DNA of 64,000 bases. It comes from Halanaerobium kushneri. GTDB taxonomy: Bacteria > Bacillota > Halanaerobiia > Halanaerobiales > Halanaerobiaceae. The notes under the pieces were generated by a model, which was given only the letters and a program-made list of their open reading frames with translations, had not been told where the DNA came from and made no database searches. Shown piece after piece: positions 1-64,000 of this stretch. Both the position numbers and the translations under genes were made by a program. Within the stretch, counting starts at the first letter, position 1. The number at the start of each line of letters is the position of its first letter. Location of the stretch: NCBI RefSeq assembly GCF_900156285.1, contig NZ_FTNC01000016.1, positions 1 through 64,000 of the forward strand, in the 5' to 3' direction.

Positions 1-34
1 AAATGAAGTTTAAATACACATTTGAAAGATAAAT

Positions 35-90
35 CCCTACTAAAGAAATATTAATTAACTTCTATAGTAGGGTGGCCGTCAGGCCATTTT
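35..90 (+). terminator. Tandem hairpins upstream of purD, possible terminator or attenuator
   Basis: CCCTACTA (35-42) pairs with TAGTAGGG (65-72). Directly after it TGGCC-GTCA-GGCCA (73-86) forms a second hairpin followed by TTTTGTTC. This could end an upstream transcript or act as an attenuator in the purine leader. No known riboswitch consensus was recognised in 1-204, and the preceding gene lies outside the window. Confidence 0.45.
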
Positions 91-204
91 GTTCTTTGTT
101 TAATTTTTTAAAAACCAGAGCTCAAAATGAGGTTAATAGATTGAATCTTTGAGTATACGATAATCCAGTTTAAGGCTGGAAATATAAAAATGGGAGTGGA
201 TAGA

Positions 205-1476
205 ATGAACATTCTTCTCATCGGAAGTGGTGGAAGAGAAAATGCACTCGCCTGGAAGTTAGCACAGAGCAGTAGAGTAAAAGAATTATATATAGCAGCA
301 GGTAATCCAGGTACTGCAGAATATGGTGAAAATCTTGAATTTGATGAAAGTAATCAGGAAGCACTATTAGAATTTGCCTTAAAAGAAAAGATTGATATTA
401 CAGTAGTTGGGCCTGAGGCACCACTGGCAGCAGGAATAGTCGATTTATTTGAGGAACACGGCTTAAATGTTTTTGGACCTAAAAAAGCAGCTGCCCGGCT
501 GGAAAGCTCAAAAGCATTTTCTAAAGAGCTGATGTACAAATATGGGATTCCAACTGCAGAATACAAGAGTTTTACTGAGGCAGCAGAGGCAAAAGCTTAT
601 ATTGAGGAAAAAGGAGCACCAATTGTAGTTAAAGCTTCTGGCCTGGCAGCAGGAAAAGGTGTTATTGTGGCTCAGACAGTAGAAGAAGCAGTAGAAGCAG
701 TTGAGACAATAATGCTCAATGATAAATTTGGAGAAGCTGGCGAAAAGGTTGTTGTAGAAGAGTTTTTAGAAGGGGAAGAGGCAACAATACTTGCTTTCTG
801 TGATGGAAGAACAGTAGTGCCGATGATACCTTCTCAGGATCACAAGCCTGCTTATGATGGTGGTAAGGGTCCAAATACTGGTGGAATGGGAGCTTATGCT
901 CCAGCACCTGTAGTCACAGATGGAATTATGGAAGAATTTAAAAGAGAAATTATGAAACCGACCTTAGAAGCCCTGCAGAGTGAGGGACTTGATTTTAAAG
1001 GTATAATATACTTTGGTCTGATGATTAAGAATCAAAAAGCAAAGGTTTTAGAATATAATGTTCGTTTTGGTGATCCAGAAGCACAGGTTGTACTGCCTCT
1101 TTTAGAAACAGATCTGGTAGCTATAATGGAAGCTGTATTAAAAGAAGAGCTGGATCAGGTGGAAATTAAGTGGAAAAACCAAAAAGCACTATGTGTGGTT
1201 ATGGCTTCTGGCGGTTATCCGGTTGAATATGAAAAAGGTAAGGAAATTACAGGAATTAAAGAAGCAGAAACTGGTGAAGATATAATTGTCTTTCAGGCAG
1301 GAACAAAGATGGAAGCTGGTAAACTGCTAACAGATGGCGGCAGAGTAATTGCTGTGACTGCTCTGGGGGATAGTTTTAAAGAGGTAATTGACAAAGCTTA
1401 TGCTGGAGTAGCAAAAATTCATTTTAAAGATTTTCATATCCGAAATGATATAGGCTATAAAGCACTGACTAAATAA
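205..1476 (+). CDS. purD: Phosphoribosylamine-glycine ligase (GAR synthetase) PurD
   Basis: Cytoplasmic ATP-grasp enzyme joining phosphoribosylamine and glycine to give GAR, step 2 of purine synthesis. The N-terminus reads NILLIGSGGRENALAWKL, the PurD nucleotide-binding signature, and ATP-grasp motifs follow (KASGLAAGKGV; GGMGAYAP; EYNVRFGDPE near residues 280-290). Length is about 423 aa, normal for the family. The ATG at 205 is chosen over the one at 190 because GGGAGTGG (192-199) lies between them as a good ribosome site. It is the first gene of the purine run; a 100-bp gap separates it from purK. Confidence 0.96.
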   Translation: MNILLIGSGGRENALAWKLAQSSRVKELYIAAGNPGTAEYGENLEFDESNQEALLEFALKEKIDITVVGPEAPLAAGIVDLFEEHGLNVFGPKKAAARLESSKAFSKELMYKYGIPTAEYKSFTEAAEAKAYIEEKGAPIVVKASGLAAGKGVIVAQTVEEAVEAVETIMLNDKFGEAGEKVVVEEFLEGEEATILAFCDGRTVVPMIPSQDHKPAYDGGKGPNTGGMGAYAPAPVVTDGIMEEFKREIMKPTLEALQSEGLDFKGIIYFGLMIKNQKAKVLEYNVRFGDPEAQVVLPLLETDLVAIMEAVLKEELDQVEIKWKNQKALCVVMASGGYPVEYEKGKEITGIKEAETGEDIIVFQAGTKMEAGKLLTDGGRVIAVTALGDSFKEVIDKAYAGVAKIHFKDFHIRNDIGYKALTK

Positions 1477-1576
1477 TTATAATTTAATTTTTTATTAAGA
1501 TGAAGAATTTTGAAAATTAATATACAATTTAATTAAGAGATAAGACGAATCAAAGTTGTAACTGGGAGGTTATAAT

Positions 1577-2740
1577 TTGAAATTTAATGATAAAACCAGA
1601 CAAAAAATTGGAATTATCGGTGGTGGGCAGCTGGGTAAGATGATGATTCTGGAAGCTAAAAAAATGGGCTTTTATGTTAGCATTTTAGATCCCACAGAAG
1701 CCTGTCCTGCTGATAGTATTGCTGATGAGCATCTTATTGCGGATTTTGATGATCAGCAGGCAATTAGAGAACTGGCCCAGAAATCTGATTTAATAACCTA
1801 TGAATTTGAACATATAGGTGTAGAAGTTCTAAAAGAGCTGGAAGCAGAAGGATATAAGATTTATCCTACTGCCAGCAGCCTCGAGATTATTCAAAATAAA
1901 TATGAACAGAAAACTGTTTTGAAAAAGAACGGAATAGCTGTACCGGATTTTATTAAAGTAGAAAGTCCAGCAGATATTAAAGAAGCAGCTAAAAAATTTA
2001 CCTATCCATTAATGCTAAAAAGCTGCACAGGTGGCTATGACGGCAAAGGTAATGCAGTTGTTAAAAGCGAAGAGGAAGTAGAGAGTTCATTTAAAGAACT
2101 TGGAGCAGGTAGTACACCGTTAATGGTAGAAAAATATATTCCATTTAAAAAAGAGATCTCTATAATTGCAGCCCGGGGTTTAACTGGTGAGATGGAGGTT
2201 TATCCGGCCGGCGAAAATGATCATCAGGATAATATACTTTATGAAACGAAAGTCCCAGCAGAAATTTCAGCAGAACTTGAAGAAGAAGCAGAAGAGTTTG
2301 CCAGAGAAGTACTGGAAGTTTTCGAAGGGATAGGAATTTTCTGTGTGGAAATGTTTGTAACTGAAGCTGATGAACTGTTGATTAATGAGATAGCACCAAG
2401 GCCTCATAATTCTGGTCATTATACGATTGAAGGGTGTGTGACCTCTCAGTTTGAACAGCATGTCAGAGCAATTGCAGGTCTTCCACTCGGAGATACAGCT
2501 TTACTCAGACCTTCAGTAATGCGCAATATACTGGGAACAGGTGATCAGGGTAAGGCAGAAGTAGTTGGTCTTGAGCAGGCACTTGCTATTGAAGGAGTTA
2601 AAGTCCATGTTTATCAGAAGACAATTTCCAGACCAGGACGAAAAATGGGACATCTTACAGTGACTGCAGAAAACTTAGAGCTGGCAGCTAAAAGAGCTCT
2701 GAAAGCAAGTCAGCTGGTTGAGATAAAAGGAGAAATTTAG
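1577..2740 (+). CDS. purK: N5-carboxyaminoimidazole ribonucleotide synthase PurK
   Basis: ATP- and bicarbonate-dependent carboxylation of AIR to N5-CAIR; its product goes to PurE, encoded next. The N-terminus has the PurK signature IGIIGGGQLGKMM, then ATP-grasp motifs (MLKSCTGGYDGKGN; NEIAPRPHNSGHYTIE). The length of 387 aa is typical. The start is TTG at 1577, seven bases after GGGAGGT. It is separated from purE by 46 bp. Confidence 0.96.
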   Translation: MKFNDKTRQKIGIIGGGQLGKMMILEAKKMGFYVSILDPTEACPADSIADEHLIADFDDQQAIRELAQKSDLITYEFEHIGVEVLKELEAEGYKIYPTASSLEIIQNKYEQKTVLKKNGIAVPDFIKVESPADIKEAAKKFTYPLMLKSCTGGYDGKGNAVVKSEEEVESSFKELGAGSTPLMVEKYIPFKKEISIIAARGLTGEMEVYPAGENDHQDNILYETKVPAEISAELEEEAEEFAREVLEVFEGIGIFCVEMFVTEADELLINEIAPRPHNSGHYTIEGCVTSQFEQHVRAIAGLPLGDTALLRPSVMRNILGTGDQGKAEVVGLEQALAIEGVKVHVYQKTISRPGRKMGHLTVTAENLELAAKRALKASQLVEIKGEI

Positions 2741-2786
2741 AATATATTTGGAGTGAATTTGTTAAAAATTTGGGAGGTAAAATTTT

Positions 2787-3317
2787 ATGAAGCCTAAAGT
2801 AGGAGTGATTATGGGCAGTGATTCGGATCTGCCGGTAATGAAAGAGGCAGCAGAAATTTTAGATCAATTTGAAGTAGAATATGAGCTGACAGTTGTTTCA
2901 GCACATCGGACACCGGAGAGATTGTATAAATATGCAGAAACAGCTGAAGAAAAGGGATTAGATGTAATTATTGCCGGAGCCGGGGGAGCAGCTCATCTGC
3001 CGGGAATGGTAGCAGCTGTAACAACAGTACCTGTAATTGGAGTTCCAGTTAAAACTTCAAAGTTAAGCGGACTTGATTCACTTTATTCCATAGTCCAGAT
3101 GCCGCCGGGAGTGCCAGTTGCAACTGTTGCTATTAATGGAGCTAAAAATGCTGCTTTACTTGCAGTACAGATTCTGGCCCGCAGTGATGAAGAATTGAAT
3201 AAAAAGCAGAAAGAATACAGAAAAGACATGAAAGAAAGTGTTTTAGATACAGCAGAGAAATTAGAAGAACAGGGATATGCAGAATACCTTGAGAGGAGCG
3301 AAAAATTTGCAGACTAG
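2787..3317 (+). CDS. purE: N5-CAIR mutase PurE (class I)
   Basis: Converts N5-CAIR to CAIR. It carries the PurE motifs [10 protein letters not shown] near the N-terminus, SAHRTPER around residues 42-49 and [10 protein letters not shown] near 70. Presence of purK next door makes this the class I (N5-CAIR-using) form rather than the direct carboxylase. ATG start behind GGGAGGT. Its stop overlaps the likely TTG start of purB. It is homologous to the C-terminal half of LarB encoded at 58.2 kb. Confidence 0.96.
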
Positions 3318-4716
3318 AGATATTTTTGCCAATATAAGTCCTCTTGATCACCGCTATTCAAGAAGGAAAGAAAATTTTGAAGAGCTAGGAAAATACCTTT
3401 CGGAAAATGCAACTATTGAATTTCAGGCTGAAGTAGAGCTCGCACTGGTTAAAGTGCTTGCTGTCAGGGGAATGGCCCCGAAAAAAGCACCGGCTGAAGT
3501 AGAAAAAGCGATCGAAGAGTTGACTACCGAAGAAGTTTATGCAGAAGAGGCTAAGACTAAACATAATATTCGGGCCTTAGTTAACTGTATTCAAAAAAAG
3601 GTAAGTGAGGAAACCCGCCCTTATATTCATTTTACAGCTACTTCTTATGATATTGTTGATACAGCAAATTCCCTCCGCTATCAGAAGGCAGCTAAAGAAT
3701 TAATTCTACCTAAACTTAAAGAATTACATAAAAGCTGGGCAGAAATTGCTCTGCGTGAAAAAGATAGAGTTCAGATCGGAAGAACTCACGGCCAGCATGC
3801 AGTGCCGGTAACCTTTGGTTTTACAATAGCTGAATATGTGGCCCGTCTGGGAGAAAGAATAGCAGAGATTGAAGCTAAATCGGAAAAACTGGTTGGTAAA
3901 TTTGCCGGAGCTGTGGGAGCCTATAATGCCAGCGGTATCTTTTTTGAAGATCCGGAAGAGTTTGAAAAAGAGGTATTAGCTGAACTGGGTTTAAAGCCGG
4001 GAGAGCATTCAACTCAGATTGTCCAGGCTGAACCTATGACAGATTTTGTCCACGCTCTTGTTTCAACTTTTAGTGTGCTGGCGGCTTTTTCTGATGATAT
4101 GCGCCATCTGCAGCGCTCAGAAATTGCAGAAATTGGTGAGCATTTTGGCAAAGACCAGGTTGGATCTTCGACTATGCCTCACAAAAGGAATCCAATAAAT
4201 TATGAGAACGTAAAAAGTTTGTGGAAGGCTTTTATGCCCCAGATGACAACAGTTTACATGGATCAGTTATCTGAACACCAGCGGGATTTAACAAATTCAG
4301 CTTCTTCTCGTTTCATACCGGAATTAATAGCCGCTCTGCTTTCTGCAGTTGCCAGATTAACCAGGGTAAGCTCTAAGATGGCAGTAGATCAGGAAAATAT
4401 AAAGAAAAACTTTGAACAGAACAAAAAGATGATTGTAGCAGAACCTTTATATATACTTTTAGCAGCAGCCGGTCATCCTGATGCCCATGAGGCAGTACGG
4501 AAACTAACTTTAAAAGCTCAAAAGACAGACCTTTCTTTAAAAGAATTAGTTGATCAGAGTGAGGAACTCCAGGGATACTGGGGTAAATTCACTGAAAATC
4601 AGAAAGAATTAATTTTAGAACCTGAAAAGTACACCGGAATTGCGGCTCAGAAAACAGAAAAGATAGTTAAGAACTGGCAGCGCAAATTCAATTATGATCT
4701 CAAAACGGAGGTTTAA
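3307..4716 (+). CDS. purB: Adenylosuccinate lyase PurB
   Basis: Fumarase/aspartase-superfamily lyase acting twice in purine synthesis: SAICAR to AICAR, and adenylosuccinate to AMP. The superfamily signature [11 protein letters not shown] is present, with TSYDIVDT and [14 protein letters not shown] supplying other active-site regions. An upstream ATG at 3277 would overlap purE by 41 bp. The TTG at 3307 is preferred because GAGAGGAG (3291-3298) lies 8 nt before it and the conserved protein begins just after. With that start the protein is 469 aa. Confidence 0.94.
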
Positions 4717-4721
4717 TTAAG

Positions 4722-5441
4722 ATGAAAAAAAAGGAAATGATCTATGAAGGAAAGGCAAAGCAGATTTTTAAGACTGACAAAAATGATCAGGTGATTGTCC
4801 ACTTTAAGGATGATGCAACAGCTTTTGACGGTCAGAAAAAAGGTCAGATTGCAGAAAAGGGAATGATTAATAATAAGATTAGTAATTTCTTTTTTAAGCT
4901 TTTAGAAGAAAAAGGCATTAAGACTCATTTGATTGAAGAACTCAATGAGCGCGATTCACTGGTTAAGAAGGTTGATATTATTCCTCTGGAAGTTGTAATG
5001 CGCAATGTGGCAGCCGGAAGTCTGGCAAAAAGAATTGGTCTTGAGGAAGGGACTCCACTTAAGCAGCCGGTAATCGAGTTTTATTATAAAGATGATGATC
5101 TGGGAGATCCTTTAATCAATGTTTCGCATATTGAACTTCTTGGTCTGGCTGGTAGGGAAGAGCTGGAGCGTTTAATCGCACTTGGGCACAAAATTAATGA
5201 TATTTTAGTTAAGTTTTTAAAAGAGCGAAATGTAGATCTAGTTGACTTTAAACTTGAGTTTGGAAAAACTGCTGAGGGAGAAATAATTTTGGCTGATGAA
5301 ATTACTCCTGATACCTGCCGCTTTTGGGACAGTGAGACTAAGGAAAAGCTGGATAAAGATCGTTTCCGTCGTGATCTTGGTGATGTGGAAGAGGCCTATC
5401 ATGAAATGTATAAGCGGATTACCGGCCAGGACTGGAAATAA
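4722..5441 (+). CDS. purC: SAICAR synthase PurC
   Basis: ATP-dependent ligation of aspartate to CAIR. The N-terminus YEGKAKQIFKT is the typical PurC opening, and it contains VRNVAAGSLAKR-like and DFKLEFG motifs plus LADEITPDTCRFWD near residue 190. Length of 239 aa is normal. ATG start behind GGAGGT, 5 bp after purB, so translation is likely coupled. Confidence 0.96.
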   Translation: MKKKEMIYEGKAKQIFKTDKNDQVIVHFKDDATAFDGQKKGQIAEKGMINNKISNFFFKLLEEKGIKTHLIEELNERDSLVKKVDIIPLEVVMRNVAAGSLAKRIGLEEGTPLKQPVIEFYYKDDDLGDPLINVSHIELLGLAGREELERLIALGHKINDILVKFLKERNVDLVDFKLEFGKTAEGEIILADEITPDTCRFWDSETKEKLDKDRFRRDLGDVEEAYHEMYKRITGQDWK

Positions 5442-5459
5442 GCAAAGGGAGGAAAATTG

Positions 5460-6938
5460 ATGAGAGAAAGTTGTAATTTCTCTAGTAAAAATATTAATCA
5501 AGATAAGCAGGGTTCAGCGGATTTGAATTTAACTCAAGCTGAATTTAATGAAGATAAAATGAGCGAAGAATGTGGGGTTTTTGGCGTTTTTAATGCTGAT
5601 GGAGAAAGCAGTGCGGCTGAACTTAGTTATCTTGGTCTAATTGCTCTTCAGCATCGCGGCCAGGAGAGTGCCGGTATCTGTTCAAATCACAACGGAGATT
5701 TTAATCTCCATAAGGGCATGGGTCTTGTTGAAAGTGTTTTTGAGGAAAAAGATATGGAAAGTTTAAAAGGGGAAATGGCAATTGGCCATGTCCGCTATTC
5801 AACCAGTGGCTCCAGTAAGCTTTCAAATGCTCAACCAATTTTAATTAATAGTATTAAAGGGGATCTAGCACTGGCCCACAATGGTAATTTAGCCAATGGA
5901 GCAGAACTCAGAAATAATCTGGAGCAGAATGGATCCATTTTTCACTCTACTTTAGATACAGAAGTAATAGCCCATCTTGTGGCTCGTTCGTTTGAAGATA
6001 ATATTGTTGAGGCTCTGGTTCAGAGTTTGCACCAGTTAAAAGGAGCTTTTTCTCTGGTGGCAATGACAGAAGATAAGTTGATTGCAATTCGTGATCCTCG
6101 TGGCTTTAGGCCACTTTCTTTAGGAAAAGTAGATAACACTTATGTGGTTGCTTCCGAAAGCTGTGCCTTTGATGTGATTGGGGCAGAATTTATTCGGGAT
6201 GTAGCACCGGGAGAAGTAATTGTAATTGATCAGGATGGAATTAAAAGCAGGCGCTATACCGGAGAGAATGGGACCAGTCTCTGTGTTTTCGAATATATAT
6301 ATTTTGCTCGACCTGACAGCAATATTGCTGGTCAGAATGTACTTTTGGCCAGAAAAGAAATGGGAAAACAGCTGGCCCGGGAGATGGATGTAGAAGCAGA
6401 TATTGTTGTTCCGGTTCCAGATTCCGGAATCGCAGCAGCTCTTGGTTTTGCGGAAGAATCAGGTATTCCCTATGCTCAGGGGATTTTGCGGAATCGCTAT
6501 ATGGGCAGAACATTTATTCAGCCAACTCAAGAAATTAGAGATTTAAAAGTTAGATTAAAATTATCGCCGATTAAAGAAATTATAAAAGATAAAAAAGTAA
6601 TTTTGATTGATGATTCTATTGTCAGAGGAACAACCAGCAAACAGATTATTGGACGAATAAAAGAGGCGGGGGCGAGAGAAGTTCATATGGCTATTTCATC
6701 TCCTCCAGTAGAGCATCCCTGCTATTTTGGGCTCGATACCTCTCGCAGACAGGAATTAATTGCCAGTAGAAATACTGAAGAAGAGATTGGCGAAAGTATT
6801 GGTGCAGACAGCCTGCATTATTTATCACAGGCGGGAATGCTTAAATCAATCAAAACTGATGTAGAACTTGGTTTCTGTACTGCCTGTTTTGATGGAGATT
6901 ATCCAGTTGACAGCAGGTACTTAAGTGAGGAGGAATAA
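5460..6938 (+). CDS. purF: Amidophosphoribosyltransferase PurF, Fe-S type with propeptide
   Basis: First committed enzyme of the pathway: PRPP plus glutamine to phosphoribosylamine. It has an N-terminal Ntn glutaminase and a C-terminal phosphoribosyltransferase domain (VILIDDSIVRGTT). The mature enzyme should begin at the Cys of ECGVFGVFN (Cys38 from this ATG) after removal of a 37-residue propeptide, which is long. Cysteines in SLCVFEY, HPCYFG and FCTACFDGDYP match the Bacillus-type [4Fe-4S] ligands, so this is predicted to be an oxygen-sensitive, Fe-S form. ATG at 5460 is preferred over the adjacent TTG at 5457; AAAGGGAGG precedes it. Confidence 0.95.
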   Translation: MRESCNFSSKNINQDKQGSADLNLTQAEFNEDKMSEECGVFGVFNADGESSAAELSYLGLIALQHRGQESAGICSNHNGDFNLHKGMGLVESVFEEKDMESLKGEMAIGHVRYSTSGSSKLSNAQPILINSIKGDLALAHNGNLANGAELRNNLEQNGSIFHSTLDTEVIAHLVARSFEDNIVEALVQSLHQLKGAFSLVAMTEDKLIAIRDPRGFRPLSLGKVDNTYVVASESCAFDVIGAEFIRDVAPGEVIVIDQDGIKSRRYTGENGTSLCVFEYIYFARPDSNIAGQNVLLARKEMGKQLAREMDVEADIVVPVPDSGIAAALGFAEESGIPYAQGILRNRYMGRTFIQPTQEIRDLKVRLKLSPIKEIIKDKKVILIDDSIVRGTTSKQIIGRIKEAGAREVHMAISSPPVEHPCYFGLDTSRRQELIASRNTEEEIGESIGADSLHYLSQAGMLKSIKTDVELGFCTACFDGDYPVDSRYLSEEE

Positions 6939-6940
6939 TT

Positions 6941-7975
6941 TTGGGCTTAAATTATAAAAAGGCCGGAGTTGATATAGATGCCGGCAATAAAGCTGTAGAA
7001 TTAATAAAAAAAGATGTACAGTCCACCTTTGGTCCGGAAGTTATGACCGGATTGGGGGGATTTGGTGGACTTTTTAAACCTGATTTAAGTAAGTATAAAA
7101 ATCCAGTTTTGGTTTCTGGAACTGATGGTGTGGGTACTAAACTAAAACTGGCCTTTAAACTTGATATTCATCATACAATTGGTATAGATCTAGTTGCAAT
7201 GTCAGTTAATGATATTCTGGCTCAGGGTGCTCAGCCTTTGTTTTTTCTTGACTATCTGGCAACAGGAAAACTGGAGCCGGAAAAAACTGCAGAGATTGTT
7301 AAAGGAATTGCTGCTGGCTGTAAAGAGTCAGGTGCAGCTTTAATTGGTGGAGAAACTGCAGAGATGGCAGGTTTTTACCGGCCCGGCGAATATGATCTTG
7401 CAGGTTTTGCAGTGGGAATAGTTGATCAGGATCAGATAATTACCGGAAGTGAAATTAAAGAAGGAGATTTAGTGATTGGCCTTCGCTCAGATGGCCTGCA
7501 CAGCAATGGTTTTACTCTTGCTCGAGCCGCTCTATTTGATAAGGCGGGCTATGACTATACTGCAGAAGTTGAAGGTTTAAAAAATAATTTAGGGGAAGAA
7601 TTGCTTATTCCCACTAAAATTTATGTTAAAACTGTAATGGCTCTGCTGGAGAAATTTAAGTTAAAGGGTATTGCTCATATTACAGGTGGTGGCTTAATTG
7701 AGAACTTACCCCGAATTCTGCCAGACGGTTTAAAAGCTGAAATTAAAAAAGACAGATGGGAGCCACAGCAGATTTTTAAGCTTATTCAGCAGGCAGGAGA
7801 GATTGAAGAAAGAGAAATGTATCGAACATTTAATATGGGAATTGGAATGACCCTTGTTATTGATAAAAATGATAAAGAAAAAATACTGAAAGAACTCACA
7901 GAAATGGGAGAAGAAGCCTACCTGATTGGTGAAATTAAAGCAGGAGCTCAAGACACATCTCTCGAAATAAAATAA
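6941..7975 (+). CDS. purM: Phosphoribosylformylglycinamidine cyclo-ligase (AIR synthetase) PurM
   Basis: ATP-dependent ring closure of FGAM to AIR. It opens with YKKAGVDIDAGNKAV, followed by the family motifs VSGTDGVGTKLKLAF, GGETAEMAGFY and ITGGGLIENLPRILP. Length 344 aa is standard. TTG start behind GTGAGGAGG, two bases after the purF stop. Its substrate needs FGAM synthase (PurSQL), which is not in this window. Confidence 0.96.
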   Translation: MGLNYKKAGVDIDAGNKAVELIKKDVQSTFGPEVMTGLGGFGGLFKPDLSKYKNPVLVSGTDGVGTKLKLAFKLDIHHTIGIDLVAMSVNDILAQGAQPLFFLDYLATGKLEPEKTAEIVKGIAAGCKESGAALIGGETAEMAGFYRPGEYDLAGFAVGIVDQDQIITGSEIKEGDLVIGLRSDGLHSNGFTLARAALFDKAGYDYTAEVEGLKNNLGEELLIPTKIYVKTVMALLEKFKLKGIAHITGGGLIENLPRILPDGLKAEIKKDRWEPQQIFKLIQQAGEIEEREMYRTFNMGIGMTLVIDKNDKEKILKELTEMGEEAYLIGEIKAGAQDTSLEIK

Positions 7976-7988
7976 AGAAGGTGCAAAA

Positions 7989-8603
7989 ATGCTTAAAATA
8001 GCTGTTTTTGCCTCAGGTAGAGGCTCAAATTTTCAATCAATAATTGATAATATAAAAAGTGGAGACATTGAAGCTGAAATAAAGATTTTAATTAGTGACC
8101 GCCAGGATTCTGGAGCCTTAAAGAGGGCTGAACATGAAGGAGTGGAGAATGTTTTTATAAATCCTTCCCACTTTGAAACTAAGGCTGATTACGAAAAAGA
8201 GCTGATTGATCTTTTAAAAGAAACCAGTGCAGATTTAATAGTTCTTGCTGGTTATATGCGAATTTTATCACCATTATTTGTTAAAGAATTTAAAAATCAG
8301 ATCATTAATATTCATCCTTCACTCTTACCTGCATTTAAAGGTCTGAATGCCCAGAAACAGGCAGTTGATTATGGGGTCAAATACAGCGGCTGTACAGTTC
8401 ATTTTGTTGATCAGGGGATGGATACAGGTCCTATTATTTTGCAGGAAGTAGTGGAAGTAAAAGAAAATGATAGTGCTGATGATCTGGCAGCAAGGATTTT
8501 AAAAAAAGAACATAAGATCTACCCTGAAGCAGTTAAGTTAATTGCAGAGGGCAGAGTAAAAATTGAAGGACGAAAAGTTAGAATCTTAAAGGAGGAAAAA
8601 TAA
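7989..8603 (+). CDS. purN: Phosphoribosylglycinamide formyltransferase PurN
   Basis: Transfers a formyl group from 10-formyl-THF to GAR. Visible motifs are the N-terminal IAVFASGRGSNFQSI and the catalytic region LAGYMRILSPLFV-N-INIHPSLLPAFKG, with the HPSLLP histidine and the later conserved Asp in DQGMDTGPII. Length 204 aa is typical. ATG behind AGAAGGTG. It lies 13 bp after purM and 2 bp before purH. Confidence 0.95.
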   Translation: MLKIAVFASGRGSNFQSIIDNIKSGDIEAEIKILISDRQDSGALKRAEHEGVENVFINPSHFETKADYEKELIDLLKETSADLIVLAGYMRILSPLFVKEFKNQIINIHPSLLPAFKGLNAQKQAVDYGVKYSGCTVHFVDQGMDTGPIILQEVVEVKENDSADDLAARILKKEHKIYPEAVKLIAEGRVKIEGRKVRILKEEK

Positions 8604-8605
8604 CT

Positions 8606-10183
8606 TTGTCTAAAATTAAAAGAGCATTGTTAAGTGTATCAGATAAGGAAGGTATTGTAGATTTTGCAGCGGGTCTAAAAGAATTTGGAGTAGAGATTAT
8701 TTCAACAGGTGGAACTGGTAAACTCTTAAAAGAAAATGATATTGAGGTAACTGATATTGATCAGGTTACTGATTTTCCAGAGATGATGAACGGAAGAGTT
8801 AAGACTCTCCATCCAGCAGTTCATGGTGGGATTTTAGCAGTCAGAGATAATGATGAGCATTTAAAAGAAATCGCTGCTCAAAACATTGAACCCATAGATT
8901 TAGTTGTCTGTAACCTCTATCCTTTTGCAGAAACAATTGCTAAAGATGATGTTACTTTAGAAGAAGCAATAGAAAATATTGATATTGGTGGACCAACGAT
9001 GATCCGTTCTGCTGCCAAAAATAATAATGATGTAGCTGTTGTGGTAGACACGGCTGATTATGATGAACTTTTAGCAGAGATGAAGGTTGGCAGTGGTGCT
9101 TTAACAAAAACTAAAAAATTAAAGCTGGCCTATAAGGCTTTTCATCATACAGCAGAGTATGATCAGAGAATACAGAAGTATTTAGGTGAAATTGTAATGG
9201 ACGAAGAAGAAAAACAGCAATTACCTGAGACACTTCTTGACCGTTATGATAAGAGAGAAGATCTTCGCTATGGAGAAAACCCTCATCAAAAAGCTGCATT
9301 TTACTTAGAAGCAGAGCAGAATGAACCTTCAATTTCGACAGCAGAAAAACTGCACGGCAAAGGAATGTCCTATAATAATATTAATGATACAGATGGTGCT
9401 TTAGAACTTGTAAAAGAATTTGAAGCTAAGCCAGCAGCTGCCGTAATTAAACATGCTAATCCCTGTGGTATGGCAACAGCTAATACGCTTAAAGATGCTT
9501 TTGTTAATGCCCATGCAGGAGATCCATTATCTGCTTTTGGTTCAATTGTGGCAGTAAATAGAAAAATTGATGCTGAAACAGCTAAAGAAATTGCTGATCA
9601 GGATAAGTTTATAGAAGTTGTTATAGCTCCCGATTATGAAGAAGAGGCATTAGAAATTCTTAAAGCTAGATCTGAAAAAATGAGGATTTTAAAAACCGGT
9701 GAGCTTTCTATTAATAGAGAAAAACCTGGCTACAGTATGAAAAAGGTAACAGGGGGTCTTTTAGTTCAGGATAGAGATTTAGCTCAGACTGCTGCTGAGG
9801 ATCTTAAAGTAGTGACCGAAAAAGCTCCAACTGAAGAGCAGATAAAAGACCTATTATTTTCCTGGAAGGTAGTTAAACATGTTAAATCAAATGCAATTGT
9901 AATGGCTAAAGATGAGATGGTAGTTGGTGTTGGTGCCGGTCAGATGAGCAGAGTTGACTCAATGATTATTGCCGGCCGTAAAGCTGAAGGCCGCCAGGAA
10001 GGTGGAGTTGTTGCTTCAGATGCGTTTTTCCCATTCCCTGATGCAGTAGAAAAAGCTGCCGAACTTGGCATTAAAGCAATAATTCAGCCGGGGGGTTCAA
10101 TCAGAGATGAGAAGGTAATTGCAGCCTGTAACAAATTGGGAATTGCAATGGTCTTTACTGGCAAAAGGCATTTTAGACACTAA
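8606..10183 (+). CDS. purH: Bifunctional AICAR transformylase/IMP cyclohydrolase PurH
   Basis: Last two steps to IMP. The N-terminal MGS-like cyclohydrolase domain (about residues 1-190; ALLSVSDKEGIVDFA, STGGTGKLL) is followed by the AICARFT domain (DLRYGENPHQKAAFY; AVIKHANPCGMA; DAFFPFPDAVE; IIQPGGSIRDE). Length 525 aa is normal. TTG start 9 bp after GGAGG. It ends the purine operon and is followed by a strong terminator at 10294-10359. Confidence 0.96.
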   Translation: MSKIKRALLSVSDKEGIVDFAAGLKEFGVEIISTGGTGKLLKENDIEVTDIDQVTDFPEMMNGRVKTLHPAVHGGILAVRDNDEHLKEIAAQNIEPIDLVVCNLYPFAETIAKDDVTLEEAIENIDIGGPTMIRSAAKNNNDVAVVVDTADYDELLAEMKVGSGALTKTKKLKLAYKAFHHTAEYDQRIQKYLGEIVMDEEEKQQLPETLLDRYDKREDLRYGENPHQKAAFYLEAEQNEPSISTAEKLHGKGMSYNNINDTDGALELVKEFEAKPAAAVIKHANPCGMATANTLKDAFVNAHAGDPLSAFGSIVAVNRKIDAETAKEIADQDKFIEVVIAPDYEEEALEILKARSEKMRILKTGELSINREKPGYSMKKVTGGLLVQDRDLAQTAAEDLKVVTEKAPTEEQIKDLLFSWKVVKHVKSNAIVMAKDEMVVGVGAGQMSRVDSMIIAGRKAEGRQEGGVVASDAFFPFPDAVEKAAELGIKAIIQPGGSIRDEKVIAACNKLGIAMVFTGKRHFRH

Positions 10184-10254
10184 ATTCACTTTATTTTAGA
10201 TTAAATTTATTTTGTTGTTATAAGTAGTTATTTGGAAAAGATAATTATTAGAAA

Positions 10255-10359
10255 AACCCAGTTTATGCTGGGTTAATATAAATTTCCCTAATCAATTCTC
10301 CATTCTTTTTAATGGTCCCTACTCAGCCATTAAGATAAGAATGGGGAATTTTTATTTTT
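10255..10359 (+). terminator. Terminator region after purH
   Basis: A small hairpin (AACCCAG/CTGGGTT, 10255-10274) has no T-run. It is followed by a long stem, 10294-10307 with 10337-10350 (14 bp, one G-U pair), containing an inner TAATGG/CCATTA pairing. A T-rich tail follows (TTTTTTATTTTTG in this part of the sequence). This is a convincing Rho-independent terminator for the pur operon. The rest of 10184-10500 is AT-rich with no gene. Confidence 0.8.
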
Positions 10360-10499
10360 GTTTAAAAGTTATTAAAAATAATGCTTTATAATGATATAAA
10401 TATTCATCTTTAGAAAAAATTGACTTTTAAAAAGGGATTTTTATTTTAATCTTGAATATTTATATAATAGTAGTAATTACTTTAAAATCTAATAATTTA

Positions 10500-10590
10500 T
10501 TCAAAGGCAAAATAGTCGAAAGGCTGTGACGCAAAAATCTGAGTCTAAGGATGTTAATATTATCTATGATTGTCAGATCTGCCTCGGGAA
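10500..10590 (+). ncRNA. Cyclic di-GMP-I (GEMM-I) riboswitch aptamer
   Basis: The conserved GEMM-I pieces appear in order: GGCAAA, a GAAA tetraloop hairpin (AGTC-GAAA-GGCT), GACGCAAA and GTCTAAGG. P1 is AGGCA (10505-10509) with TGCCT (10580-10584). The second long stem closes through ATCTGA with TCAGAT. The aptamer lies about 120 nt before a diguanylate cyclase gene and just before a terminator hairpin, fitting transcriptional control by c-di-GMP. Confidence 0.88.
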
Positions 10591-10592
10591 TT

Positions 10593-10625
10593 AATAGCCA
10601 GTGATTTTTATTGCTGGCTATTTTT
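10593..10625 (+). terminator. Riboswitch expression-platform terminator
   Basis: AATAGCCAG (10593-10601) pairs with CTGGCTATT (10614-10622), followed by a short T-run. It sits 3 nt after the c-di-GMP aptamer and before the diguanylate cyclase gene, so it is probably the ligand-controlled terminator. No obvious antiterminator pairing was worked out, so I cannot say whether the switch is ON or OFF. Confidence 0.75.
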
Positions 10626-10706
10626 GATTAAATAATAAAAACTTAATTTTTTTACTGAACTTATTGTTTTAAGTTGAGTGGATATTGAAGGAGGTCCATT
10701 TTTTTA

Positions 10707-12344
10707 ATGAGTAAAAGAGCAGTAGATAATTTGATCGAAAAAAAGGTTAATGAAAATATTGTTAATAATCTTGAACAGAAAATCTGTTATTATAAAGACC
10801 CATATACTTATAAAATGGCAAATTTGAGTTATGCAAAATTTCTGGGAAAAGATCCTGGTGATTTTTTGGATGAAGATATTTTTAATATTCTTGCGGCTGC
10901 TGAAGCAGAAAAAGTAATTGCAGAAAATATAGATATATTTGTGGATAAAAAGATTATTGAAAAAGAAATATGGACTAAAAATTCTAGAGGAGAAAACAAA
11001 CTGCTTTTAATCAAAAAAATTCCAATATTTAATCAGACTGGTGATGTAGAAAATATTTTTTGTCAGGCAAAAGATATTACAAATCACAATATTTTAGAGA
11101 ATGAACTCAGGCGTAACCGAGATAGCCTGAAGCGAATAATAGAGACGATTCCAGATATTGTTTTTTTGATAAACAAACAGGGTGATATTCTTGACCTCTG
11201 GACGGGAGATGAGTCAAAACTTCTTTATACTAAAGAGGAGGCTTTGAATAAAAATTTAAAAGATTTTTTATCTCAAGAAGCATTTAAAAGATATAAAGAG
11301 AAAATAACTCAACTTTTTAATCAGAATGAAAGTGTGACTTTTGATTATAGCTTAATAATAAATGAAAGCAGAAAGTATTTTGAAGCGAAAATGTTAAATC
11401 TTAAGAATCAGCCGAAGAAGCCGAAAAGAATAATAGTAAGTGTGAGAGATATTTCTGAGCGTAAAGAGAATAGTTTAAAATTAAAAAAATTATCCAGGGA
11501 ATACGAAACTATTTTATCTAATGTTGAGAATGCAATTTTTCTAATTAATGTTGAGAGTGGTAAATTTAGATATCAGCGTTTAAACAGCTTTCATGAAAAA
11601 GCAACAGGGTTAAAAACTAAAGAAGTTGCTGGTAAAACACCGATCGAAATTTTTGGGGAAAAGGTAGGACCTGAATTAGAAAAAAAATATAGGCGCTGTT
11701 TGGATAAAAAAAGCAGTATTAGTTATGAAGAAGAGCTTACTCTACCAGCGGGTAAAAGAGTATGGTTAACTAAACTAACGCCAGTAATTAATAAGGGAGA
11801 GGTAGAAAAAATTGTAGGTTCTTCACTAGATATTACAGAGAATAAAAAAAAGGAAAGAGAAATTAAATATCTTTCTTTACATGATGAAATGACTGAACTT
11901 TATAATAGAAGGTATTTTGAAAATGAAATGGAGCGCCTGGATTCGAGCAGAAAGTTACCGGTAGCAATTTTAATAGCTGATCTTGACAATTTAAAATATG
12001 TTAATGATAATTTTGGCCATCAGCAGGGTGATAATTATATAATAACTGCAGCTCAGATGATTAAAGAATCAATTAGAGGGATTGATATCGCTGCAAGAAT
12101 TGGAGGAGATGAGTTTGCTCTTATTTTACCGGAGACCGACTCCGATGAAGCTGAAAAAATATGTAATCGAATTAAAGAAAAAGAAAGCGATTATTTAAAG
12201 CAAAAAAATCTAATAGAAATTTTTTCTATTTCGATTGGATATGCAGTAAAGAAAAGTGAAGAGATATCTTTAGAAGAAGTTTTTAGAAAAGCAGATAAAA
12301 GAATGTATGCTAATAAAGCAAAAAACAAATCAAAAAAGAAATAA
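10707..12344 (+). CDS. PAS-PAS-GGDEF diguanylate cyclase
   Basis: Soluble sensor making c-di-GMP from two GTP. Two or three PAS-type segments precede the cyclase: about 30-130, 135-255 (FLINKQGDILDLWTGDESKLL; VSVRDISERK) and 265-385 (AIFLINVESGKF; VGSSLDITENK). The C-terminal GGDEF domain has the intact active site RIGGDEFALIL (G466-F470) and an inhibitory I-site RGID (R457-D460), so product inhibition is expected. No transmembrane segment is seen. ATG behind GAAGGAGGT. Its leader carries a c-di-GMP riboswitch. Its last PAS resembles that of the 22.0-kb HD-GYP protein. Confidence 0.92.
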   Translation: MSKRAVDNLIEKKVNENIVNNLEQKICYYKDPYTYKMANLSYAKFLGKDPGDFLDEDIFNILAAAEAEKVIAENIDIFVDKKIIEKEIWTKNSRGENKLLLIKKIPIFNQTGDVENIFCQAKDITNHNILENELRRNRDSLKRIIETIPDIVFLINKQGDILDLWTGDESKLLYTKEEALNKNLKDFLSQEAFKRYKEKITQLFNQNESVTFDYSLIINESRKYFEAKMLNLKNQPKKPKRIIVSVRDISERKENSLKLKKLSREYETILSNVENAIFLINVESGKFRYQRLNSFHEKATGLKTKEVAGKTPIEIFGEKVGPELEKKYRRCLDKKSSISYEEELTLPAGKRVWLTKLTPVINKGEVEKIVGSSLDITENKKKEREIKYLSLHDEMTELYNRRYFENEMERLDSSRKLPVAILIADLDNLKYVNDNFGHQQGDNYIITAAQMIKESIRGIDIAARIGGDEFALILPETDSDEAEKICNRIKEKESDYLKQKNLIEIFSISIGYAVKKSEEISLEEVFRKADKRMYANKAKNKSKKK

Positions 12345-12417
12345 ATTTAATTGAAATCATCCCCCACTTATATCGAAAGTTTTATATAATCCTGATATCG
12401 GTAAAGAAATTTTATGT

Positions 12418-12530
12418 AAAATGAAAAAACTCGCCTCGGGAAAAAGGCGAGTAAAACAAGGAGAAAAGTATCTATTACTTTTATCTATGCTTAAAGCTGT
12501 CCTCTGCAACAGCTTAAAAAGGGGATAAAT
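12418..12530 (+). ncRNA. Repeat element copy 1, putative structured RNA upstream of cheY
   Basis: About 112 nt, nearly identical to 13088-13199. Three hairpins can be drawn: ACTCGCC/GGCGAGT (12429-12435 with 12446-12452), AAAAGTA/TACTTTT (12464-12470 with 12476-12482) and AAGCTGT/ACAGCTT (12494-12500 with 12509-12515). The loop CCTC of hairpin 3 could pair with the 3' GGGG (12521-12524). In copy 2, stem 1 reads ACCCACC/GGTGGGT, so two base pairs change together. GGA motifs sit in loop 1, the linker (ACAAGGAG) and the 3' tail. Family unknown. Confidence 0.7.
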
Positions 12531-12664
12531 AAAGTATTTATCTTTTCTATATTTATAGTAACAATTATTTATTAAAAAACCTTTAAAGTAAGATTAGAAA
12601 TAGATTAAATTGGAGAAATTATTTAATCTATAACTATATAACAATAAGAATAGGAGTGATTAAT

Positions 12665-13027
12665 TTGGCAAAGGTAATGGTGGTAGATGATACAGCATTT
12701 ATGCGTTTAAAGCTCAAACAAATTCTAAAGGAATTTGGACATGAAATTGTTGGTGAAGCAGAAAATGGGAAAATAGCAGTTGATAAATATAAATCACTGG
12801 ATCCCGATATAGTTTTTATGGACATCACGATGCCCGAAATGGATGGTATTGAAGCGGTCAAAACGCTAAAAAAAATTGATTCTGATGTTCAAGTTGTAAT
12901 TTGCAGTGCAATGGGGCAAAAAAAGATTGTACTGGAAGCAATAAAATCTGGAGCTAAAGATTTTATAGTTAAACCATTTAAAAAAGGAAAAATCGAAGAA
13001 ACAATTAATAAATTAAATATACAGTAA
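12665..13027 (+). CDS. CheY-like single-domain response regulator
   Basis: Stand-alone receiver of 120 aa. The acidic pair D8-D9 in VMVVDDTAFMR, phospho-acceptor D53 in VFMDITMPEMDG, a conserved Ser in VICSAMG and Lys in FIVKPF are all present, so it should be phosphorylated. The AFMR motif resembles chemotaxis CheY. The TTG at 12665 is chosen over the GTG at 12656 because TAGGAGTGAT would be its ribosome site and MAKVMVVDD is the family-like start. No che or flagellar gene is adjacent, so the cognate kinase is unknown. Flanked by both copies of the RNA element. Confidence 0.88.
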   Translation: MAKVMVVDDTAFMRLKLKQILKEFGHEIVGEAENGKIAVDKYKSLDPDIVFMDITMPEMDGIEAVKTLKKIDSDVQVVICSAMGQKKIVLEAIKSGAKDFIVKPFKKGKIEETINKLNIQ

Positions 13028-13041
13028 AATATTTAAATTAG

Positions 13042-13087
13042 TTCTCTATCTTTTATTTAATAAATATAAAGATAGAGAATTTTTTTT
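13042..13087 (+). terminator. Rho-independent terminator of cheY
   Basis: TTCTCTATCTTT (13042-13053) pairs perfectly with AAAGATAGAGAA (13068-13079) and is followed by eight T. The second copy of the repeat element begins at the end of this T-run. Confidence 0.9.
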
Positions 13088-13199
13088 AAAATGAAAAAAC
13101 CCACCTCGGGAAAAAGGTGGGTAAAACAAGGAGAAAAGTATCTATTACTTTTATCTATGCTTAAAGCTGTCCTCTGCAACAGCTTCAAAAAGGGGATAA
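13088..13199 (+). ncRNA. Repeat element copy 2, putative structured RNA downstream of cheY
   Basis: Offset by 670 bp from copy 1. Outside stem 1 the core is identical except for a one-base insertion near the 3' end. Stem 1 is ACCCACC (13099-13105) with GGTGGGT (13116-13122). Weaker similarity continues to about 13278 (GATTAGAAA, AGATTA). It begins right after the cheY terminator and lies about 210 bp before the feo promoter. Independent transcription is possible, but no clear promoter was identified. Confidence 0.7.
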
Positions 13200-13341
13200 C
13201 AAAGTTTATTTCTTTGCTACAATTATATAATACCAGTGGATTATTAAAAAAACTTTAAATAAAGATTAGAAAAAGATTAAAAACATATTTTAAAACTTTT
13301 TTGCGCTTCAGCATCAAATTGTAACAGGAGATTTAAAACAT

Positions 13342-13376
13342 TTGCAGCTATCAGTAATAATTACTGATAGCTGCAA
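13342..13376. repeat. Perfect 16-bp inverted repeat
   Basis: TTGCAGCTATCAGTAA (13342-13357), loop TAA, then its exact complement (13361-13376). There is no T-run on the + side and only a weak TGTTTT on the minus side. It could be a transcript-end hairpin, a processing hairpin, or a protein site between the RNA element and the feo promoter. Confidence 0.6.
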
Positions 13377-13411
13377 TAACAGGCCTGATAGATATTTTTT
13401 ATAATATATTC

Positions 13412-13440
13412 TTGACAAAAGTAATTTGTTTATATATAAT
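13412..13440 (+). promoter_or_regulatory. Consensus sigma-A promoter of the feo operon
   Basis: TTGACA (13412-13417), 17-bp spacer, TATAAT (13435-13440): both hexamers are perfect. The predicted start of transcription is near 13447, leaving a leader of about 100 nt that contains the two operator-like sites at 13453 and 13514. Confidence 0.9.
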
Positions 13441-13452
13441 TTTACTTGAAGT

Positions 13453-13467
13453 TGAGAATCGTTTTCA
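13453..13467. promoter_or_regulatory. Fur-box-like operator
   Basis: TGAGAAT-C-GTTTTCA matches the Fur 7-1-7 consensus TGATAAT-N-ATTATCA at 11 of 14 positions. It lies just past the predicted transcription start of the Fe(II) uptake operon, a position suited to iron-dependent repression. Confidence 0.6.
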
Positions 13468-13513
13468 TTTAAAAATAATAAAGTATATCCAGTTTCATAA
13501 TTTTTTTAGTATA

Positions 13514-13533
13514 TTTTTAGGTTAACCTAAAAA
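13514..13533. promoter_or_regulatory. DtxR/IdeR-type palindromic operator
   Basis: TTTTTAGGTTAACCTAAAAA is a perfect 20-bp palindrome. Its TTAGG...CCTAA arms are those of IdeR/DtxR boxes. It ends 14 bp before the TTG start of a DtxR-family gene, suggesting autoregulation. Confidence 0.65.
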
Positions 13534-13547
13534 CGGGGGAGAAAAAA

Positions 13548-14225
13548 TTGGAAGTAAAGTTGAATCTATCAGAATCACTGGAAGATTATTTAGAAGCTAT
13601 TTTCGATTTAATCAAAGAAAATGGCTCAGCTAGAGTGACAGATATTGCAAACAGACTGCACATAGCAGCATCTTCTGTTAATCAGGGTTTAAAAAAGCTG
13701 AATCAGGAAGGTTTAGTAAGTCAGGAAAAGTATGGCCCTATAGAATTAACTAATGCTGGTTATCGTGCTGCAGAAAAAATTCGTTGTAAACATCAAATAA
13801 TTTACTTATTTTTAAACCGAACACTCGGAGTAAGTGAAAAAAAAGCTGACAATGATGCCTGTGGTATAGAGCATGCTTTAAGTGAAGAAAGTTTTGAAAA
13901 AATGGTTGATTATTTAATCAAAAATAATTATTTAGCGGAACAAAATTGTGCTTTTAAACTGAAGGAGAATAAGGAGGAGAAAAAAATGACAGCAGAACAG
14001 ATTATGTTAGATAAGATAAGTGTCGGTTCTAAAGCAAAGATCTTAAAGGTTCAGTCTAAAGGTCGTTTAAAAAGAAAATTAATGGATATGGGTTTAAATA
14101 GAGGAGCTCTGGTTGAAGTGAAGGGTAAAGCACCAATGGGTGATCCAATTGAAATCAGGGTCAGAGGTTACAGTTTAAGTTTACGCCAGAATGAAGCGGC
14201 AGAGATTCTGGTTAAGGAGGTTTAA
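13548..14225 (+). CDS. DtxR/MntR-family metalloregulator with C-terminal FeoA (SH3-like) domain
   Basis: Predicted metal-dependent repressor of the feo operon. An N-terminal winged helix (about 1-65; LEDYLEAIFDLIKE, ARVTDIANRLHIAASSVNQGL) is followed by a dimerisation/metal domain with CKHQIIYLFL and ADNDACGIEHALSEE, whose His, Cys/Glu and IEH resemble MntR/DtxR ligands. The C-terminal ~75 residues (SVGSKAKILKV; GRLKRKLMDMGLNRGALVEV) form a FeoA-like domain. TTG start behind a GGGGGA site. It is 2-5 bp from feoA, in the same operon. Fe versus Mn specificity cannot be decided from sequence, but context favours iron. Confidence 0.85.
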   Translation: MEVKLNLSESLEDYLEAIFDLIKENGSARVTDIANRLHIAASSVNQGLKKLNQEGLVSQEKYGPIELTNAGYRAAEKIRCKHQIIYLFLNRTLGVSEKKADNDACGIEHALSEESFEKMVDYLIKNNYLAEQNCAFKLKENKEEKKMTAEQIMLDKISVGSKAKILKVQSKGRLKRKLMDMGLNRGALVEVKGKAPMGDPIEIRVRGYSLSLRQNEAAEILVKEV

Positions 14226-14230
14226 GGTTG

Positions 14231-14461
14231 ATGCCTTTAGCAATGTTAAGAGTGGGTGAGACAGCCTGTATTAAAGAAATAGTTGGCGGTAGAACTGTAA
14301 AGGGTAAATTAACGGATTTAGGATTTGTAAGTGGTAAAAAAATTAAGATTCATAGGAGTTCAGGTGGACCACTGATTGTTGCTATTGGTGATAATCGTGT
14401 TGCACTGGGACGGGGAATGGCTCATAAAGTAATAGTAGATAAAGAAGGGTGTGAAAATTAA
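14231..14461 (+). CDS. feoA: Ferrous iron transport protein FeoA
   Basis: Small SH3-fold accessory protein of FeoB. LRVGETACIKEI, KLTDLGFVSGKKIKI and ALGRGMAHKVIV are typical FeoA segments. Length is about 76 aa. ATG at 14231 (a TTG lies directly before it) follows TTAAGGAGG. Its TAA overlaps the feoB ATG by one base, implying translational coupling. Confidence 0.92.
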   Translation: MPLAMLRVGETACIKEIVGGRTVKGKLTDLGFVSGKKIKIHRSSGGPLIVAIGDNRVALGRGMAHKVIVDKEGCEN

Positions 14462-16509
14462 TGGCTTTAAATAAAAGTAAGAGAAAAAATAATGAAGTTA
14501 AAATTGCTCTGGCTGGCAACCCCAATTCTGGAAAGACCACTATGTTTAACGAATTGACAGGGTCCAGACAGCATGTTGGTAACTGGCCAGGGGTAACAGT
14601 TGAAAAGAAAATGGGTAGAGCTTCCTATCAGAATTACTCACTGGAGGTTATTGATCTACCGGGTACATATTCTCTGGGAGCATATTCGGATGATGAGGTA
14701 GTGGCAAGAGATTTTTTGACTACAGGAGATTATGATGTCGTTTTGAATATTATTAACTCCTCTAATCTGGATCGAAATTTATATTTTACGGTTCAGCTTT
14801 TAGAAATGGGAGTAGATTTAATTGCCGTTTTAAATATGGCTGACGAAGCTGAGAAGAAGGGAATTAAAATCAACAAAAATAAACTTGCTAAGATGCTTGG
14901 CACATCGGTTGTAGAAACAGTTGCCAGTAGAGGTAGAGGGATTGATAAGCTTCTAAAAGAAACTGTTCAAAATCGAGATTTATCTGAGGCAGCTTTAAAA
15001 ATTGATTACGGCAGAGAGATAGAGGATTTAATTTCTGAGGTTCTTTCAATGCTTAGAGAATTTAATTTTACCGATCAGATTAATCAGCGCTGGGCGGCAG
15101 TTAAATTAATTGAACATGATCCAGAAGCTGTAAAACTATTGGAGAGAGAAGTAGGAGCTTCTAAAGCCAAAAAGATTAAGAGCTTAATTGCAGGGAGAGA
15201 ACTTAAAGCTGAAGATGATTTTGATAATATTATAATTGATAAAAAATATGAATTCATAAATCAAGTAATTGCTGAGAGTGTTAGCAGACCTGCATTTGAT
15301 CAGGAACCAGAGAATATTTCTGATAAAATTGATAAAGTTATAACAAATAAATATCTTGGTATACCAATTTTCATGGTAGTGATGTGGAGCATTTTCAAAT
15401 TCACTTTTACTCTGGGTGATCCACTTATTGGTTATATTGAAACTTTTTTTGAAGCTGCAGGTGGCTGGATTGGTAGTCTGCTGGCAGGTGCAGGAGTTTC
15501 TCCACTAATTTCTTCTTTTATTACTGATGGAATTATCGGTGGTGTAGGTTCTGTACTGGTTTTTATACCAAATATTTTTCTTTTATTCCTGGCAATAGGT
15601 ATTTTAGAGGACAGCGGTTATATGTCAAGAGCTGCTTATGTTATGGATAAGGTAATGAGCAAACTAGGTCTGCATGGAAAGTCATTTATCCCGATGATTG
15701 TTGGTTTCGGCTGTAATGTACCCGGGGTAATGGCAACCAGAACCTTAGACAGCAAGCGAGATCGGATTATTTCTATTTTGATTAATCCTCTGATGTCCTG
15801 TTCAGCCAGATTACCTGTTTATGTAGTCTTTGCCGGCGCTTTGTTCCCCAATCATGCAGGCACAGTTGTTTTTTCCCTTTATGCACTGGGGATTGTAATG
15901 GCTGTAATAATGGCGGGAGTATTTAATAAAATATTATTTAAAGGTGAGAGATCACATTTTGTTATGGAATTACCGCCTTATAGAATTCCGACTTTAAAAG
16001 GTGTATTTATTCATATGTGGGAAAAAGTAGGTGCTTTTATCAAAAAAGCAGGAACAATTATTTTCTCAGTTGTAGTTTTAATCTGGGTCCTTGCTAATTT
16101 ACCACTTGGAGTAGAATATGCTTCTGCAGAAAGTCTAATTGGTCAGTTTGGTCAGCTGATAGCTCCACTTTTCAAACCATTAGGATTTGGCAGCTGGCAG
16201 GCGGCATCTTCACTGGTTTTTGGTATCTTAGCTAAGGAGGTAGTTGTTGGTACACTTGGTGTAGTTTACGCAGCCGGAGAAGGTGGTTTGAGAGCAGCTT
16301 TAACAACTAATTTCAGCCCTCTGGCAGCATATTCATTCTTAACCATGGTACTTTTATATACTCCCTGTATAGCAACCCTGGGAGCAATTAAATCAGAAAC
16401 TCAGAGCTGGAAATGGACACTGGTTACAGCTTCTTATCTTTTTGTTTTAGCCTGGATAGTAGCCTTTGTAGTTTATCAGGGTGGAATGCTAATTGGTTTA
16501 GGAGCTTAA
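14461..16509 (+). CDS. feoB: Ferrous iron transporter FeoB
   Basis: Inner-membrane Fe(II) importer with an N-terminal G domain. G1 is GNPNSGKTT (residues 19-27), G3 is DLPGTYSL, and G4 is NMAD. The membrane core follows (about residues 295-680), with the Gate motif GCNVPGVMATRTL and SCSARLPVYVVF, and IFAKEVVVGTL-like and YTPCIATLGAIK segments near the end. The length of 682 aa is normal. Expected to be induced under iron limitation through the upstream regulator and operators. Confidence 0.96.
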   Translation: MALNKSKRKNNEVKIALAGNPNSGKTTMFNELTGSRQHVGNWPGVTVEKKMGRASYQNYSLEVIDLPGTYSLGAYSDDEVVARDFLTTGDYDVVLNIINSSNLDRNLYFTVQLLEMGVDLIAVLNMADEAEKKGIKINKNKLAKMLGTSVVETVASRGRGIDKLLKETVQNRDLSEAALKIDYGREIEDLISEVLSMLREFNFTDQINQRWAAVKLIEHDPEAVKLLEREVGASKAKKIKSLIAGRELKAEDDFDNIIIDKKYEFINQVIAESVSRPAFDQEPENISDKIDKVITNKYLGIPIFMVVMWSIFKFTFTLGDPLIGYIETFFEAAGGWIGSLLAGAGVSPLISSFITDGIIGGVGSVLVFIPNIFLLFLAIGILEDSGYMSRAAYVMDKVMSKLGLHGKSFIPMIVGFGCNVPGVMATRTLDSKRDRIISILINPLMSCSARLPVYVVFAGALFPNHAGTVVFSLYALGIVMAVIMAGVFNKILFKGERSHFVMELPPYRIPTLKGVFIHMWEKVGAFIKKAGTIIFSVVVLIWVLANLPLGVEYASAESLIGQFGQLIAPLFKPLGFGSWQAASSLVFGILAKEVVVGTLGVVYAAGEGGLRAALTTNFSPLAAYSFLTMVLLYTPCIATLGAIKSETQSWKWTLVTASYLFVLAWIVAFVVYQGGMLIGLGA

Positions 16510-16553
16510 ATAAATTAAACTGAATTTAAGCAATTTAGCTTAAGGAGGTCATT

Positions 16554-16727
16554 ATGGAGTATTTATTTTTAGGAGTTTTAGGTGTTGGTAGTCTTTATTA
16601 TATAGGAAAGAAAATTTATGGTGGAATTAAAGGAACAGATAGCCCCTGTGCTGGCTGTAGTGATCAGAGCTGTCCGGTAGCAGGTGGTAAAGAATATAAC
16701 TTCGATGATATTGTGATTGATGATTAA
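16554..16727 (+). CDS. FeoB-associated Cys-rich membrane protein
   Basis: A 57-aa protein. It has one N-terminal membrane helix (YLFLGVLGVGSLYYIG), then a Lys/Gly linker and a cysteine cluster PCAGCSDQSCP (C32, C35, C40), then an acidic tail. This matches the small Cys-rich proteins found after feoB in clostridia and relatives, whose role is unproven. ATG behind AAGGAGG, 44 bp after feoB. Translation was read directly from the sequence. Confidence 0.85.
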   Translation: MEYLFLGVLGVGSLYYIGKKIYGGIKGTDSPCAGCSDQSCPVAGGKEYNFDDIVIDD

Positions 16728-16762
16728 TTTTTTTAGCTTTAAATCTGAGTACTTTAATCAAG

Positions 16763-16800
16763 AAACGCAGACCCGAACTTTAGCTTCAGGGTCTGCGTTT
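16763..16800. terminator. Bidirectional terminator between feo operon and cstA
   Basis: AAACGCAGACCC (16763-16774) pairs perfectly with GGGTCTGCGTTT (16789-16800). It lies between convergent genes and has modest T/A tracts on both sides, so it may serve both strands. Confidence 0.75.
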
Positions 16801-16836
16801 ATAGTATTCTCAGTAATTTCTAAGCAGCAGTTATTG

Positions 16837-18276
16837 TTATACCGCCTGTTTTTGAACCATTATTTCTTCTTCAAATTGAGTGCTGTTAATCTTTTTGATA
16901 TAAATACCCATAGTTACAACTGCAATTATAATTCCGGCTGTAACTGAGAAACTGTAAGGCAGCTGGAATCCCTCTGGTGCATAGAGAATATAGGTTGAAG
17001 AAACACCGGTCATAAAGAAAGCTGGAATAGAAGCAATCCAGTGGTTTTTACCATGTTTGGCAAGCCACATTGCTCCGGCCCATAATACAACCATAGCTAC
17101 TGTCTGATTTGACCAGGCAAAATAGCGCCATAAAGCATCAAAGTTGATCTGAGATAAGGCTCCCCCGACAATAAAAATTGGGATAGCAAGAATCAATCTA
17201 TTTTTAACAGATTTCTGTTCCAGTCCAAAAATATCAGATAGGGTTAATCGCACACTTCTAAAAGCAGTATCTCCAGAAGTAATTGGAGCTGCAATTACTC
17301 CAAGCATTGCCAATACTCCACCGACAACTCCCATCATTGTACCTGTAATTTCGTGAACAACTCCAGCCGGGCCACCAAGAGAAGCCAGAGCTTCATTTAA
17401 GCCGCCAGTTCCTTGGAAGAAAGTCATAGCTGCAGCTGCCCAGATTAAAGCAACAATACCCTCAGCAACCATAGCACCATAGAAAATTTTACGACCTTCT
17501 TTTTCATTTGTAGTACAGCGAGCCATAATTGGTGACTGGGTTGAATGGAAGCCACTGATTGCACCACAGGCAATGGTTACAAATAATAAGGGCCACATAG
17601 GTAATTCACCCGGATGCAGATTATTTAAAGCAATATTTGGAATGTTGTAATCTCCAAAGATCAAACCTCCCCCGACTCCCAGAGCCATAATTAAAAGTGC
17701 CAGTCCAAAGATAGGATATAATTTACCAATAATCTTGTCTACCGGTAGGAAAGTTGCAATAAAGTAGTAGCCAAGAATGATTATCAACCAGACATTAACT
17801 CCCATAAAACCCGGTGTTAGATTTGATAAAAGTAAAGCTGGTCCGGTCATGAAAACTGTTCCAACTAAAACCAGAAGTACAATACTAAAGACTCTCATGA
17901 TCTGTCTGATTGTGTCCCCAAGATTTTCCCCGATAATCTCAGAAATTGAAGCTCCTCCCGAGCGAATAGAAAGCATTCCAGAAAGATAATCGTGGACACC
18001 ACCAGCAAAAATCGTACCAAATACTATCCAGAGAAAAGCAGTTGGTCCCCATAAGGCACCGGCAATTGCTCCAAAAATTGGTCCCAGGCCGGCTATGTTT
18101 AAAAACTGAATTAAAAATGCCTTTTTCCAGTCCATTGCCATGTAGTCCACACCATCTTCCATTGTCACAGCAGGTGTCTCCCGTTTTTCTTCGGAACCAA
18201 AAATTCTGTCAACAATTTTCCCGTATGTAAAATACCCAATAATTAAAACAGCTAAAGAAATAAGAAAAGATGCCAT
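16837..18276 (-). CDS. cstA: CstA-family carrier (carbon starvation protein, likely pyruvate/peptide uptake)
   Basis: Polytopic inner-membrane protein with about a dozen hydrophobic segments. The N-terminus carries the CstA hallmark DGVDYMAMDWKKAFLIQFLNIAGLGPIFGAIAGALWG (first part, residues 42-78), then GGVHDYLSGMLSIRSGG and SGFHSTQSPIMARC. At 479 aa it is shorter than E. coli CstA/BtsT (about 700 aa), a short form seen in anaerobic Firmicutes. Known CstA/BtsT members import pyruvate or peptides. The upstream LytS/LytR pair parallels BtsSR-btsT, which supports pyruvate, but the substrate is inference. Confidence 0.9.
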   Translation of the reverse strand: MASFLISLAVLIIGYFTYGKIVDRIFGSEEKRETPAVTMEDGVDYMAMDWKKAFLIQFLNIAGLGPIFGAIAGALWGPTAFLWIVFGTIFAGGVHDYLSGMLSIRSGGASISEIIGENLGDTIRQIMRVFSIVLLVLVGTVFMTGPALLLSNLTPGFMGVNVWLIIILGYYFIATFLPVDKIIGKLYPIFGLALLIMALGVGGGLIFGDYNIPNIALNNLHPGELPMWPLLFVTIACGAISGFHSTQSPIMARCTTNEKEGRKIFYGAMVAEGIVALIWAAAAMTFFQGTGGLNEALASLGGPAGVVHEITGTMMGVVGGVLAMLGVIAAPITSGDTAFRSVRLTLSDIFGLEQKSVKNRLILAIPIFIVGGALSQINFDALWRYFAWSNQTVAMVVLWAGAMWLAKHGKNHWIASIPAFFMTGVSSTYILYAPEGFQLPYSFSVTAGIIIAVVTMGIYIKKINSTQFEEEIMVQKQAV

Positions 18277-18334
18277 AAAAATATAACCCCCTATAAGTTT
18301 TTTTAATACATTCTAATTATATCTGGATCCGGGG

Positions 18335-18364
18335 ATTATAAAAGCTTTTTTAACTGAATTGCAA
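18335..18364 (-). promoter_or_regulatory. Candidate cstA promoter
   Basis: Read on the minus strand: TTGCAA (18364-18359), 18-bp spacer, TATAAT (18340-18335), about 60 bp before the cstA start. This would allow cstA to be transcribed separately from lytSR. Confidence 0.5.
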
Positions 18365-18384
18365 AAATATTATACTCAATTACA

Positions 18385-19152
18385 TTATTTAAGATTTAAG
18401 AGTTTATTAATTTGATCAACTTTAGAACGGCTAACCGGTATTTTGTGTTCTGAGTAATCTTCCATTAAGACCTGATATTTACCTTTAAACCAGGGAATAA
18501 CAGCCTTAATGTATTTTAAATTAACAATATAGCTTTTGTGAATTCGAAAAAATTGCTCAGGCAGCATCCGCTCTAACTCCTTTAGTTGAAAGCCAGTCAT
18601 ATAAGAATTTTTGTGGCAGTGAGCCCAAACTTTTTTCTCTCTGGTAGAAAAATAATAGATATCTTTAAAATCAAGCATTAAATAATAATCTTTTTCCATA
18701 ACAGCAATTTTGTTTAAAGATTTGTCTCTTTTGTCGGGTCTTATGCTGGCAAATAAGTTTTCCAGCTGTTGATTTATGTTATTATTTTGTTTAATTTCTT
18801 TTTTTATTTTTATCAGGCTTTCTTTAAAACGCTGATCACTGATTGGTTTTAAAAGATAATCGACTGCTGCCAGCTGAAAGGCTTCTACGGCATATTCATC
18901 ATAAGCGGTGGTAAAAACAATATAAGGAGAATTCTTTTTCTCTTTTAGTATTCTGGCTATTTCCATACCACTGATACCCGGAATTTTGATATCTAAAAAA
19001 AGCAGATCTACCTGATTTTTATTTAAAATTTCTAGAGCCTTTTTACCATCCCCTGCTTCAAATAGGACCTTAAAATCTTTTTCTTGATTTATTAAGTATT
19101 TTATTTCTTCTCTAGCTGGTTTTTCATCTTCTACAATCATTGTTTTGATCAT
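18385..19152 (-). CDS. LytTR-family response regulator
   Basis: Receiver domain (phospho-acceptor D54 in LLFLDIKIPGISG; KP in LLKPISDQRF) followed by a C-terminal LytTR DNA-binding domain (about 145-255; FRIHKSYIVNLKYIKAVIPW, KIPVSRSKVDQINKLL). ATG at 19152 overlaps the last base of the lytS stop, so the pair is translationally coupled. A TTG three bases upstream is an alternative. It likely activates the adjacent cstA gene. Confidence 0.92.
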   Translation of the reverse strand: MIKTMIVEDEKPAREEIKYLINQEKDFKVLFEAGDGKKALEILNKNQVDLLFLDIKIPGISGMEIARILKEKKNSPYIVFTTAYDEYAVEAFQLAAVDYLLKPISDQRFKESLIKIKKEIKQNNNINQQLENLFASIRPDKRDKSLNKIAVMEKDYYLMLDFKDIYYFSTREKKVWAHCHKNSYMTGFQLKELERMLPEQFFRIHKSYIVNLKYIKAVIPWFKGKYQVLMEDYSEHKIPVSRSKVDQINKLLNLK

Positions 19153-20858
19153 CAATTGGCTTTTCTCCTCTCAAAAAGAAATTCTTTTGGGATTTTAATT
19201 ATATTTTTTGTACCTGATTTGGAGTCTGATTCGATTTTAAAATTAGCTCTGCTGCCGTAAATGGAGTTCAGTCTTTCTATGACATTGTTCAGGCCAATTC
19301 GGTCATTTTGGCCTGCAAAAATAGCTTTTATCTTTTCTTTTTCGATTCCACTTCCACTGTCAGATACTGTGATAATTAAATTTTGATCATTTTCCACAGC
19401 CGAAATAATTATTTTCCCACCTTTTTCTTGGGGATGGATTCCGTGTTTAATAGAGTTTTCAATTAGAGGCTGAATGATAAAAGGAGGAATTACAGTGTCC
19501 ATTAATTCAGCACTGATTTTCCATTCAACTGCAAGTCTTTTATCAAGTCTGGCTTTTTCGATACTCAAATAGTCACGGCAGAATTCAATTTCTTCTGCCA
19601 GAGTTATCTGGTGAACATCTCTTTTTAAAGTTCTTCTAAAAATACCGGCCAGTTTGATTAAAAGTTCTCGGGCCTGGTCAGGTTTTGTTCTACAGGAAGC
19701 AGCAATTGCATTTAGAGAATTAAAAAGAAAATGCGGGTTGATCTGAGCCTGCAGGGCTTTTAATTCTGCTTCACTTTTTAATTCTGCCTGTTTGGAAAGT
19801 TTGGCCAGTTTAATCTGTGTTGCCAGCAGATCGGCGATTCCTTCAGCCAGTTTAATATCTAAAACAGTAATTTTTTCTTTGCTGCGGTACAGTTTAAGCA
19901 GACCGTAAACACTATCCTTTATTTTGAGAGGGGTTATAACAGCATCTGTTAGCTGACAGTTATTATGATTACAATTAATATCTTTTTTATGATCGACAAG
20001 AATTGTCTTTTTTTCCTGCATTGCTCTGTGGCTGGCTTCAGTTTTTATTTTTTCTCCCCTACGGTGATGGTCTGCACCGAGGCCGGAGAAAGCCAGAATT
20101 TTTTCGGTGTCTGTAATTGCAACTGCATCTACCTGACTTTCCTTTTTAATCATAGAAATTATCTTGGCTGCAGAGTCTGAGTCAAGACCATTCTGCAGTA
20201 AAGGCAGTGAACGGTCAGCAATAGAGAGAACTTTTTCTGCCTGTAAAGCTCTTATTTTTTGGTTATCTTCTTTAACTTTGTTTAAAATACTAATAAAAAT
20301 TGAGATTCCCAGACTGTTGCTTAAAATCATGGGAATAGCAATAATACCTACCAGTTCCAGAGCCAGATTTAAGGGGCGGCTGAAAATTATAACAATTATC
20401 ATCTCAATAGTTAGAGCAGCAGCACCAATTAAAAAACCATTTTTAAAATTTATTTCATTTTTTTTATATTTTTTGTGAAATAGCCCTCCAATTAAGCCAG
20501 TAGTGGTAGTACCAATTGCACAGGCGAGAGCAGTAAACCCTCCCAGAGAAAATCGGTGCAGTCCTGCTATTAAACCGGCGCTCATTCCTACTAATGGTCC
20601 ACCTAGAAGACCGGCCATTAAAGCACCGATGGCTCTAATATTTGCATAAGCATCCATAATAATAATACCAAGAAAGGTACCCAAAATGGAAAGCACGGCA
20701 AAAAAGATAGTTAAAAATATTTTTTCATAACGATTAAAATTCTCTGAAAAAACGTGTTTAACACTGCTGAGACGGCTTAAAATATAGGCAAAAGTTACTA
20801 TTACACTCATACTTTTAAATAAAGTAAATAATAATTCCAGGATTCTGTTGTTATACAT
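19152..20858 (-). CDS. LytS-type sensor histidine kinase
   Basis: N-terminal 5TM-LytS sensor (five to six hydrophobic segments, about residues 1-190, with AIGALMAGLLGGPLVGMSAG and GLIAGLHRFSLGG), then a GAF domain (about 215-350), a His_kinase segment with H376 in NPHFLFNSLNA, and an HATPase domain (NSIKHGIHP; DSGSGI). Length 568 aa. BtsS and YpdA of this family sense pyruvate; the same is inferred here from linkage to cstA. ATG behind AAAGGAG. Confidence 0.93.
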   Translation of the reverse strand: MYNNRILELLFTLFKSMSVIVTFAYILSRLSSVKHVFSENFNRYEKIFLTIFFAVLSILGTFLGIIIMDAYANIRAIGALMAGLLGGPLVGMSAGLIAGLHRFSLGGFTALACAIGTTTTGLIGGLFHKKYKKNEINFKNGFLIGAAALTIEMIIVIIFSRPLNLALELVGIIAIPMILSNSLGISIFISILNKVKEDNQKIRALQAEKVLSIADRSLPLLQNGLDSDSAAKIISMIKKESQVDAVAITDTEKILAFSGLGADHHRRGEKIKTEASHRAMQEKKTILVDHKKDINCNHNNCQLTDAVITPLKIKDSVYGLLKLYRSKEKITVLDIKLAEGIADLLATQIKLAKLSKQAELKSEAELKALQAQINPHFLFNSLNAIAASCRTKPDQARELLIKLAGIFRRTLKRDVHQITLAEEIEFCRDYLSIEKARLDKRLAVEWKISAELMDTVIPPFIIQPLIENSIKHGIHPQEKGGKIIISAVENDQNLIITVSDSGSGIEKEKIKAIFAGQNDRIGLNNVIERLNSIYGSRANFKIESDSKSGTKNIIKIPKEFLFERRKAN

Positions 20859-20917
20859 ACTGCACTCCTTTAAAAAGACTGATATTTTTATAAATAAATT
20901 AATAATTATCTAAGTAA

Positions 20918-20946
20918 ATAATACTACAATAAATTTACTTATTCAA
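20918..20946 (-). promoter_or_regulatory. Candidate lytSR promoter
   Basis: Minus strand TTGAAT (20946-20941), 17-bp spacer, TATTAT (20923-20918), about 60 bp before the lytS start. Confidence 0.5.
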
Positions 20947-21033
20947 ATAGTGGAAAAAATTGCTGGTTTTTGATAAAGGTTTGTAACTAAATTTGACTAT
21001 AAGCAGCTTTTAAATGCCTGAAATTATAAGCGA

Positions 21034-21062
21034 TTGCTATTAAGCAACTGACTTGATATAAT
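21034..21062 (+). promoter_or_regulatory. Promoter of the cation efflux gene
   Basis: TTGCTA (21034-21039), 17-bp spacer, TATAAT (21057-21062), 58 bp before the ATG. No obvious metal operator was found around it. Confidence 0.6.
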
Positions 21063-21119
21063 TAAATTTAAAGTAAATAATTGATAAAATTTAGTTTTAT
21101 ATATTCTGGAGGGATAAGA

Positions 21120-22001
21120 ATGAGTGAAGAAAAGACTCGTTATGAGTCGGGTAGAAGGATTTCTATAATAAGTCTAATCAGTAATAGTTTACTTGCTTTG
21201 TTAAAGATATTGATTGGTTTTTTTGCCAGCAGTACAGCTTTGATTGCAGATGGTTTTCATTCTGTTTCGGATATGGCTTCTACAATTATTGTAATGATCA
21301 GTATAAAATTTTCGGAGACTCCGGCTGATAAAAATCATCCCTATGGACACGAAAAAGCTGAAGCTCTTGGGACAAATATTCTGGCTGTTATTTTAATCTT
21401 AACGGCTGTTTTTCTTGGCCGGGATGCATTTTTGACAATATTAAGTGGAAACATAGCTGAACCGGGAAGTTGGGCACTGGTTGCAGCATTTATTTCTATA
21501 GTTGTGAAAGAAATTCTTTATCGTTATACAATTAAAATAGGTAGGGAAATAAAAAGTAAGGGTCTGATTGCAGATGCTCATCATCACCGTTCTGATGCTT
21601 TTTCATCTATTGCAGCTCTGATCGGTATTGGTGGCGCCAAACTGGGTTTTAGATTTCTTGATCCTCTTGCTGGTCTGGTAGTGGCATTTTTAATTTTAAA
21701 AGTTGGTTATGAGATAATGCGGGACACATCCTATGAATTAATGGACGGCAGGCCTGCCAGAGAGAAAATTGAGGAAATTAGAGAACTGGCAGACTCGATT
21801 GAAGGGGTAATGGGAATTTATGATATTAAATTGCGCAGTTATGGCCCCAGTTATATTGTAGATTTAAAGATTGTTGTCAAGGATCAGCTCTCTGTAGTTG
21901 AGGGACACAATATAGCCTGTCAGGTGGAGAATGAAATTATCGATAATAGTGATAATATTAAAGATGTAATGGTTCATGTCGATCCAGCTTCTATCCATTA
22001 A
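21120..22001 (+). CDS. Cation diffusion facilitator family efflux transporter
   Basis: Membrane protein exporting divalent metal (Zn, Fe, Mn, Co or similar). Metal-site motifs are IADGFHSVSDMAS in TM2 and ADAHHHRSDAFSS in TM5; the DGFH..D and H..RSD pattern fits the CDF family. The cytoplasmic C-terminal domain follows (about 205-290, with HVDP). The ATG at 21120 behind GGAGGG is preferred over an upstream in-frame start at 21081, giving 293 aa. It has its own promoter and is followed after 43 bp by the HD-GYP gene. Confidence 0.92.
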   Translation: MSEEKTRYESGRRISIISLISNSLLALLKILIGFFASSTALIADGFHSVSDMASTIIVMISIKFSETPADKNHPYGHEKAEALGTNILAVILILTAVFLGRDAFLTILSGNIAEPGSWALVAAFISIVVKEILYRYTIKIGREIKSKGLIADAHHHRSDAFSSIAALIGIGGAKLGFRFLDPLAGLVVAFLILKVGYEIMRDTSYELMDGRPAREKIEEIRELADSIEGVMGIYDIKLRSYGPSYIVDLKIVVKDQLSVVEGHNIACQVENEIIDNSDNIKDVMVHVDPASIH

Positions 22002-22044
22002 AATTGAGCAACAGATTTGAATTAATACAGGGGAGAATAAAATT

Positions 22045-23886
22045 TTGTTAAAAATAGTTATAGTTATAAATGATGTAATAGAAAAAAATAAAGTCAAATC
22101 ACATCTTAATCGTGCTAAAAGAAAGTTCACCGGGATAGAATTTGAACTGGTAAAGGAGTTTGATGATAACCGTCAGGCTGTAAATTTTCTTTATCAGAAT
22201 CCTGATATTGATATTTTGATTATTGAAAATGCAATAGGAGAAATTTTTTCTGGAATTGATTTAATCACTCTTGCAGAGAGTGAATTTCCAAATACTGGCG
22301 TAATTCTTTTAACTGGACCCGGTGAAGAACTAAATTTAGAGCAGTGTAGTGTTAATAATTTGCATTCCATAATCAAAAAAAGAGAAGATTACAGGATTTT
22401 TAAAGAAAATCTACTGCTGGCTCTTTTAAAACAGCGTCTAAAAAATAAAGAGCAGAGAAAAGAAAAAGAAAGATTAAATGATTACCGAACAATTATTGAT
22501 CATACACATGATGCTATTTTTTTACTTGAAGTTGACTGTGATGAAAATATCTATTATAAAAGAATTAATGGTACTCATCAGCGCTTAACCGCTATGAGTA
22601 ATGAAGAAATTAAAGGGAAAAAAGCGGAAGAAATTTTTAAGGAAGAGGTAGCTCAGAAACTGGAAGCAAATTACCGGCGATGTTTGCGCAAAAAAAGCCG
22701 GATAAATTATACAGAGAAAATCAAGTTTCCGGCCGGTAAAAAATTCTGGCAAACCACTTTATATCCAGTTGTAAGAAACGGAAGAGTAGAAGAAATAGTG
22801 GGTGCTTCTTATGATATTACTGATATGGAAGCTAAGCAGCAGAGATTGGATTATATGAAAAGACATGACAGGCTGACCGGTCTTTATAACAAAGAATATT
22901 TTAATCAGTTATTTGAAGAATTAAATAAAAATGAAAAAGATGATTTAGCCTTAATCATGCTCAATGTTGAGAACTTTCATTTAATAAATAAGATTTTTAG
23001 CTGTCAAAAGGGAGATCAGATTCTAAAAGAAATTGCTTCCATCCTGGCTCAAATTTCGGATAGTAATAAAATAGCAGCTCATCTATGTGCAGATCATTTT
23101 GCAGTCATTTTGAAAAATCAGAGTTTGCTTGAAATAGAAGACACTCTTAATTTTATCAAAAAAGAAGTGGCAAAACTTAATATTAAAGGGATTTATATTG
23201 ATGTTGATGCAGTATTTCTTGAAAAAACAAATGATAAAATTAGTGCCCGAGATTTTTTTAATGATGGAGTTGCAAAAATTAATTTAAAGAGATATAAAAC
23301 AAGTAAGGAAAGTAATTTTTACTGTTCTTTAGTAAATTATATAAAGAAGGATAATTATAAAAAACTGAGACAGAATAATCAACTCATAGAATTAACTCGA
23401 GAAACTGCAGATTTTTTTGAATTAAGTAAACAGGAAAAGAAAAAAATGATGCTTTTAGCCGGCCATCATGATCTTGGCAAACTGGCTCTGGACAAGAATA
23501 TTCTTAAAAAAGGTGAAAAATTTACGGCTAAAGAATGGCATGAGTATCAAAAGCACGTTCTGATTTCTGCAAATTTTGTTAGTTACTATCATGATCTGGC
23601 TGAAATAACAAATTTAGTATTAGCCCATCATGAACATTTTGATGGTACAGGCTGGCCTAAAGGTTTAAAAGGGGAAGAAATACCTTATTTAAGCAGGCTG
23701 TTTGCAGTAATTAATTTTTATAGCAATTTAAATTCAAATCTATATTTCCCTTTACTTCAAAATAAGTATTATTTTGGAGCTTTAGAAGACAGAGAAATTA
23801 TAAAAGAGTTAAAATATTACCAGGGAAAACTTTTTGATCCCCAAATTGTGGATAAATTTATTTTATTCCTTAAAGACCTGGATTGA
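22045..23886 (+). CDS. Degenerate receiver-PAS-degenerate GGDEF-HD-GYP protein
   Basis: 613 aa. Residues 1-120 resemble a receiver but the phospho-acceptor region reads LIIENAIGEIF, with no Asp. A PAS domain follows (about 150-270). A GGDEF-fold domain (about 275-410) has CADHFAVIL instead of GGDEF, so no cyclase activity is expected. The C-terminal HD-GYP domain (about 430-613) has HHDLGK (H475-D476), HHEHFDGTGWP (H528-H529, D533-P538) and GEEIP, suggesting c-di-GMP phosphodiesterase. However, the usual Asp near the end of the motif is Asn in AVINFYSNL, so activity is uncertain. TTG start behind GGGGAG. Confidence 0.85.
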   Translation: MLKIVIVINDVIEKNKVKSHLNRAKRKFTGIEFELVKEFDDNRQAVNFLYQNPDIDILIIENAIGEIFSGIDLITLAESEFPNTGVILLTGPGEELNLEQCSVNNLHSIIKKREDYRIFKENLLLALLKQRLKNKEQRKEKERLNDYRTIIDHTHDAIFLLEVDCDENIYYKRINGTHQRLTAMSNEEIKGKKAEEIFKEEVAQKLEANYRRCLRKKSRINYTEKIKFPAGKKFWQTTLYPVVRNGRVEEIVGASYDITDMEAKQQRLDYMKRHDRLTGLYNKEYFNQLFEELNKNEKDDLALIMLNVENFHLINKIFSCQKGDQILKEIASILAQISDSNKIAAHLCADHFAVILKNQSLLEIEDTLNFIKKEVAKLNIKGIYIDVDAVFLEKTNDKISARDFFNDGVAKINLKRYKTSKESNFYCSLVNYIKKDNYKKLRQNNQLIELTRETADFFELSKQEKKKMMLLAGHHDLGKLALDKNILKKGEKFTAKEWHEYQKHVLISANFVSYYHDLAEITNLVLAHHEHFDGTGWPKGLKGEEIPYLSRLFAVINFYSNLNSNLYFPLLQNKYYFGALEDREIIKELKYYQGKLFDPQIVDKFILFLKDLD

Positions 23887-24029
23887 GTGGATAATTACAG
23901 CTCAGACGACAGTTATCCACAAACTACCCACAAAACAGGTGTTTTATCCACAGTTGTTAACAATTAATCAACAAAAATTGTGGATTAAATACCGCAGTTA
24001 CCAACAACTTATCCACAAATTGTGGATAT
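23886..24029. promoter_or_regulatory. DnaA-box cluster
   Basis: Seven DnaA-box-like 9-mers in 144 bp. Three are perfect TTATCCACA (23913-23921, 23944-23952, 24009-24017). Three have one mismatch on the opposite strand (23886-23894, 23979-23987, 24021-24029). One has two mismatches (23924-23932). The last two form the inverted pair ATCCACAA-A-TTGTGGAT. A very AT-rich stretch follows (24030-24100). This may be a DnaA titration/regulatory cluster, or less likely a replication origin; dnaA and dnaN are not nearby. Confidence 0.8.
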
Positions 24030-24118
24030 TAAAAATGATTATTATTTATAATAAGCTTAAATAAATTTTATTCAGAAGCAAATCAGATTTAAAATATAAA
24101 ATTTATAAGGAGGTTAAA

Positions 24119-25168
24119 ATGAGAAAATTTTCGCGAATTAAATCAAGTGAGATTGGTCATACTCCTGGAACTTTGCATGGAATTGAAGAAGAAATCAATG
24201 CCGAAATAGAAATAATTCAGTTTAATGAAGAAACAGTAAAAAGAAAAGCTACTGAAAAATTCACACTTTCTTTAATTGAGTCAGGTTTTATAAACTGGAT
24301 CAATATTACTGGAATTCATGATGTTGAACTTGTTAAAGAAGTAGGAGAAGCGATTGATCTGCATCCACTAACATTAGAGGATATTACAAACACCAGACAG
24401 CGTCCAAAAAAGGAAGAATTTGATAATTATATTATTACAATTCTCGATATGTTAAGCTATCAGGGAGAATATATCCAGTCAGAACAGGTAAGTTTAATTT
24501 TGCTGGAAAATACAATTATCACTTTTCAGGAAGCTCATGGTGATGATTTTAATCCTGTGCGAGTTAGAATAGAAGAAAATAAAGGCCAGATTAGAAAAAA
24601 AGGTGCAGACTATTTATATTATGCTTTACTTGATGCAATAGTAGATAATTATTTTAATATTTTAGAAAGAAATGAAGAGGTATTGGAAGATTTAGATGAC
24701 CTGGTAGTTGCAGCTAAAACTGGCCCTGATACTTTAGAGATAATTCAGAACTTAAAACAGGAAATTGTTTTTCTCCGTAAAACTATCTGGCCTTTAAACA
24801 CGATTTTTGGTAATCTTTACCGGGTTGAATCACCTTTATTGTCTAAAGAAACCGACTATTATTTGCGTGATGTGTATGATCATATTGGTCAGTTGATGGA
24901 TGAAATTGATGTGGCGCGTGATATGCTTTCCAGTATGCTGGATATTTATCTTTCTAATAAAAGTAACAAAATGAATGAGGTCATGCAGTTTTTAACCGTA
25001 ATTTCAACAATTTTTATTCCCCTAACGTTTATTGCCGGAGTCTATGGAATGAATTTTAAATTTATGCCGGAGCTTGATTACAAAATTGCCTATCCTGCGG
25101 TAATGTTCTTAATGTTAATTATTGCAGTGGTGCAGTTAATTTATTTTAAGAGGAAAAAATGGCTTTAG
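24119..25168 (+). CDS. corA: Magnesium/cobalt transporter CorA
   Basis: Pentameric Mg2+ channel family. It has a large cytoplasmic N-terminal domain rich in acidic helices (NLKQEIVFLRKTIWPL, ML.IYLSNKSNKMNEVMQFLTV), then two C-terminal membrane helices with the signature YGMNF (G310-M311-N312) between them and a basic KRKKW tail. Length 349 aa is typical. ATG behind AAGGAGG. It overlaps the next gene by 10 bp, so the two are co-translated. The DnaA-box cluster forms its upstream region. Confidence 0.94.
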   Translation: MRKFSRIKSSEIGHTPGTLHGIEEEINAEIEIIQFNEETVKRKATEKFTLSLIESGFINWINITGIHDVELVKEVGEAIDLHPLTLEDITNTRQRPKKEEFDNYIITILDMLSYQGEYIQSEQVSLILLENTIITFQEAHGDDFNPVRVRIEENKGQIRKKGADYLYYALLDAIVDNYFNILERNEEVLEDLDDLVVAAKTGPDTLEIIQNLKQEIVFLRKTIWPLNTIFGNLYRVESPLLSKETDYYLRDVYDHIGQLMDEIDVARDMLSSMLDIYLSNKSNKMNEVMQFLTVISTIFIPLTFIAGVYGMNFKFMPELDYKIAYPAVMFLMLIIAVVQLIYFKRKKWL

Positions 25169-28100
25169 ATCTACTAGCAATTATTTCCGCGGCAGGAACA
25201 GGGGCAGTAACCGGCTATTTAACAAACAATCTGGCTTTAAAAATGATTTTCAAAGAGTATGGCCCACTTGGGGGAGTGGTAATTAAGACTAAGGATGAGT
25301 TTATTGACAGTATCTCCGAGCTTGTAGAGAGAGATCTGATTAATCATCATACTCTTGAGGAAGAATTTTCGCGTCCGGAATTTAAAGAAAATTTTGCTCG
25401 AAGTTTAAGTGATTTTCTAAATATCTATCTAGATCAGAGAACTGAATCCAGTCTGTTAAGTGATATTCCAGCCTGGAAAGAAAACTACGAACTTTTTGCT
25501 TCACTGCTTGGCAGTAGTTCAGTTGAGATTATGCAGAAGAGTACTGAGAAATTAACTGAGGAGAAACTGGAAAAAATAATTGCTCAACCTGAGCTGCAGG
25601 CTTTACTGAAGCAAATATATCTTAAGATTATAAAAGAGGCAGAGAACAAAAACAGTCTAAAAAATATTAGTTCCGGGCTCTATCAGGAACTTAAAAATAA
25701 AAGAATAGATCAGCTTTTAAGTAAAGAAATTCAGCTTAAGTTAAAAGATTTTATCAAAGAAATAATTAGTTATTTTGCTGAAAATTATCAGAGTCTGGAT
25801 CAGGAAAATAAAGCTGAATTTAAAGAAAAAATATTTGATCTTTTTAATCTGGAGTCTCTGGTCAGGGACTTAATGACAGAATTAAAAGAAATTAAAGTTG
25901 GTGATATATTTAAGAAAAAAGAAGAACTGGAGAAGTTGAGGCAGAACAAACTTCTGCAGCAGACTCTGAGTGAGATCCTCTTGAATTTTAAAATTGAAAT
26001 TGATAATTCTGATTTAAAGATTGCAGATTTATTAACTGAAGAACTGGAAGACTCTCTGCTCACAGATCTAGCTGCTGTTATTAGTAAATCAGAAGATGAT
26101 ATTTTAGCACTGCTGACTGCTGAGGAAGAAGAGCTAAATAGTCTCATTTTAGAGGCTGTAGAAGCAGAAATTGAGGCAAGCAGCGGCTTTAAAGCTATGA
26201 GTCGCCAGGGTATTTACAGTAAGTATCAGGAGAACATAGAAGATTATGGTTTTCCTATTGCACATTTAAAGAGTTATATTTCAGAAAAGATTAATTCTGA
26301 TAACCGACAGCTGGCAGAAACAGCTCTCGCGAAAATTAAAGACTATAAATTAAAGCAGCTGCTTAGAGGAATTGAATTTAAGGATATTTCGCTAAAATTA
26401 GAAAATATTATCTGGGATTTTTATCAGGTGAATCAGGATAAAAAAGTTATTGATCTTTTTTCAGAAGAACTTTTTCAGCAGCAGGTGATTGAAGACAAAT
26501 TAACTGATCTTATTTTTTCTTTAATCAAAAAACTGGGAAGTTCTCCGGATTCAGTTGATATGCTGCTTGACTATCTGGCTGGATTTGAAATGCAGGATTT
26601 GATTAGCGAAGAGAATTTAATTAAAAAAGTGGAAGCTAACTCGGGACTGATTTATCAGCAGTTACGGCAGAATGATTTTGTAACTAAGGAGTTAAGTAAG
26701 TATCTAAATGATGAATTTTTTGCTCTGCTTAATTCGGAATTAAATCTTGGCCAGGATGGGTTTAAACAGGAAGCGGCAAATTACTTTAAAGAGGTGGAGA
26801 AAAATTTTGCCGACAGAGAATTAAAAGATATTTATCAATTATTTAAAGGAGAGGATACTGTTGTTAAGTTAACTGATTCAATTACAACTTTCTTTTATAA
26901 TAATTTACCTGAGCTGATAGAAGGTCGAGTAGCTCAGGCAGCAGCAGCGAATCTACATCAGCTATCTGATCAGGAAGTTCAGCAGGCGATTGAAGATTTT
27001 ATGGGGAAAGAACTAAAGCCAATTACTTATTTAGGTGCACTTTTAGGTGCTGGAGCCGGCTTGCTATTTTCTTTTAGTGGGGCGGAGGCGGCGATTTTTA
27101 ATTCTGCTCCCATCTGGCTTAATTACTTGACTGCTGCAGTTTTGTATGGGGGTGTGGGCTGGCTGACAAATGTACTTGCTATCTGGATGATTTTTCATCC
27201 ATATGAGGAAAAGCGAATTGGCACTATTCAGCTTCCATTTACTCCTGGAGTTGTGGCTAAAAACCGGAGTCGCTTTGCTGATTCTATGGGAAAATTTGTG
27301 GAAAAAGAACTGCTTAAAGCCGATTCGGCAGCAGAGATAATTGAAAATAATCGCAGTCAGATTAAAGAAACTATACTTGGATATTTTGAGCAGAACGATT
27401 ATCAGCATTTTTTCGATTTAATTAAAGATAATAATGAGTTTCTGGCAGCTGAAGTATTTGCCAAAATTGATGAGATAATTTTAAATCTTGATTCAGATGA
27501 TTTAACAAGACTTAAGGGTCCTTTTAATCAAAAACTAAACCAATTTTTGGATAAAAAGCTCTCTCAAATTAATTTTGTAGAAATGAGTAAAGATTATTTT
27601 GCAGATAACGAATTAGATTTTAGCGGGCTGCAGGACAGGCTTATTTCAAAGCTTGATTTAAGTAAGATAATTAAAGCTGCAGGCGGCAAATTTGACTTTG
27701 AGCTTAATTCTGCTCAATTAAAAAATCTGCTGCAGAATAAGGAATTGTATCCTTTTATGAAATTTATTATTCCCGAACTTCTAAATACAGATCTCAATTA
27801 TGATTTTCAGGCCAGATTGCGACAGATTTTGGAAACTAATTCTGAATATTTTCTGGACCAGGGGATTGATTTAATCGACAGCCAGCAGCAAAAAATAGCT
27901 CAGCTGATTAATTTCAAAAAAGATGAGATTATTGAGGCAGAAAAAGAGAAAAAAGGTGGACTTTTAAAAAACACTCTGATTTCGGGAGCTATTTATATGG
28001 CGGATCTGGATGAATTTGTCGATTCTGTAACAGTAAGGGTTTTTAAGCGATTAAGAGAGGAATATTTTGTAGAAAAAAGATCCAGGTTAAAAGAACTTTA

Positions 28101-28908
28101 TTTCAAATTACTGCAAATAATAGATGAGAGTGGGCTTTTAAGTAATGAAAAAATAGCATTAAGTCAGCTCTTAACCAATTTATCTGCCTCCCCCCGGGGA
28201 TCCCAGCTAATAACAGAGGTTCTTTATCTGAGTGAAGCCGAAATTAATGAGCTGCTCGAAAAATGTTTGAAGGCTGAACAAGAGGGGTTAATGAACTTTA
28301 AGCTGGAAATAAAGGCAGCTAATCTTGAATATTTAGTTAATCAGAACTTAAAGCTGGAGCAAAAATTACAGCTGCTGTTGAATTTAAAAAGTCTGCTTAC
28401 AGCAGAAGTAATTGAAGACGAGATAGCTCAGCTTTTAGCTGAGACTGATCTTCAGGAAGTTAATAAAGAACTCAGAGAACTAATTAATAGCTTAGATTTG
28501 ATTTCTTTAGACTTAGAAAATGATCAGCAGTTAAAAGAAATATTAAATAAGCTTTCAGAATTAATTAATAATCCGGAGTTAAAGCAGGTGATTTTAACTC
28601 AGACAGCGTCAGATATTAGTGAGGGAGCAGTTATTCTGGAAGAAAAGCTGGACAGAGAAAGCTTGAAATACCTACTGGAATTATTTATAGAAAGTGGTGT
28701 TGATAGCTTTAAGGTTAATTCCGAATCTCTGCTCAGAAGTTTGGAGCTGAAGAAACTAACAGCCGAAGAAGTAAGAAAAATGAATCCGGCAGAGATTGAG
28801 GAAGTTTTTGATAGTTTTGCCGGTAGATATTTTACTCATCTTAAACAGTATGGCTGGTTTGGTGGTATTTTTGGTCTGCTGCAGCTTTTAATTAGAAGTA
28901 TAGTTTAA
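25159..28908 (+). CDS. Very large double DUF445-family membrane protein
   Basis: 1249 aa, about three times the usual DUF445 length. Two membrane modules carry the same motif: GYLTNNLALKMIF (about residues 19-31) and GWLTNVLAIWMIF (about 667-679), the latter followed by TIQLPFTPGVVAKNRSRFADSMGKF, typical of DUF445. Between and after them are long acidic, Leu/Glu/Lys-rich helical stretches. A final hydrophobic segment (about 1230-1249) ends the protein. It looks like an internal duplication of a whole DUF445 protein. Function unknown. Co-translated with corA and 23 bp from the metal importer. Confidence 0.8.
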   Translation: MALDLLAIISAAGTGAVTGYLTNNLALKMIFKEYGPLGGVVIKTKDEFIDSISELVERDLINHHTLEEEFSRPEFKENFARSLSDFLNIYLDQRTESSLLSDIPAWKENYELFASLLGSSSVEIMQKSTEKLTEEKLEKIIAQPELQALLKQIYLKIIKEAENKNSLKNISSGLYQELKNKRIDQLLSKEIQLKLKDFIKEIISYFAENYQSLDQENKAEFKEKIFDLFNLESLVRDLMTELKEIKVGDIFKKKEELEKLRQNKLLQQTLSEILLNFKIEIDNSDLKIADLLTEELEDSLLTDLAAVISKSEDDILALLTAEEEELNSLILEAVEAEIEASSGFKAMSRQGIYSKYQENIEDYGFPIAHLKSYISEKINSDNRQLAETALAKIKDYKLKQLLRGIEFKDISLKLENIIWDFYQVNQDKKVIDLFSEELFQQQVIEDKLTDLIFSLIKKLGSSPDSVDMLLDYLAGFEMQDLISEENLIKKVEANSGLIYQQLRQNDFVTKELSKYLNDEFFALLNSELNLGQDGFKQEAANYFKEVEKNFADRELKDIYQLFKGEDTVVKLTDSITTFFYNNLPELIEGRVAQAAAANLHQLSDQEVQQAIEDFMGKELKPITYLGALLGAGAGLLFSFSGAEAAIFNSAPIWLNYLTAAVLYGGVGWLTNVLAIWMIFHPYEEKRIGTIQLPFTPGVVAKNRSRFADSMGKFVEKELLKADSAAEIIENNRSQIKETILGYFEQNDYQHFFDLIKDNNEFLAAEVFAKIDEIILNLDSDDLTRLKGPFNQKLNQFLDKKLSQINFVEMSKDYFADNELDFSGLQDRLISKLDLSKIIKAAGGKFDFELNSAQLKNLLQNKELYPFMKFIIPELLNTDLNYDFQARLRQILETNSEYFLDQGIDLIDSQQQKIAQLINFKKDEIIEAEKEKKGGLLKNTLISGAIYMADLDEFVDSVTVRVFKRLREEYFVEKRSRLKELYFKLLQIIDESGLLSNEKIALSQLLTNLSASPRGSQLITEVLYLSEAEINELLEKCLKAEQEGLMNFKLEIKAANLEYLVNQNLKLEQKLQLLLNLKSLLTAEVIEDEIAQLLAETDLQEVNKELRELINSLDLISLDLENDQQLKEILNKLSELINNPELKQVILTQTASDISEGAVILEEKLDRESLKYLLELFIESGVDSFKVNSESLLRSLELKKLTAEEVRKMNPAEIEEVFDSFAGRYFTHLKQYGWFGGIFGLLQLLIRSIV

Positions 28909-28931
28909 AAAAGCAAAAAGAGGTGATAAAT

Positions 28932-29852
28932 TTGAAACAGCAAATAAGATTAGTTTCGCTTTCTCTATTTTTGCTCATATTACTTTTAGTACCTTTTACT
29001 GCAGCAGCAGCTGAGGCGACTGTGGCAGTTACAATTGTACCTCAAATAGAGATGGTTGAGGCGATTGTTGGAGATAAAGTGGAAGTAGTAGAAATGATTC
29101 CAAAAGGGTTTAGCCCTTCTAATTATGCACCCTCTCCTGCGGAGATGAGGGCTTTTAATAAAGCAGGTATTTACTTTTCAATGGGAGTACCAGCGGATAT
29201 ACAGAACATTTTACCTCGGGCGGAAGCAGTGTCAGGACTCAAAGTTATAAAGTTATTTGAAGAAATTGAAGCTGAGTATCCTAACCGCTATTTTGGGGAG
29301 AGAAAGGAGCAGCCTGAGGATGAGGCTGCTAATGAACACAGTCACCAGGGAGGTCGTGACCCTCATATCTGGTTATCTCCGGACCGGGTAAAATATATGG
29401 TGCAGATTATGCGTGATGAATTAATTAAAATTTTACCTCAGTATGAAAATGAATTTAAAGAAAATGCAGCTCAGTATCTGAGCGAACTGGCTGCCGCTGA
29501 CCAGGAAAACAGCAAATTGCTCGCCCCCTATCAGGGAGAGTCAATTTTGGTTTATCATCCTTCATTTGGCTATTTTACTGAACATTATGGCTTGGAAATG
29601 ATGGCTATTGAAGAGGAAGGCAAAGATCCTGGTCCCCGTCATTTACAGGATATTATAAAAATGGCAGCTGAAAAGGGAATTAAAAATGTTTTTTATCAAG
29701 CGGAAATTGACAGTAGAAAAACAAGAGCCGTTGCTGAAGAGTTAAGTGGAGATATTGTAGAGCTAAACCCTTTAGCTGAGAACTATATTCAAAACTTAAA
29801 AGTTATGGCTCAAAAAATGGCAGCAGAGCTTGCAGAAAGAGATGATAAGTAG
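28932..29852 (+). CDS. Zn/Mn ABC transporter substrate-binding protein (ZnuA/TroA family)
   Basis: Periplasmic metal-binding protein. A Sec signal peptide (LVSLSLFLLILLLVPFTAAAAEA) lacks a lipobox Cys, so a soluble periplasmic protein is predicted. Metal-site regions are DPHIWLSP (His ligand), VYHPSFGYFTEHYGL and the late YQAEIDSRKT. The first usual His (PHTYEP) is Asn here (SNYAPSP), a variant ligand. A short EHSHQGG loop precedes DPH. TTG at 28932 behind AGAGGTGAT is preferred over GTG at 28923. First gene of the importer operon. Confidence 0.88.
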   Translation: MKQQIRLVSLSLFLLILLLVPFTAAAAEATVAVTIVPQIEMVEAIVGDKVEVVEMIPKGFSPSNYAPSPAEMRAFNKAGIYFSMGVPADIQNILPRAEAVSGLKVIKLFEEIEAEYPNRYFGERKEQPEDEAANEHSHQGGRDPHIWLSPDRVKYMVQIMRDELIKILPQYENEFKENAAQYLSELAAADQENSKLLAPYQGESILVYHPSFGYFTEHYGLEMMAIEEEGKDPGPRHLQDIIKMAAEKGIKNVFYQAEIDSRKTRAVAEELSGDIVELNPLAENYIQNLKVMAQKMAAELAERDDK

Positions 29853-30625
29853 TGACTTATGCAGTAGAATTAGAAGATATTTCTGTAAATTATGGAGAAC
29901 TGGAAGCACTAAAAAATATTAATCTCAAAGTTGAGGAAGGAGCCTTTTTGGGGATTATTGGCCCTAATGGAGGTGGTAAGACTACACTGCTTAAAGTTAT
30001 TTTGGGACTTATTGAGCCGCAAAAGGGAACTGTAAAAGTGCTCGGCTATCCTTTAAATGAAACAATTGATCAGATCGGCTATGTTCCTCAGATCTCTAAT
30101 TTTGATCGTAATTTTCCAATTAGTGTTTTGGATGTTGTTTTAATGGCAAGGTTGGGTGGTCGAGTTAGATTTTTTCATCAATATCATAAAGAAGATGTTA
30201 AGAAAGCAGAGGCTGTTCTGGATCAGCTTAATCTACTGCACCTAAAAAAAAGGCAGATCGGAAAGCTTTCAGGTGGCCAGCTGCAGCGGGTATTAATAGC
30301 CAGAGGACTGGCAGTGGAGCCTAAAATATTGCTTTTAGATGAGCCTACAGCCAGTGTGGATGCAAGCTCTACCTCTCAGATTTATGAATTATTAAAGGAA
30401 TTAAATAAAGAAAAGACTATTATAGTAGTTACTCATGATATGGCAGCAGTTTCCTCTTATTTTGACAGTCTTGCCTGTTTAAATGAAAAATTATATCACC
30501 ATGGAGATAAACATCTGGACCCGGAAACTACAGAACAGGTTTTCGGCTGCCCGGTTGATCTAATTGCTCATGGTCATCCTCATCATGTATTTGCACCACA
30601 CGGAGAGGAGGCCAAAAATGATTGA
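29852..30625 (+). CDS. Zn/Mn ABC transporter ATPase (ZnuC-like)
   Basis: Walker A GPNGGGKTT, signature LSGGQLQRV, Walker B ILLLDEPTAS and the H-loop VVTHD are all intact. It energises the importer formed with the flanking genes. GTG start overlapping the preceding stop by one base. The C-terminus is His-rich (HGHPHHVFAPHGE), common in metal-importer ATPases. Mn versus Zn cannot be decided. Confidence 0.92.
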   Translation: MTYAVELEDISVNYGELEALKNINLKVEEGAFLGIIGPNGGGKTTLLKVILGLIEPQKGTVKVLGYPLNETIDQIGYVPQISNFDRNFPISVLDVVLMARLGGRVRFFHQYHKEDVKKAEAVLDQLNLLHLKKRQIGKLSGGQLQRVLIARGLAVEPKILLLDEPTASVDASSTSQIYELLKELNKEKTIIVVTHDMAAVSSYFDSLACLNEKLYHHGDKHLDPETTEQVFGCPVDLIAHGHPHHVFAPHGEEAKND

Positions 30626-31424
30626 AGCAATTTTGGATTTTAATTTTATGCAAAATGCCTTTGCTGCAGCTGTACTTGCAAGTATTGCCTGTGGTCTGAT
30701 TGGAACAATCATTGTCGAAAAGAAGCTCGTAATGTTGAGTGGAGGCATTGCGCATACGTCATTTGGTGGGATTGGTCTTGGTTATCTTTTAAATATAGAG
30801 CCTATTTATGGAGCTTTTGCTTTTGCGGTAGGAGCTTCTCTGGCTATTGCTTCTATTCGCCGTAAAATAGGAACCGGATCTGATACTTTGATTGGAATGT
30901 TCTGGTCACTGGGGATGGCGCTGGGGGTTTTATTTATTGGCTTTACTCCTGGATATCCACCGGATATTTCTTCTTATTTATTTGGAGATATACTTACAGT
31001 TAGAAGAGTAGATGTCTGGATGATGGGAGCGCTGACAGTCTTTATGCTGCTGGCAATTATTAGTTTATTCAATTATTGGAAAGCTTATTTATTTGATGAA
31101 GAGTTCTTGCGAGTATTGGGAGTTAAATCAACTCTGCTCGAAAATTTTCTCTTTATTATGATTGCGCTCGCAATAGTAATTTTAATTAGAGTTGTGGGGA
31201 TAGTACTGGTCATTGCTCTTTTAACAGCTCCTCCGGCAGCAGCCAGATTATATACAGAGGATTTAAAAAAGATAATGGGGCTTGCAGTTGTTTTTGGACT
31301 TATTTTTTCTTTCAGCGGTCTAACTTTCTCCTATTATTATGATCTGCCTTCAGGGGCAGTTATTATTATTACAGCTGCCTTATTTTATTTTGGTTCTGTA
31401 GTAGTAAGAGGAAGTAATGAATAA
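30618..31424 (+). CDS. Zn/Mn ABC transporter permease (ZnuB-like)
   Basis: ABC-3 family permease with seven to eight membrane helices. Motifs such as VMLSGGIAHTSFGGIGLGYLL and VVGIVLVIALLTAPPAAARL fit ZnuB/TroC proteins. ATG at 30618 follows GAGGAGG and overlaps the ATPase gene by 8 bp, giving 268 aa. An upstream in-frame start at 30564 would add 18 unlikely residues. Confidence 0.92.
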   Translation: MIEAILDFNFMQNAFAAAVLASIACGLIGTIIVEKKLVMLSGGIAHTSFGGIGLGYLLNIEPIYGAFAFAVGASLAIASIRRKIGTGSDTLIGMFWSLGMALGVLFIGFTPGYPPDISSYLFGDILTVRRVDVWMMGALTVFMLLAIISLFNYWKAYLFDEEFLRVLGVKSTLLENFLFIMIALAIVILIRVVGIVLVIALLTAPPAAARLYTEDLKKIMGLAVVFGLIFSFSGLTFSYYYDLPSGAVIIITAALFYFGSVVVRGSNE

Positions 31425-31595
31425 AATATTTCTCAAAAACAAAAAGTTAGTATTTTAAAGAAATTGCATCTTTAATTGGGGCTTAGCTTTAAATTTGTCT
31501 GGAGATTAGAATTTAAATATTTGTGATTTGTGCTCAGATGTATTAAGATAAAAATAGTTAATTAAAAATTGAATAGTTTTAAATAAGGGTTTCAG

Positions 31596-31803
31596 TCATT
31601 ATTTTGGTGTTACAGCGGAAATAAATGGCTGGATTAAAATGGGAAAGAGGTGAAAAACCTCTGCGGTCCCGCCGCCGTAAGGTTTAAAGATAATCAAAAC
31701 TGCCACTGGGAAAACCGGGAAGGCTAATTATTAACTAAACTGAGCCGGAAGACCTGCCTTTATTTGTAAACACCATAATCTCACGGGTCATGAGGGGGTG
31801 TTA
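31596..31803 (+). ncRNA. Cobalamin riboswitch
   Basis: Canonical pieces appear in order: GGTGTTACAGCGG, AAAATGGGAAA, GGTGAAA, CTCTGCGGTCCCGCCGC, GTAAGG, TGCCACTGGG, CCGGGAAGGC, and the B12 box GAGCCGGAAGACCTGCC (31742-31758). A downstream hairpin (AACACC/GGTGTT, about 31769-31801) exposes a CGGG loop that can kiss CCCG in the L5 loop. It lies about 260 nt before nrdD. In known cases this class represses B12-independent isozymes when B12 is ample. Confidence 0.95.
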
Positions 31804-31954
31804 GAGCAGAAATTTATTTAAGTTGGATTGATTAAACTGCTGCCAGTTAAAGCTGAAATGTAAATTCTTTAGTTTATTATCTGACAATTGCAGTTTATCC
31901 AGGTTAAAAGTGAGTATCTGATTTAAATAAATTCTGACAGCTAACTTAAAGTAT

Positions 31955-31993
31955 TAATCCCTTTCGTACAGAGCCTGTGTGGAGGGATTTTTT
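31955..31993 (+). terminator. Terminator between cobalamin riboswitch and nrdD
   Basis: AATCCCT (31956-31962) pairs with AGGGATT (31983-31989), with an inner ACAG/CTGT pairing, followed by TTTT and TATTTAT. It is the likely regulated terminator of the riboswitch. The stretch 31804-31954 holds no gene and may carry antiterminator pairings. Together with the aptamer this explains the 636-bp gap 31425-32060. Confidence 0.75.
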
Positions 31994-32060
31994 ATTTATA
32001 TAGTTTTTAGATTAAAATAATAAAATATAGCACAAATATAAGTTCGTAAAGGGAGGAATT

Positions 32061-34109
32061 ATGAATTTAGATTATGTAAAAAAACGTGATGGGAAAAAGG
32101 TAGAATTTAAATCGGAGAAGATTGAAAATGCAGTGACAAAAGCAGCTGCAGCAGTAGATCAGGCTGATCCTCAAATTGCTTCAGAGATAACAGCTGAGGT
32201 AATATCTTATTTAAAGATATTTTTCAAAAACGGAGGTACAGTTGAGGTAGAACAGATTCAGGATCTGGTGGAAAAAGTTTTAATCGAAAAGGGCTATGCC
32301 GAGATTGCAAAGGCGTATATTCTCTATCGGGAACAGCACAGCAAGCTTAGAGACAGCAAAAAGCTTTTTGCAGATGCAGTTAATATTATGGATGACTATT
32401 TAGACCGCAGTGACTGGAAGGTCAATGAGAATTCGAATATGAGTTATTCACTCCAGGGACTAAATAATTTTATTGCCTCAGAAGTAACCGGTCAGTACTG
32501 GCTGCAGGAGATTTATCCCAAAGAAACTGCGGAGCTGCACAGTAGTGGTGATCTGCATATTCATGATCTGGGTAATTTAAGTGTTTATTGCTGTGGCTGG
32601 GATTTAGAGGAGCTTTTAAGAACAGGTTTTAGGGGAGTTCCCACTAAAATTGAAAGTGCTCCCCCCAGACATTTAAAGACTGCACTTGGACAAATTGTAA
32701 ATTTTTTCTATACACTTCAGGGTGAGAGTGCGGGAGCTCAGGCCTTTTCCAATTTTGATACCTATCTGGCACCCTTTATCGCCTATGATGACCTTAATTA
32801 TGAAGAAGTTAAGCAGTCTATGCAGGAATTTCTATTTAATATTAATGTACCAACTCGGGTTGGATTTCAGACTCCCTTTACTAATATTACTATGGATCTT
32901 GAAGTTCCCTCTTATTTAAAAGACCAGTCAGTAATTATTGGGGGAGAATATCAGGATAAGACTTATGGTGAATTCCAGCCAGAAATGGATATGTTTAATC
33001 AGGCTTTTGCTGAGCTGATGATGGAAGGTGATGCAAAAGGCAGAATGTTTTCTTTTCCAATACCTACTTATAATATAACAGAAGATTTTGAGTGGGACAA
33101 CGAAAAGCTTGATCCAGTCTGGAAAATGACAGCTAAGTTTGGTATACCCTACTTTTCTAATTTTGTTAATTCTGATATGGATCCAGAAGATGCAAGAAGC
33201 ATGTGCTGCAGATTACGTCTGGATAATAAGGAGCTGCGTAAAAGAGGTGGAGGCTTATTTGGTGCTAACCCAATGACGGGTTCAATAGGTGTAGTGACCT
33301 TAAATATGGCCCGGATCGGTTATCAGTCTCAAAATAAGGAAGAGTTTATGGACAGAGTATATTATTTGATGGATCAGGCAAAAGAGAGCTTAGAAGTCAA
33401 GCGCAAGGTCTTAGAAACTCTAACTGATCAGGGTCTATATCCATATGCTAAATTTTATTTAAGAGATATCAAAAAACGCTTTGATCAGTACTGGAAAAAT
33501 CACTTTAATACAATTGGTTTAAATGGAATGAATGAGGCTTTACTGAATTTTATCGGCAAAGATATTTCAACTCCCGAAGGTCAGAAATTATCACAGGAAG
33601 TAATGGAAAAAATGAGGGAGAAACTGCAGCAGTATCAGGAAGAAACAGATAATCTATTTAATCTGGAAGCAACTCCAGCTGAAGGTACAGCTTACCGTTT
33701 TGCTCGACTGGATAGAAAGCAGTTTGGAGACAGAATAGTTGCTGCCAATCAGGAGCGCGTTATTAAAGAAAATGCAGAGCCCTACTACACCAACTCTACT
33801 CAGCTGCCTGTAGGTTTGACAGACGATATTTTTACAGCTTTAGAGCTGCAGGATGAACTGCAGTCACTTTATACTGGTGGGACAGTTCTCCATGGATTTC
33901 TGGGAGAAAAGATAGATTCTATTGAGGCCACCAAAAAACTGGTTAAAAGAATTGCAGAAAACTTTAAACTGCCCTATTATACTCTGACTCCATCATTCAG
34001 CATCTGCCCGGTCCACGGTTATTTACCGGGAGAACACGAATACTGTCCTAAGTGTGAGGCAGAATCTGCTGCTGAGGAAATAGAGATGGCAGAAAGTGCT
34101 GTGAATTAA
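32061..34109 (+). CDS. nrdD: Anaerobic (class III) ribonucleoside-triphosphate reductase NrdD, lacking the glycyl-radical segment
   Basis: Makes dNTPs by radical chemistry without oxygen. An N-terminal ATP-cone (about 1-90; VKKRDGKKVEFKSEKIENAV) precedes the catalytic barrel with SVYCCGWDLEELL, NFFYTLQGESAGAQAFS, the MCCRLRL region and GLFGANPMTGSIGVVTLNMARIG. The Zn site is SICPVHGYLPGEHEYCPKC near residue 665. Normally the RVxGY glycyl-radical loop follows within about 20 residues; here the protein ends in an acidic tail after CPKC, at 682 aa. The nrdG start follows the stop immediately, so no frameshifted remainder exists. The loop is encoded at 34903-35034. Confidence 0.93.
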   Translation: MNLDYVKKRDGKKVEFKSEKIENAVTKAAAAVDQADPQIASEITAEVISYLKIFFKNGGTVEVEQIQDLVEKVLIEKGYAEIAKAYILYREQHSKLRDSKKLFADAVNIMDDYLDRSDWKVNENSNMSYSLQGLNNFIASEVTGQYWLQEIYPKETAELHSSGDLHIHDLGNLSVYCCGWDLEELLRTGFRGVPTKIESAPPRHLKTALGQIVNFFYTLQGESAGAQAFSNFDTYLAPFIAYDDLNYEEVKQSMQEFLFNINVPTRVGFQTPFTNITMDLEVPSYLKDQSVIIGGEYQDKTYGEFQPEMDMFNQAFAELMMEGDAKGRMFSFPIPTYNITEDFEWDNEKLDPVWKMTAKFGIPYFSNFVNSDMDPEDARSMCCRLRLDNKELRKRGGGLFGANPMTGSIGVVTLNMARIGYQSQNKEEFMDRVYYLMDQAKESLEVKRKVLETLTDQGLYPYAKFYLRDIKKRFDQYWKNHFNTIGLNGMNEALLNFIGKDISTPEGQKLSQEVMEKMREKLQQYQEETDNLFNLEATPAEGTAYRFARLDRKQFGDRIVAANQERVIKENAEPYYTNSTQLPVGLTDDIFTALELQDELQSLYTGGTVLHGFLGEKIDSIEATKKLVKRIAENFKLPYYTLTPSFSICPVHGYLPGEHEYCPKCEAESAAEEIEMAESAVN

Positions 34110-34808
34110 ATGAGATTAGCGGGTTTGCAGAAGACCTCGGTGATTGATTTTCCCGATCAAATTTCAGCTGTTGTTTTTACTCAGGGTTGTAATTTTCACT
34201 GTCCTTACTGTCACAACAGTCAGCTCATTAAAAGGGAACTTCCTCCTGAACAGGAACTAATGCCAGAAAAATATTTCTTTAATTTTTTAGAAAATAGAAA
34301 AAAACTACTGGATGGAGTAACTATTACAGGTGGAGAACCCTTACTGCAGCAGGATTTAAAAGAATTTATGTTGAAAATAAAAAATGATTATAATCTGCTG
34401 CTTAAGCTGGATACTAATGCATCCAGTTTTAAGAAACTCCAGGAAATAATCGAAGCAGGAATTATTGATTATCTGGCAGTCGATATTAAGTTTGGCTGGG
34501 CTAGATATCAGGAGCTTGCTCCTTTAACTGTGATAGAGGATATTAAAAAATCCGTAGAGTTAATTATTAATTCTGATTTGAATTATGAATTTAGAACTAC
34601 TGTAGTTCCGGGCCTTCACAATCAGAGTCAAATCCAAAAAATTGCTGCCCAGATTAAAGGAGCTGATAAATACTTTATTCAAAATTTTAGACCTGTTAAT
34701 ACTCTGTCACCAGACTTAAGGGAGAGCAGGAGTTTTGCGCCTTCTAAACTCCAGGAATTCAAAAAGACTGCAGAGGCATATTTGAGAGAAGTTAATATAA
34801 GAGACTAA
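34110..34808 (+). CDS. nrdG: Anaerobic RNR-activating radical SAM protein NrdG
   Basis: Generates the glycyl radical on class III RNR using SAM and a [4Fe-4S] cluster. The CxxxCxxC motif is CNFHCPYC (about residues 27-34), followed by TITGGEPLLQ, typical of radical SAM. The opening LAGLQKTSVIDFPDQISAVVF fits the longer NrdG type (about 230 aa). ATG directly abuts the nrdD stop. Here its target glycine would reside on the separate 43-aa protein encoded downstream. Confidence 0.92.
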   Translation: MRLAGLQKTSVIDFPDQISAVVFTQGCNFHCPYCHNSQLIKRELPPEQELMPEKYFFNFLENRKKLLDGVTITGGEPLLQQDLKEFMLKIKNDYNLLLKLDTNASSFKKLQEIIEAGIIDYLAVDIKFGWARYQELAPLTVIEDIKKSVELIINSDLNYEFRTTVVPGLHNQSQIQKIAAQIKGADKYFIQNFRPVNTLSPDLRESRSFAPSKLQEFKKTAEAYLREVNIRD

Positions 34809-34851
34809 TTTTAGTTCAGTTCTGAAACCGCTGGTGCTTGTTATTTTTGCG

Positions 34852-34867
34852 GCTGTCAGCAGACAGC
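34852..34867 (+). other. Intercistronic hairpin between nrdG and the small glycyl-radical gene
   Basis: GCTGTC-AGCA-GACAGC, followed by ATATAATTATT but no T-run. It could be an RNA-processing or stability element, letting the small downstream gene be expressed at a different level from nrdDG. Confidence 0.4.
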
Positions 34868-34902
34868 ATATAATTATTAATTTATAAATGGAGGTATAAA
34901 AA

Positions 34903-35034
34903 ATGGCTAAAAAACAAAAATGTGAGGTTTATTCGCGAGTTGTTGGTTATCTTTCTCCTGTATCAGAATGGAATAAGGGTAAAAAAGAGGAATTTAAAGA
35001 TCGGAAGACTTTTAAGTACAGCGAAAGTAAATAA
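34903..35034 (+). CDS. Stand-alone glycyl-radical domain of class III RNR (NrdD C-terminal piece)
   Basis: 43 aa, start ATG behind GGAGG (34890-34894). The protein contains CEVYSRVVGYLSPV with the radical glycine at G15 in RVVGY, then EWNKGKKEEFKDRK. This is exactly the sequence that ends normal NrdD proteins after their CxxC zinc site. The main NrdD polypeptide here stops before it. The two genes are separated by nrdG, so the active enzyme should assemble from two chains, comparable to the YfiD/GrcA spare part of pyruvate formate-lyase. A terminator follows. Whether this arrangement has been described I cannot tell. Confidence 0.9.
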   Translation: MAKKQKCEVYSRVVGYLSPVSEWNKGKKEEFKDRKTFKYSESK

Positions 35035-35083
35035 TCCGGTTTAGCTGTTGATAAAAAGAAAATATAATTATGAAACATAATTT

Positions 35084-35116
35084 AAGGACTATCATAGTGA
35101 TAGTCCTTTTATTTTT
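35084..35116 (+). terminator. Terminator of the nrdDG operon
   Basis: AAGGACTATCA (35084-35094) pairs perfectly with TGATAGTCCTT (35098-35108), followed by TTATTTTT. Strong Rho-independent terminator, ending the operon after the small glycyl-radical gene. Confidence 0.88.
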
Positions 35117-35229
35117 GGTCTTATTTGCAGGAATTTACATATTTAGCGAGAAAAGAACTAAGTGGAAGTAATTTTTGTAATAATAGGACAACTTAGAGGT
35201 CTTTAGTTTTTAGTGGAAGGGTGTAGAGA

Positions 35230-37764
35230 TTGCAGGTAGAGAGAAAAAAATGTCAGGATGCCGAAGAATTAATAGAATTTTTTAAATCACTGAAGGATTC
35301 GCCGGCTCAGATAATTCAACTTTTTTCATCCAGATCTGAGAAAATTAATAAAAAAATAATAACTGCTTTTAATCGCTATTTACCTCTTTCCACTTTAATG
35401 GGGGTAACTGCAGAAGAGGTGATCTCTGAAAATCAGGTGCAGTTAAATTATTTGACTGCTGTGGCACTGCGTTTTGAAAAAAGCAGTTTTAGGTTGTTAA
35501 GAACAGAATCAGACAGTGTAGAAAATGCCAGAAAAATTATGAAGTCAATTGAGGCTGATACTAAAGCAATAATAATTTTCTCTGATGACCAGTTTAATAA
35601 TGGTGATCAGCTTGTAAAAGAGTTGAATAAATGCAGTTCGGAGCTTATAATTGCCGGCGGACAGGCTGCACCAGGTTTTGAAAATGAGTCGGGTTATGTT
35701 TTTGACAGATCTGGGATAATTAAAAAGGGAAGCCTGGCTCTTATTCTTAATGGAAGTCAGCTGAAGGCAAAGTGGAATTACAGTATGGGCTGGGATAGTA
35801 TCAGTCGAGAAATGGAAATTACAAGAGCAGAAGACCAGGTGGTTTATGAGCTTGATGGTAGAAATATCTTTCAAGTTTATTCTGAATTTCTGGGTGAGGA
35901 TATAAAAAGCAAACTACCTTCTATAGCTGTTACAAAATTTCCCCTGGTATTTAACCGTGGTTTTAAAAATGCTCGTTCTGCAATTGAAGTAGTAGGGGAT
36001 GGCATTAGATTTTCAGGAGAACTAAAAGTTGGAGATCGAGTTAAGATTTCATATGGTAGTTTAAATAAAATTTTAGCAAATTCAATGCGGCTGCAGAAAA
36101 ATCTAGATTTTCATCCGGAGTTTTCCTTTATTTATTCCTGTTCTGGAAGAAGTCAGTATTTAAAATCTCTTAACTCAAATTTGAGTGAGGAAATTAAGGT
36201 TGTTCCATCTCCTAAAGCGGGATTTAGTACCAAGGGAGAATATGGAATAATAGATAATAGCTATGAATTCTTAAATATTACGACCACTGTGCTTTACTTA
36301 AGTGAAAAAAAGGAAGTTGTACATAAAAAAATTGAATTTGATACCGAAAAACCAACTGTGAAAACAGAACATTTATTTCATCTTTCCAAGAAAGTAGTTT
36401 CTGAACTGGAAATGATTAATGATAAAATGCGAAAAGCCAATCAGGCTACTGGAAACCATAAGGTAGAAGAGACAGCTGCCAGTCTCTTTAAAATGATTTT
36501 TGAGGAGCGCAATTATACGGGCGGCATAGTTATAAAAGAAGCAGAAAATTTGACCAAAATTTATCTTGATGAGAGCCTGGGAGCTGCTGCTTATGATATT
36601 TTTAAAAGTTTTTGGCAGCAGAGACCAGAGAAAATAAGTCGAAAAGAGAATATTTTGGGATTTGAAAATGCTTTTTTAATCCCTCTAACTAAAGAAGTTG
36701 AAGCGCTGATGATTATTTTAAGTAATGAAGTTGACCTGTATGATATCAAAAAAAATCATCTTTTTATTGAACAGATTCCAAATTATTTAAAAAAGGCAAT
36801 TTTATATGAGAGTCTGGAAAGAAACCTGGCCAGTCTTTCAACACTGGAACAAACGTCTGATTTTTTATACTCAACACTGGATTTAGATTTGCTCTACGAA
36901 AGAATTCTGGACATAATCGTTGGAACTATGGGAATGTCTGCTGCAGTCATTTTCAAAAAAGACGAAAACAAATTAAAGATGATGAAAAATATAAATGTAA
37001 GAGAAAACAGTGAATTATATTTTTATTTGAAAGGTCATTATAGAGATATTGCAGCCTCTGATCAGATTCTGATAGAAAATGAAGTTGATCTTTTTGAAAA
37101 TATCGAAACATTAGTTGCGATTCCAATAAATTTAAATGATTATCAGGGTATTTTATATGCAATGCAGTCTAAATATCAGCAGTTAATAAATGAAAATCAG
37201 AAAAAGTTTATCAGAACTCTGGCCAATCAAATCAGAGTCAGTATTCGCAACGCCTTAAACCATCATAAAGTAAAAAGACTGTCCGTTACTGATGGGCTGA
37301 CAAACCTCTATAATCATTCTTATTTTCATAAGCAGCTGCAGCAGAAAGAGGGAGAAAAATTTTCTGTGGCAATTATGGATATTGATAATTTTAAGGATTT
37401 TAATGATCAATATGGACATCAGGCTGGAGATCAGGTACTGCGAAAATTATCTGAAGTTTTAAAATCTGAAATTAGGGAAGATGACATTGTTGCGCGTTAT
37501 GGTGGAGAAGAATTTGTAATCTACTTTAATCTGGTTGATCAAAATACCCTCTCAAGAGTAATTAATCGGCTAATGCAAAAAATAAGGAAACTTGAAGTTA
37601 ACTTTGATGGTGAGATACTTAAAATTACAGTTTCAATTGGGGTTGCTGTTAATTGTGACGGCAAATATTCTCCCGAAAAATTAATCAAGCAGGCAGATAC
37701 AGCTCTTTATATTGCTAAGGGTGCAGGTAGAGATATGGTCAAGTTTTATAGAAATCTTGCATAA
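35230..37764 (+). CDS. FIST-GAF-GGDEF diguanylate cyclase
   Basis: 844 aa soluble sensor. FIST N and C domains cover about residues 20-375 (LMGVTAEEVISENQ; AGGQAAPGFENESGYVF; SCSGRSQYL), thought to bind small ligands such as amino acids. A linker and GAF-type domain follow (about 535-685; LDLLYERILDIIVGTMGMSAAVIFKK). The C-terminal GGDEF domain has YGGEEFVIYF (G758-F762) and an I-site REDD (R749-D752), so it should make c-di-GMP under product inhibition. TTG start behind GGAAGGG. No chemotaxis gene is adjacent. Confidence 0.9.
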   Translation: MQVERKKCQDAEELIEFFKSLKDSPAQIIQLFSSRSEKINKKIITAFNRYLPLSTLMGVTAEEVISENQVQLNYLTAVALRFEKSSFRLLRTESDSVENARKIMKSIEADTKAIIIFSDDQFNNGDQLVKELNKCSSELIIAGGQAAPGFENESGYVFDRSGIIKKGSLALILNGSQLKAKWNYSMGWDSISREMEITRAEDQVVYELDGRNIFQVYSEFLGEDIKSKLPSIAVTKFPLVFNRGFKNARSAIEVVGDGIRFSGELKVGDRVKISYGSLNKILANSMRLQKNLDFHPEFSFIYSCSGRSQYLKSLNSNLSEEIKVVPSPKAGFSTKGEYGIIDNSYEFLNITTTVLYLSEKKEVVHKKIEFDTEKPTVKTEHLFHLSKKVVSELEMINDKMRKANQATGNHKVEETAASLFKMIFEERNYTGGIVIKEAENLTKIYLDESLGAAAYDIFKSFWQQRPEKISRKENILGFENAFLIPLTKEVEALMIILSNEVDLYDIKKNHLFIEQIPNYLKKAILYESLERNLASLSTLEQTSDFLYSTLDLDLLYERILDIIVGTMGMSAAVIFKKDENKLKMMKNINVRENSELYFYLKGHYRDIAASDQILIENEVDLFENIETLVAIPINLNDYQGILYAMQSKYQQLINENQKKFIRTLANQIRVSIRNALNHHKVKRLSVTDGLTNLYNHSYFHKQLQQKEGEKFSVAIMDIDNFKDFNDQYGHQAGDQVLRKLSEVLKSEIREDDIVARYGGEEFVIYFNLVDQNTLSRVINRLMQKIRKLEVNFDGEILKITVSIGVAVNCDGKYSPEKLIKQADTALYIAKGAGRDMVKFYRNLA

Positions 37765-37805
37765 ATCAGCTGACAATTTGTTGAGAAACTGGCAGTAATA
37801 AACCC

Positions 37806-37834
37806 TTGAAATGGATTTTTTCTTATGCTATAAT
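37806..37834 (+). promoter_or_regulatory. Promoter of the cold-shock gene
   Basis: TTGAAA (37806-37811), 17-bp spacer, TATAAT (37829-37834). A ~65-nt leader follows, ending in the strong ribosome site AGGGGGA. Confidence 0.75.
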
Positions 37835-37906
37835 AGTCATCGATGGGTGAAGTTTTAACTGAACGAACCCCAAATATAGAATTATTCCTAGGGGGAATGA
37901 ATTAAT

Positions 37907-38110
37907 ATGATTTACACAGGTAAAGTAAAATGGTTTGACGCGAAAAAAGGTTATGGTTTTATTGAAAGAGAAGATGGCGACGATGTATTTGTACACTTCT
38001 CAGCTATTCAGGACGAAGGTTTCAAGACACTTGAAGACGAACAAGAAGTAGAATTCGAAATCGTTGAAGGCGACCGCGGTCCACAAGCTGAAAACGTTGT
38101 TAAGTTATAG
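37907..38110 (+). CDS. Cold-shock family protein (CspA-like)
   Basis: 67-aa single OB-fold nucleic-acid chaperone. RNP1 (KGYGFIER) and RNP2 (DVFVHFSAI) are intact. Codon use shifts to GAC, TTC, AAC and ATC compared with neighbouring genes, a sign of high expression. Monocistronic, with its own promoter and a strong GC-rich terminator. Confidence 0.96.
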
Positions 38111-38141
38111 AGTTTAAAACTGTATAAACTGCAACAACTTA

Positions 38142-38172
38142 CCCCGTCCAGGGATCTGGGCGGGGTTTTAAT
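38142..38172 (+). terminator. Terminator of the cold-shock gene
   Basis: ACCCCGTCC (38142-38150) pairs with GGGCGGGGT (38159-38167, one G-U pair) and is followed by TTT. Strong terminator. Confidence 0.88.
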
Positions 38173-38388
38173 AGTTTACAGGTGTACAGGCGCCGTGTAC
38201 CACCCGAATTATGTAGAAAAAAGTCTAAATGTTTATAGCGGATAAAAATTTTCTCCGGCAAATAGAATTTAATGTAAATAAGATTAAATTTATGATAAGA
38301 TAATGAATAAGAAGAATTTTTTAGCTTAAATTTTTAGATAATTCAAACAAAAAGTGAAGCGAATTTTTTATTCCTGGGAGGTTTTATT

Positions 38389-39819
38389 GTGGAGAACCCT
38401 GTTATTTTACAGACTTTTTACTGGGAGATGAATACAGGTCAATATGCAGAAGAATATCCAGAAGAGGCGAATTTATGGCAGCTTTTATCTGAAAAAGCAG
38501 CTGAGATTGCAGAAGTAGGTTTTAACTTTCTCTGGCTTCCCCCGGCAAATAAAGGAGCTGCTGGAGTTGAAGATGTGGGATATGGAACCTATGATCTTTG
38601 GGATCTGGGGGAATTTAAACAGAAAGGGACAAAAAGAACTAAATATGGAACTAAAAAACAGTTAGAAAAAGCAGTAAAAAAACTGCATCAGAATAATTTA
38701 AAACTTCTTTATGATGCTGTATTAAACCATCGTTTAGGAGCAGATGCTAAGGAAGAAGTTAAACTTAAAGATGACAGTAAGGCAGAAGTCTGGACAGTTT
38801 TTAATTTTAAAGGTAGAGAAAATAAATACAGCGATATGAAACTGGACTGGCGTGTTTTTGATGGTGTAGACTGGGATGAGAGAACTCAGCGTGCAGGAGA
38901 ATTTCTCTTTAAATCTAAAGAATGGGATGACTCTTACGAAGAAGATTATTTGATGGGGGCGGACATAGATTATGAAAATCCGGAGATTAAAGAAGATGTA
39001 ATTAACTGGGGTAAATGGATAGTAAATGAGATTAATTTTGATGGTTTTCGTTTTGATGCAAGCAAACATGTGGATAATGGGATGATCCATGATTTTATTG
39101 AAGAAGTTAACTTGAGCACAGAAAAAAACCTTTTTTTTATTGGTGAAGCCTGGGTTAATAATGCTGAAACTCTTGCAGATTATCTAAATACTGTTGGGCA
39201 GGAAAAATTACATGTTTTTGATTTTCCTCTGCGAGAAAGTTTTGTGGAACTGATGCAGGGCAATCTCGATATGCGCTGGCTAGGAGAAAAAGGACTGGTC
39301 AATCAGGATGATTTTAGAGATAGGGCGATCACTTTTGTTGAAAATCATGATACTGAACGTGATGGGACAAATGAATATGGGACTGAAGCAATTGTCCAGA
39401 GAAAAATGCAGGCATATTGTTATATTTTAATGCGAAGAGATGGAGTGCCGACAGTTTTCTGGAAAGATTATCACAGTCATGGACTAAAAGAAAGACTGGA
39501 CAAACTGATTGCTGCCCGGAAAAAATTTGCTTATGGAGATGCTTACGAAAGTGAATCTAATGATAAAAACACCTATTCATATATTCGAACTGGAGATGAT
39601 GAGCATCCCGGCAGTGGAATGGTCATGATGATTACTCAGCATGAAAATGAAGAAATTATAGAAAAAACTGTTAATACCGGGCGGGCAGAAACAGTTTATT
39701 ATGATTATACAGGTCATATAGAAGCAGAAGTCGAAACTGATGAAGATGCTAATGGACTTTTTAAAGTTAAGGGTAATGCTGAGGAAGGTTATTCTGTCTG
39801 GGTTCCGGTGGAATCATAA
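38389..39819 (+). CDS. Cytoplasmic alpha-amylase, GH13 family
   Basis: 476 aa with no signal peptide, so intracellular; hydrolyses alpha-1,4-glucans such as stored glycogen or maltodextrins. Conserved GH13 regions: YDAVLNHRLG (region I), FDGFRFDASKHV with nucleophile D223, FFIGEAW with acid/base E253, and FVENHDTE with D321. The opening VILQTFYWEMNTGQ and WLPPANKG are typical of the GH13_5 cytosolic subfamily. GTG start behind GGGAGG. Followed 2 bp later by the MocA-like gene, although a functional link is doubtful. Confidence 0.92.
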   Translation: MENPVILQTFYWEMNTGQYAEEYPEEANLWQLLSEKAAEIAEVGFNFLWLPPANKGAAGVEDVGYGTYDLWDLGEFKQKGTKRTKYGTKKQLEKAVKKLHQNNLKLLYDAVLNHRLGADAKEEVKLKDDSKAEVWTVFNFKGRENKYSDMKLDWRVFDGVDWDERTQRAGEFLFKSKEWDDSYEEDYLMGADIDYENPEIKEDVINWGKWIVNEINFDGFRFDASKHVDNGMIHDFIEEVNLSTEKNLFFIGEAWVNNAETLADYLNTVGQEKLHVFDFPLRESFVELMQGNLDMRWLGEKGLVNQDDFRDRAITFVENHDTERDGTNEYGTEAIVQRKMQAYCYILMRRDGVPTVFWKDYHSHGLKERLDKLIAARKKFAYGDAYESESNDKNTYSYIRTGDDEHPGSGMVMMITQHENEEIIEKTVNTGRAETVYYDYTGHIEAEVETDEDANGLFKVKGNAEEGYSVWVPVES

Positions 39820-39821
39820 TT

Positions 39822-40454
39822 ATGCTAACAGCAGTAATTCTGGCGGCCGGAGAAGCCAGTAGGATGGGAGAATTAAAGCAGCTTCTGGAATGGGAGAATA
39901 AGAATACTATTCTGGGAAAAACAGTTGACAATCTGCTGGCAGCAGAAATTGTGGATGAAGAGCTACAAATTGTTGTTGGTGCTCAAAAGTTGAGAGTGGT
40001 AAATTATCTGCAGAAAAAGTACAGATCTGAGTTAAACAGTGGAATTATTAGAATTATAGAAAATGATAATTATCAAAAAGGAATGATGTCTTCAGTTAAA
40101 AAATCTCTTAATAATCTTTTGGAGAGCAATCAGCATTTGCTTTTTACACTGGCAGACAAACCTTTTATTGGACCAGATATATACAGGGAGTTTTATCAGA
40201 AGTACCTTGAGCTTAAAGTAGATATATTTGTACCAGAATATCGGGGTCAAAAAGGACATCCTGTTATAATTAAAAACAGCTTAAAAAATATAGCTTTAAA
40301 ATTGGAAGGAGAAGGTGGACTGCGTAATCTTTTTGCTGTGGTGCCTGACAGGATTCATTATTATTTATCTGATTATCAGGAGATTACAATTGATATAGAT
40401 CTCAAACAAGACTACTGGAAGTACAGAAATAATGATCATAAATTTACAGATTAA
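39822..40454 (+). CDS. MocA/MobA-like molybdenum cofactor nucleotidyltransferase
   Basis: NTP-transferase fold with the signature VILAAGEASRMGELKQLLEW (residues 5-24), then LFTLADKPFIGPD near residue 107 and GQKGHPVII near 146. This pattern is that of molybdopterin cytidylyltransferase MocA/YgfJ-type proteins, which attach a nucleotide to Moco for hydroxylases. It is followed by a ModE-type regulator, a Mo-type importer and XdhC genes, supporting a role in Mo-hydroxylase maturation. CTP versus GTP specificity is not decided. Confidence 0.82.
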   Translation: MLTAVILAAGEASRMGELKQLLEWENKNTILGKTVDNLLAAEIVDEELQIVVGAQKLRVVNYLQKKYRSELNSGIIRIIENDNYQKGMMSSVKKSLNNLLESNQHLLFTLADKPFIGPDIYREFYQKYLELKVDIFVPEYRGQKGHPVIIKNSLKNIALKLEGEGGLRNLFAVVPDRIHYYLSDYQEITIDIDLKQDYWKYRNNDHKFTD

Positions 40455-40500
40455 TAGAAGCAATTTAAATTTAATTTTATTGTAGAGAAAGGAGAAAAAA

Positions 40501-40851
40501 ATGCGTTTAAATTATAAATTGTGGCTGGAAGAAGATGAGCGGCTTTTTGGTGATGGCCCCTGTCAGATTCTCGAACTGGTTGATCAGCTGGGCTCATTAC
40601 GTCAGGCAGCTGCTGAAATCAATATGTCGTACAGTCAGGCCTGGAAATTAATAAAAAAACTCGAAAAAAGGCTGGGTTTTAAACTGCTTAATAAAAAAGT
40701 TGGTGGCAGCAGTGGTGGTGGGTCTGAGTTGACAGAAAAAGGAAGAATTTTAACTGAAAATTTTTCTGAGTTTAGAAAAGAAGCAGCAGGCTGTCTTTCC
40801 GGACTGGAAAAAAAGTATTTTAATCAGGAATTTAAAGATAAATTAAAATAA
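40501..40851 (+). CDS. ModE-type winged-helix regulator (no TOBE domain)
   Basis: 116 aa with the LysR-like N-terminal helix-turn-helix of ModE: GSLRQAAAEINMSYSQAWKLIKKLEKRLGF, followed by the wing GGSSGGGSELTEKG. The C-terminal molybdate-binding TOBE pair of E. coli ModE is absent, so metal sensing is either lost or handled otherwise. ATG behind AAAGGAG. A ModE-like operator lies 106 bp downstream, before the importer operon. Confidence 0.85.
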   Translation: MRLNYKLWLEEDERLFGDGPCQILELVDQLGSLRQAAAEINMSYSQAWKLIKKLEKRLGFKLLNKKVGGSSGGGSELTEKGRILTENFSEFRKEAAGCLSGLEKKYFNQEFKDKLK

Positions 40852-40945
40852 TAATAATTTTTTAGAATCATTGTAACTGGCAGATTGCTGACAAGCTGAC
40901 AAATAGTCTTTTAGAATACTGTCTGAATTAATTGAATTTTTATGT

Positions 40946-40980
40946 TATAATATAATCGTTATATGAGGTCGCACATAACG
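40946..40980 (+). promoter_or_regulatory. Promoter -10 and ModE-like operator of the Mo importer
   Basis: Overlapping -10 hexamers TATAAT (40946-40951 and 40951-40956) run directly into the inverted repeat CGTTATAT-N8-ACATAACG (40957-40980). The arms and 8-bp spacing match the E. coli modA ModE site as I remember it. A repressor bound here would cover the transcription start. The -35 region is weak. Confidence 0.75.
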
Positions 40981-40996
40981 AAAGGAGAGTGGTTTG

Positions 40997-42028
40997 ATGT
41001 TAAAAAAAGAAAATTTAAAAGTTAGCTGGAAAAGAAATTTGTTAATTTTTAGTTTAAGCATAATGATTATCTTAAGTCTGGTCTTTAGGGTAGGAGCTGC
41101 TCGCAATTTTACTGATATGGTGGGCAGACAAATAACTGTTCCCGCCAGGATTAACAGGGTTGTAACTACATATAAATCTGCCACTCAGTTTGTGCTGGCA
41201 CTGGATGCAGGAGAAAAATTGGTCGGAGTTTCGGCTAAAACAGATAAGCAGCCTCTGTTTATTAAACTTCAGCCGGAACTGGCAGAGCTGCCACAGGTTG
41301 GTTCAAAAAGAAATGGAATTAACCTGGAGACTACCCTGAGTCTGGATCCGGATCTAGTTATTTTATATCCTCATCGCGATGCACTGGAAACAGCTGCTAA
41401 ACTTGAAAGACAGGGAGTAACAGCAATGATTATTAATCCGGAGAGTCTGCAGCTGATTAAAGAAACTACTGAACTTTTAGGAAAAGTGTTAGATAGAGAA
41501 AAACAGGCAGCAAAAGTTCTGTCTGCCTATAATAGGATTGCTAGTTTAACAGCAGAAACAGCCAATTTACCAGAGGCGAGAAAGAAAAAGATATATTTTG
41601 CCAATTCAGAGTTTACCGATTCTGTTGGAGCAGAAATGATGCAGACTGCTATGATAGAAAATGCTGGCGGTATAAATCCGGCAGCTGAACTGAAATCTGG
41701 TTTTATTACAGTGTCAGCAGAAAAAATTTTAGAATGGGATCCTGAGGTTGTAATTGTGTCTCAATATTTTAATGGTAAGTTAAATAAATTGTCTCAGGAG
41801 AAGAAGTATCAGAATGTCAGTGCCTTTAAAAATAATAAATTATATCGAATTCCATCTCAGTTAGAGCCCTGGGATTTCCCTTCTCCTTCTAGTTTTATTG
41901 CTCAACTCTGGCTGGCCCAAAAAAATTATCCGCTGGAATATAAAGATTTAAATTTCCAGAAGGAGCTTAATGATTTTTATCAGGATTTATATGGGAAAAC
42001 ATTTACCGAATTGGGAGGAGAGTTTTAG
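40997..42028 (+). CDS. Type II ABC importer substrate-binding protein (likely molybdate/tungstate)
   Basis: Periplasmic binding protein of the BtuF/FepB/MolA class. The N-terminal signal segment (LLIFSLSIMIILSLVFRVGAA) has no lipobox Cys. The mature part opens FTDMVGRQITVP, followed by lobes typical of peripla_BP_2 (LSLDPDLVILYP; WDPEVVIVS). The family also binds siderophores and B12. Molybdate or tungstate is inferred from the ModE-like operator, ModE gene and XdhC genes around it. ATG at 40997 behind GGAG; a TTG lies directly before it. Confidence 0.85.
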   Translation: MLKKENLKVSWKRNLLIFSLSIMIILSLVFRVGAARNFTDMVGRQITVPARINRVVTTYKSATQFVLALDAGEKLVGVSAKTDKQPLFIKLQPELAELPQVGSKRNGINLETTLSLDPDLVILYPHRDALETAAKLERQGVTAMIINPESLQLIKETTELLGKVLDREKQAAKVLSAYNRIASLTAETANLPEARKKKIYFANSEFTDSVGAEMMQTAMIENAGGINPAAELKSGFITVSAEKILEWDPEVVIVSQYFNGKLNKLSQEKKYQNVSAFKNNKLYRIPSQLEPWDFPSPSSFIAQLWLAQKNYPLEYKDLNFQKELNDFYQDLYGKTFTELGGEF

Positions 42029-43054
42029 TTGACTGGTAAAATAACTGCTGCTCAAAAATTATTAATTATGGGACTGTTTTTGATAATATTTGTGGGTGCT
42101 TCTCTATTGATTGGTAATTATAATCTCAGTTTAACTAAACTGATTGCTATTGGTAGAGATTTATTGGGAGCAGATTTTAGACTTCTGTTTAATAATCCTG
42201 ACTGGTCTGTTCTTTATTATATCCGTTTGCCCAGAATTTTAACAGTGGTACTTGTAGGAGCAGCTCTTTCAGTTAGTGGAGCTGCCTATCAGAATATCTT
42301 TCGTAATCCACTTGTATCACCTGATATATTAGGAGTTTCGGCTGGGGCAGGTCTGGGAGTAGCTCTGGGTCTTCTTTACAGTAGTGGTTCAATTTTTTAT
42401 GTTTATTTAATAGCTTTTATTACCGGTATAGCAGCAGTCGGCCTAACTTACTGGTTAAGCCGACTTGCTGGTGGTGAGAATACAATGTTTATGGTTCTTG
42501 CTGGAATAGTTGTTTCTTCTCTGGCCAATGCTCTAATCTCTCTGTTAAAGTACCTGGCAGATCCTATGCAGAATCTACCAGGAATAGTGTTTTATTTAAT
42601 GGGAGGTTTTGCTCGCAGTGGCTGGCAGGAATTTTATCTCTTATTGCCGGTGGTTATTATATCGCTGACAGTAATTTTATTTTTACGCTGGCAGATCAAT
42701 ATTTTTTCTTTAGGAGAAAAAGAAGCAGCAGCTCTCGGAGTCAATACAGATAAAATTAGGTTAATTGTAATTGTTTTTTCAACAATTATGGTGGCAGCAG
42801 CTACTGCTGCTGCAGGCCAGGTTAGCTGGATAGGCCTAGTTATTCCTCATATAGCAAGATTTATGGTGGGCAGCAAATATAAATATTATTTGCCTGCTTC
42901 AGCACTTATGGGAAGTTTAAGCCTTCTTTTAATGGATAATCTGGCTAGAACCGTAAGCGGGGCAGAAATTCCGATTAGTATTATTACTGCTTTAATAGGA
43001 GCTCCATTTTTTGCCTATTTACTGATTACAAAAAAAGAGAGCGGGTGGAGGTAA
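42029..43054 (+). CDS. Type II ABC importer permease (FecCD/BtuC/MolB family)
   Basis: 341 aa with about ten hydrophobic helices. FecCD signatures include YYIRLPRILTVVLVGAALSVSGAAYQ (first part), FRNPLVSPDILGVSAGAGLG, and SWIGLVIPHIARFMVG late in the protein. TTG start after GGGAGGAG, immediately after the binding-protein stop. The stop TAA overlaps the ATPase ATG. Confidence 0.92.
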   Translation: MTGKITAAQKLLIMGLFLIIFVGASLLIGNYNLSLTKLIAIGRDLLGADFRLLFNNPDWSVLYYIRLPRILTVVLVGAALSVSGAAYQNIFRNPLVSPDILGVSAGAGLGVALGLLYSSGSIFYVYLIAFITGIAAVGLTYWLSRLAGGENTMFMVLAGIVVSSLANALISLLKYLADPMQNLPGIVFYLMGGFARSGWQEFYLLLPVVIISLTVILFLRWQINIFSLGEKEAAALGVNTDKIRLIVIVFSTIMVAAATAAAGQVSWIGLVIPHIARFMVGSKYKYYLPASALMGSLSLLLMDNLARTVSGAEIPISIITALIGAPFFAYLLITKKESGWR

Positions 43055-43833
43055 TGATAACTGGCACAGGACTTAGTTTTTCTTACACAGATCATAGAGT
43101 ATTAAAAAATATTAATTTTAAGGCAGAGAAAGGAGAATTCATTTCAATACTGGGGGCAAACGGATCCGGAAAAACCACATTTTTTCGGTGTATGCAGGGA
43201 TTATTGGTTCCTGATGCAGGAAAAATACTGCTGGATGGAGAAAATATAAAAAAGATGAGCAAAAAAGAAATTGCTCAAAAAATAGCTGTAGTGCCACAGG
43301 AGAGTCAGAACGTTTTTGATTATCAGGTTCTGGATATTATTTTAATGGGAAGTAACCCCTGGCTTTCATTTGCAGAATCTCCCGGGGCTATAGAACTGCA
43401 GGAAGCAGAAGCAATCATGGCTGAACTGGAGATATTAGACTTAAAAAATAAGAGTTTTAATAAAATTTCTGGTGGAGAAAGACAGCTTGTATTGATAGCA
43501 AGGGCATTGATGCAGAAAAGCAGTTATTTATTTTTAGATGAACCAAATTCTCATCTTGATTTTAAAAATACTCATCTTAGTTTAAAAATTATGAGAGATC
43601 TTACTGCTAAAGGAAAAACTTTGATTACAGCTCTTCATGACCCAAATCTTGCCTACCAGTATTCTGATAGGGTAATTATTTTAAAAGCTGGAAAAATTAT
43701 TGCTTCCGGTCAGGTGGAAGAAGTAATGACAGCTCAAAATTTGAGCCGGGCTTACGAAATTGAAATTGTTCGAGAGAATTCAGGATTTTTACTGGCTTTT
43801 CAACAGGATAGATTATTTAAACAGAAGGCCTGA
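43054..43833 (+). CDS. Type II ABC importer ATPase (FecE/MolC family)
   Basis: Walker A GANGSGKTT, signature ISGGERQLV, Walker B YLFLDEPNSHLDF and H-loop ALHDPN are intact. ATG at 43054 overlaps the permease stop (TAATG); an in-frame GTG at 43045 is an alternative, since GGTGGAGG sits close to the ATG. It completes a binding protein-permease-ATPase set like Haemophilus MolBCA. Confidence 0.92.
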   Translation: MITGTGLSFSYTDHRVLKNINFKAEKGEFISILGANGSGKTTFFRCMQGLLVPDAGKILLDGENIKKMSKKEIAQKIAVVPQESQNVFDYQVLDIILMGSNPWLSFAESPGAIELQEAEAIMAELEILDLKNKSFNKISGGERQLVLIARALMQKSSYLFLDEPNSHLDFKNTHLSLKIMRDLTAKGKTLITALHDPNLAYQYSDRVIILKAGKIIASGQVEEVMTAQNLSRAYEIEIVRENSGFLLAFQQDRLFKQKA

Positions 43834-43908
43834 ACTTCATTGAAGCAGATTTAAATTATTTGAATAATAATTTTAAGTTAAAATTTAGGCTGAAGGGATG
43901 TGGAATAA

Positions 43909-44685
43909 ATGGAAGATTTCTTTAAAAAAATTTATAAAGAATTACAGGGTAGCAAAAAGATCCTTACTGCAGTATTAACAGATATTGAGAGCGAAGAAAT
44001 ATCTCAGAATTTACTTGGTGAAATGTTTTTATTTGATGAAGAGGGCTTTATTGAATTTTCATCTGAAAAGCTTGAAAATGAACTGGAAAAGTTTTTTCTA
44101 AATGAAGATATTAAAAATCAGATTCTTGCTGTTGGGGAAGCCAAAAATGCTGATTCACAGTTAAAAGAGTTTAATTTGGATTCAAATAATAAACTTGAAT
44201 TTTTTCTGGAACCAGTTGTTAATCAGCCTCATTTAACAGTTTTTGGGGCAGGTCATATTGCAGAGCCGCTTGTAAAAATCTGTAGTCTTTTAGATTTTAG
44301 CATTACAGTTGTTGATGATCGGGAGGAATTTTTAAACTTTGATAGATTTCCAACAGCAGATCAGCTGCTGCGTTTACCTTATAAGGATTATTTTACCAGT
44401 GCCAGGATTAGGGAGAATGATTATCTGGTAATTGTTACTCGAGGTCATCAGCATGATTATCAGGTTTTAAAAGAAGTTATTGATTCTCAAGCAAGCTATA
44501 TTGGAATGATTGGCAGTTCTCGTAAAATAAAAACAGTTTACGATCAACTTATAAAAGATGGAATAAATGAAGAAAAACTGGCGAGAGTACATGCCCCAAT
44601 AGGACTTGATATTGGCAGTGAGACACCTGCAGAAATCGCAGTGGCAATTGCAGCAGAGATAGTTGCTGTCAGGAGGGATAGGTAG
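43909..44685 (+). CDS. XdhC/CoxI-family maturation factor, NAD-binding type
   Basis: 258 aa. The C-terminal Rossmann part is clear: LTVFGAGHIAEPLVKIC (about residue 105) and TVVDDREEF, then RGHQHDYQVL, YIGMIGSSRK and HAPIGLDIGSETPAEIAVAIAAEI, all typical of XdhC. XdhC proteins bind Moco and promote its sulfuration and insertion into xanthine-dehydrogenase-like hydroxylases. No such hydroxylase lies in the window. Stop overlaps the GTG of the next gene. Confidence 0.9.
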   Translation: MEDFFKKIYKELQGSKKILTAVLTDIESEEISQNLLGEMFLFDEEGFIEFSSEKLENELEKFFLNEDIKNQILAVGEAKNADSQLKEFNLDSNNKLEFFLEPVVNQPHLTVFGAGHIAEPLVKICSLLDFSITVVDDREEFLNFDRFPTADQLLRLPYKDYFTSARIRENDYLVIVTRGHQHDYQVLKEVIDSQASYIGMIGSSRKIKTVYDQLIKDGINEEKLARVHAPIGLDIGSETPAEIAVAIAAEIVAVRRDR

Positions 44686-44999
44686 TGAAAAAGGGGATCC
44701 TAGAAAAAATTATTAATTTAAAAGAAGATAATGTTAGGCTGGCCAGAGCATTTATTGTCCAGGCAAAAAGTTCTTCCCCCCGCAATACAGGAACTGAAAT
44801 GATAATTACCGAAAATGGTGACACTTTTGGTAGTATTGGTGGAGGTAAAGATGAAAAGACTGTAATTGAAAAATCTCTGGACTTAATGAAAACAGGCAGG
44901 TCTGAAAAATTGAAATTAACATTAACTCGTAAAGAAGCTGCTGAAATTGGCTGGGTCTGTGGGGGACAGGTGGACATTTTTATTCAGGTTATTTCTTAA
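44685..44999 (+). CDS. Small XdhC/CoxI N-terminal-domain protein
   Basis: 104 aa. ARAFIVQAKSSSPRNTGTEM, then GDTFGSIGGG and EIGWVCGGQVDIFIQV, correspond to the N-terminal XdhC_CoxI domain that is often fused to the Rossmann domain. Here it is a separate gene overlapping the preceding XdhC-family gene by one base (GTG start), so the two may work as one two-chain factor. Confidence 0.85.
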   Translation: MKKGILEKIINLKEDNVRLARAFIVQAKSSSPRNTGTEMIITENGDTFGSIGGGKDEKTVIEKSLDLMKTGRSEKLKLTLTRKEAAEIGWVCGGQVDIFIQVIS

Positions 45000-45028
45000 T
45001 CCCCTGGATTATGAACAGATATTCAAAG

Positions 45029-45057
45029 TTGACACATTTACTAAAGATTGGTATAAT
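45029..45057 (+). promoter_or_regulatory. Consensus promoter before the gamma-glutamyl hydrolase gene
   Basis: TTGACA (45029-45034), 17-bp spacer, TATAAT (45052-45057), both perfect. It starts the transcription unit covering the peptidase C26 and oligopeptide-transport genes. Confidence 0.85.
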
Positions 45058-45132
45058 TTTTATATAAATCTCCAGCTTAAATTTCAAAAAAGTGGTTTTT
45101 AAAGAAAATATTGATCTGGATGGAGGAACAAT

Positions 45133-45906
45133 ATGTACCCAAAAATTTTAATCACATCATTTAAAATTCCAACAGAAAAAATGGGGGAGCAGTATAAACT
45201 GGAGGGAGTTGAGTTTTCTCTGGTAACTCAGGATTACTCTGAAGCTTTAAGTATGGCAGGTGCTTTACCTATGATTATGCCCTATATTGAATCGAGAAGT
45301 GAAGATGAGCAGTATATTAGAGAATTTCTGGATGAGGTTGATGGAGTAGTCTTACCTGGTGGTAGCGATATAGATCCGGCTTTATATAATTCATATCCTC
45401 AGAAATATTTGGGCAATATTTCCCCTGAGCGTGATCGCTGGGAGTTGAAAATTTTACAAATGGCTATGGAAATGAAAAAACCAATTTTAGGAATTTGCCG
45501 GGGCTTTCAACTGTTAAATATCCTCTATGGAGGTTCCTTAAAGGTTGATGTTTGTGGTAATAATGCTGACAGTAAAATACCACATATGGCTTTAATGGTT
45601 CCTAAATATTATAAAACTCACAAACTAGAAATTAAAGAAAATACAAGACTGGCTCGAGTTTTTGCTGGAGAAGAAGTTGCAGTAAATTCCTATCATCATC
45701 AGGCTGTAGATAAGGTTGGTGATGGCCTAAAAGTTTCAGCTGTAGCTCCTGATGGTTTTGTGGAGGGGATTGAGGATCCTAATTATCCTTACTTAGTTGG
45801 AGTGCAGTGGCATCCAGAAATGATGGCTGCCAATGACCCGGTTCAGTTAAATTTATTTAAAGATTTTGTTGAATTTGTTAATCAGGCTAGAAAAGAAAAT
45901 AAGTAA
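45133..45906 (+). CDS. Gamma-glutamyl-gamma-aminobutyrate hydrolase-like protein (peptidase C26)
   Basis: Class I glutamine-amidotransferase-like hydrolase, 257 aa. Nucleophile Cys in GICRGFQLLNI (about residue 121), oxyanion region VLPGGSDIDP, and the His-Glu pair in GVQWHPEMM. PuuD-type enzymes cleave gamma-glutamyl bonds; the true substrate is unknown. It lies 33 bp before an oligopeptide-binding protein gene, suggesting breakdown of imported gamma-glutamyl compounds. ATG behind GGAGG. Confidence 0.88.
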   Translation: MYPKILITSFKIPTEKMGEQYKLEGVEFSLVTQDYSEALSMAGALPMIMPYIESRSEDEQYIREFLDEVDGVVLPGGSDIDPALYNSYPQKYLGNISPERDRWELKILQMAMEMKKPILGICRGFQLLNILYGGSLKVDVCGNNADSKIPHMALMVPKYYKTHKLEIKENTRLARVFAGEEVAVNSYHHQAVDKVGDGLKVSAVAPDGFVEGIEDPNYPYLVGVQWHPEMMAANDPVQLNLFKDFVEFVNQARKENK

Positions 45907-45939
45907 ATAATCAAACGAGTACTTTAAGGAGGAAGTATA

Positions 45940-47484
45940 ATGAAAAATAAGTTTTTAGTCTTATTATTAGTTTCTTTATTTATCTTTTCGTTCTTTACTG
46001 CTGTACAGGCTCAGGAAAAGGTGACCGAAGAATTTGTGATGGGAATCGAGGATGAGGTAAGTAATCTTGATCCTGGAGAAACAACTATCTCTGTTAATGA
46101 AAGAGTAGCATCCTTAATTTTTGATGGTTTAGTAGAATATGGAAAGGCAAATAAAATTGTTCCTGGAATTGCTAAAGATTGGACAGTTTCGGAAGATGGT
46201 CTTGAATATACATTTGAGTTACGCCAGGGTGTAAAATTTCATAATGGTCAGGAATTAACAGCTGAAGATGTCGAGTATACCTACCAGAGAATTCTTGATC
46301 CTGATTATGGTTCTGGTTTGAGAGCTAAAGTAGAGTCAATTGAATCAATAGAAGTAATTGATAATTATACGATTAAATTTACTTTAAGTGAACCATATTC
46401 TCCCTTTATTCTGGGGATGACCTTTGGTATTGTACCAAAAGAATATGCCGAAGAAGTAGGGGACGAAGAGCTCGGCCGTAATCCAATTGGAGCTGGACCT
46501 TTTAAGATGGAAGAATGGGATGCAGGTAATCAGATAGTTTTATCTGCCTTTGAAGATTACTGGAATAAGGTACCAAATATCAAAAAATTAGTAATTAGAT
46601 CCATCCCAGAATCTGCAACTCAGGCAATGGAACTCCGTAGCGGCGGAATTGACTTTGGTGTAAATCTGGATGTAGGACAGCTGGAATCTTTTATAGATAA
46701 TCCTGATTATCAGGTTAAGTCGGCTGCAGGTGCAGGTATTAACTTCCTGGGCTTTAACTTTGATATGCAGCCAACTCAGGAACGTAAGTTTAGAGAAGCT
46801 GTATTACAGGCGGTTCCTTTTGACCAGATAATACCTCAGATTTTCGGTGTTTTAGGTGAGAGAGCTTATTCAATGCTGCCGCCCACACTCTGGCCAGAAG
46901 ACAGGGAGTTCTTAAAAGAAAATGCTGTTGGTTTTGATCCAGAAGCAGCAGCTCAAAAGTTTGAAGAACTAAAAGCTGATGGTGTAATTCCTGCAGATTA
47001 TGTGGCTCAGGTTTATGTATCAAACAGCAGGCCAAACCAGGTTAAAACTGCCGAAGCAATGGTTACTGCTTTAAGACAGGCAGGACTAAATGCTGAAGTT
47101 AATGCTATGGAATTTGGAACAATGTGGGATATGCTGGGACGGGGAGAAATTGGAATGTTTTTCTTAAGGTTTGTTTCCGATCCAGATCCTGATTACTGGT
47201 TATATAGATTCTTTAAATCTGATGGTTCATTAAACAGAGCCTTTTATGAGAACGAGCAGGTAGATCAGTGGTTGGAAGAGGCCAGAGCAACTTCTGATCA
47301 GGCAGAGCGAGAGGAACTTTATAATAAGGTTTTAAGAAAAGTTCTAATTGAAGATCTTGTGTTCCACCCGCTTGCTCATTCAACTCAGATATATGTTATG
47401 CAGGATAACGTAAAAGAACTTGAACCAGGAAATTCACTTTTAATTCCGTTAGTTACTCCCACAGCAAATGTATATAAAGAGTAA
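45940..47484 (+). CDS. Peptide/oligopeptide ABC transporter substrate-binding protein
   Basis: 514 aa, SBP_bac_5 family. A Sec signal peptide (FLVLLLVSLFIFSFFTAVQA) with cleavage after AVQA is present and there is no lipobox Cys, so a soluble periplasmic protein is predicted. The mature part has typical DppA/OppA features: NLDPGETTISVNERVASLIF, ITKDWTVSEDGL-like and FHNGQELTAEDVEYTYQRI. ATG behind AAGGAGG. A hairpin terminator separates it from the permease genes. Confidence 0.93.
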   Translation: MKNKFLVLLLVSLFIFSFFTAVQAQEKVTEEFVMGIEDEVSNLDPGETTISVNERVASLIFDGLVEYGKANKIVPGIAKDWTVSEDGLEYTFELRQGVKFHNGQELTAEDVEYTYQRILDPDYGSGLRAKVESIESIEVIDNYTIKFTLSEPYSPFILGMTFGIVPKEYAEEVGDEELGRNPIGAGPFKMEEWDAGNQIVLSAFEDYWNKVPNIKKLVIRSIPESATQAMELRSGGIDFGVNLDVGQLESFIDNPDYQVKSAAGAGINFLGFNFDMQPTQERKFREAVLQAVPFDQIIPQIFGVLGERAYSMLPPTLWPEDREFLKENAVGFDPEAAAQKFEELKADGVIPADYVAQVYVSNSRPNQVKTAEAMVTALRQAGLNAEVNAMEFGTMWDMLGRGEIGMFFLRFVSDPDPDYWLYRFFKSDGSLNRAFYENEQVDQWLEEARATSDQAEREELYNKVLRKVLIEDLVFHPLAHSTQIYVMQDNVKELEPGNSLLIPLVTPTANVYKE

Positions 47485-47551
47485 GATTTTAAATAAAGCA
47501 GAGAATTAAAAGAAAGTGATTTTGTAAATAAAAAGATAAATTATTTAAATT

Positions 47552-47589
47552 ACTATGCAGATAGTTGAATCTATCTGCATAGTCTTTTT
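47552..47589 (+). terminator. Intra-operon terminator after the peptide-binding protein
   Basis: ACTATGCAGATAG (47552-47564) pairs perfectly with CTATCTGCATAGT (47571-47583), followed by CTTTTT. The permease gene starts 18 bp later with no clear promoter between, so this is probably an attenuator that lowers permease expression relative to the binding protein. Confidence 0.85.
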
Positions 47590-47606
47590 AGAAAGAGGTG
47601 AATAAT

Positions 47607-48545
47607 TTGTTTGCTTATATAATTAAAAGACTGCTCTGGTTAATACCTGTTGTAATTGGTGTTTCCTTAATTTTATTTGGAATTATGCAGCTTGTTCCGG
47701 GCAATCCAGCGGCTATTATGCTGGGAACTAATGTAACACCTGAGGCTATAGCAGCTTTAAATGAAAAATTTGGTTTCAATGAGCCCTTTCACATCCGTTA
47801 TTTTTTAATGCTGAAGAATTTTCTGACTGGAGAGCTGGATTCAATCTATTATGGTGATCAAGTTATTAATATAATTGGTCGTCGCTTAACAGCTACTATT
47901 GAATTAGGTTTACTCTCTCTAATTATTGCTGTTCTGGTAGCAATACCGACTGGAGTGATTGCCGCGGTTAAAAAGAATTCTTTATTTGATCTGATGAGTA
48001 TGTTTATTGCAACGATCGGTATTTCTGTTCCAGCCTTTTTTACAGGTATTATTTTTATTTATATATTTTCAGTTTATTTTCCTATTTTACCTTCATCCGG
48101 GTATGGGGGCCGAATTTGGACTTTAAGTGGGTTAAGGCATTTAATTTTACCAGCTTTTGCCTTAAGTACAGTAATGATTGCTTCTACCAGTCGAATAACC
48201 AGATCTTCAATGCTGGACACAATGAAAGAAGATTATCTGGTAACAGCTCGTTCTAAGGGTGTTGCTGAAAAAATTATTATTTTGAAACATGCTTTTCGTA
48301 ATGCTTTGATCCCAATTATAACTAATATTGGGAACCAGCTGGCTATGATGTTTGGAGGAGCAATTCTAATTGAATCAGTTTTTGCCTGGCCTGGTGTAGG
48401 AAGACTGGCTGTCAAAGCTGTGGAGTCCAGAGACCAGCCTTTAGTTTTTGGGTCCATTTTAATTTTATCGATACTTTTTGTTCTGGTAAATTTACTGGTA
48501 GATGTCATTTATGTATTTATTAATCCCCGGATTAGTTATAAATAG
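47607..48545 (+). CDS. Peptide ABC transporter permease, DppB type
   Basis: 313 aa with six membrane helices. The opening YIIKRLLWLIPVVIGVSLILF and MQLVPGNPA are hallmarks of DppB/OppB. The EAA-loop is in DYLVTARSKGVAEKIIILKHAFRNALIP, and GRLAVKAVESRDQPLVFG is also typical. TTG at 47607 behind GAGGTG is preferred over the GTG at 47598, which is part of that ribosome site. Confidence 0.93.
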   Translation: MFAYIIKRLLWLIPVVIGVSLILFGIMQLVPGNPAAIMLGTNVTPEAIAALNEKFGFNEPFHIRYFLMLKNFLTGELDSIYYGDQVINIIGRRLTATIELGLLSLIIAVLVAIPTGVIAAVKKNSLFDLMSMFIATIGISVPAFFTGIIFIYIFSVYFPILPSSGYGGRIWTLSGLRHLILPAFALSTVMIASTSRITRSSMLDTMKEDYLVTARSKGVAEKIIILKHAFRNALIPIITNIGNQLAMMFGGAILIESVFAWPGVGRLAVKAVESRDQPLVFGSILILSILFVLVNLLVDVIYVFINPRISYK

Positions 48546-48567
48546 CAGTGGAATGAGGTGTTGAAAT

Positions 48568-49599
48568 TTGAAAAAGAAATTTATTTTATTTATACTATTA
48601 TTGATTCAACTTTATATAAATTATAAAAACTGGTTTATAGAGAGTAAAATTTGGAGTAGTCTTGAATATAAATTTGCTACTGTTTTTTCGATAATTCTAA
48701 TTTTTGTTTTGTTATTACTGTTAGTTAAAAAGAGTATATTCATTAAGTTACGAGAAAATGCACTTTATGCAAAAATGTTTAAAGAATTTAATAAAGGTTA
48801 TGGGGGTAAGATTGCAGTAATTATCCTGGCACTTATATTCTATGCTGCTTTTATGGCACCTTTTATTGCTCCCTATTCACCAACGGAAATTGATTACAGT
48901 AATATGACTTATTCAGCACCTTCTTTAGAGCACTGGTTTGGTACTGATGATTTTGGAAGAGATATGTTTTCCAGAGTTCTTTATGGAGCAAGAATTGCTC
49001 TGGGGGTAGGATTTGCTGCTGTTTTAGTTAATGCCAGCCTGGGTGTTAGTCTTGGTCTGCTTGCTGGTTATTATGGTGGTAAAGTGGATATGATAATTAT
49101 GCGACTGGTAGAGATTTGGAATTCGATTCCATTTATTTTGCTGGCTCTGGCTATAATTTCCGCACTGGGAACAGGAATTTTTAATATTATAATTGCTGTT
49201 GGTGTTACTGGTTTAATTAATTTTTCAAGACTAACTCGCTCTGTAGTTTTCCAAATTAAAGAAAAAGAATATGTTTCTGCTGCTAAGGCACTGGGAGCAA
49301 GTGACCTGCGAATTTTATATAACCATATTTTGCCCAATTCGATTTCTTCTTTAATAGTACTTTCTACTTTAAGAATTGGTATTTCAATTCTGGTTGTGGC
49401 GGGTTTAAGTTTTCTGGGGCTTGGTATTCAGCCTCCAACTGCTGCCTGGGGAACAATGTTAAATAGAGGACAGGAATATTTGATCCAGGCTCCCTGGATG
49501 TCAGTTTTTCCGGGACTGGCAATAATTATTACAGTTCTAAGTTTTAACTTGCTTGGTGATGCCTTAAGAGATGCACTTGATCCACGTCAGCTGGATTAA
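48568..49599 (+). CDS. Peptide ABC transporter permease, DppC type, with extra N-terminal helices
   Basis: 343 aa. The core matches DppC: APFIAPYSPTEID, HWFGTDDFGRDMFSRVLYGARIAL, the EAA loop KEYVSAAKALGASDLRILYNHILPNS, and SFLGLGIQPPTAAWGTML. It carries about 70 extra N-terminal residues with two hydrophobic helices (FILFILLLIQLYINY; FSIILIFVLLLLLVKK) before the usual first helix. No DppD/DppF ATPase genes follow in the window. TTG start. Confidence 0.92.
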   Translation: MKKKFILFILLLIQLYINYKNWFIESKIWSSLEYKFATVFSIILIFVLLLLLVKKSIFIKLRENALYAKMFKEFNKGYGGKIAVIILALIFYAAFMAPFIAPYSPTEIDYSNMTYSAPSLEHWFGTDDFGRDMFSRVLYGARIALGVGFAAVLVNASLGVSLGLLAGYYGGKVDMIIMRLVEIWNSIPFILLALAIISALGTGIFNIIIAVGVTGLINFSRLTRSVVFQIKEKEYVSAAKALGASDLRILYNHILPNSISSLIVLSTLRIGISILVVAGLSFLGLGIQPPTAAWGTMLNRGQEYLIQAPWMSVFPGLAIIITVLSFNLLGDALRDALDPRQLD

Positions 49600-49661
49600 A
49601 GTGCAGCTTTGATTTTTAATAATATTTTTAAATAAGATTTTGAAAAGAGGTAAAAATTACT

Positions 49662-50390
49662 ATGTCACAACAGGAGAAAAAGATAGATGATCAGGACTAT
49701 CTTCTGGCAAAATTAAATGATTCAAGTTTAAAAGCTGGAATAAAAGATGCTTTTCCAATAATTTTGGGTTACCTTCCAATTGGCCTCGCTTATGGAATGC
49801 TGGCTGTTAATAAAGGTTTAACACCACTGCAAACTACAGCTATGTCCCTTTTTGTTTTTGCAGGATCGTCTCAGCTGGTTGCAATAGAAATGATTGCTGC
49901 GGGGGCCGCTGTGGCAGCTATAGTTGCAATGACTTTTCTTGTTAATTTACGTCATCTTTTGTTATCTGCTTCTTTAAGTCTTCATTTGCGAAATTTACCT
50001 TTTTATTATTATCCTTTTTTAGGATTTTTGGTAACTGATGAGTCGTTTGCAGTTTCAATGAGTAAATTGGAGAGCCAGAAGAATAAACAGAGATATTTTG
50101 TTGGACTTGGTTTTACAGCCTATCTGGGCTGGGTCTTTAGTTCCGCGGCAGGAGCTTTTTTAACTGAGTTTATTAATTTTGGTAGCGGAGGTGCCCTGGA
50201 TTTTGTTCTTCCGGCAATGTTTGTGGTTCTTTTGGTAATGCAGATCAGTTCCAGCAGTGAAATTATTGTTGCGGTTTTTTCTGGTCTTTTATCACTGTTT
50301 TTTGCGCTGGTTATTGATGGAAGTTGGAATATTATTTTAGCTACTGTACTGGCAGCTTTTTTAGGGGTGTATATCAGTGGAAACAGTTAA
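49662..50390 (+). CDS. azlC: AzlC-family branched-chain amino acid exporter, large subunit
   Basis: 242 aa with about six membrane helices. FPIILGYLPIGLAYGMLAV, FVFAGSSQLVAIEMI and NLRHLLLSASLS are conserved AzlC/YgaZ segments. With AzlD it would export branched-chain amino acids. ATG behind AAAAGAGG; overlaps azlD by 14 bp. Confidence 0.92.
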   Translation: MSQQEKKIDDQDYLLAKLNDSSLKAGIKDAFPIILGYLPIGLAYGMLAVNKGLTPLQTTAMSLFVFAGSSQLVAIEMIAAGAAVAAIVAMTFLVNLRHLLLSASLSLHLRNLPFYYYPFLGFLVTDESFAVSMSKLESQKNKQRYFVGLGFTAYLGWVFSSAAGAFLTEFINFGSGGALDFVLPAMFVVLLVMQISSSSEIIVAVFSGLLSLFFALVIDGSWNIILATVLAAFLGVYISGNS

Positions 50391-50700
50391 ATTTATATTT
50401 ATGGTGGCCGGAATGGTTATTGTAACTTTTTTACCGAGAGTACTGCCGCTTTCAATACTTGGAAATAAGGAACTTCCCGAACGAGTAGTACTCTGGTTAA
50501 GCTTTATCCCTGCGGCTGTACTGTCTGCACTTCTGGCGCCCTCTATCCTGCTCAAAAATGGAAGCATTTATCTAAGTTTGGACAACACGGCTTTAATTGC
50601 TTTTTTTCCAACTTTATTTGTGGCATATAGAACTAAAAATATATTTTATACAGTCAGTGGAGGTTTGATTTTTTATTTCATCTTAATGCTTATTTTTTAA
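50377..50700 (+). CDS. azlD: AzlD-family branched-chain amino acid exporter, small subunit
   Basis: 107 aa, three to four membrane helices. VTFLPRVLPLSILG and LSFIPAAVLSALLAP are the typical AzlD/YgaH sequence. GTG start inside the 3' end of azlC, so the two are translationally coupled. Confidence 0.9.
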   Translation: METVKFIFMVAGMVIVTFLPRVLPLSILGNKELPERVVLWLSFIPAAVLSALLAPSILLKNGSIYLSLDNTALIAFFPTLFVAYRTKNIFYTVSGGLIFYFILMLIF

Positions 50701-50784
50701 GAGCTTTAATGAAGATTATAAAGTAGGTTTCGATTATTTTTACTGTCTGATATTTTTCAAAAAATTTGAATTGGGGGATTTAAA

Positions 50785-51822
50785 ATGGAAATTAAAGTTG
50801 ACTTATTTAGTGATACTGGAACCAGACCATCTCAGGATATGAGGAGATTTATGGCTGAGGCTGAGGTGGGTGATGAGCAGTTAGGCGAAGACCCGAGCGT
50901 TAATCGTCTCTGCCGGATGACAGCAGAAATGCTGGGTAAGGATGATGCAGTATATTTACCTTCCGGGCTGATGGCAAATCAGATTTCTTTTGCTGTTCAT
51001 ACCAGTCAGGGTGATGAAATAATAATGGATCAAACCGCGCATCCGATTCATTATGAGAGTGCGGCTCTTGCTGTCATTTCGGGGGCTTCAATTAAGCCGC
51101 TGGCTGGAGAAGGTGGAATTTTTACTGCCCAACAGGTTAAAGAAGCAATTAGAGAAAAAGACTATCACAGTCCGCAGACAAAAGTAATATCAATTGAACA
51201 GACCACCAATCTTGGTGGTGGACGTATCTGGCCTTTAGCAAGAATCAAGGAAATAGCAGAAGTCGCTGGGGAAAGAAATTTAAAGATGCATATGGATGGA
51301 GCTAGAATGCTAAATGCTGCTGTTGAAGCAGAAGTAGATCCTGCTGAATATGGTCAATATTTTGATTCAATCTGGATTGACTTAAGTAAAGGACTTGGAG
51401 CTCCAGTTGGCTCAGTACTTGCTGGTTCGGCAGAATTTATTGAACAGGCTCGTTACTGGAAGCAGAGGCTGGGAGGAGCAATGAGGCAGGCAGGAATTAT
51501 AGCAGCAGGTGGAATTTTTGCTTTAGAGCATAATGTTGCTAGATTAAAAGAAGATCATAAACATGCTAAAATGCTGGCAGAAACAATTGCAGATCAAAAA
51601 GGTCTGGATATTGATCCAAAAACAGTTGAAACTAATATTGTTCTTTTTTCTGTTGCTGAAGGTAAAGCAGATTTATTTGCAGACGAACTACTTAAAAAAG
51701 GAATTAGAGTTAGCAGGCTTGAGGGCAAATTACGTGCTGTAACTCACTTAGATTTAAGTTTAGAAGATATTCGCTATGCAGTAAAACATATTGAAAAAAC
51801 AGCCAGAGAAGTTTTTGTTTAA
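50785..51822 (+). CDS. Low-specificity L-threonine aldolase
   Basis: PLP enzyme cleaving threonine or allo-threonine to glycine and acetaldehyde. LFSDTGTRPSQDMR, then GDEQLGEDPSVNRL, HMDGARMLNA (PLP-binding Asp and Arg) and DLSKGLGAPVGSVLAGS with the Schiff-base lysine K202. Length 345 aa fits the family. ATG behind TGGGGG. It may supply glycine, but no pathway partner is adjacent. Confidence 0.93.
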   Translation: MEIKVDLFSDTGTRPSQDMRRFMAEAEVGDEQLGEDPSVNRLCRMTAEMLGKDDAVYLPSGLMANQISFAVHTSQGDEIIMDQTAHPIHYESAALAVISGASIKPLAGEGGIFTAQQVKEAIREKDYHSPQTKVISIEQTTNLGGGRIWPLARIKEIAEVAGERNLKMHMDGARMLNAAVEAEVDPAEYGQYFDSIWIDLSKGLGAPVGSVLAGSAEFIEQARYWKQRLGGAMRQAGIIAAGGIFALEHNVARLKEDHKHAKMLAETIADQKGLDIDPKTVETNIVLFSVAEGKADLFADELLKKGIRVSRLEGKLRAVTHLDLSLEDIRYAVKHIEKTAREVFV

Positions 51823-51938
51823 ATTAAATTTTAAAAAAGGCAGGATTTTAGATTTCTGTCAAGAATAATTTAATATGACTTAATTAATTATATCGATAAA
51901 CTTAACTTTATTAAATTTAAAAGAGGAGAGTGAGTCCA

Positions 51939-52592
51939 ATGGAACAGGTGTATGAAAAAAAGCGTGAACAACTTCTTGATGATCTCAGTGATATGAGTGA
52001 AGTTGCAGAGGAAATGCTGCAGAATGTTATTAAAGCAATGGACGATTTGAATGTAGAAAAAGCTCACGAAATAATTGAACGAGATGATGTTTTAGATAAC
52101 TACCTAATCACAATAGAAGAAGAAGTTTCGCGCTTGTTGACTCTGGATCAACCCCTGGCTTCCGATACCTGGTTTAGTATTGCTATGATTAAAATTGCAA
52201 ATGATTTAGAAAGAATTGGGGATCAGGCAACTAATATAGCAGAAATCTTACTTGAATTAAAACATGATGGAATTATGAAACCACTTGTTATGATTCCTGA
52301 ACTGGCTGATATTGTAACTGATATGCTGGATGTAGTTTTAGAATCATTTTCTACCAGGAATTCTGACCTGGCAGAGGCTGCCTGCAGAATGGACGAAAAA
52401 GCAGATAATCTTTATGAAGATATTTATCATAAAGCTATTAAAATGATAAGTCAAAAAGAAGATAAAGATGAAATCAAACAGATAGTTCAACACATCAATT
52501 TAGCTAAGTCGCTGGAGCGTGTAGGTGATCATGCAACTAATATTGGTGAGGAGACTATCTTTATTGTTACAGGTAAAAGAGTTAAGTATTAA
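51939..52592 (+). CDS. phoU: PhoU-type phosphate regulator
   Basis: 217 aa, two three-helix PhoU repeats, each with the acidic metal-binding signature: KIANDLERIGDQATNIAE and HINLAKSLERVGDHATNIGEE. PhoU proteins inhibit phosphate-responsive kinases and Pst uptake. No pst or phoR gene is adjacent, so it stands alone. The ATG at 51939 is preferred over the GTG at 51930, which overlaps the AGAGGAGAG ribosome site. Confidence 0.93.
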   Translation: MEQVYEKKREQLLDDLSDMSEVAEEMLQNVIKAMDDLNVEKAHEIIERDDVLDNYLITIEEEVSRLLTLDQPLASDTWFSIAMIKIANDLERIGDQATNIAEILLELKHDGIMKPLVMIPELADIVTDMLDVVLESFSTRNSDLAEAACRMDEKADNLYEDIYHKAIKMISQKEDKDEIKQIVQHINLAKSLERVGDHATNIGEETIFIVTGKRVKY

Positions 52593-52669
52593 ATATATTA
52601 TTTATTATATTGAAGTATAGTTTAGTATAGAGGATTAGAACAAAATTGCTTGTATAAATTGAATAAACT

Positions 52670-52699
52670 AAAACGGCCTGTTTTTACAGGCCGTTTTTT
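52670..52699. terminator. Bidirectional terminator between phoU and the P1 peptidase gene
   Basis: AAAACGGCCTG, a six-base loop, then CAGGCCGTTTTTT. Flanking A and T tracts make it suitable for both converging genes. Confidence 0.9.
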
Positions 52700-52730
52700 C
52701 TAAATAGAGGTTAAACATAAAGGTTTAATT

Positions 52731-53639
52731 TTATCGGGCAGAATTTAAAATAGCCTCTTTAACAACTTCAGCAGCTATTATTCCAATTTGATTGGTATCT
52801 GCTTTTATTTGATTAGAAGCCAGAGTAAAAATGCTGTCTCCATCCAAAAGAGTGTGAACAGGATAAATAGTACGGCTTAAACCACTCTGTGCCATCATTG
52901 AAATCCGGTTTGCTTCCGCTTTGTTTAAAGTAGCATTAGTTGCTATTACTACCAGTGTTGTATTTTCTCGTAAAAATCCAAGATTGATTTCTGGTTGGTT
53001 AATAATCATTTTTTCGGTATCGATATAATTTCCATCACTATCTCTGGCTCCAGCAATTATTTTTGAAATTTCGGGGTTTTTGATATCACCAAAAGCGTTG
53101 ACAACTGACATTGCAGCTACAACAAGATCTCCGGTCTTTTTAGCTGCATGCCCCAGTGCTGTTTTGCTGGCGTTATTCATTCCATTTATTTTACCACAGG
53201 TTGCGCCAGTTGCTGCCCCTATACTTTCATTTTTCTGTCTGGAACTATCAGCACTAAGACAGGCCTGATAAGCCATTTCTGAATCTGGATATTTATTGCT
53301 TTTATATTCCAAATCATAAATTACTGCTGCAGGAACTATAGGCACAACTCCACCGCCTGTCTGGAAACCAGTATTTTTTTCTCTTAAATATTTCATAACT
53401 CCACCAGCTGCATCAAGACCATAGGCACTGCCACCACTTAAAAAAACAGCATTAGCTTTATCAACTGCAGCCCGGCTGTCAGTTAAAGCAATTTCCCTGC
53501 TTCCTGGTGCACCCCCACGAACTTCCGCTCCAATAGTAAAATCTCCTTCAGCCAGGATTACGCTGCAGCCAGTTCCAGCCTTTTGATTATCAGCATGACC
53601 AATTTTTATACCCTCAATAGCTGTTAAGTCATTATTCAT
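52731..53639 (-). CDS. P1 family (DmpA/NylC-like) self-processing aminopeptidase
   Basis: 302 aa Ntn-type hydrolase. LTAIEGIKIGHADNQKAGTGCSVIL and EVRGGAPGSRE open the protein, with VFLSGGSAYGLDAAGGVMKYL typical of peptidase family S58/P1. The segment LRENTTLVVIATNATLNK holds the expected autocleavage point before the nucleophilic residue, giving large and small chains. Known members act on D- or beta-amino acid amides and cyclic oligomers; the substrate here is unknown. ATG behind GGGAGGG, divergent from the 5'-nucleotidase gene. Confidence 0.9.
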   Translation of the reverse strand: MNNDLTAIEGIKIGHADNQKAGTGCSVILAEGDFTIGAEVRGGAPGSREIALTDSRAAVDKANAVFLSGGSAYGLDAAGGVMKYLREKNTGFQTGGGVVPIVPAAVIYDLEYKSNKYPDSEMAYQACLSADSSRQKNESIGAATGATCGKINGMNNASKTALGHAAKKTGDLVVAAMSVVNAFGDIKNPEISKIIAGARDSDGNYIDTEKMIINQPEINLGFLRENTTLVVIATNATLNKAEANRISMMAQSGLSRTIYPVHTLLDGDSIFTLASNQIKADTNQIGIIAAEVVKEAILNSAR

Positions 53640-53800
53640 TTTTCGCCCTCCCTGTGATGTTTCGTTATGTCAAAAATCTTTTCTTAAAAAAATTATAACA
53701 TTTTTAGATGATTTTTTTTAGTTTGGCAGGAAAATTAATTCTTATATCAAATATTATAAATAGAAGTAATAATTTTCAAAAAAATATGGAGGTGGAATTT

Positions 53801-55315
53801 GTGAAGTTCAAAAAACTATCTATTACCTTTTTGACTCTGATTTTAGTTATGACTCTATCTTTTACTATTCTGGCGGAAGAGGTAGACATAAGGATTTATC
53901 ATGTAAATGATGTTCACTCCAGAGTAGAAGATGATGATTATGCTGGCAGTATAGGTTATGCTAAAATGGCAACCTTGATTAAGAAAGCCAGACGAGAGAT
54001 GGGAAATGTGATGTTTCTAGATGCTGGTGATAGTTTCCACGGTCAAACTATTGCCAACATAAATGATGGAGAAGCTATTAGTAATATCCTTGATTTGATG
54101 AATGTAGATGCTCTAACTCTGGGTAATCATGATTTTAACTATGGTCAGGCCCGATTAGAAGAATTGGCTAATATGAGCAACTTTCCTTTTTTAGCTGCTA
54201 ATCTGGTTCGAGAAGATGGAGAAGAGATTCCCTATAAAAAAGATTATATTATAAAAGAATATGATGGAGTTAAAGTAGGAGTTTTTGGTCTGGTAACTCC
54301 AGAGACAGCTTATAAAACACACCCCAAAAATGTTGAAGGACTTGTATTTGAAAACCCAATTACTACTGCTAATGCTGTAGTAAATGAGTTAAGAGGTAAA
54401 GTTGATATCATTGTTGGATTAACTCACCTGGGAATTAGTGAAGGAAGTAAATATACCAGTAAGATGGTAGCAGAAGAAGTACCAGGGATTGATTTAATAG
54501 TTGACGGCCACAGTCATAATGTTTTAAAAGAAGGTATGATGGTTAATGATACAATGATTGTTATGGCTGGAGAATATTCTAAATTCTTAGGTTATGTAGA
54601 TTTAACTGTAGATAATGGAGAACTCACAGATATTAAAGCCAATTTAATTACTAGAGAAGAGACTGCAGATGTAGAAAAAGACTTTATTATTTCTACAGTT
54701 GTTGACCGTATTAATAGAGCCAATGCTGCTATAACTTCTCAAACAGTAGGAGTTACCAGGGTTGAACTTAATGGTGAACGAGGAAATGTTCGGACAGGTG
54801 AAACCAATCTTGGTAATTTAATTACTGATGCTATGAGAGCAAAATTAGATACTGATGTAGCAATCACCAATGGTGGTGGAATTAGAGCCTCTATTGACAG
54901 AGGTGAAATTACTCAGGGAGAAGTTATAACCGTTCTGCCCTTTGGTAACACAGCTATGGCGATTGAAATTAGTGGAGCTAAACTAAGAGCCGCCCTGGAA
55001 CATGCAGTATCTGAGTATCCTGCTACTGAAGGACTTTTCCCCCAGGTATCCGGGATTAAATTTACATTTAATGGTGATGCGGAGCCAGGTAATAGAGTCC
55101 AGCAGGTCTGGGTTGAGGGAGAAGAATTGGAACAGGATAAGATGTATACAGTTGCTACCAACGATTTTATGAAAGCGGGTGGAGATGGTTATACAATGTT
55201 TACTGATGCTCCAATCGTAAAAGAAGCTGGAGGCTTAGAAGAAATAGTAATGGAATATATTGAAGCTAACTCTCCTGTAGCTCCTGTAACAGAAGGAAGA
55301 ATAGTGGCTGAATAA
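53801..55315 (+). CDS. Secreted 5'-nucleotidase/2',3'-cyclic phosphodiesterase (UshA-like)
   Basis: 504 aa. A signal peptide (SITFLTLILVMTLSFTILA) leads to a calcineurin-type metallophosphatase domain with VNDVHSR, LDAGDSFHGQ, LGNHDFNYG and VDGHSHN, followed by the 5'-nucleotidase C-terminal domain (TNLGNLITDAMR; NGGGIRASI; DGYTMF). It would release nucleosides in the periplasm, which could feed the BMP-type importer at 60.5 kb. GTG at 53801 behind GGAGGTGG is preferred over the longer frame from 53708. Confidence 0.92.
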   Translation: MKFKKLSITFLTLILVMTLSFTILAEEVDIRIYHVNDVHSRVEDDDYAGSIGYAKMATLIKKARREMGNVMFLDAGDSFHGQTIANINDGEAISNILDLMNVDALTLGNHDFNYGQARLEELANMSNFPFLAANLVREDGEEIPYKKDYIIKEYDGVKVGVFGLVTPETAYKTHPKNVEGLVFENPITTANAVVNELRGKVDIIVGLTHLGISEGSKYTSKMVAEEVPGIDLIVDGHSHNVLKEGMMVNDTMIVMAGEYSKFLGYVDLTVDNGELTDIKANLITREETADVEKDFIISTVVDRINRANAAITSQTVGVTRVELNGERGNVRTGETNLGNLITDAMRAKLDTDVAITNGGGIRASIDRGEITQGEVITVLPFGNTAMAIEISGAKLRAALEHAVSEYPATEGLFPQVSGIKFTFNGDAEPGNRVQQVWVEGEELEQDKMYTVATNDFMKAGGDGYTMFTDAPIVKEAGGLEEIVMEYIEANSPVAPVTEGRIVAE

Positions 55316-55370
55316 AATCGGTCGTCACCGGAATTAATCGATATTCGTTGAAAAAGTTGAATAAATTAAA

Positions 55371-55412
55371 AAAACCTTCTGCTGATTTTTTAGACAGCAG
55401 AAGGTTTTTTAT
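55371..55412 (+). terminator. Terminator of the 5'-nucleotidase gene
   Basis: AAAACCTTCTGCTG pairs perfectly with CAGCAGAAGGTTTT, with T-rich sequence to 55410. Strong Rho-independent terminator. Confidence 0.9.
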
Positions 55413-55539
55413 CTTAAAATATGTGAAAATAATCATTTGGATTAAGATTCGATATAGATTGGTTTTTCTGCTATAATAATGAGTAGATTGCTCAGTTTAA
55501 ATTAAGCAGGAAAGATAAAGGAGTTACTGATAAGTTAAA

Positions 55540-57396
55540 ATGAAAAAACAGAATGAAGCTTTAAATAAAAGAAAAAAAGCGAAAGAATTAGAAAATCCTA
55601 GAGATCAGTTTATGGTTATTTCAAAGAGAGATATGAAAAAAAGAGGCTGGAAACAGCTAGATTTTATTATTATTAGTGGTGATGCTTATATTGATCATCC
55701 ATCTTTTGGCACAGCTATTATTGCCAGAGTACTGGAAGATGCTGGTTTTAAGGTTGGTATAATAGCTCAGCCAGACTGGCGCTCGACTAAAGATTTTAAG
55801 CAGCTGGGAGAACCCAGATATGGATTTTTAGTAACTGCAGGTAATATGGATTCAATGGTTAATCATTTTTCAGTTTCCAAACATCGCAGGAGTTATGATA
55901 ATTATTCTCCGGGAGGAGAAAGTGGTTATCGTCCTGATCGGGCAACTATTGTTTACAGCAATCGTCTGCGGGAAGCTTATGCTGATATTCCAATTATTAT
56001 TGGTGGAATTGAGGCCAGCCTGAGGCGGTTTGCTTATTATGATTACTGGGATGAAAGTGTGCGGCGCTCAATACTATTTGACAGCCGAGCTGATCTTTTA
56101 GTTTATGGAATGGGAGAAAAACAGATTTTAAAAATAGCTGAAAATTTAGAAGCAGGACTGGAGATAAAGTATATAAATTATCTTCCAGGAACAGCCTTTA
56201 TTGCTGATGATCTTGAATCTTTATATGATTATGAAGTTTTACCTGCCTATAAAGAAGTTAAAAACAGCAAAAAACAGTATGCCTATGCTTACAAACTAGA
56301 ATATTTAGAACAGGATCCAATTCGCGGTCAGCAGTTGGTACAGCAGCATGGTAATCGCTATTTAGTTCAGAATCCACCGGTAGAGCCCTTAAATCAGGAG
56401 GAACTTGACCATGTTTATTCTTTACCCTATCAGCGAAATTATCATCCTATTTACGAAAATCAAGGTGGAGTACCGGCAATAAAAGAGGTAAAATTTAGTC
56501 TGGTTAGTTCTCGAGGCTGTTTTGGCGCCTGCTCATTTTGTGCAATTTCTTTTCATCAGGGCAAAATGATGACAGCTCGTAGTAAAGAGTCTTTACTTAA
56601 AGAGGCTAAAAAAATTATCGCCATGGATGATTTTAAAGGTTATATTCATGATGTTGGAGGTCCAACTGCTAATTTTCGCAGGCCTTCCTGTACATCTCAA
56701 CTTTCGCGAGGTATGTGCCGGGGCAAAGAATGTATGTTTCCTGCTCCCTGCAGCAAGTTGGAAGTTGATCATAAAGAGTACTTTGAAATTTTAAGAGAGC
56801 TGAGAAATCTCCCTGGTGTTAAAAAAGTATTTATTCGCTCAGGTATTCGTTTTGATTATTTACTACAGGATGAAGATAGTCGCAAATACTTAAAGGAGCT
56901 GGCAGCACATCATGTTAGTGGACAGCTTAAAGTTGCTCCTGAGCATGTTTCAGATAGTGTATTAAGTTATATGGGAAAGCCGGGTATTGAAGTTTTTGAT
57001 AAATTTAGAGAAGCTTTTTATCAGGTTAATAATGAAATTGGTCTGGAGCAGTATTTAATTCCTTATTTTATTTCCAGTCATCCAGGAAGTCGTCTGGAAG
57101 ATGCGGTTGAACTGGCAGAGTATTTAAGAGATATAAATCACCATCCAGACCAGGTTCAGGATTTTTACCCCACTCCAGGAACGATGGCTACAGCCATGTA
57201 CTACAGTGGTTATGACCCGAGAACAATGGAGGAAGTTTATGTGGCTCGTTCAAAAGAGGCCAAAAAAATGCAGAGAGCTCTGCTGCAGTATCATAAAAAA
57301 AGAAATCATCAAATAGTGCGTAAAGCTTTAAAAATGGCGGGACGCAGAGATTTAATTGGCTATCATAAAAAGGCACTTGTGCCGCCAACGCACTAA
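55540..57396 (+). CDS. YgiQ-family radical SAM protein
   Basis: 618 aa. An N-terminal DUF-type region holds ISGDAYIDHPSFGTAIIARVLE, a B12-binding-like fold, and GGIEASLRRFAYYDYWDESVRRSI. The radical SAM domain follows with SSRGCFGACSFC (CxxxCxxC) near residue 325. The C-terminal YgiQ region has QDFYPTPGTMATAMYYSG. The reaction is unknown. ATG at 55540 lies unusually far (17 nt) from AAAGGAG. A weak promoter, TTCGAT-18-TATAAT (55448-55477), lies upstream. It is 15 bp before larE. Confidence 0.92.
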   Translation: MKKQNEALNKRKKAKELENPRDQFMVISKRDMKKRGWKQLDFIIISGDAYIDHPSFGTAIIARVLEDAGFKVGIIAQPDWRSTKDFKQLGEPRYGFLVTAGNMDSMVNHFSVSKHRRSYDNYSPGGESGYRPDRATIVYSNRLREAYADIPIIIGGIEASLRRFAYYDYWDESVRRSILFDSRADLLVYGMGEKQILKIAENLEAGLEIKYINYLPGTAFIADDLESLYDYEVLPAYKEVKNSKKQYAYAYKLEYLEQDPIRGQQLVQQHGNRYLVQNPPVEPLNQEELDHVYSLPYQRNYHPIYENQGGVPAIKEVKFSLVSSRGCFGACSFCAISFHQGKMMTARSKESLLKEAKKIIAMDDFKGYIHDVGGPTANFRRPSCTSQLSRGMCRGKECMFPAPCSKLEVDHKEYFEILRELRNLPGVKKVFIRSGIRFDYLLQDEDSRKYLKELAAHHVSGQLKVAPEHVSDSVLSYMGKPGIEVFDKFREAFYQVNNEIGLEQYLIPYFISSHPGSRLEDAVELAEYLRDINHHPDQVQDFYPTPGTMATAMYYSGYDPRTMEEVYVARSKEAKKMQRALLQYHKKRNHQIVRKALKMAGRRDLIGYHKKALVPPTH

Positions 57397-57411
57397 TAAG
57401 GAGGAGTTTTA

Positions 57412-58230
57412 ATGTCTACAGTAACAACAACAGATAAATATAATTTACTACTGGAGAGTTTAACTGAATTAGAACCATTTATAATTGCCTTTTCCGGTGG
57501 AGTTGACAGTACTTTTCTGGCTGCTGCGGCAACAAAAGCAGGAGTGGATTTTGAAGCTGTCACAGTCAATACTCCCTTTGTTCCGGAAAGAGAAATTAAA
57601 GAAGTGGCAGAATTGGTAGAAAAATTAGATTTAAACCATCAGCAGCTGGAAATAGAACTCAGAGAATTAGAAAAAGCTGTTGAAAATAATTCTGATCGCT
57701 GTTATCACTGTAAAAAAGTTATTTTCAATAAAATTATAGATTATGCGGCTGGAAAAACTGTAATTGAAGGTTCAAATGTAGATGATCAGGGAGATTATCG
57801 TCCTGGTCGTAAAGCTCTAAAAGAGCTGGGAGTTAAAAGTCCAATGCTGGCGGCTGCATTAACCAAAAATGAAATTAGAGAACTTTCAAAAAAACTTGGC
57901 CTTTCAACCTGGAATAAACCCAGTATGTCCTGTCTGGCGACCAGAGTTTCCTATGATGATAGGATCAGTGCAGATAAGCTGGAAAAAATAGAAATTGCTG
58001 AGGAATTAATGCACAGAATGGGTTTTGAACAGTTTAGAGTTCGGGATCACAGCAATCTGGCCCGGATAGAATTATCGGAAGCAGATCGAGAGAAAATTTT
58101 AGATTTAAAATTAATGGACAAATTGTCTGATAAATTACAGAAATTAGGCTTTCAGTATGTTACCTTAGATCTATCAGCATATAAAAGTGGGAGCATGAAT
58201 AAAGAAATTTTGGAGGCAAAAGATGAATAA
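57412..58230 (+). CDS. larE: Nickel-pincer nucleotide synthase LarE (sulfur insertion)
   Basis: PP-loop ATPase adding sulfur to the pyridinium dicarboxylate mononucleotide. PP-loop SGGVDST at residues 28-34. It has just three cysteines: C97 and C100 in CYHC, and C174 in SCLATR, equivalent to the sacrificial Cys176 of Lactobacillus. The CxxC plus third Cys pattern is that of LarE proteins that carry a [4Fe-4S] cluster rather than giving up their own sulfur. ATG behind GGAGGAG. Overlaps larB by 8 bp. Confidence 0.92.
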   Translation: MSTVTTTDKYNLLLESLTELEPFIIAFSGGVDSTFLAAAATKAGVDFEAVTVNTPFVPEREIKEVAELVEKLDLNHQQLEIELRELEKAVENNSDRCYHCKKVIFNKIIDYAAGKTVIEGSNVDDQGDYRPGRKALKELGVKSPMLAAALTKNEIRELSKKLGLSTWNKPSMSCLATRVSYDDRISADKLEKIEIAEELMHRMGFEQFRVRDHSNLARIELSEADREKILDLKLMDKLSDKLQKLGFQYVTLDLSAYKSGSMNKEILEAKDE

Positions 58231-58993
58231 AGAGGATATTAAAGTATTACTAGAAAAAGTTAAAGAAGGGGAAATAGAGGTTGATCAGGCAGCAGCATCA
58301 TTAAAAGATCTTCCTTTTAAAGATCTTGGTTTTGCCAAGGTAGACAATCATCGTAGTTTACGCAACGGATTTCCTGAAGTTATTTACTGTGAGGGAAAAT
58401 CTCTGGATGAGATTGAAGGTATAGTTCGGGAAATGCTCAAACATGATAATAATATTTTAGCAAGTAGAGCTGGCAAAGAGGTTTATCAAAGAATTAAAAA
58501 AATTGCACCAGAGGCAGTCTATCATGAGCGGCCACAGATGATATTTATAGAAAAACAGCCATTAGAAAAAACTAAAAGTAAAATCTTAGTAGTTAGTGGT
58601 GGAACTTCCGATATTCCAGTGGCTGAAGAAGCGGTAATAACTGCTGAAGCACTTGGTAATTCTGTTGAACGCTTATACGATGTCGGGGTAGCCGGAGTTC
58701 ACCGTCTTTTAGGTAATTTAGAGAAGTTAAATGCAGCTGAAGTTATTATCACAGTTGCTGGTATGGAAGGAGCTCTGGCGAGTGTAGTTGGGGGTCTTGT
58801 TGATAAACCAGTAATTGCTGTACCAACAAGTGTCGGATATGGTGCTAATTTTGGTGGAGTCTCAGCACTGCTGACAATGATTAATAGTTGTGCCAGCGGT
58901 ATTGGAGTTGTTAATATAGACAATGGCTTTGGAGCTGCCTATTTGGCCAGTACAATTATTTTACAGATAGAAAAAGCGAGAGAGGAAGGATAA
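58223..58993 (+). CDS. larB: Pyridinium-3,5-biscarboxylate synthase LarB
   Basis: Carboxylates and hydrolyses NaAD to start nickel-pincer nucleotide synthesis. A N-terminal region (about 1-120; GFAKVDNHRSLRNGFPEVIYCEGKS, partly) precedes a PurE-like domain with VVSGGTSDIPVAEEA, YDVGVAGVHRLL and AGMEGALASVVGGLVDKPVIAVPTS (part). Length 256 aa is normal. It is a paralogue of the purE product in this window. Confidence 0.94.
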   Translation: MNKEDIKVLLEKVKEGEIEVDQAAASLKDLPFKDLGFAKVDNHRSLRNGFPEVIYCEGKSLDEIEGIVREMLKHDNNILASRAGKEVYQRIKKIAPEAVYHERPQMIFIEKQPLEKTKSKILVVSGGTSDIPVAEEAVITAEALGNSVERLYDVGVAGVHRLLGNLEKLNAAEVIITVAGMEGALASVVGGLVDKPVIAVPTSVGYGANFGGVSALLTMINSCASGIGVVNIDNGFGAAYLASTIILQIEKAREEG

Positions 58994-58994
58994 G

Positions 58995-59858
58995 ATGGAA
59001 GATATATTATATTTTGATATTAATTCTGGAATCAGTGGAGATATGACGATTGCTTCTCTGCTTGATCTGGGAGTCGACAGGGATAAATTTTTAAATGAAC
59101 TACAAAAATTAAATCTTGAAGGTTATGAAATAGAAATTTCTACTGTGCAGAAAAATGGAATTACAGCCACAGATTTTAAAGTTATTCTAGAAGACGAGAG
59201 TCATCCTGATCATCATGAACATAGTCATGAGCACAGTCATGGGCACAGTCATCATCATAATGATCATCAAGATAATGATTCTGATCATCATCATAAAGGT
59301 GGCTGCCAGGGATGTGGTAATCATGATCATATTCATCGTAATTTCAATGATATTAAAGAATTAATTAAAGAAAGTGAGTTAAACGAAAATGTACAGGAAC
59401 TGGCAATTAATATTTTTGAGAAAGTTGCCAGAGCCGAAGCAAAAGTTCATAATAAAGAAATTAATCAGGTTCACTTTCATGAAGTAGGTGCGGTAGATTC
59501 TATAGTTGATATTGTAGGAACTGCAATTTTAATCGAGATGATTAATCCTGATCATATTTATGCTTCTCCAGTATCATTAGGAACCGGTTTTGTAGATGCT
59601 GCTCACGGCCGGATTCCAGTTCCAGCGCCAGCAACAATAGAAATCCTGCAGGATGTACCTGTTTATTCGACCGGAGTTAGAGGGGAGCTTGTTACTCCAA
59701 CAGGGGCAGCTATTATTAAAACACTGGCCGAAGAGTTTCTGCCTGTACCTGAGCTTAAAATTACTAAAATAGCCTATGGTGCTGGTAAGAAGGATTTTGA
59801 AATTACTAATTTATTAAGAGTATATCAGGCCAAAAAAAAAATGAAGAAAAACTATTAA
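58995..59858 (+). CDS. larC: LarC, N-terminal part (LarC1), nickel insertion protein
   Basis: LarC inserts nickel into the pincer cofactor using CTP. The start DILYFDINSGISGDMTIASLLDLG is typical. Residues about 71-116 are very rich in His (HEHSHEHSHGHSHHH, then HHHKGGCQGCGNHDHIH), a nickel-storing loop. After it come HFHEVGAVDSIVDIVGTA and GRIPVPAPATIEIL. In frame 0 the protein ends at 59858, soon after a run of ten A. The conserved C-terminal domain continues in the -1 frame, as in Lactobacillus larC1/larC2. Two bases separate it from larB. Confidence 0.92.
   Translation: MEDILYFDINSGISGDMTIASLLDLGVDRDKFLNELQKLNLEGYEIEISTVQKNGITATDFKVILEDESHPDHHEHSHEHSHGHSHHHNDHQDNDSDHHHKGGCQGCGNHDHIHRNFNDIKELIKESELNENVQELAINIFEKVARAEAKVHNKEINQVHFHEVGAVDSIVDIVGTAILIEMINPDHIYASPVSLGTGFVDAAHGRIPVPAPATIEILQDVPVYSTGVRGELVTPTGAAIIKTLAEEFLPVPELKITKIAYGAGKKDFEITNLLRVYQAKKKMKKNY
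59831..59841 (+). promoter_or_regulatory. Slippery A10 run for -1 frameshift in larC
   Basis: C followed by ten A (59832-59841), read in frame 0 as AAA-AAA-AAA-ATG. It contains the heptamer A-AAA-AAA suitable for tandem -1 slippage. After a -1 shift, reading continues AAT-GAA-GAA-AAA-CTA without a stop into the larC2 frame (LLILETNIDDMSGEIYS). Ribosomal or polymerase slippage would both work. Confidence 0.7.
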
Positions 59859-59881
59859 TTCTGGAAACAAACATTGATGAT

Positions 59882-60286
59882 ATGAGCGGAGAAATTTATT
59901 CCTATCTCTTTCCCGAATTACTGGCTGCCGGCGCCAGAGATGTTTATCTAACTAATATTATGATGAAAAAGAATCGACCGGCCCAAAAACTTACTGTTCT
60001 GACACCTGCCTCCTGCCGTAAAAAAATAGAGGAAATTATTTTTAAAGAAACAACAACTCTAGGGATCAGGCGCAGGCAAGTTGAGAGAAGCTGTCTGGAA
60101 CGTAAATATTTAAAGTTGGATTCATCATTAGGAGAAGTAACAATTAAAGCCGCTTATTATGAAGGGGATTTAGTTAAGTTTGCACCTGAATACGAAGAGT
60201 GTCAAAAAATTGCCCGAAAAAAAGGGATAAGATTACAGGAAGTTTATGATCTGCTTAAAAGAGAGGCAGCGGAAAAATTGTTTTAG
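59882..60286 (+). CDS. larC: LarC, C-terminal part (LarC2), in the -1 frame
   Basis: Encodes the C-terminal domain of LarC: DDMSGEIYSYLFPELLAAGARDVYLTNIMMKKNRP, shown in part, then TTTLGIRRRQVER and VKFAPEYEECQKIARKKG. The first ATG is at 59882 but has no ribosome site. The conserved sequence already begins upstream (ILETNI), so it is more likely made as a fusion with LarC1 by -1 slippage at 59832-59841. Separate translation is the alternative. Confidence 0.85.
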   Translation: MSGEIYSYLFPELLAAGARDVYLTNIMMKKNRPAQKLTVLTPASCRKKIEEIIFKETTTLGIRRRQVERSCLERKYLKLDSSLGEVTIKAAYYEGDLVKFAPEYEECQKIARKKGIRLQEVYDLLKREAAEKLF

Positions 60287-60310
60287 AAATTGAATAACTA
60301 GATTAAATGA

Positions 60311-60345
60311 GAGTGAGTGATGTCTAATTGCTCACTCTTTTTTTA
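60311..60345 (+). terminator. Terminator of the lar operon
   Basis: GAGTGAG (60311-60317) pairs with CTCACTC (60331-60337), followed by seven T. No lactate racemase gene (larA) precedes it. Confidence 0.88.
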
Positions 60346-60490
60346 TATTTATTTTTCAAATTAAGCAGGAATTTCGACAAAAATAGATAATTTTATATAT
60401 AGATTTAATTAAAAATTTCGAATCTTTATTCAATAATCAAATTTAGCATTCTTTGGCTGTATTTATCAAACAAAATAAGGAGGAGTATTT

Positions 60491-61486
60491 ATGAAATTTA
60501 AAAGTTTTGTTCTGGCAGGTATCCTGGTTCTGGCTTTATTGTTAGCAGTATCAATGCCAACTTTTGCTCAGTCTGCTGAAGATTATAAGATGGTATTGTT
60601 ATTGCCTGGTTCAATCGATGATCAGAGTTGGAATGCTACAAACTACAGTGGTCTTGTTGCTGCAAATGAAGAATTAGGAACTAATATTGAGTATGTAGAA
60701 AACGTTCAGGCAAGTGATTTTGAGTCAACAATGAGAAATTACGCACAGCGAGGTTATGACCTTATTTTAGCTGCCGGTACTCAATTTGATGAAGCTGCTC
60801 AGAGAATTTCTGAGAGCTATCCAGAGACAACTTTTACAGTTGTGAATGGAGTAATTGCTCAAGAACCCAATTTAAAGCCGGTAATGCCGAAAGAGTATGA
60901 AGCAAGTTTTCTGGCCGGTATAATAGCAGGTCATGTTACAGAAACTAATAAGCTAGGTTTAGTTGGTGGTTTTCCAAATAGACAGATGATCAAACTTTTA
61001 AATACCTATGTTTGGGGAGCAAGAACTGTTAATGAAGATGTAGAAAGTATTAGATCCTATGCTAATAGCTGGAGTGATGTTTCTTTAGGAAATCAGATGG
61101 CTAATTCAATGATAGATGATCAGGCAGATGTTTTATTCTTCTATGCCAACGAAGTGGGTCTGGGTGCAATTCAGGCTGCAGATGAAAGAGGAGCTAAGTT
61201 TATTGGTTTTGCTTCTAATCAGAACGATGTAGCCCCCGGTACGGTACAGGCCAGTGTCTATCTCAACTTTGAAGGCCTTTATGTCTGGATAGTTGAAAAC
61301 TTTATGTCAGGAGAACTGGAGCCGATCGTAAACGAAGTTGGTGTTAATCAGGGAATTGTAGAAGTTGTTTATAGTGATCAGATTGGTGAAGAAGTTAAAG
61401 CAGATGTAGAGAAGGCAACTGAGGCAATAAGAAATGGTGATGTTTTAGATTACTTCTCACTATCACCAGAAGCGCTTGATAAATAA
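60491..61486 (+). CDS. BMP-family nucleoside ABC transporter substrate-binding protein
   Basis: 331 aa. A Sec signal peptide (FVLAGILVLALLLAVSMPTFA) is followed directly by QSAEDYKMVLLLPGSIDDQSWN; the lipobox Cys usual in Gram-positive BmpA/PnrA proteins is missing. The BMP fold shows EASFLAGIIAGHVTETNKLGLVGG and ADVLFFYANEVGLGAIQAA. Family members bind purine or other nucleosides. ATG behind AAGGAGGAG. The ATPase and permease genes follow. Confidence 0.9.
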   Translation: MKFKSFVLAGILVLALLLAVSMPTFAQSAEDYKMVLLLPGSIDDQSWNATNYSGLVAANEELGTNIEYVENVQASDFESTMRNYAQRGYDLILAAGTQFDEAAQRISESYPETTFTVVNGVIAQEPNLKPVMPKEYEASFLAGIIAGHVTETNKLGLVGGFPNRQMIKLLNTYVWGARTVNEDVESIRSYANSWSDVSLGNQMANSMIDDQADVLFFYANEVGLGAIQAADERGAKFIGFASNQNDVAPGTVQASVYLNFEGLYVWIVENFMSGELEPIVNEVGVNQGIVEVVYSDQIGEEVKADVEKATEAIRNGDVLDYFSLSPEALDK

Positions 61487-61521
61487 TTTAAATTTCAATT
61501 AGAGATATTAATCTGGATCGG

Positions 61522-61548
61522 TTTAGGGGGTCTATTAGGCCTCCTAAA
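61522..61548 (+). other. Intercistronic hairpin after the BMP-protein gene
   Basis: TTTAGGGGG (61522-61530) pairs with CCTCCTAAA (61540-61548, one G-U pair), followed by a weak TCTTGTTA. It probably stabilises the upstream message or partly terminates, favouring the abundant binding protein. Confidence 0.5.
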
Positions 61549-61587
61549 TCTTGTTATAGTAAAAAATTCAAAAATGGAGGATTTTTT

Positions 61588-63111
61588 ATGCAGAAAAGAA
61601 AAAAAGCATTTGTCGAAATGAAAAATATTAAAAAGGTCTTTCCAGGAGTAATTGCAAATGATAATATATCTCTAAAAATAAATAATGGTGAAGTTGTTTC
61701 TCTACTCGGCGAAAATGGGGCAGGAAAAACTACACTGATGAAAATTTTGTATGGAATGCATCAGGCGGATGCAGGTACTATCATTGTAGAAGATAGAGAA
61801 GTTAAAATAAATTCTCCTCACAGGGCAAGAGAATTGGGCATTGGAATGATTCATCAGCATTTTACTTTAGTACCTGTTAATACGGTAGTAGAAAATATTA
61901 TGCTTCCCCTAAAAGGGAAATATCAGCCTGAAAATATGAAGAAGCAGATTAATAATATAGGTAAAAAATATGGCTTGAATGTTGACCCTGAAGCTTTAAT
62001 TAGTGATTTGCCTGTTGGTTTTCAGCAGCGGGTTGAAATTATTAAGGCTTTAATTGGGAATTCTAAGTTACTGATTATGGATGAACCAACAGCTGTTTTA
62101 ACACCACAGGAAACAGAAAGACTATTTGATTTTATTAGGGAATATAAGTCCGAAGGTAATTCAGTTATCTTTATAACTCATAAATTAAATGAAGTAATGG
62201 AAATTTCGGATAGAATAGTTGTTTTACGAGATGGGAAAAAGATAGGAAGCATTTCTAAAAATGAGGCAGATAAAAAAAGATTAACTAAAATGATGATCGG
62301 AAGAGATTTTGATTTTGGTATTGAAAAAATAAAATCTCAAACGGGAGAGAAAATATTAGAAATAGAAAATATTTTCCTAAGCAGTGAAAAAAGAGGACAA
62401 ATCTTAAATGGACTTTCTCTGACTATTAAAGCTGGTGAGATATTTGGTGTTGCTGGAGTAAGTGGTAATGGTCAGGAAGAACTGGCTGAAGCTGTAGCAG
62501 GGTTAAAAAAAATTGATCAGGGAGATATACTATTAGATGGAAAATCAATTAAAAATTGTTCGGTTCAGCAAATAATTAATAGGGGAGTTGGTTATATTCC
62601 TGCAGACCGGCATCGAGTTGGTCTTGTACTTGATATGGATCTGGAGGAAAACTTAATACTTAAAAGCACCTATAACAGAGATTATTATAAGTATTTACTT
62701 TTTAACAAAGAAAGATTGGCAGAAAATGCTGAAAGCAAAATAAAAGATTTCGATATAAAAACAGCTTCTACAAAATCTTCAGTTAGATCACTGTCTGGGG
62801 GTAATCAGCAGAAGGCAATCATTGCCCGGGAAGTTTCTGTTGGCAAAAAATTATTAATTGCCTCCCAACCAACCCGTGGTCTTGATTTTGGGGCAGCTGA
62901 TTATGTAAAAAAAACACTAGAATCGGAAAAAAGAAATGGCAAAGCAATTCTGCTTTTTTCTAACGAATTATCCGAAATCATGGAACTTTCTGATCGAATT
63001 GGAGTAATTTACGAAGGGAAAATCATGGAAACTTTTGCCAGAGAAGATGCCCAAATTGATAAAATTGGGCTCTTGATGACTGGAGTAAGAGGTGAAAAAA
63101 GTGGAGACTAA
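61588..63111 (+). CDS. Nucleoside ABC transporter ATPase (YufO/NupO-like, two domains)
   Basis: 507 aa with two fused nucleotide-binding domains. Domain 1 has Walker A GENGAGKTT, signature LPVGFQQRVEI and Walker B LLIMDEPTAV. Domain 2 has a degenerate Walker A (GVSGNGQEE) but a good signature LSGGNQQKA, as usual in this sugar/nucleoside ATPase class. ATG behind TGGAGG. Overlaps the permease start by about 20 bp. Confidence 0.93.
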   Translation: MQKRKKAFVEMKNIKKVFPGVIANDNISLKINNGEVVSLLGENGAGKTTLMKILYGMHQADAGTIIVEDREVKINSPHRARELGIGMIHQHFTLVPVNTVVENIMLPLKGKYQPENMKKQINNIGKKYGLNVDPEALISDLPVGFQQRVEIIKALIGNSKLLIMDEPTAVLTPQETERLFDFIREYKSEGNSVIFITHKLNEVMEISDRIVVLRDGKKIGSISKNEADKKRLTKMMIGRDFDFGIEKIKSQTGEKILEIENIFLSSEKRGQILNGLSLTIKAGEIFGVAGVSGNGQEELAEAVAGLKKIDQGDILLDGKSIKNCSVQQIINRGVGYIPADRHRVGLVLDMDLEENLILKSTYNRDYYKYLLFNKERLAENAESKIKDFDIKTASTKSSVRSLSGGNQQKAIIAREVSVGKKLLIASQPTRGLDFGAADYVKKTLESEKRNGKAILLFSNELSEIMELSDRIGVIYEGKIMETFAREDAQIDKIGLLMTGVRGEKSGD

Positions 63112-63748
63112 ATCACAAAATCTAAAAGATAAAATAATAATTAATTTAAATGAAAATGTATTTTTAATAATTAGTACTTTTTTTTCTATATTTTTAGGGC
63201 TTGTGGTCAGCGGTTTATTGATGTTACTAATGGATCATAATCCGATTACAGCCTATAAACAGATAATTGAGTTTGCTTTTATTGATTCTTATAATATCGC
63301 AAATATTTTCGCTAAGGCAACTCCTTTAATTCTAACCGCTCTTGCTTTTGGCTTTGCTTTTCAGGCAAAATTATTTAATATTGGTGCTCAGGGACAGTTT
63401 TATATTGGCAGTATTGCAGCAGTATTTATTTCTTTAAAGTTTGGGTGGTTGCCCTCCTTTTTTGTTATAAGCTTCAGTCTACTTTTAAGCCTGCTGGCAG
63501 GAGGATTATGGGCCTCAGTTATTGGATATTTTAAAGCGAAATTTAATGCGAATGAGTTTTTGGTCAGTATGATGTCAACATATGTTGCTATTGCAGTAAT
63601 GGATTTTCTGGTTAGAGGTCCGCTGCAGGAGAGTAAAGGAGAATATCCTCAGACTAATGTGATAGCTGATTCTGCAAAAATTCCGGCAGTGATTTCCCGG
63701 ACTCAATTTCATTATGGTTTTTTATTTCTATTTTTGTGGTCTTCGTGA
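63092..63748 (+). CDS. Nucleoside ABC transporter permease (YufP/NupP-like), 5' part before an apparent frameshift
   Basis: 218 aa in this frame, with conserved BPD_transp_2 segments: KATPLILTALAFGFAFQAKLFNIGAQGQFY (in part) and NEFLVSMMSTYVAIAVMDFLVRGPLQ. After HYGF the frame meets a TGA (63746-63748), but the next frame continues the family sequence (ISIFVVFVIYILLWHTRLG). One T missing from the six-T run 63718-63723 would explain it. GTG at 63092 or 63101 are both reasonable starts. Confidence 0.85.
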   Translation: MKKVETKSQNLKDKIIINLNENVFLIISTFFSIFLGLVVSGLLMLLMDHNPITAYKQIIEFAFIDSYNIANIFAKATPLILTALAFGFAFQAKLFNIGAQGQFYIGSIAAVFISLKFGWLPSFFVISFSLLLSLLAGGLWASVIGYFKAKFNANEFLVSMMSTYVAIAVMDFLVRGPLQESKGEYPQTNVIADSAKIPAVISRTQFHYGFLFLFLWSS

Positions 63749-64000
63749 TCTATATTTTATTATGGCATACCCGACTTGGTTTTCAAATTAGAGCGGTTGG
63801 TCAAAATAGAGATGCTGCCAAATATGCCGGTTTTAGTGAAAAGAAAATTTTTGTTATTGTATTTATGATTTGTGGCGCTTTAGCTGGATTAGCTGGATTT
63901 ATGCAGGTAAATGGAATTAATCATATGGTAATTCAGGGTTTTGAACCCAATATTGGGGCTACAGGTATTGGAGTTGCTATTCTTGGTAATGCAAATCCCT
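63719..64000 (+). pseudogene. Continuation of the nucleoside permease in the shifted frame, cut by the window end
   Basis: The frame starting with TTT at 63721 encodes WHTRLGFQIRAVGQNRDAAKYA, in part, then KKIFVIVFMICGALAGLAGFMQ and GATGIGVAILGNANP, which is the normal C-terminal half of YufP-type permeases. It lacks its own start or ribosome site and is open to the end of the window. It is either a broken gene, a sequencing homopolymer error, or a slippage product. Confidence 0.8.

Follow-up and report, generated by a model that had tools for sequence, protein, structure and literature searches.

The question raised by this locus is why a dense group of DnaA boxes should lie in a short non-coding stretch between an HD-GYP gene and corA, in a window of 64,000 nucleotides from Halanaerobium kushneri. 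Extra-origin chromosomal control of DnaA is known mainly from Escherichia coli and Bacillus subtilis. A sequence-only reading had described three perfect boxes and four near matches within 144 bp, followed by about 70 bp of AT-rich sequence, and had judged oriC less likely than a site for titration or regulation. The composition of the cluster, its conservation, its position on the chromosome and the possible roles of the element are considered below.

The DnaA-box cluster and its architecture

Positions 23847-24029 of the window contain four perfect TTATCCACA boxes and three boxes with one mismatch. The perfect boxes anticipated by the sequence-only reading are those on the plus strand, at 23913-23921 and 23944-23952, both invariant in 14/14 genomes of the family, and at 24009-24017, which is perfect in the window genome and nearly invariant elsewhere. 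Its tally omitted a fourth, at 23847-23855 on the minus strand, which lies just upstream, inside the HD-GYP gene at its 3' end, is outside the conserved core and is missing wherever that gene is missing. The one-mismatch boxes are all on the minus strand: TTATCCACT at 23886-23894, found in some species only, TAATCCACA at 23979-23987, with an invariant TGTGGA, and ATATCCACA at 24021-24029, 3 bp from the 24009 box. Thus three near matches hold at one mismatch, and weaker sites matching at 6-7 of the nine positions raise the count above the four proposed. When these weak sites are included, about nine ordered candidate DnaA sites fall in a non-coding stretch of about 140 bases. The inverted pair ATCCACAA-A-TTGTGGAT was also located, at 24011-24027.

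The density of the cluster is far from what chance would give, as the real window had a best cluster score of 11 and none of its 400 first-order Markov resamplings exceeded 4, and the Poisson expectation for finding four of the 47 genome-wide perfect boxes inside 171 bp is near 1e-7. These box counts come from pattern searches over the draft genome (3.22 Mb, 53 contigs), in which the cluster is the densest group; besides it, more than two boxes occur together only in the dnaA region, that is oriC, on contig 40. Equally dense chance clusters were therefore not a general feature of the genome, oriC being the sole comparable place. A repeat with ACAAAGTTATCCACATTCC, found at the starts of contigs C7, C15, C20 and C50, accounts for several of the 47 perfect boxes. 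In addition, G000:C13:278-339 is almost identical to G007:C1:1555427-1555490, and both contain two inverted perfect boxes plus a TTATCAACA box. This box pair, found on C13 and at 1555 kb in G007, was considered as a second cluster of the same kind and rejected because a transposase gene (419 aa in G007) adjoins it; it is apparently an insertion element carrying DnaA boxes.

The weak sites are not scattered among the strong ones. Four degenerate boxes, all on the plus strand, sit 10-11 bp from stronger boxes, leaving gaps of 1-2 bp between strong and weak boxes: CTACCCACA at 23924-23932 lies 11 bp downstream of the 23913 box, TTGTTAACA at 23954-23962 lies 10 bp past the 23944 box, TAATCAACA at 23965-23973 follows the 23954 box by 11 bp, and TTACCAACA at 23998-24006 precedes the perfect box at 24009 by 11 bp. 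The terminal ACA of these four boxes has been retained by all genomes or almost all, and is invariant in the 23924 and 23965 boxes. A direct repeat of 25 nt, each copy of which is a tandem double box, occurs three times with spacings of 41 and 44 bp, and copies two and three are each followed by an inverted TTGTGGAT box. The DnaA of E. coli favours two boxes separated by 2-3 bp, one example being a 7/9 site joined to a perfect site at purH, and the 23998/24009 pair has this same arrangement (PMC11317965).

The element also has a palindrome, AAAACA-GG-TGTTTT (AAAACAGGTGTTTT, 23932-23945, plus strand), which is the sole exact AAAACANNTGTTTT in the genome; 13 of the 14 genomes keep it, so that it is nearly invariant within the family. 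It could be a site for an accessory protein. The 3' end of the element is an AT-rich block, TTAAAAATGATTATTATTT, at 24030-24048 (plus strand). The AT-rich tract that had been noticed here is present, with 10 G/C among the 80 bases at 24030-24109, but it is conserved only to about 24048, its first 18 bp or so. A promoter-like match, TGGATA-18-TATAAT (24023-24052, plus strand, 10/12), overlaps the last inverted box with its -35 part; similar matches are found in some relatives, not in all.

Conservation and gene neighbourhood

The conserved core spans 23911-24048 on the plus strand (positions 2-139 of model R1, a model built from sequence alone). It is present as a single copy in all the Halanaerobiaceae genomes searched (14/14, three genera), each giving one strong match with E values from 1e-23 to 1e-35. 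Relatives with the element signature include H. saccharolyticum, H. salsuginis, H. polyolivorans, H. congolense and other Halanaerobium. Identity of the element is 71-91%, next to four-fold synonymous sites that are nearly saturated; for the seven genomes compared with the window it was 71-87%, versus 26-48% at such sites in the adjoining gene for a CDF transporter. Column conservation was highest in the boxes (0.94), followed by the linkers (0.80), the upstream flank (0.65) and the downstream flank (0.57), and the array keeps a near-fixed spacing and a fixed orientation. The conservation in close relatives that had been proposed as a check is therefore strong, and these values point to clear purifying selection on the element across Halanaerobiaceae.

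Outside the family the core model gave matches with E values of 3e-7 or weaker, a few weak ones lying elsewhere. The best matches adjoin dnaA/rpmH and are therefore oriC, and the idea of a counterpart in the order's other families was rejected. Upstream of DUF445 homologues from beyond the family no box cluster was found. Another family of the order has small groups of DnaA boxes away from dnaA, at about 1524-1614 of G026 C101 and about 1291-1557 of G036 C122, and these are possible independent clusters. Literature searches, which covered papers available without subscription, returned no description of this element.

The order of genes at the locus is CDF transporter, HD-GYP (where present), element, corA (where present), a DUF445 protein of about 1250 aa and then usually the znu genes. 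In the window corA (24119-25168, plus strand) is the first gene downstream, followed by the DUF445 gene (25159-28908, plus strand), which lies downstream of the element in every one of the 14 genomes. The element is always found between the CDF transporter gene and the DUF445 gene. It is kept in the four genomes in which corA is missing at the locus (G006, G010, G011 and G013) and in the three in which the HD-GYP gene is missing (G007, G012 and G013), and is thus conserved independently of both of the neighbours by which it had been placed. Since it persists without either gene, a part in the control of corA or of HD-GYP was rejected as a full account. The large DUF445 protein itself diverges fast, with about 30-70% identity within the family.

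Relation to the replication origin

Boxes in a cluster with an AT-rich tract after them are what might be expected of a second or alternative origin, but the window genome has its oriC at dnaA on another contig (C40:17534-19640), bipartite around that gene. The unwinding site has been described as boxes, a GC-rich stretch and a DnaA-trio (PMC5295017), and oriC of C40 matches this description, with canonical boxes-GCCCC-TACTACTATTACTACTAG at about 19597-19640; the sequence between dnaA and dnaN contains ...TTATCCACTTATTCACAGCCCCTACTACTATTACTACTAG.... This textbook oriC, with its DnaA-trios (TACTACTATTACTACTAG) in the dnaA-dnaN gap, is conserved in G006 and G007. The element shares with oriC the TTATCCACA boxes and the weaker boxes placed near strong ones, whereas only oriC flanks dnaA, has the boxes/GC-stretch/DnaA-trio site and sits, in the relatives, at the skew switch. 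When the element was inspected for the parts of an unwinding site, no GC stretch and no clear trio run were seen, and its AT-rich tract is not conserved beyond 24048. Sampled GC skew in G006 and G007 changes sign at dnaA and is unchanged across the element, one 100 kb sample of G006 being anomalous, and the skew of the window shows no reversal at 24 kb. Local skew dips are present at 16000-21000 and 52000-54000 of the window, where genes lie on the opposite strand. On the skew, the anatomy of the genome's own oriC and the lack of clear trios, a second origin was rejected as highly improbable, in agreement with the preference expressed in the sequence-only reading, which had suggested locating dnaA and the skew minimum.

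The distance between the element and oriC is known from the two complete relatives, both with dnaA at the coordinate origin, the window genome being a draft of 53 contigs. In G007 (2.309 Mb) the plus strand carries the element at 218.6 kb, 219 kb (9.5%) to the right of oriC, and in G006 (2.613 Mb) it lies on the minus strand 153 kb before the end, that is 153 kb (5.9%) to the left of oriC. In both it points away from oriC, and an inversion around the origin could account for the two placements.

Possible functions of the element

We consider that the element is probably, with a likelihood of roughly 0.55, an ordered cluster of DnaA boxes outside oriC, like those of B. subtilis, which would act on initiation by sequestering DnaA. 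DnaA is predicted to bind the perfect boxes and to spread from there to the weak ones, which lie one helical turn off. As the site is near oriC it would be duplicated early in each round, and would then take up DnaA or change its nucleotide state; the DnaA held there would be withheld from oriC and re-initiation would be limited. Besides the density, conservation and box spacing described above, this reading is supported by the fact that G006 and G007 have very few multi-box sites, of which the element is one; the other pair outside oriC is the one beside the transposase gene. Moreover YabA is present in the genome, which therefore has a regulator of the Bacillus type. Against it can be counted that a pure sponge needs no fixed spacing, and that the constant place directly upstream of the corA/DUF445 operon would fit a transcriptional role too. 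The rigid spacing of the boxes speaks for a defined nucleoprotein complex more than for a simple sponge.

Six DnaA-box clusters (DBCs) are known in B. subtilis (Okumura et al. 2012, as reviewed in PMC5295017 and PMC13220808); their joint deletion leads to early initiation, and a withholding of DnaA from oriC has been proposed for them. The six strongest DnaA regions outside oriC in that species have 4-11 sites per 300 bp (PMC4447404). The element resembles the DBCs in having multiple boxes away from oriC, a comparable number of sites (about nine) and a YabA-containing genome of the Gram-positive type. It differs from them in being one locus and not six, in having none of the B. subtilis neighbour genes given in Table 1 of PMC4447404, and in its conserved, repeated double-box architecture with a genome-unique palindrome. 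With datA of E. coli it shares a box cluster that lies close to oriC and whose organization and relative position are conserved, but datA is about 1 kb long and needs IHF, whereas the element is shorter (about 140 bases), and no relation in sequence is claimed. DARS1 and DARS2 are likewise short ordered arrays of closely spaced boxes with possible accessory sites; the DARS have a core of three boxes, with IHF and Fis sites in DARS2, whereas the element has about nine boxes. It is conceivable, and in our opinion rather unlikely, that the element is a dedicated DnaA-remodelling locus of a Gram-positive-type lineage, a functional equivalent of datA or DARS, in which DnaA on three phased double-box modules and an accessory protein on AAAACANNTGTTTT would change the ATP/ADP state of DnaA. 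According to a 2026 review (PMC13220808), B. subtilis lacks both datA and DARS, and the regulators of the nucleotide balance of DnaA are an open question there.

A tentative alternative, deserving serious attention, is that the element serves as control region for the (corA)-DUF445-znuABC operon, at which DnaA would repress or activate transcription and so tie the uptake of metals to replication stress or the replication cycle. The same operon is always immediately downstream in the same orientation, and in G006 and G010 the end of the element directly abuts the ribosome-binding site of DUF445. The 10/12 promoter match overlaps the last inverted box and has counterparts in several relatives, but it is absent from some genomes. 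Transcription of sda in B. subtilis is activated through upstream DnaA boxes (PMC4447404), which gives a precedent for such control; at least nine sites are nevertheless many for a simple operator, and the first gene downstream varies between corA and DUF445 while the element is unchanged. This role is compatible with the sequestering of DnaA, and the two may coexist. It is much less probable that the site belongs to another regulator, or is a metal-sensing RNA leader, with the DnaA boxes incidental, for instance a Fur-family operator or a Mg2+ riboswitch ahead of corA. The neighbouring genes are indeed metal transporters, AATGATTATYATT resembles the central part of a Fur box, and matches to the Fur-like pattern are about double those to its reversed control. 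But conservation peaks in the DnaA boxes, the 3' block is less palindromic in several relatives, and many of the Fur-like matches inspected are intragenic, with none clearly ahead of a metal-transport gene, so that a Fur-type operator in the 3' block is a weak candidate. The riboswitch leader was rejected, as the Rfam search gave no family match at the gathering score.

In this salt-loving bacterium the element probably holds DnaA and so helps to time the start of chromosome copying, or it puts the adjacent metal-transport genes under the control of DnaA. Being single, short, of fixed architecture and independent of its nearest genes, it offers a simple test case of whether ordered DnaA clusters time initiation or tie metal transport to replication.
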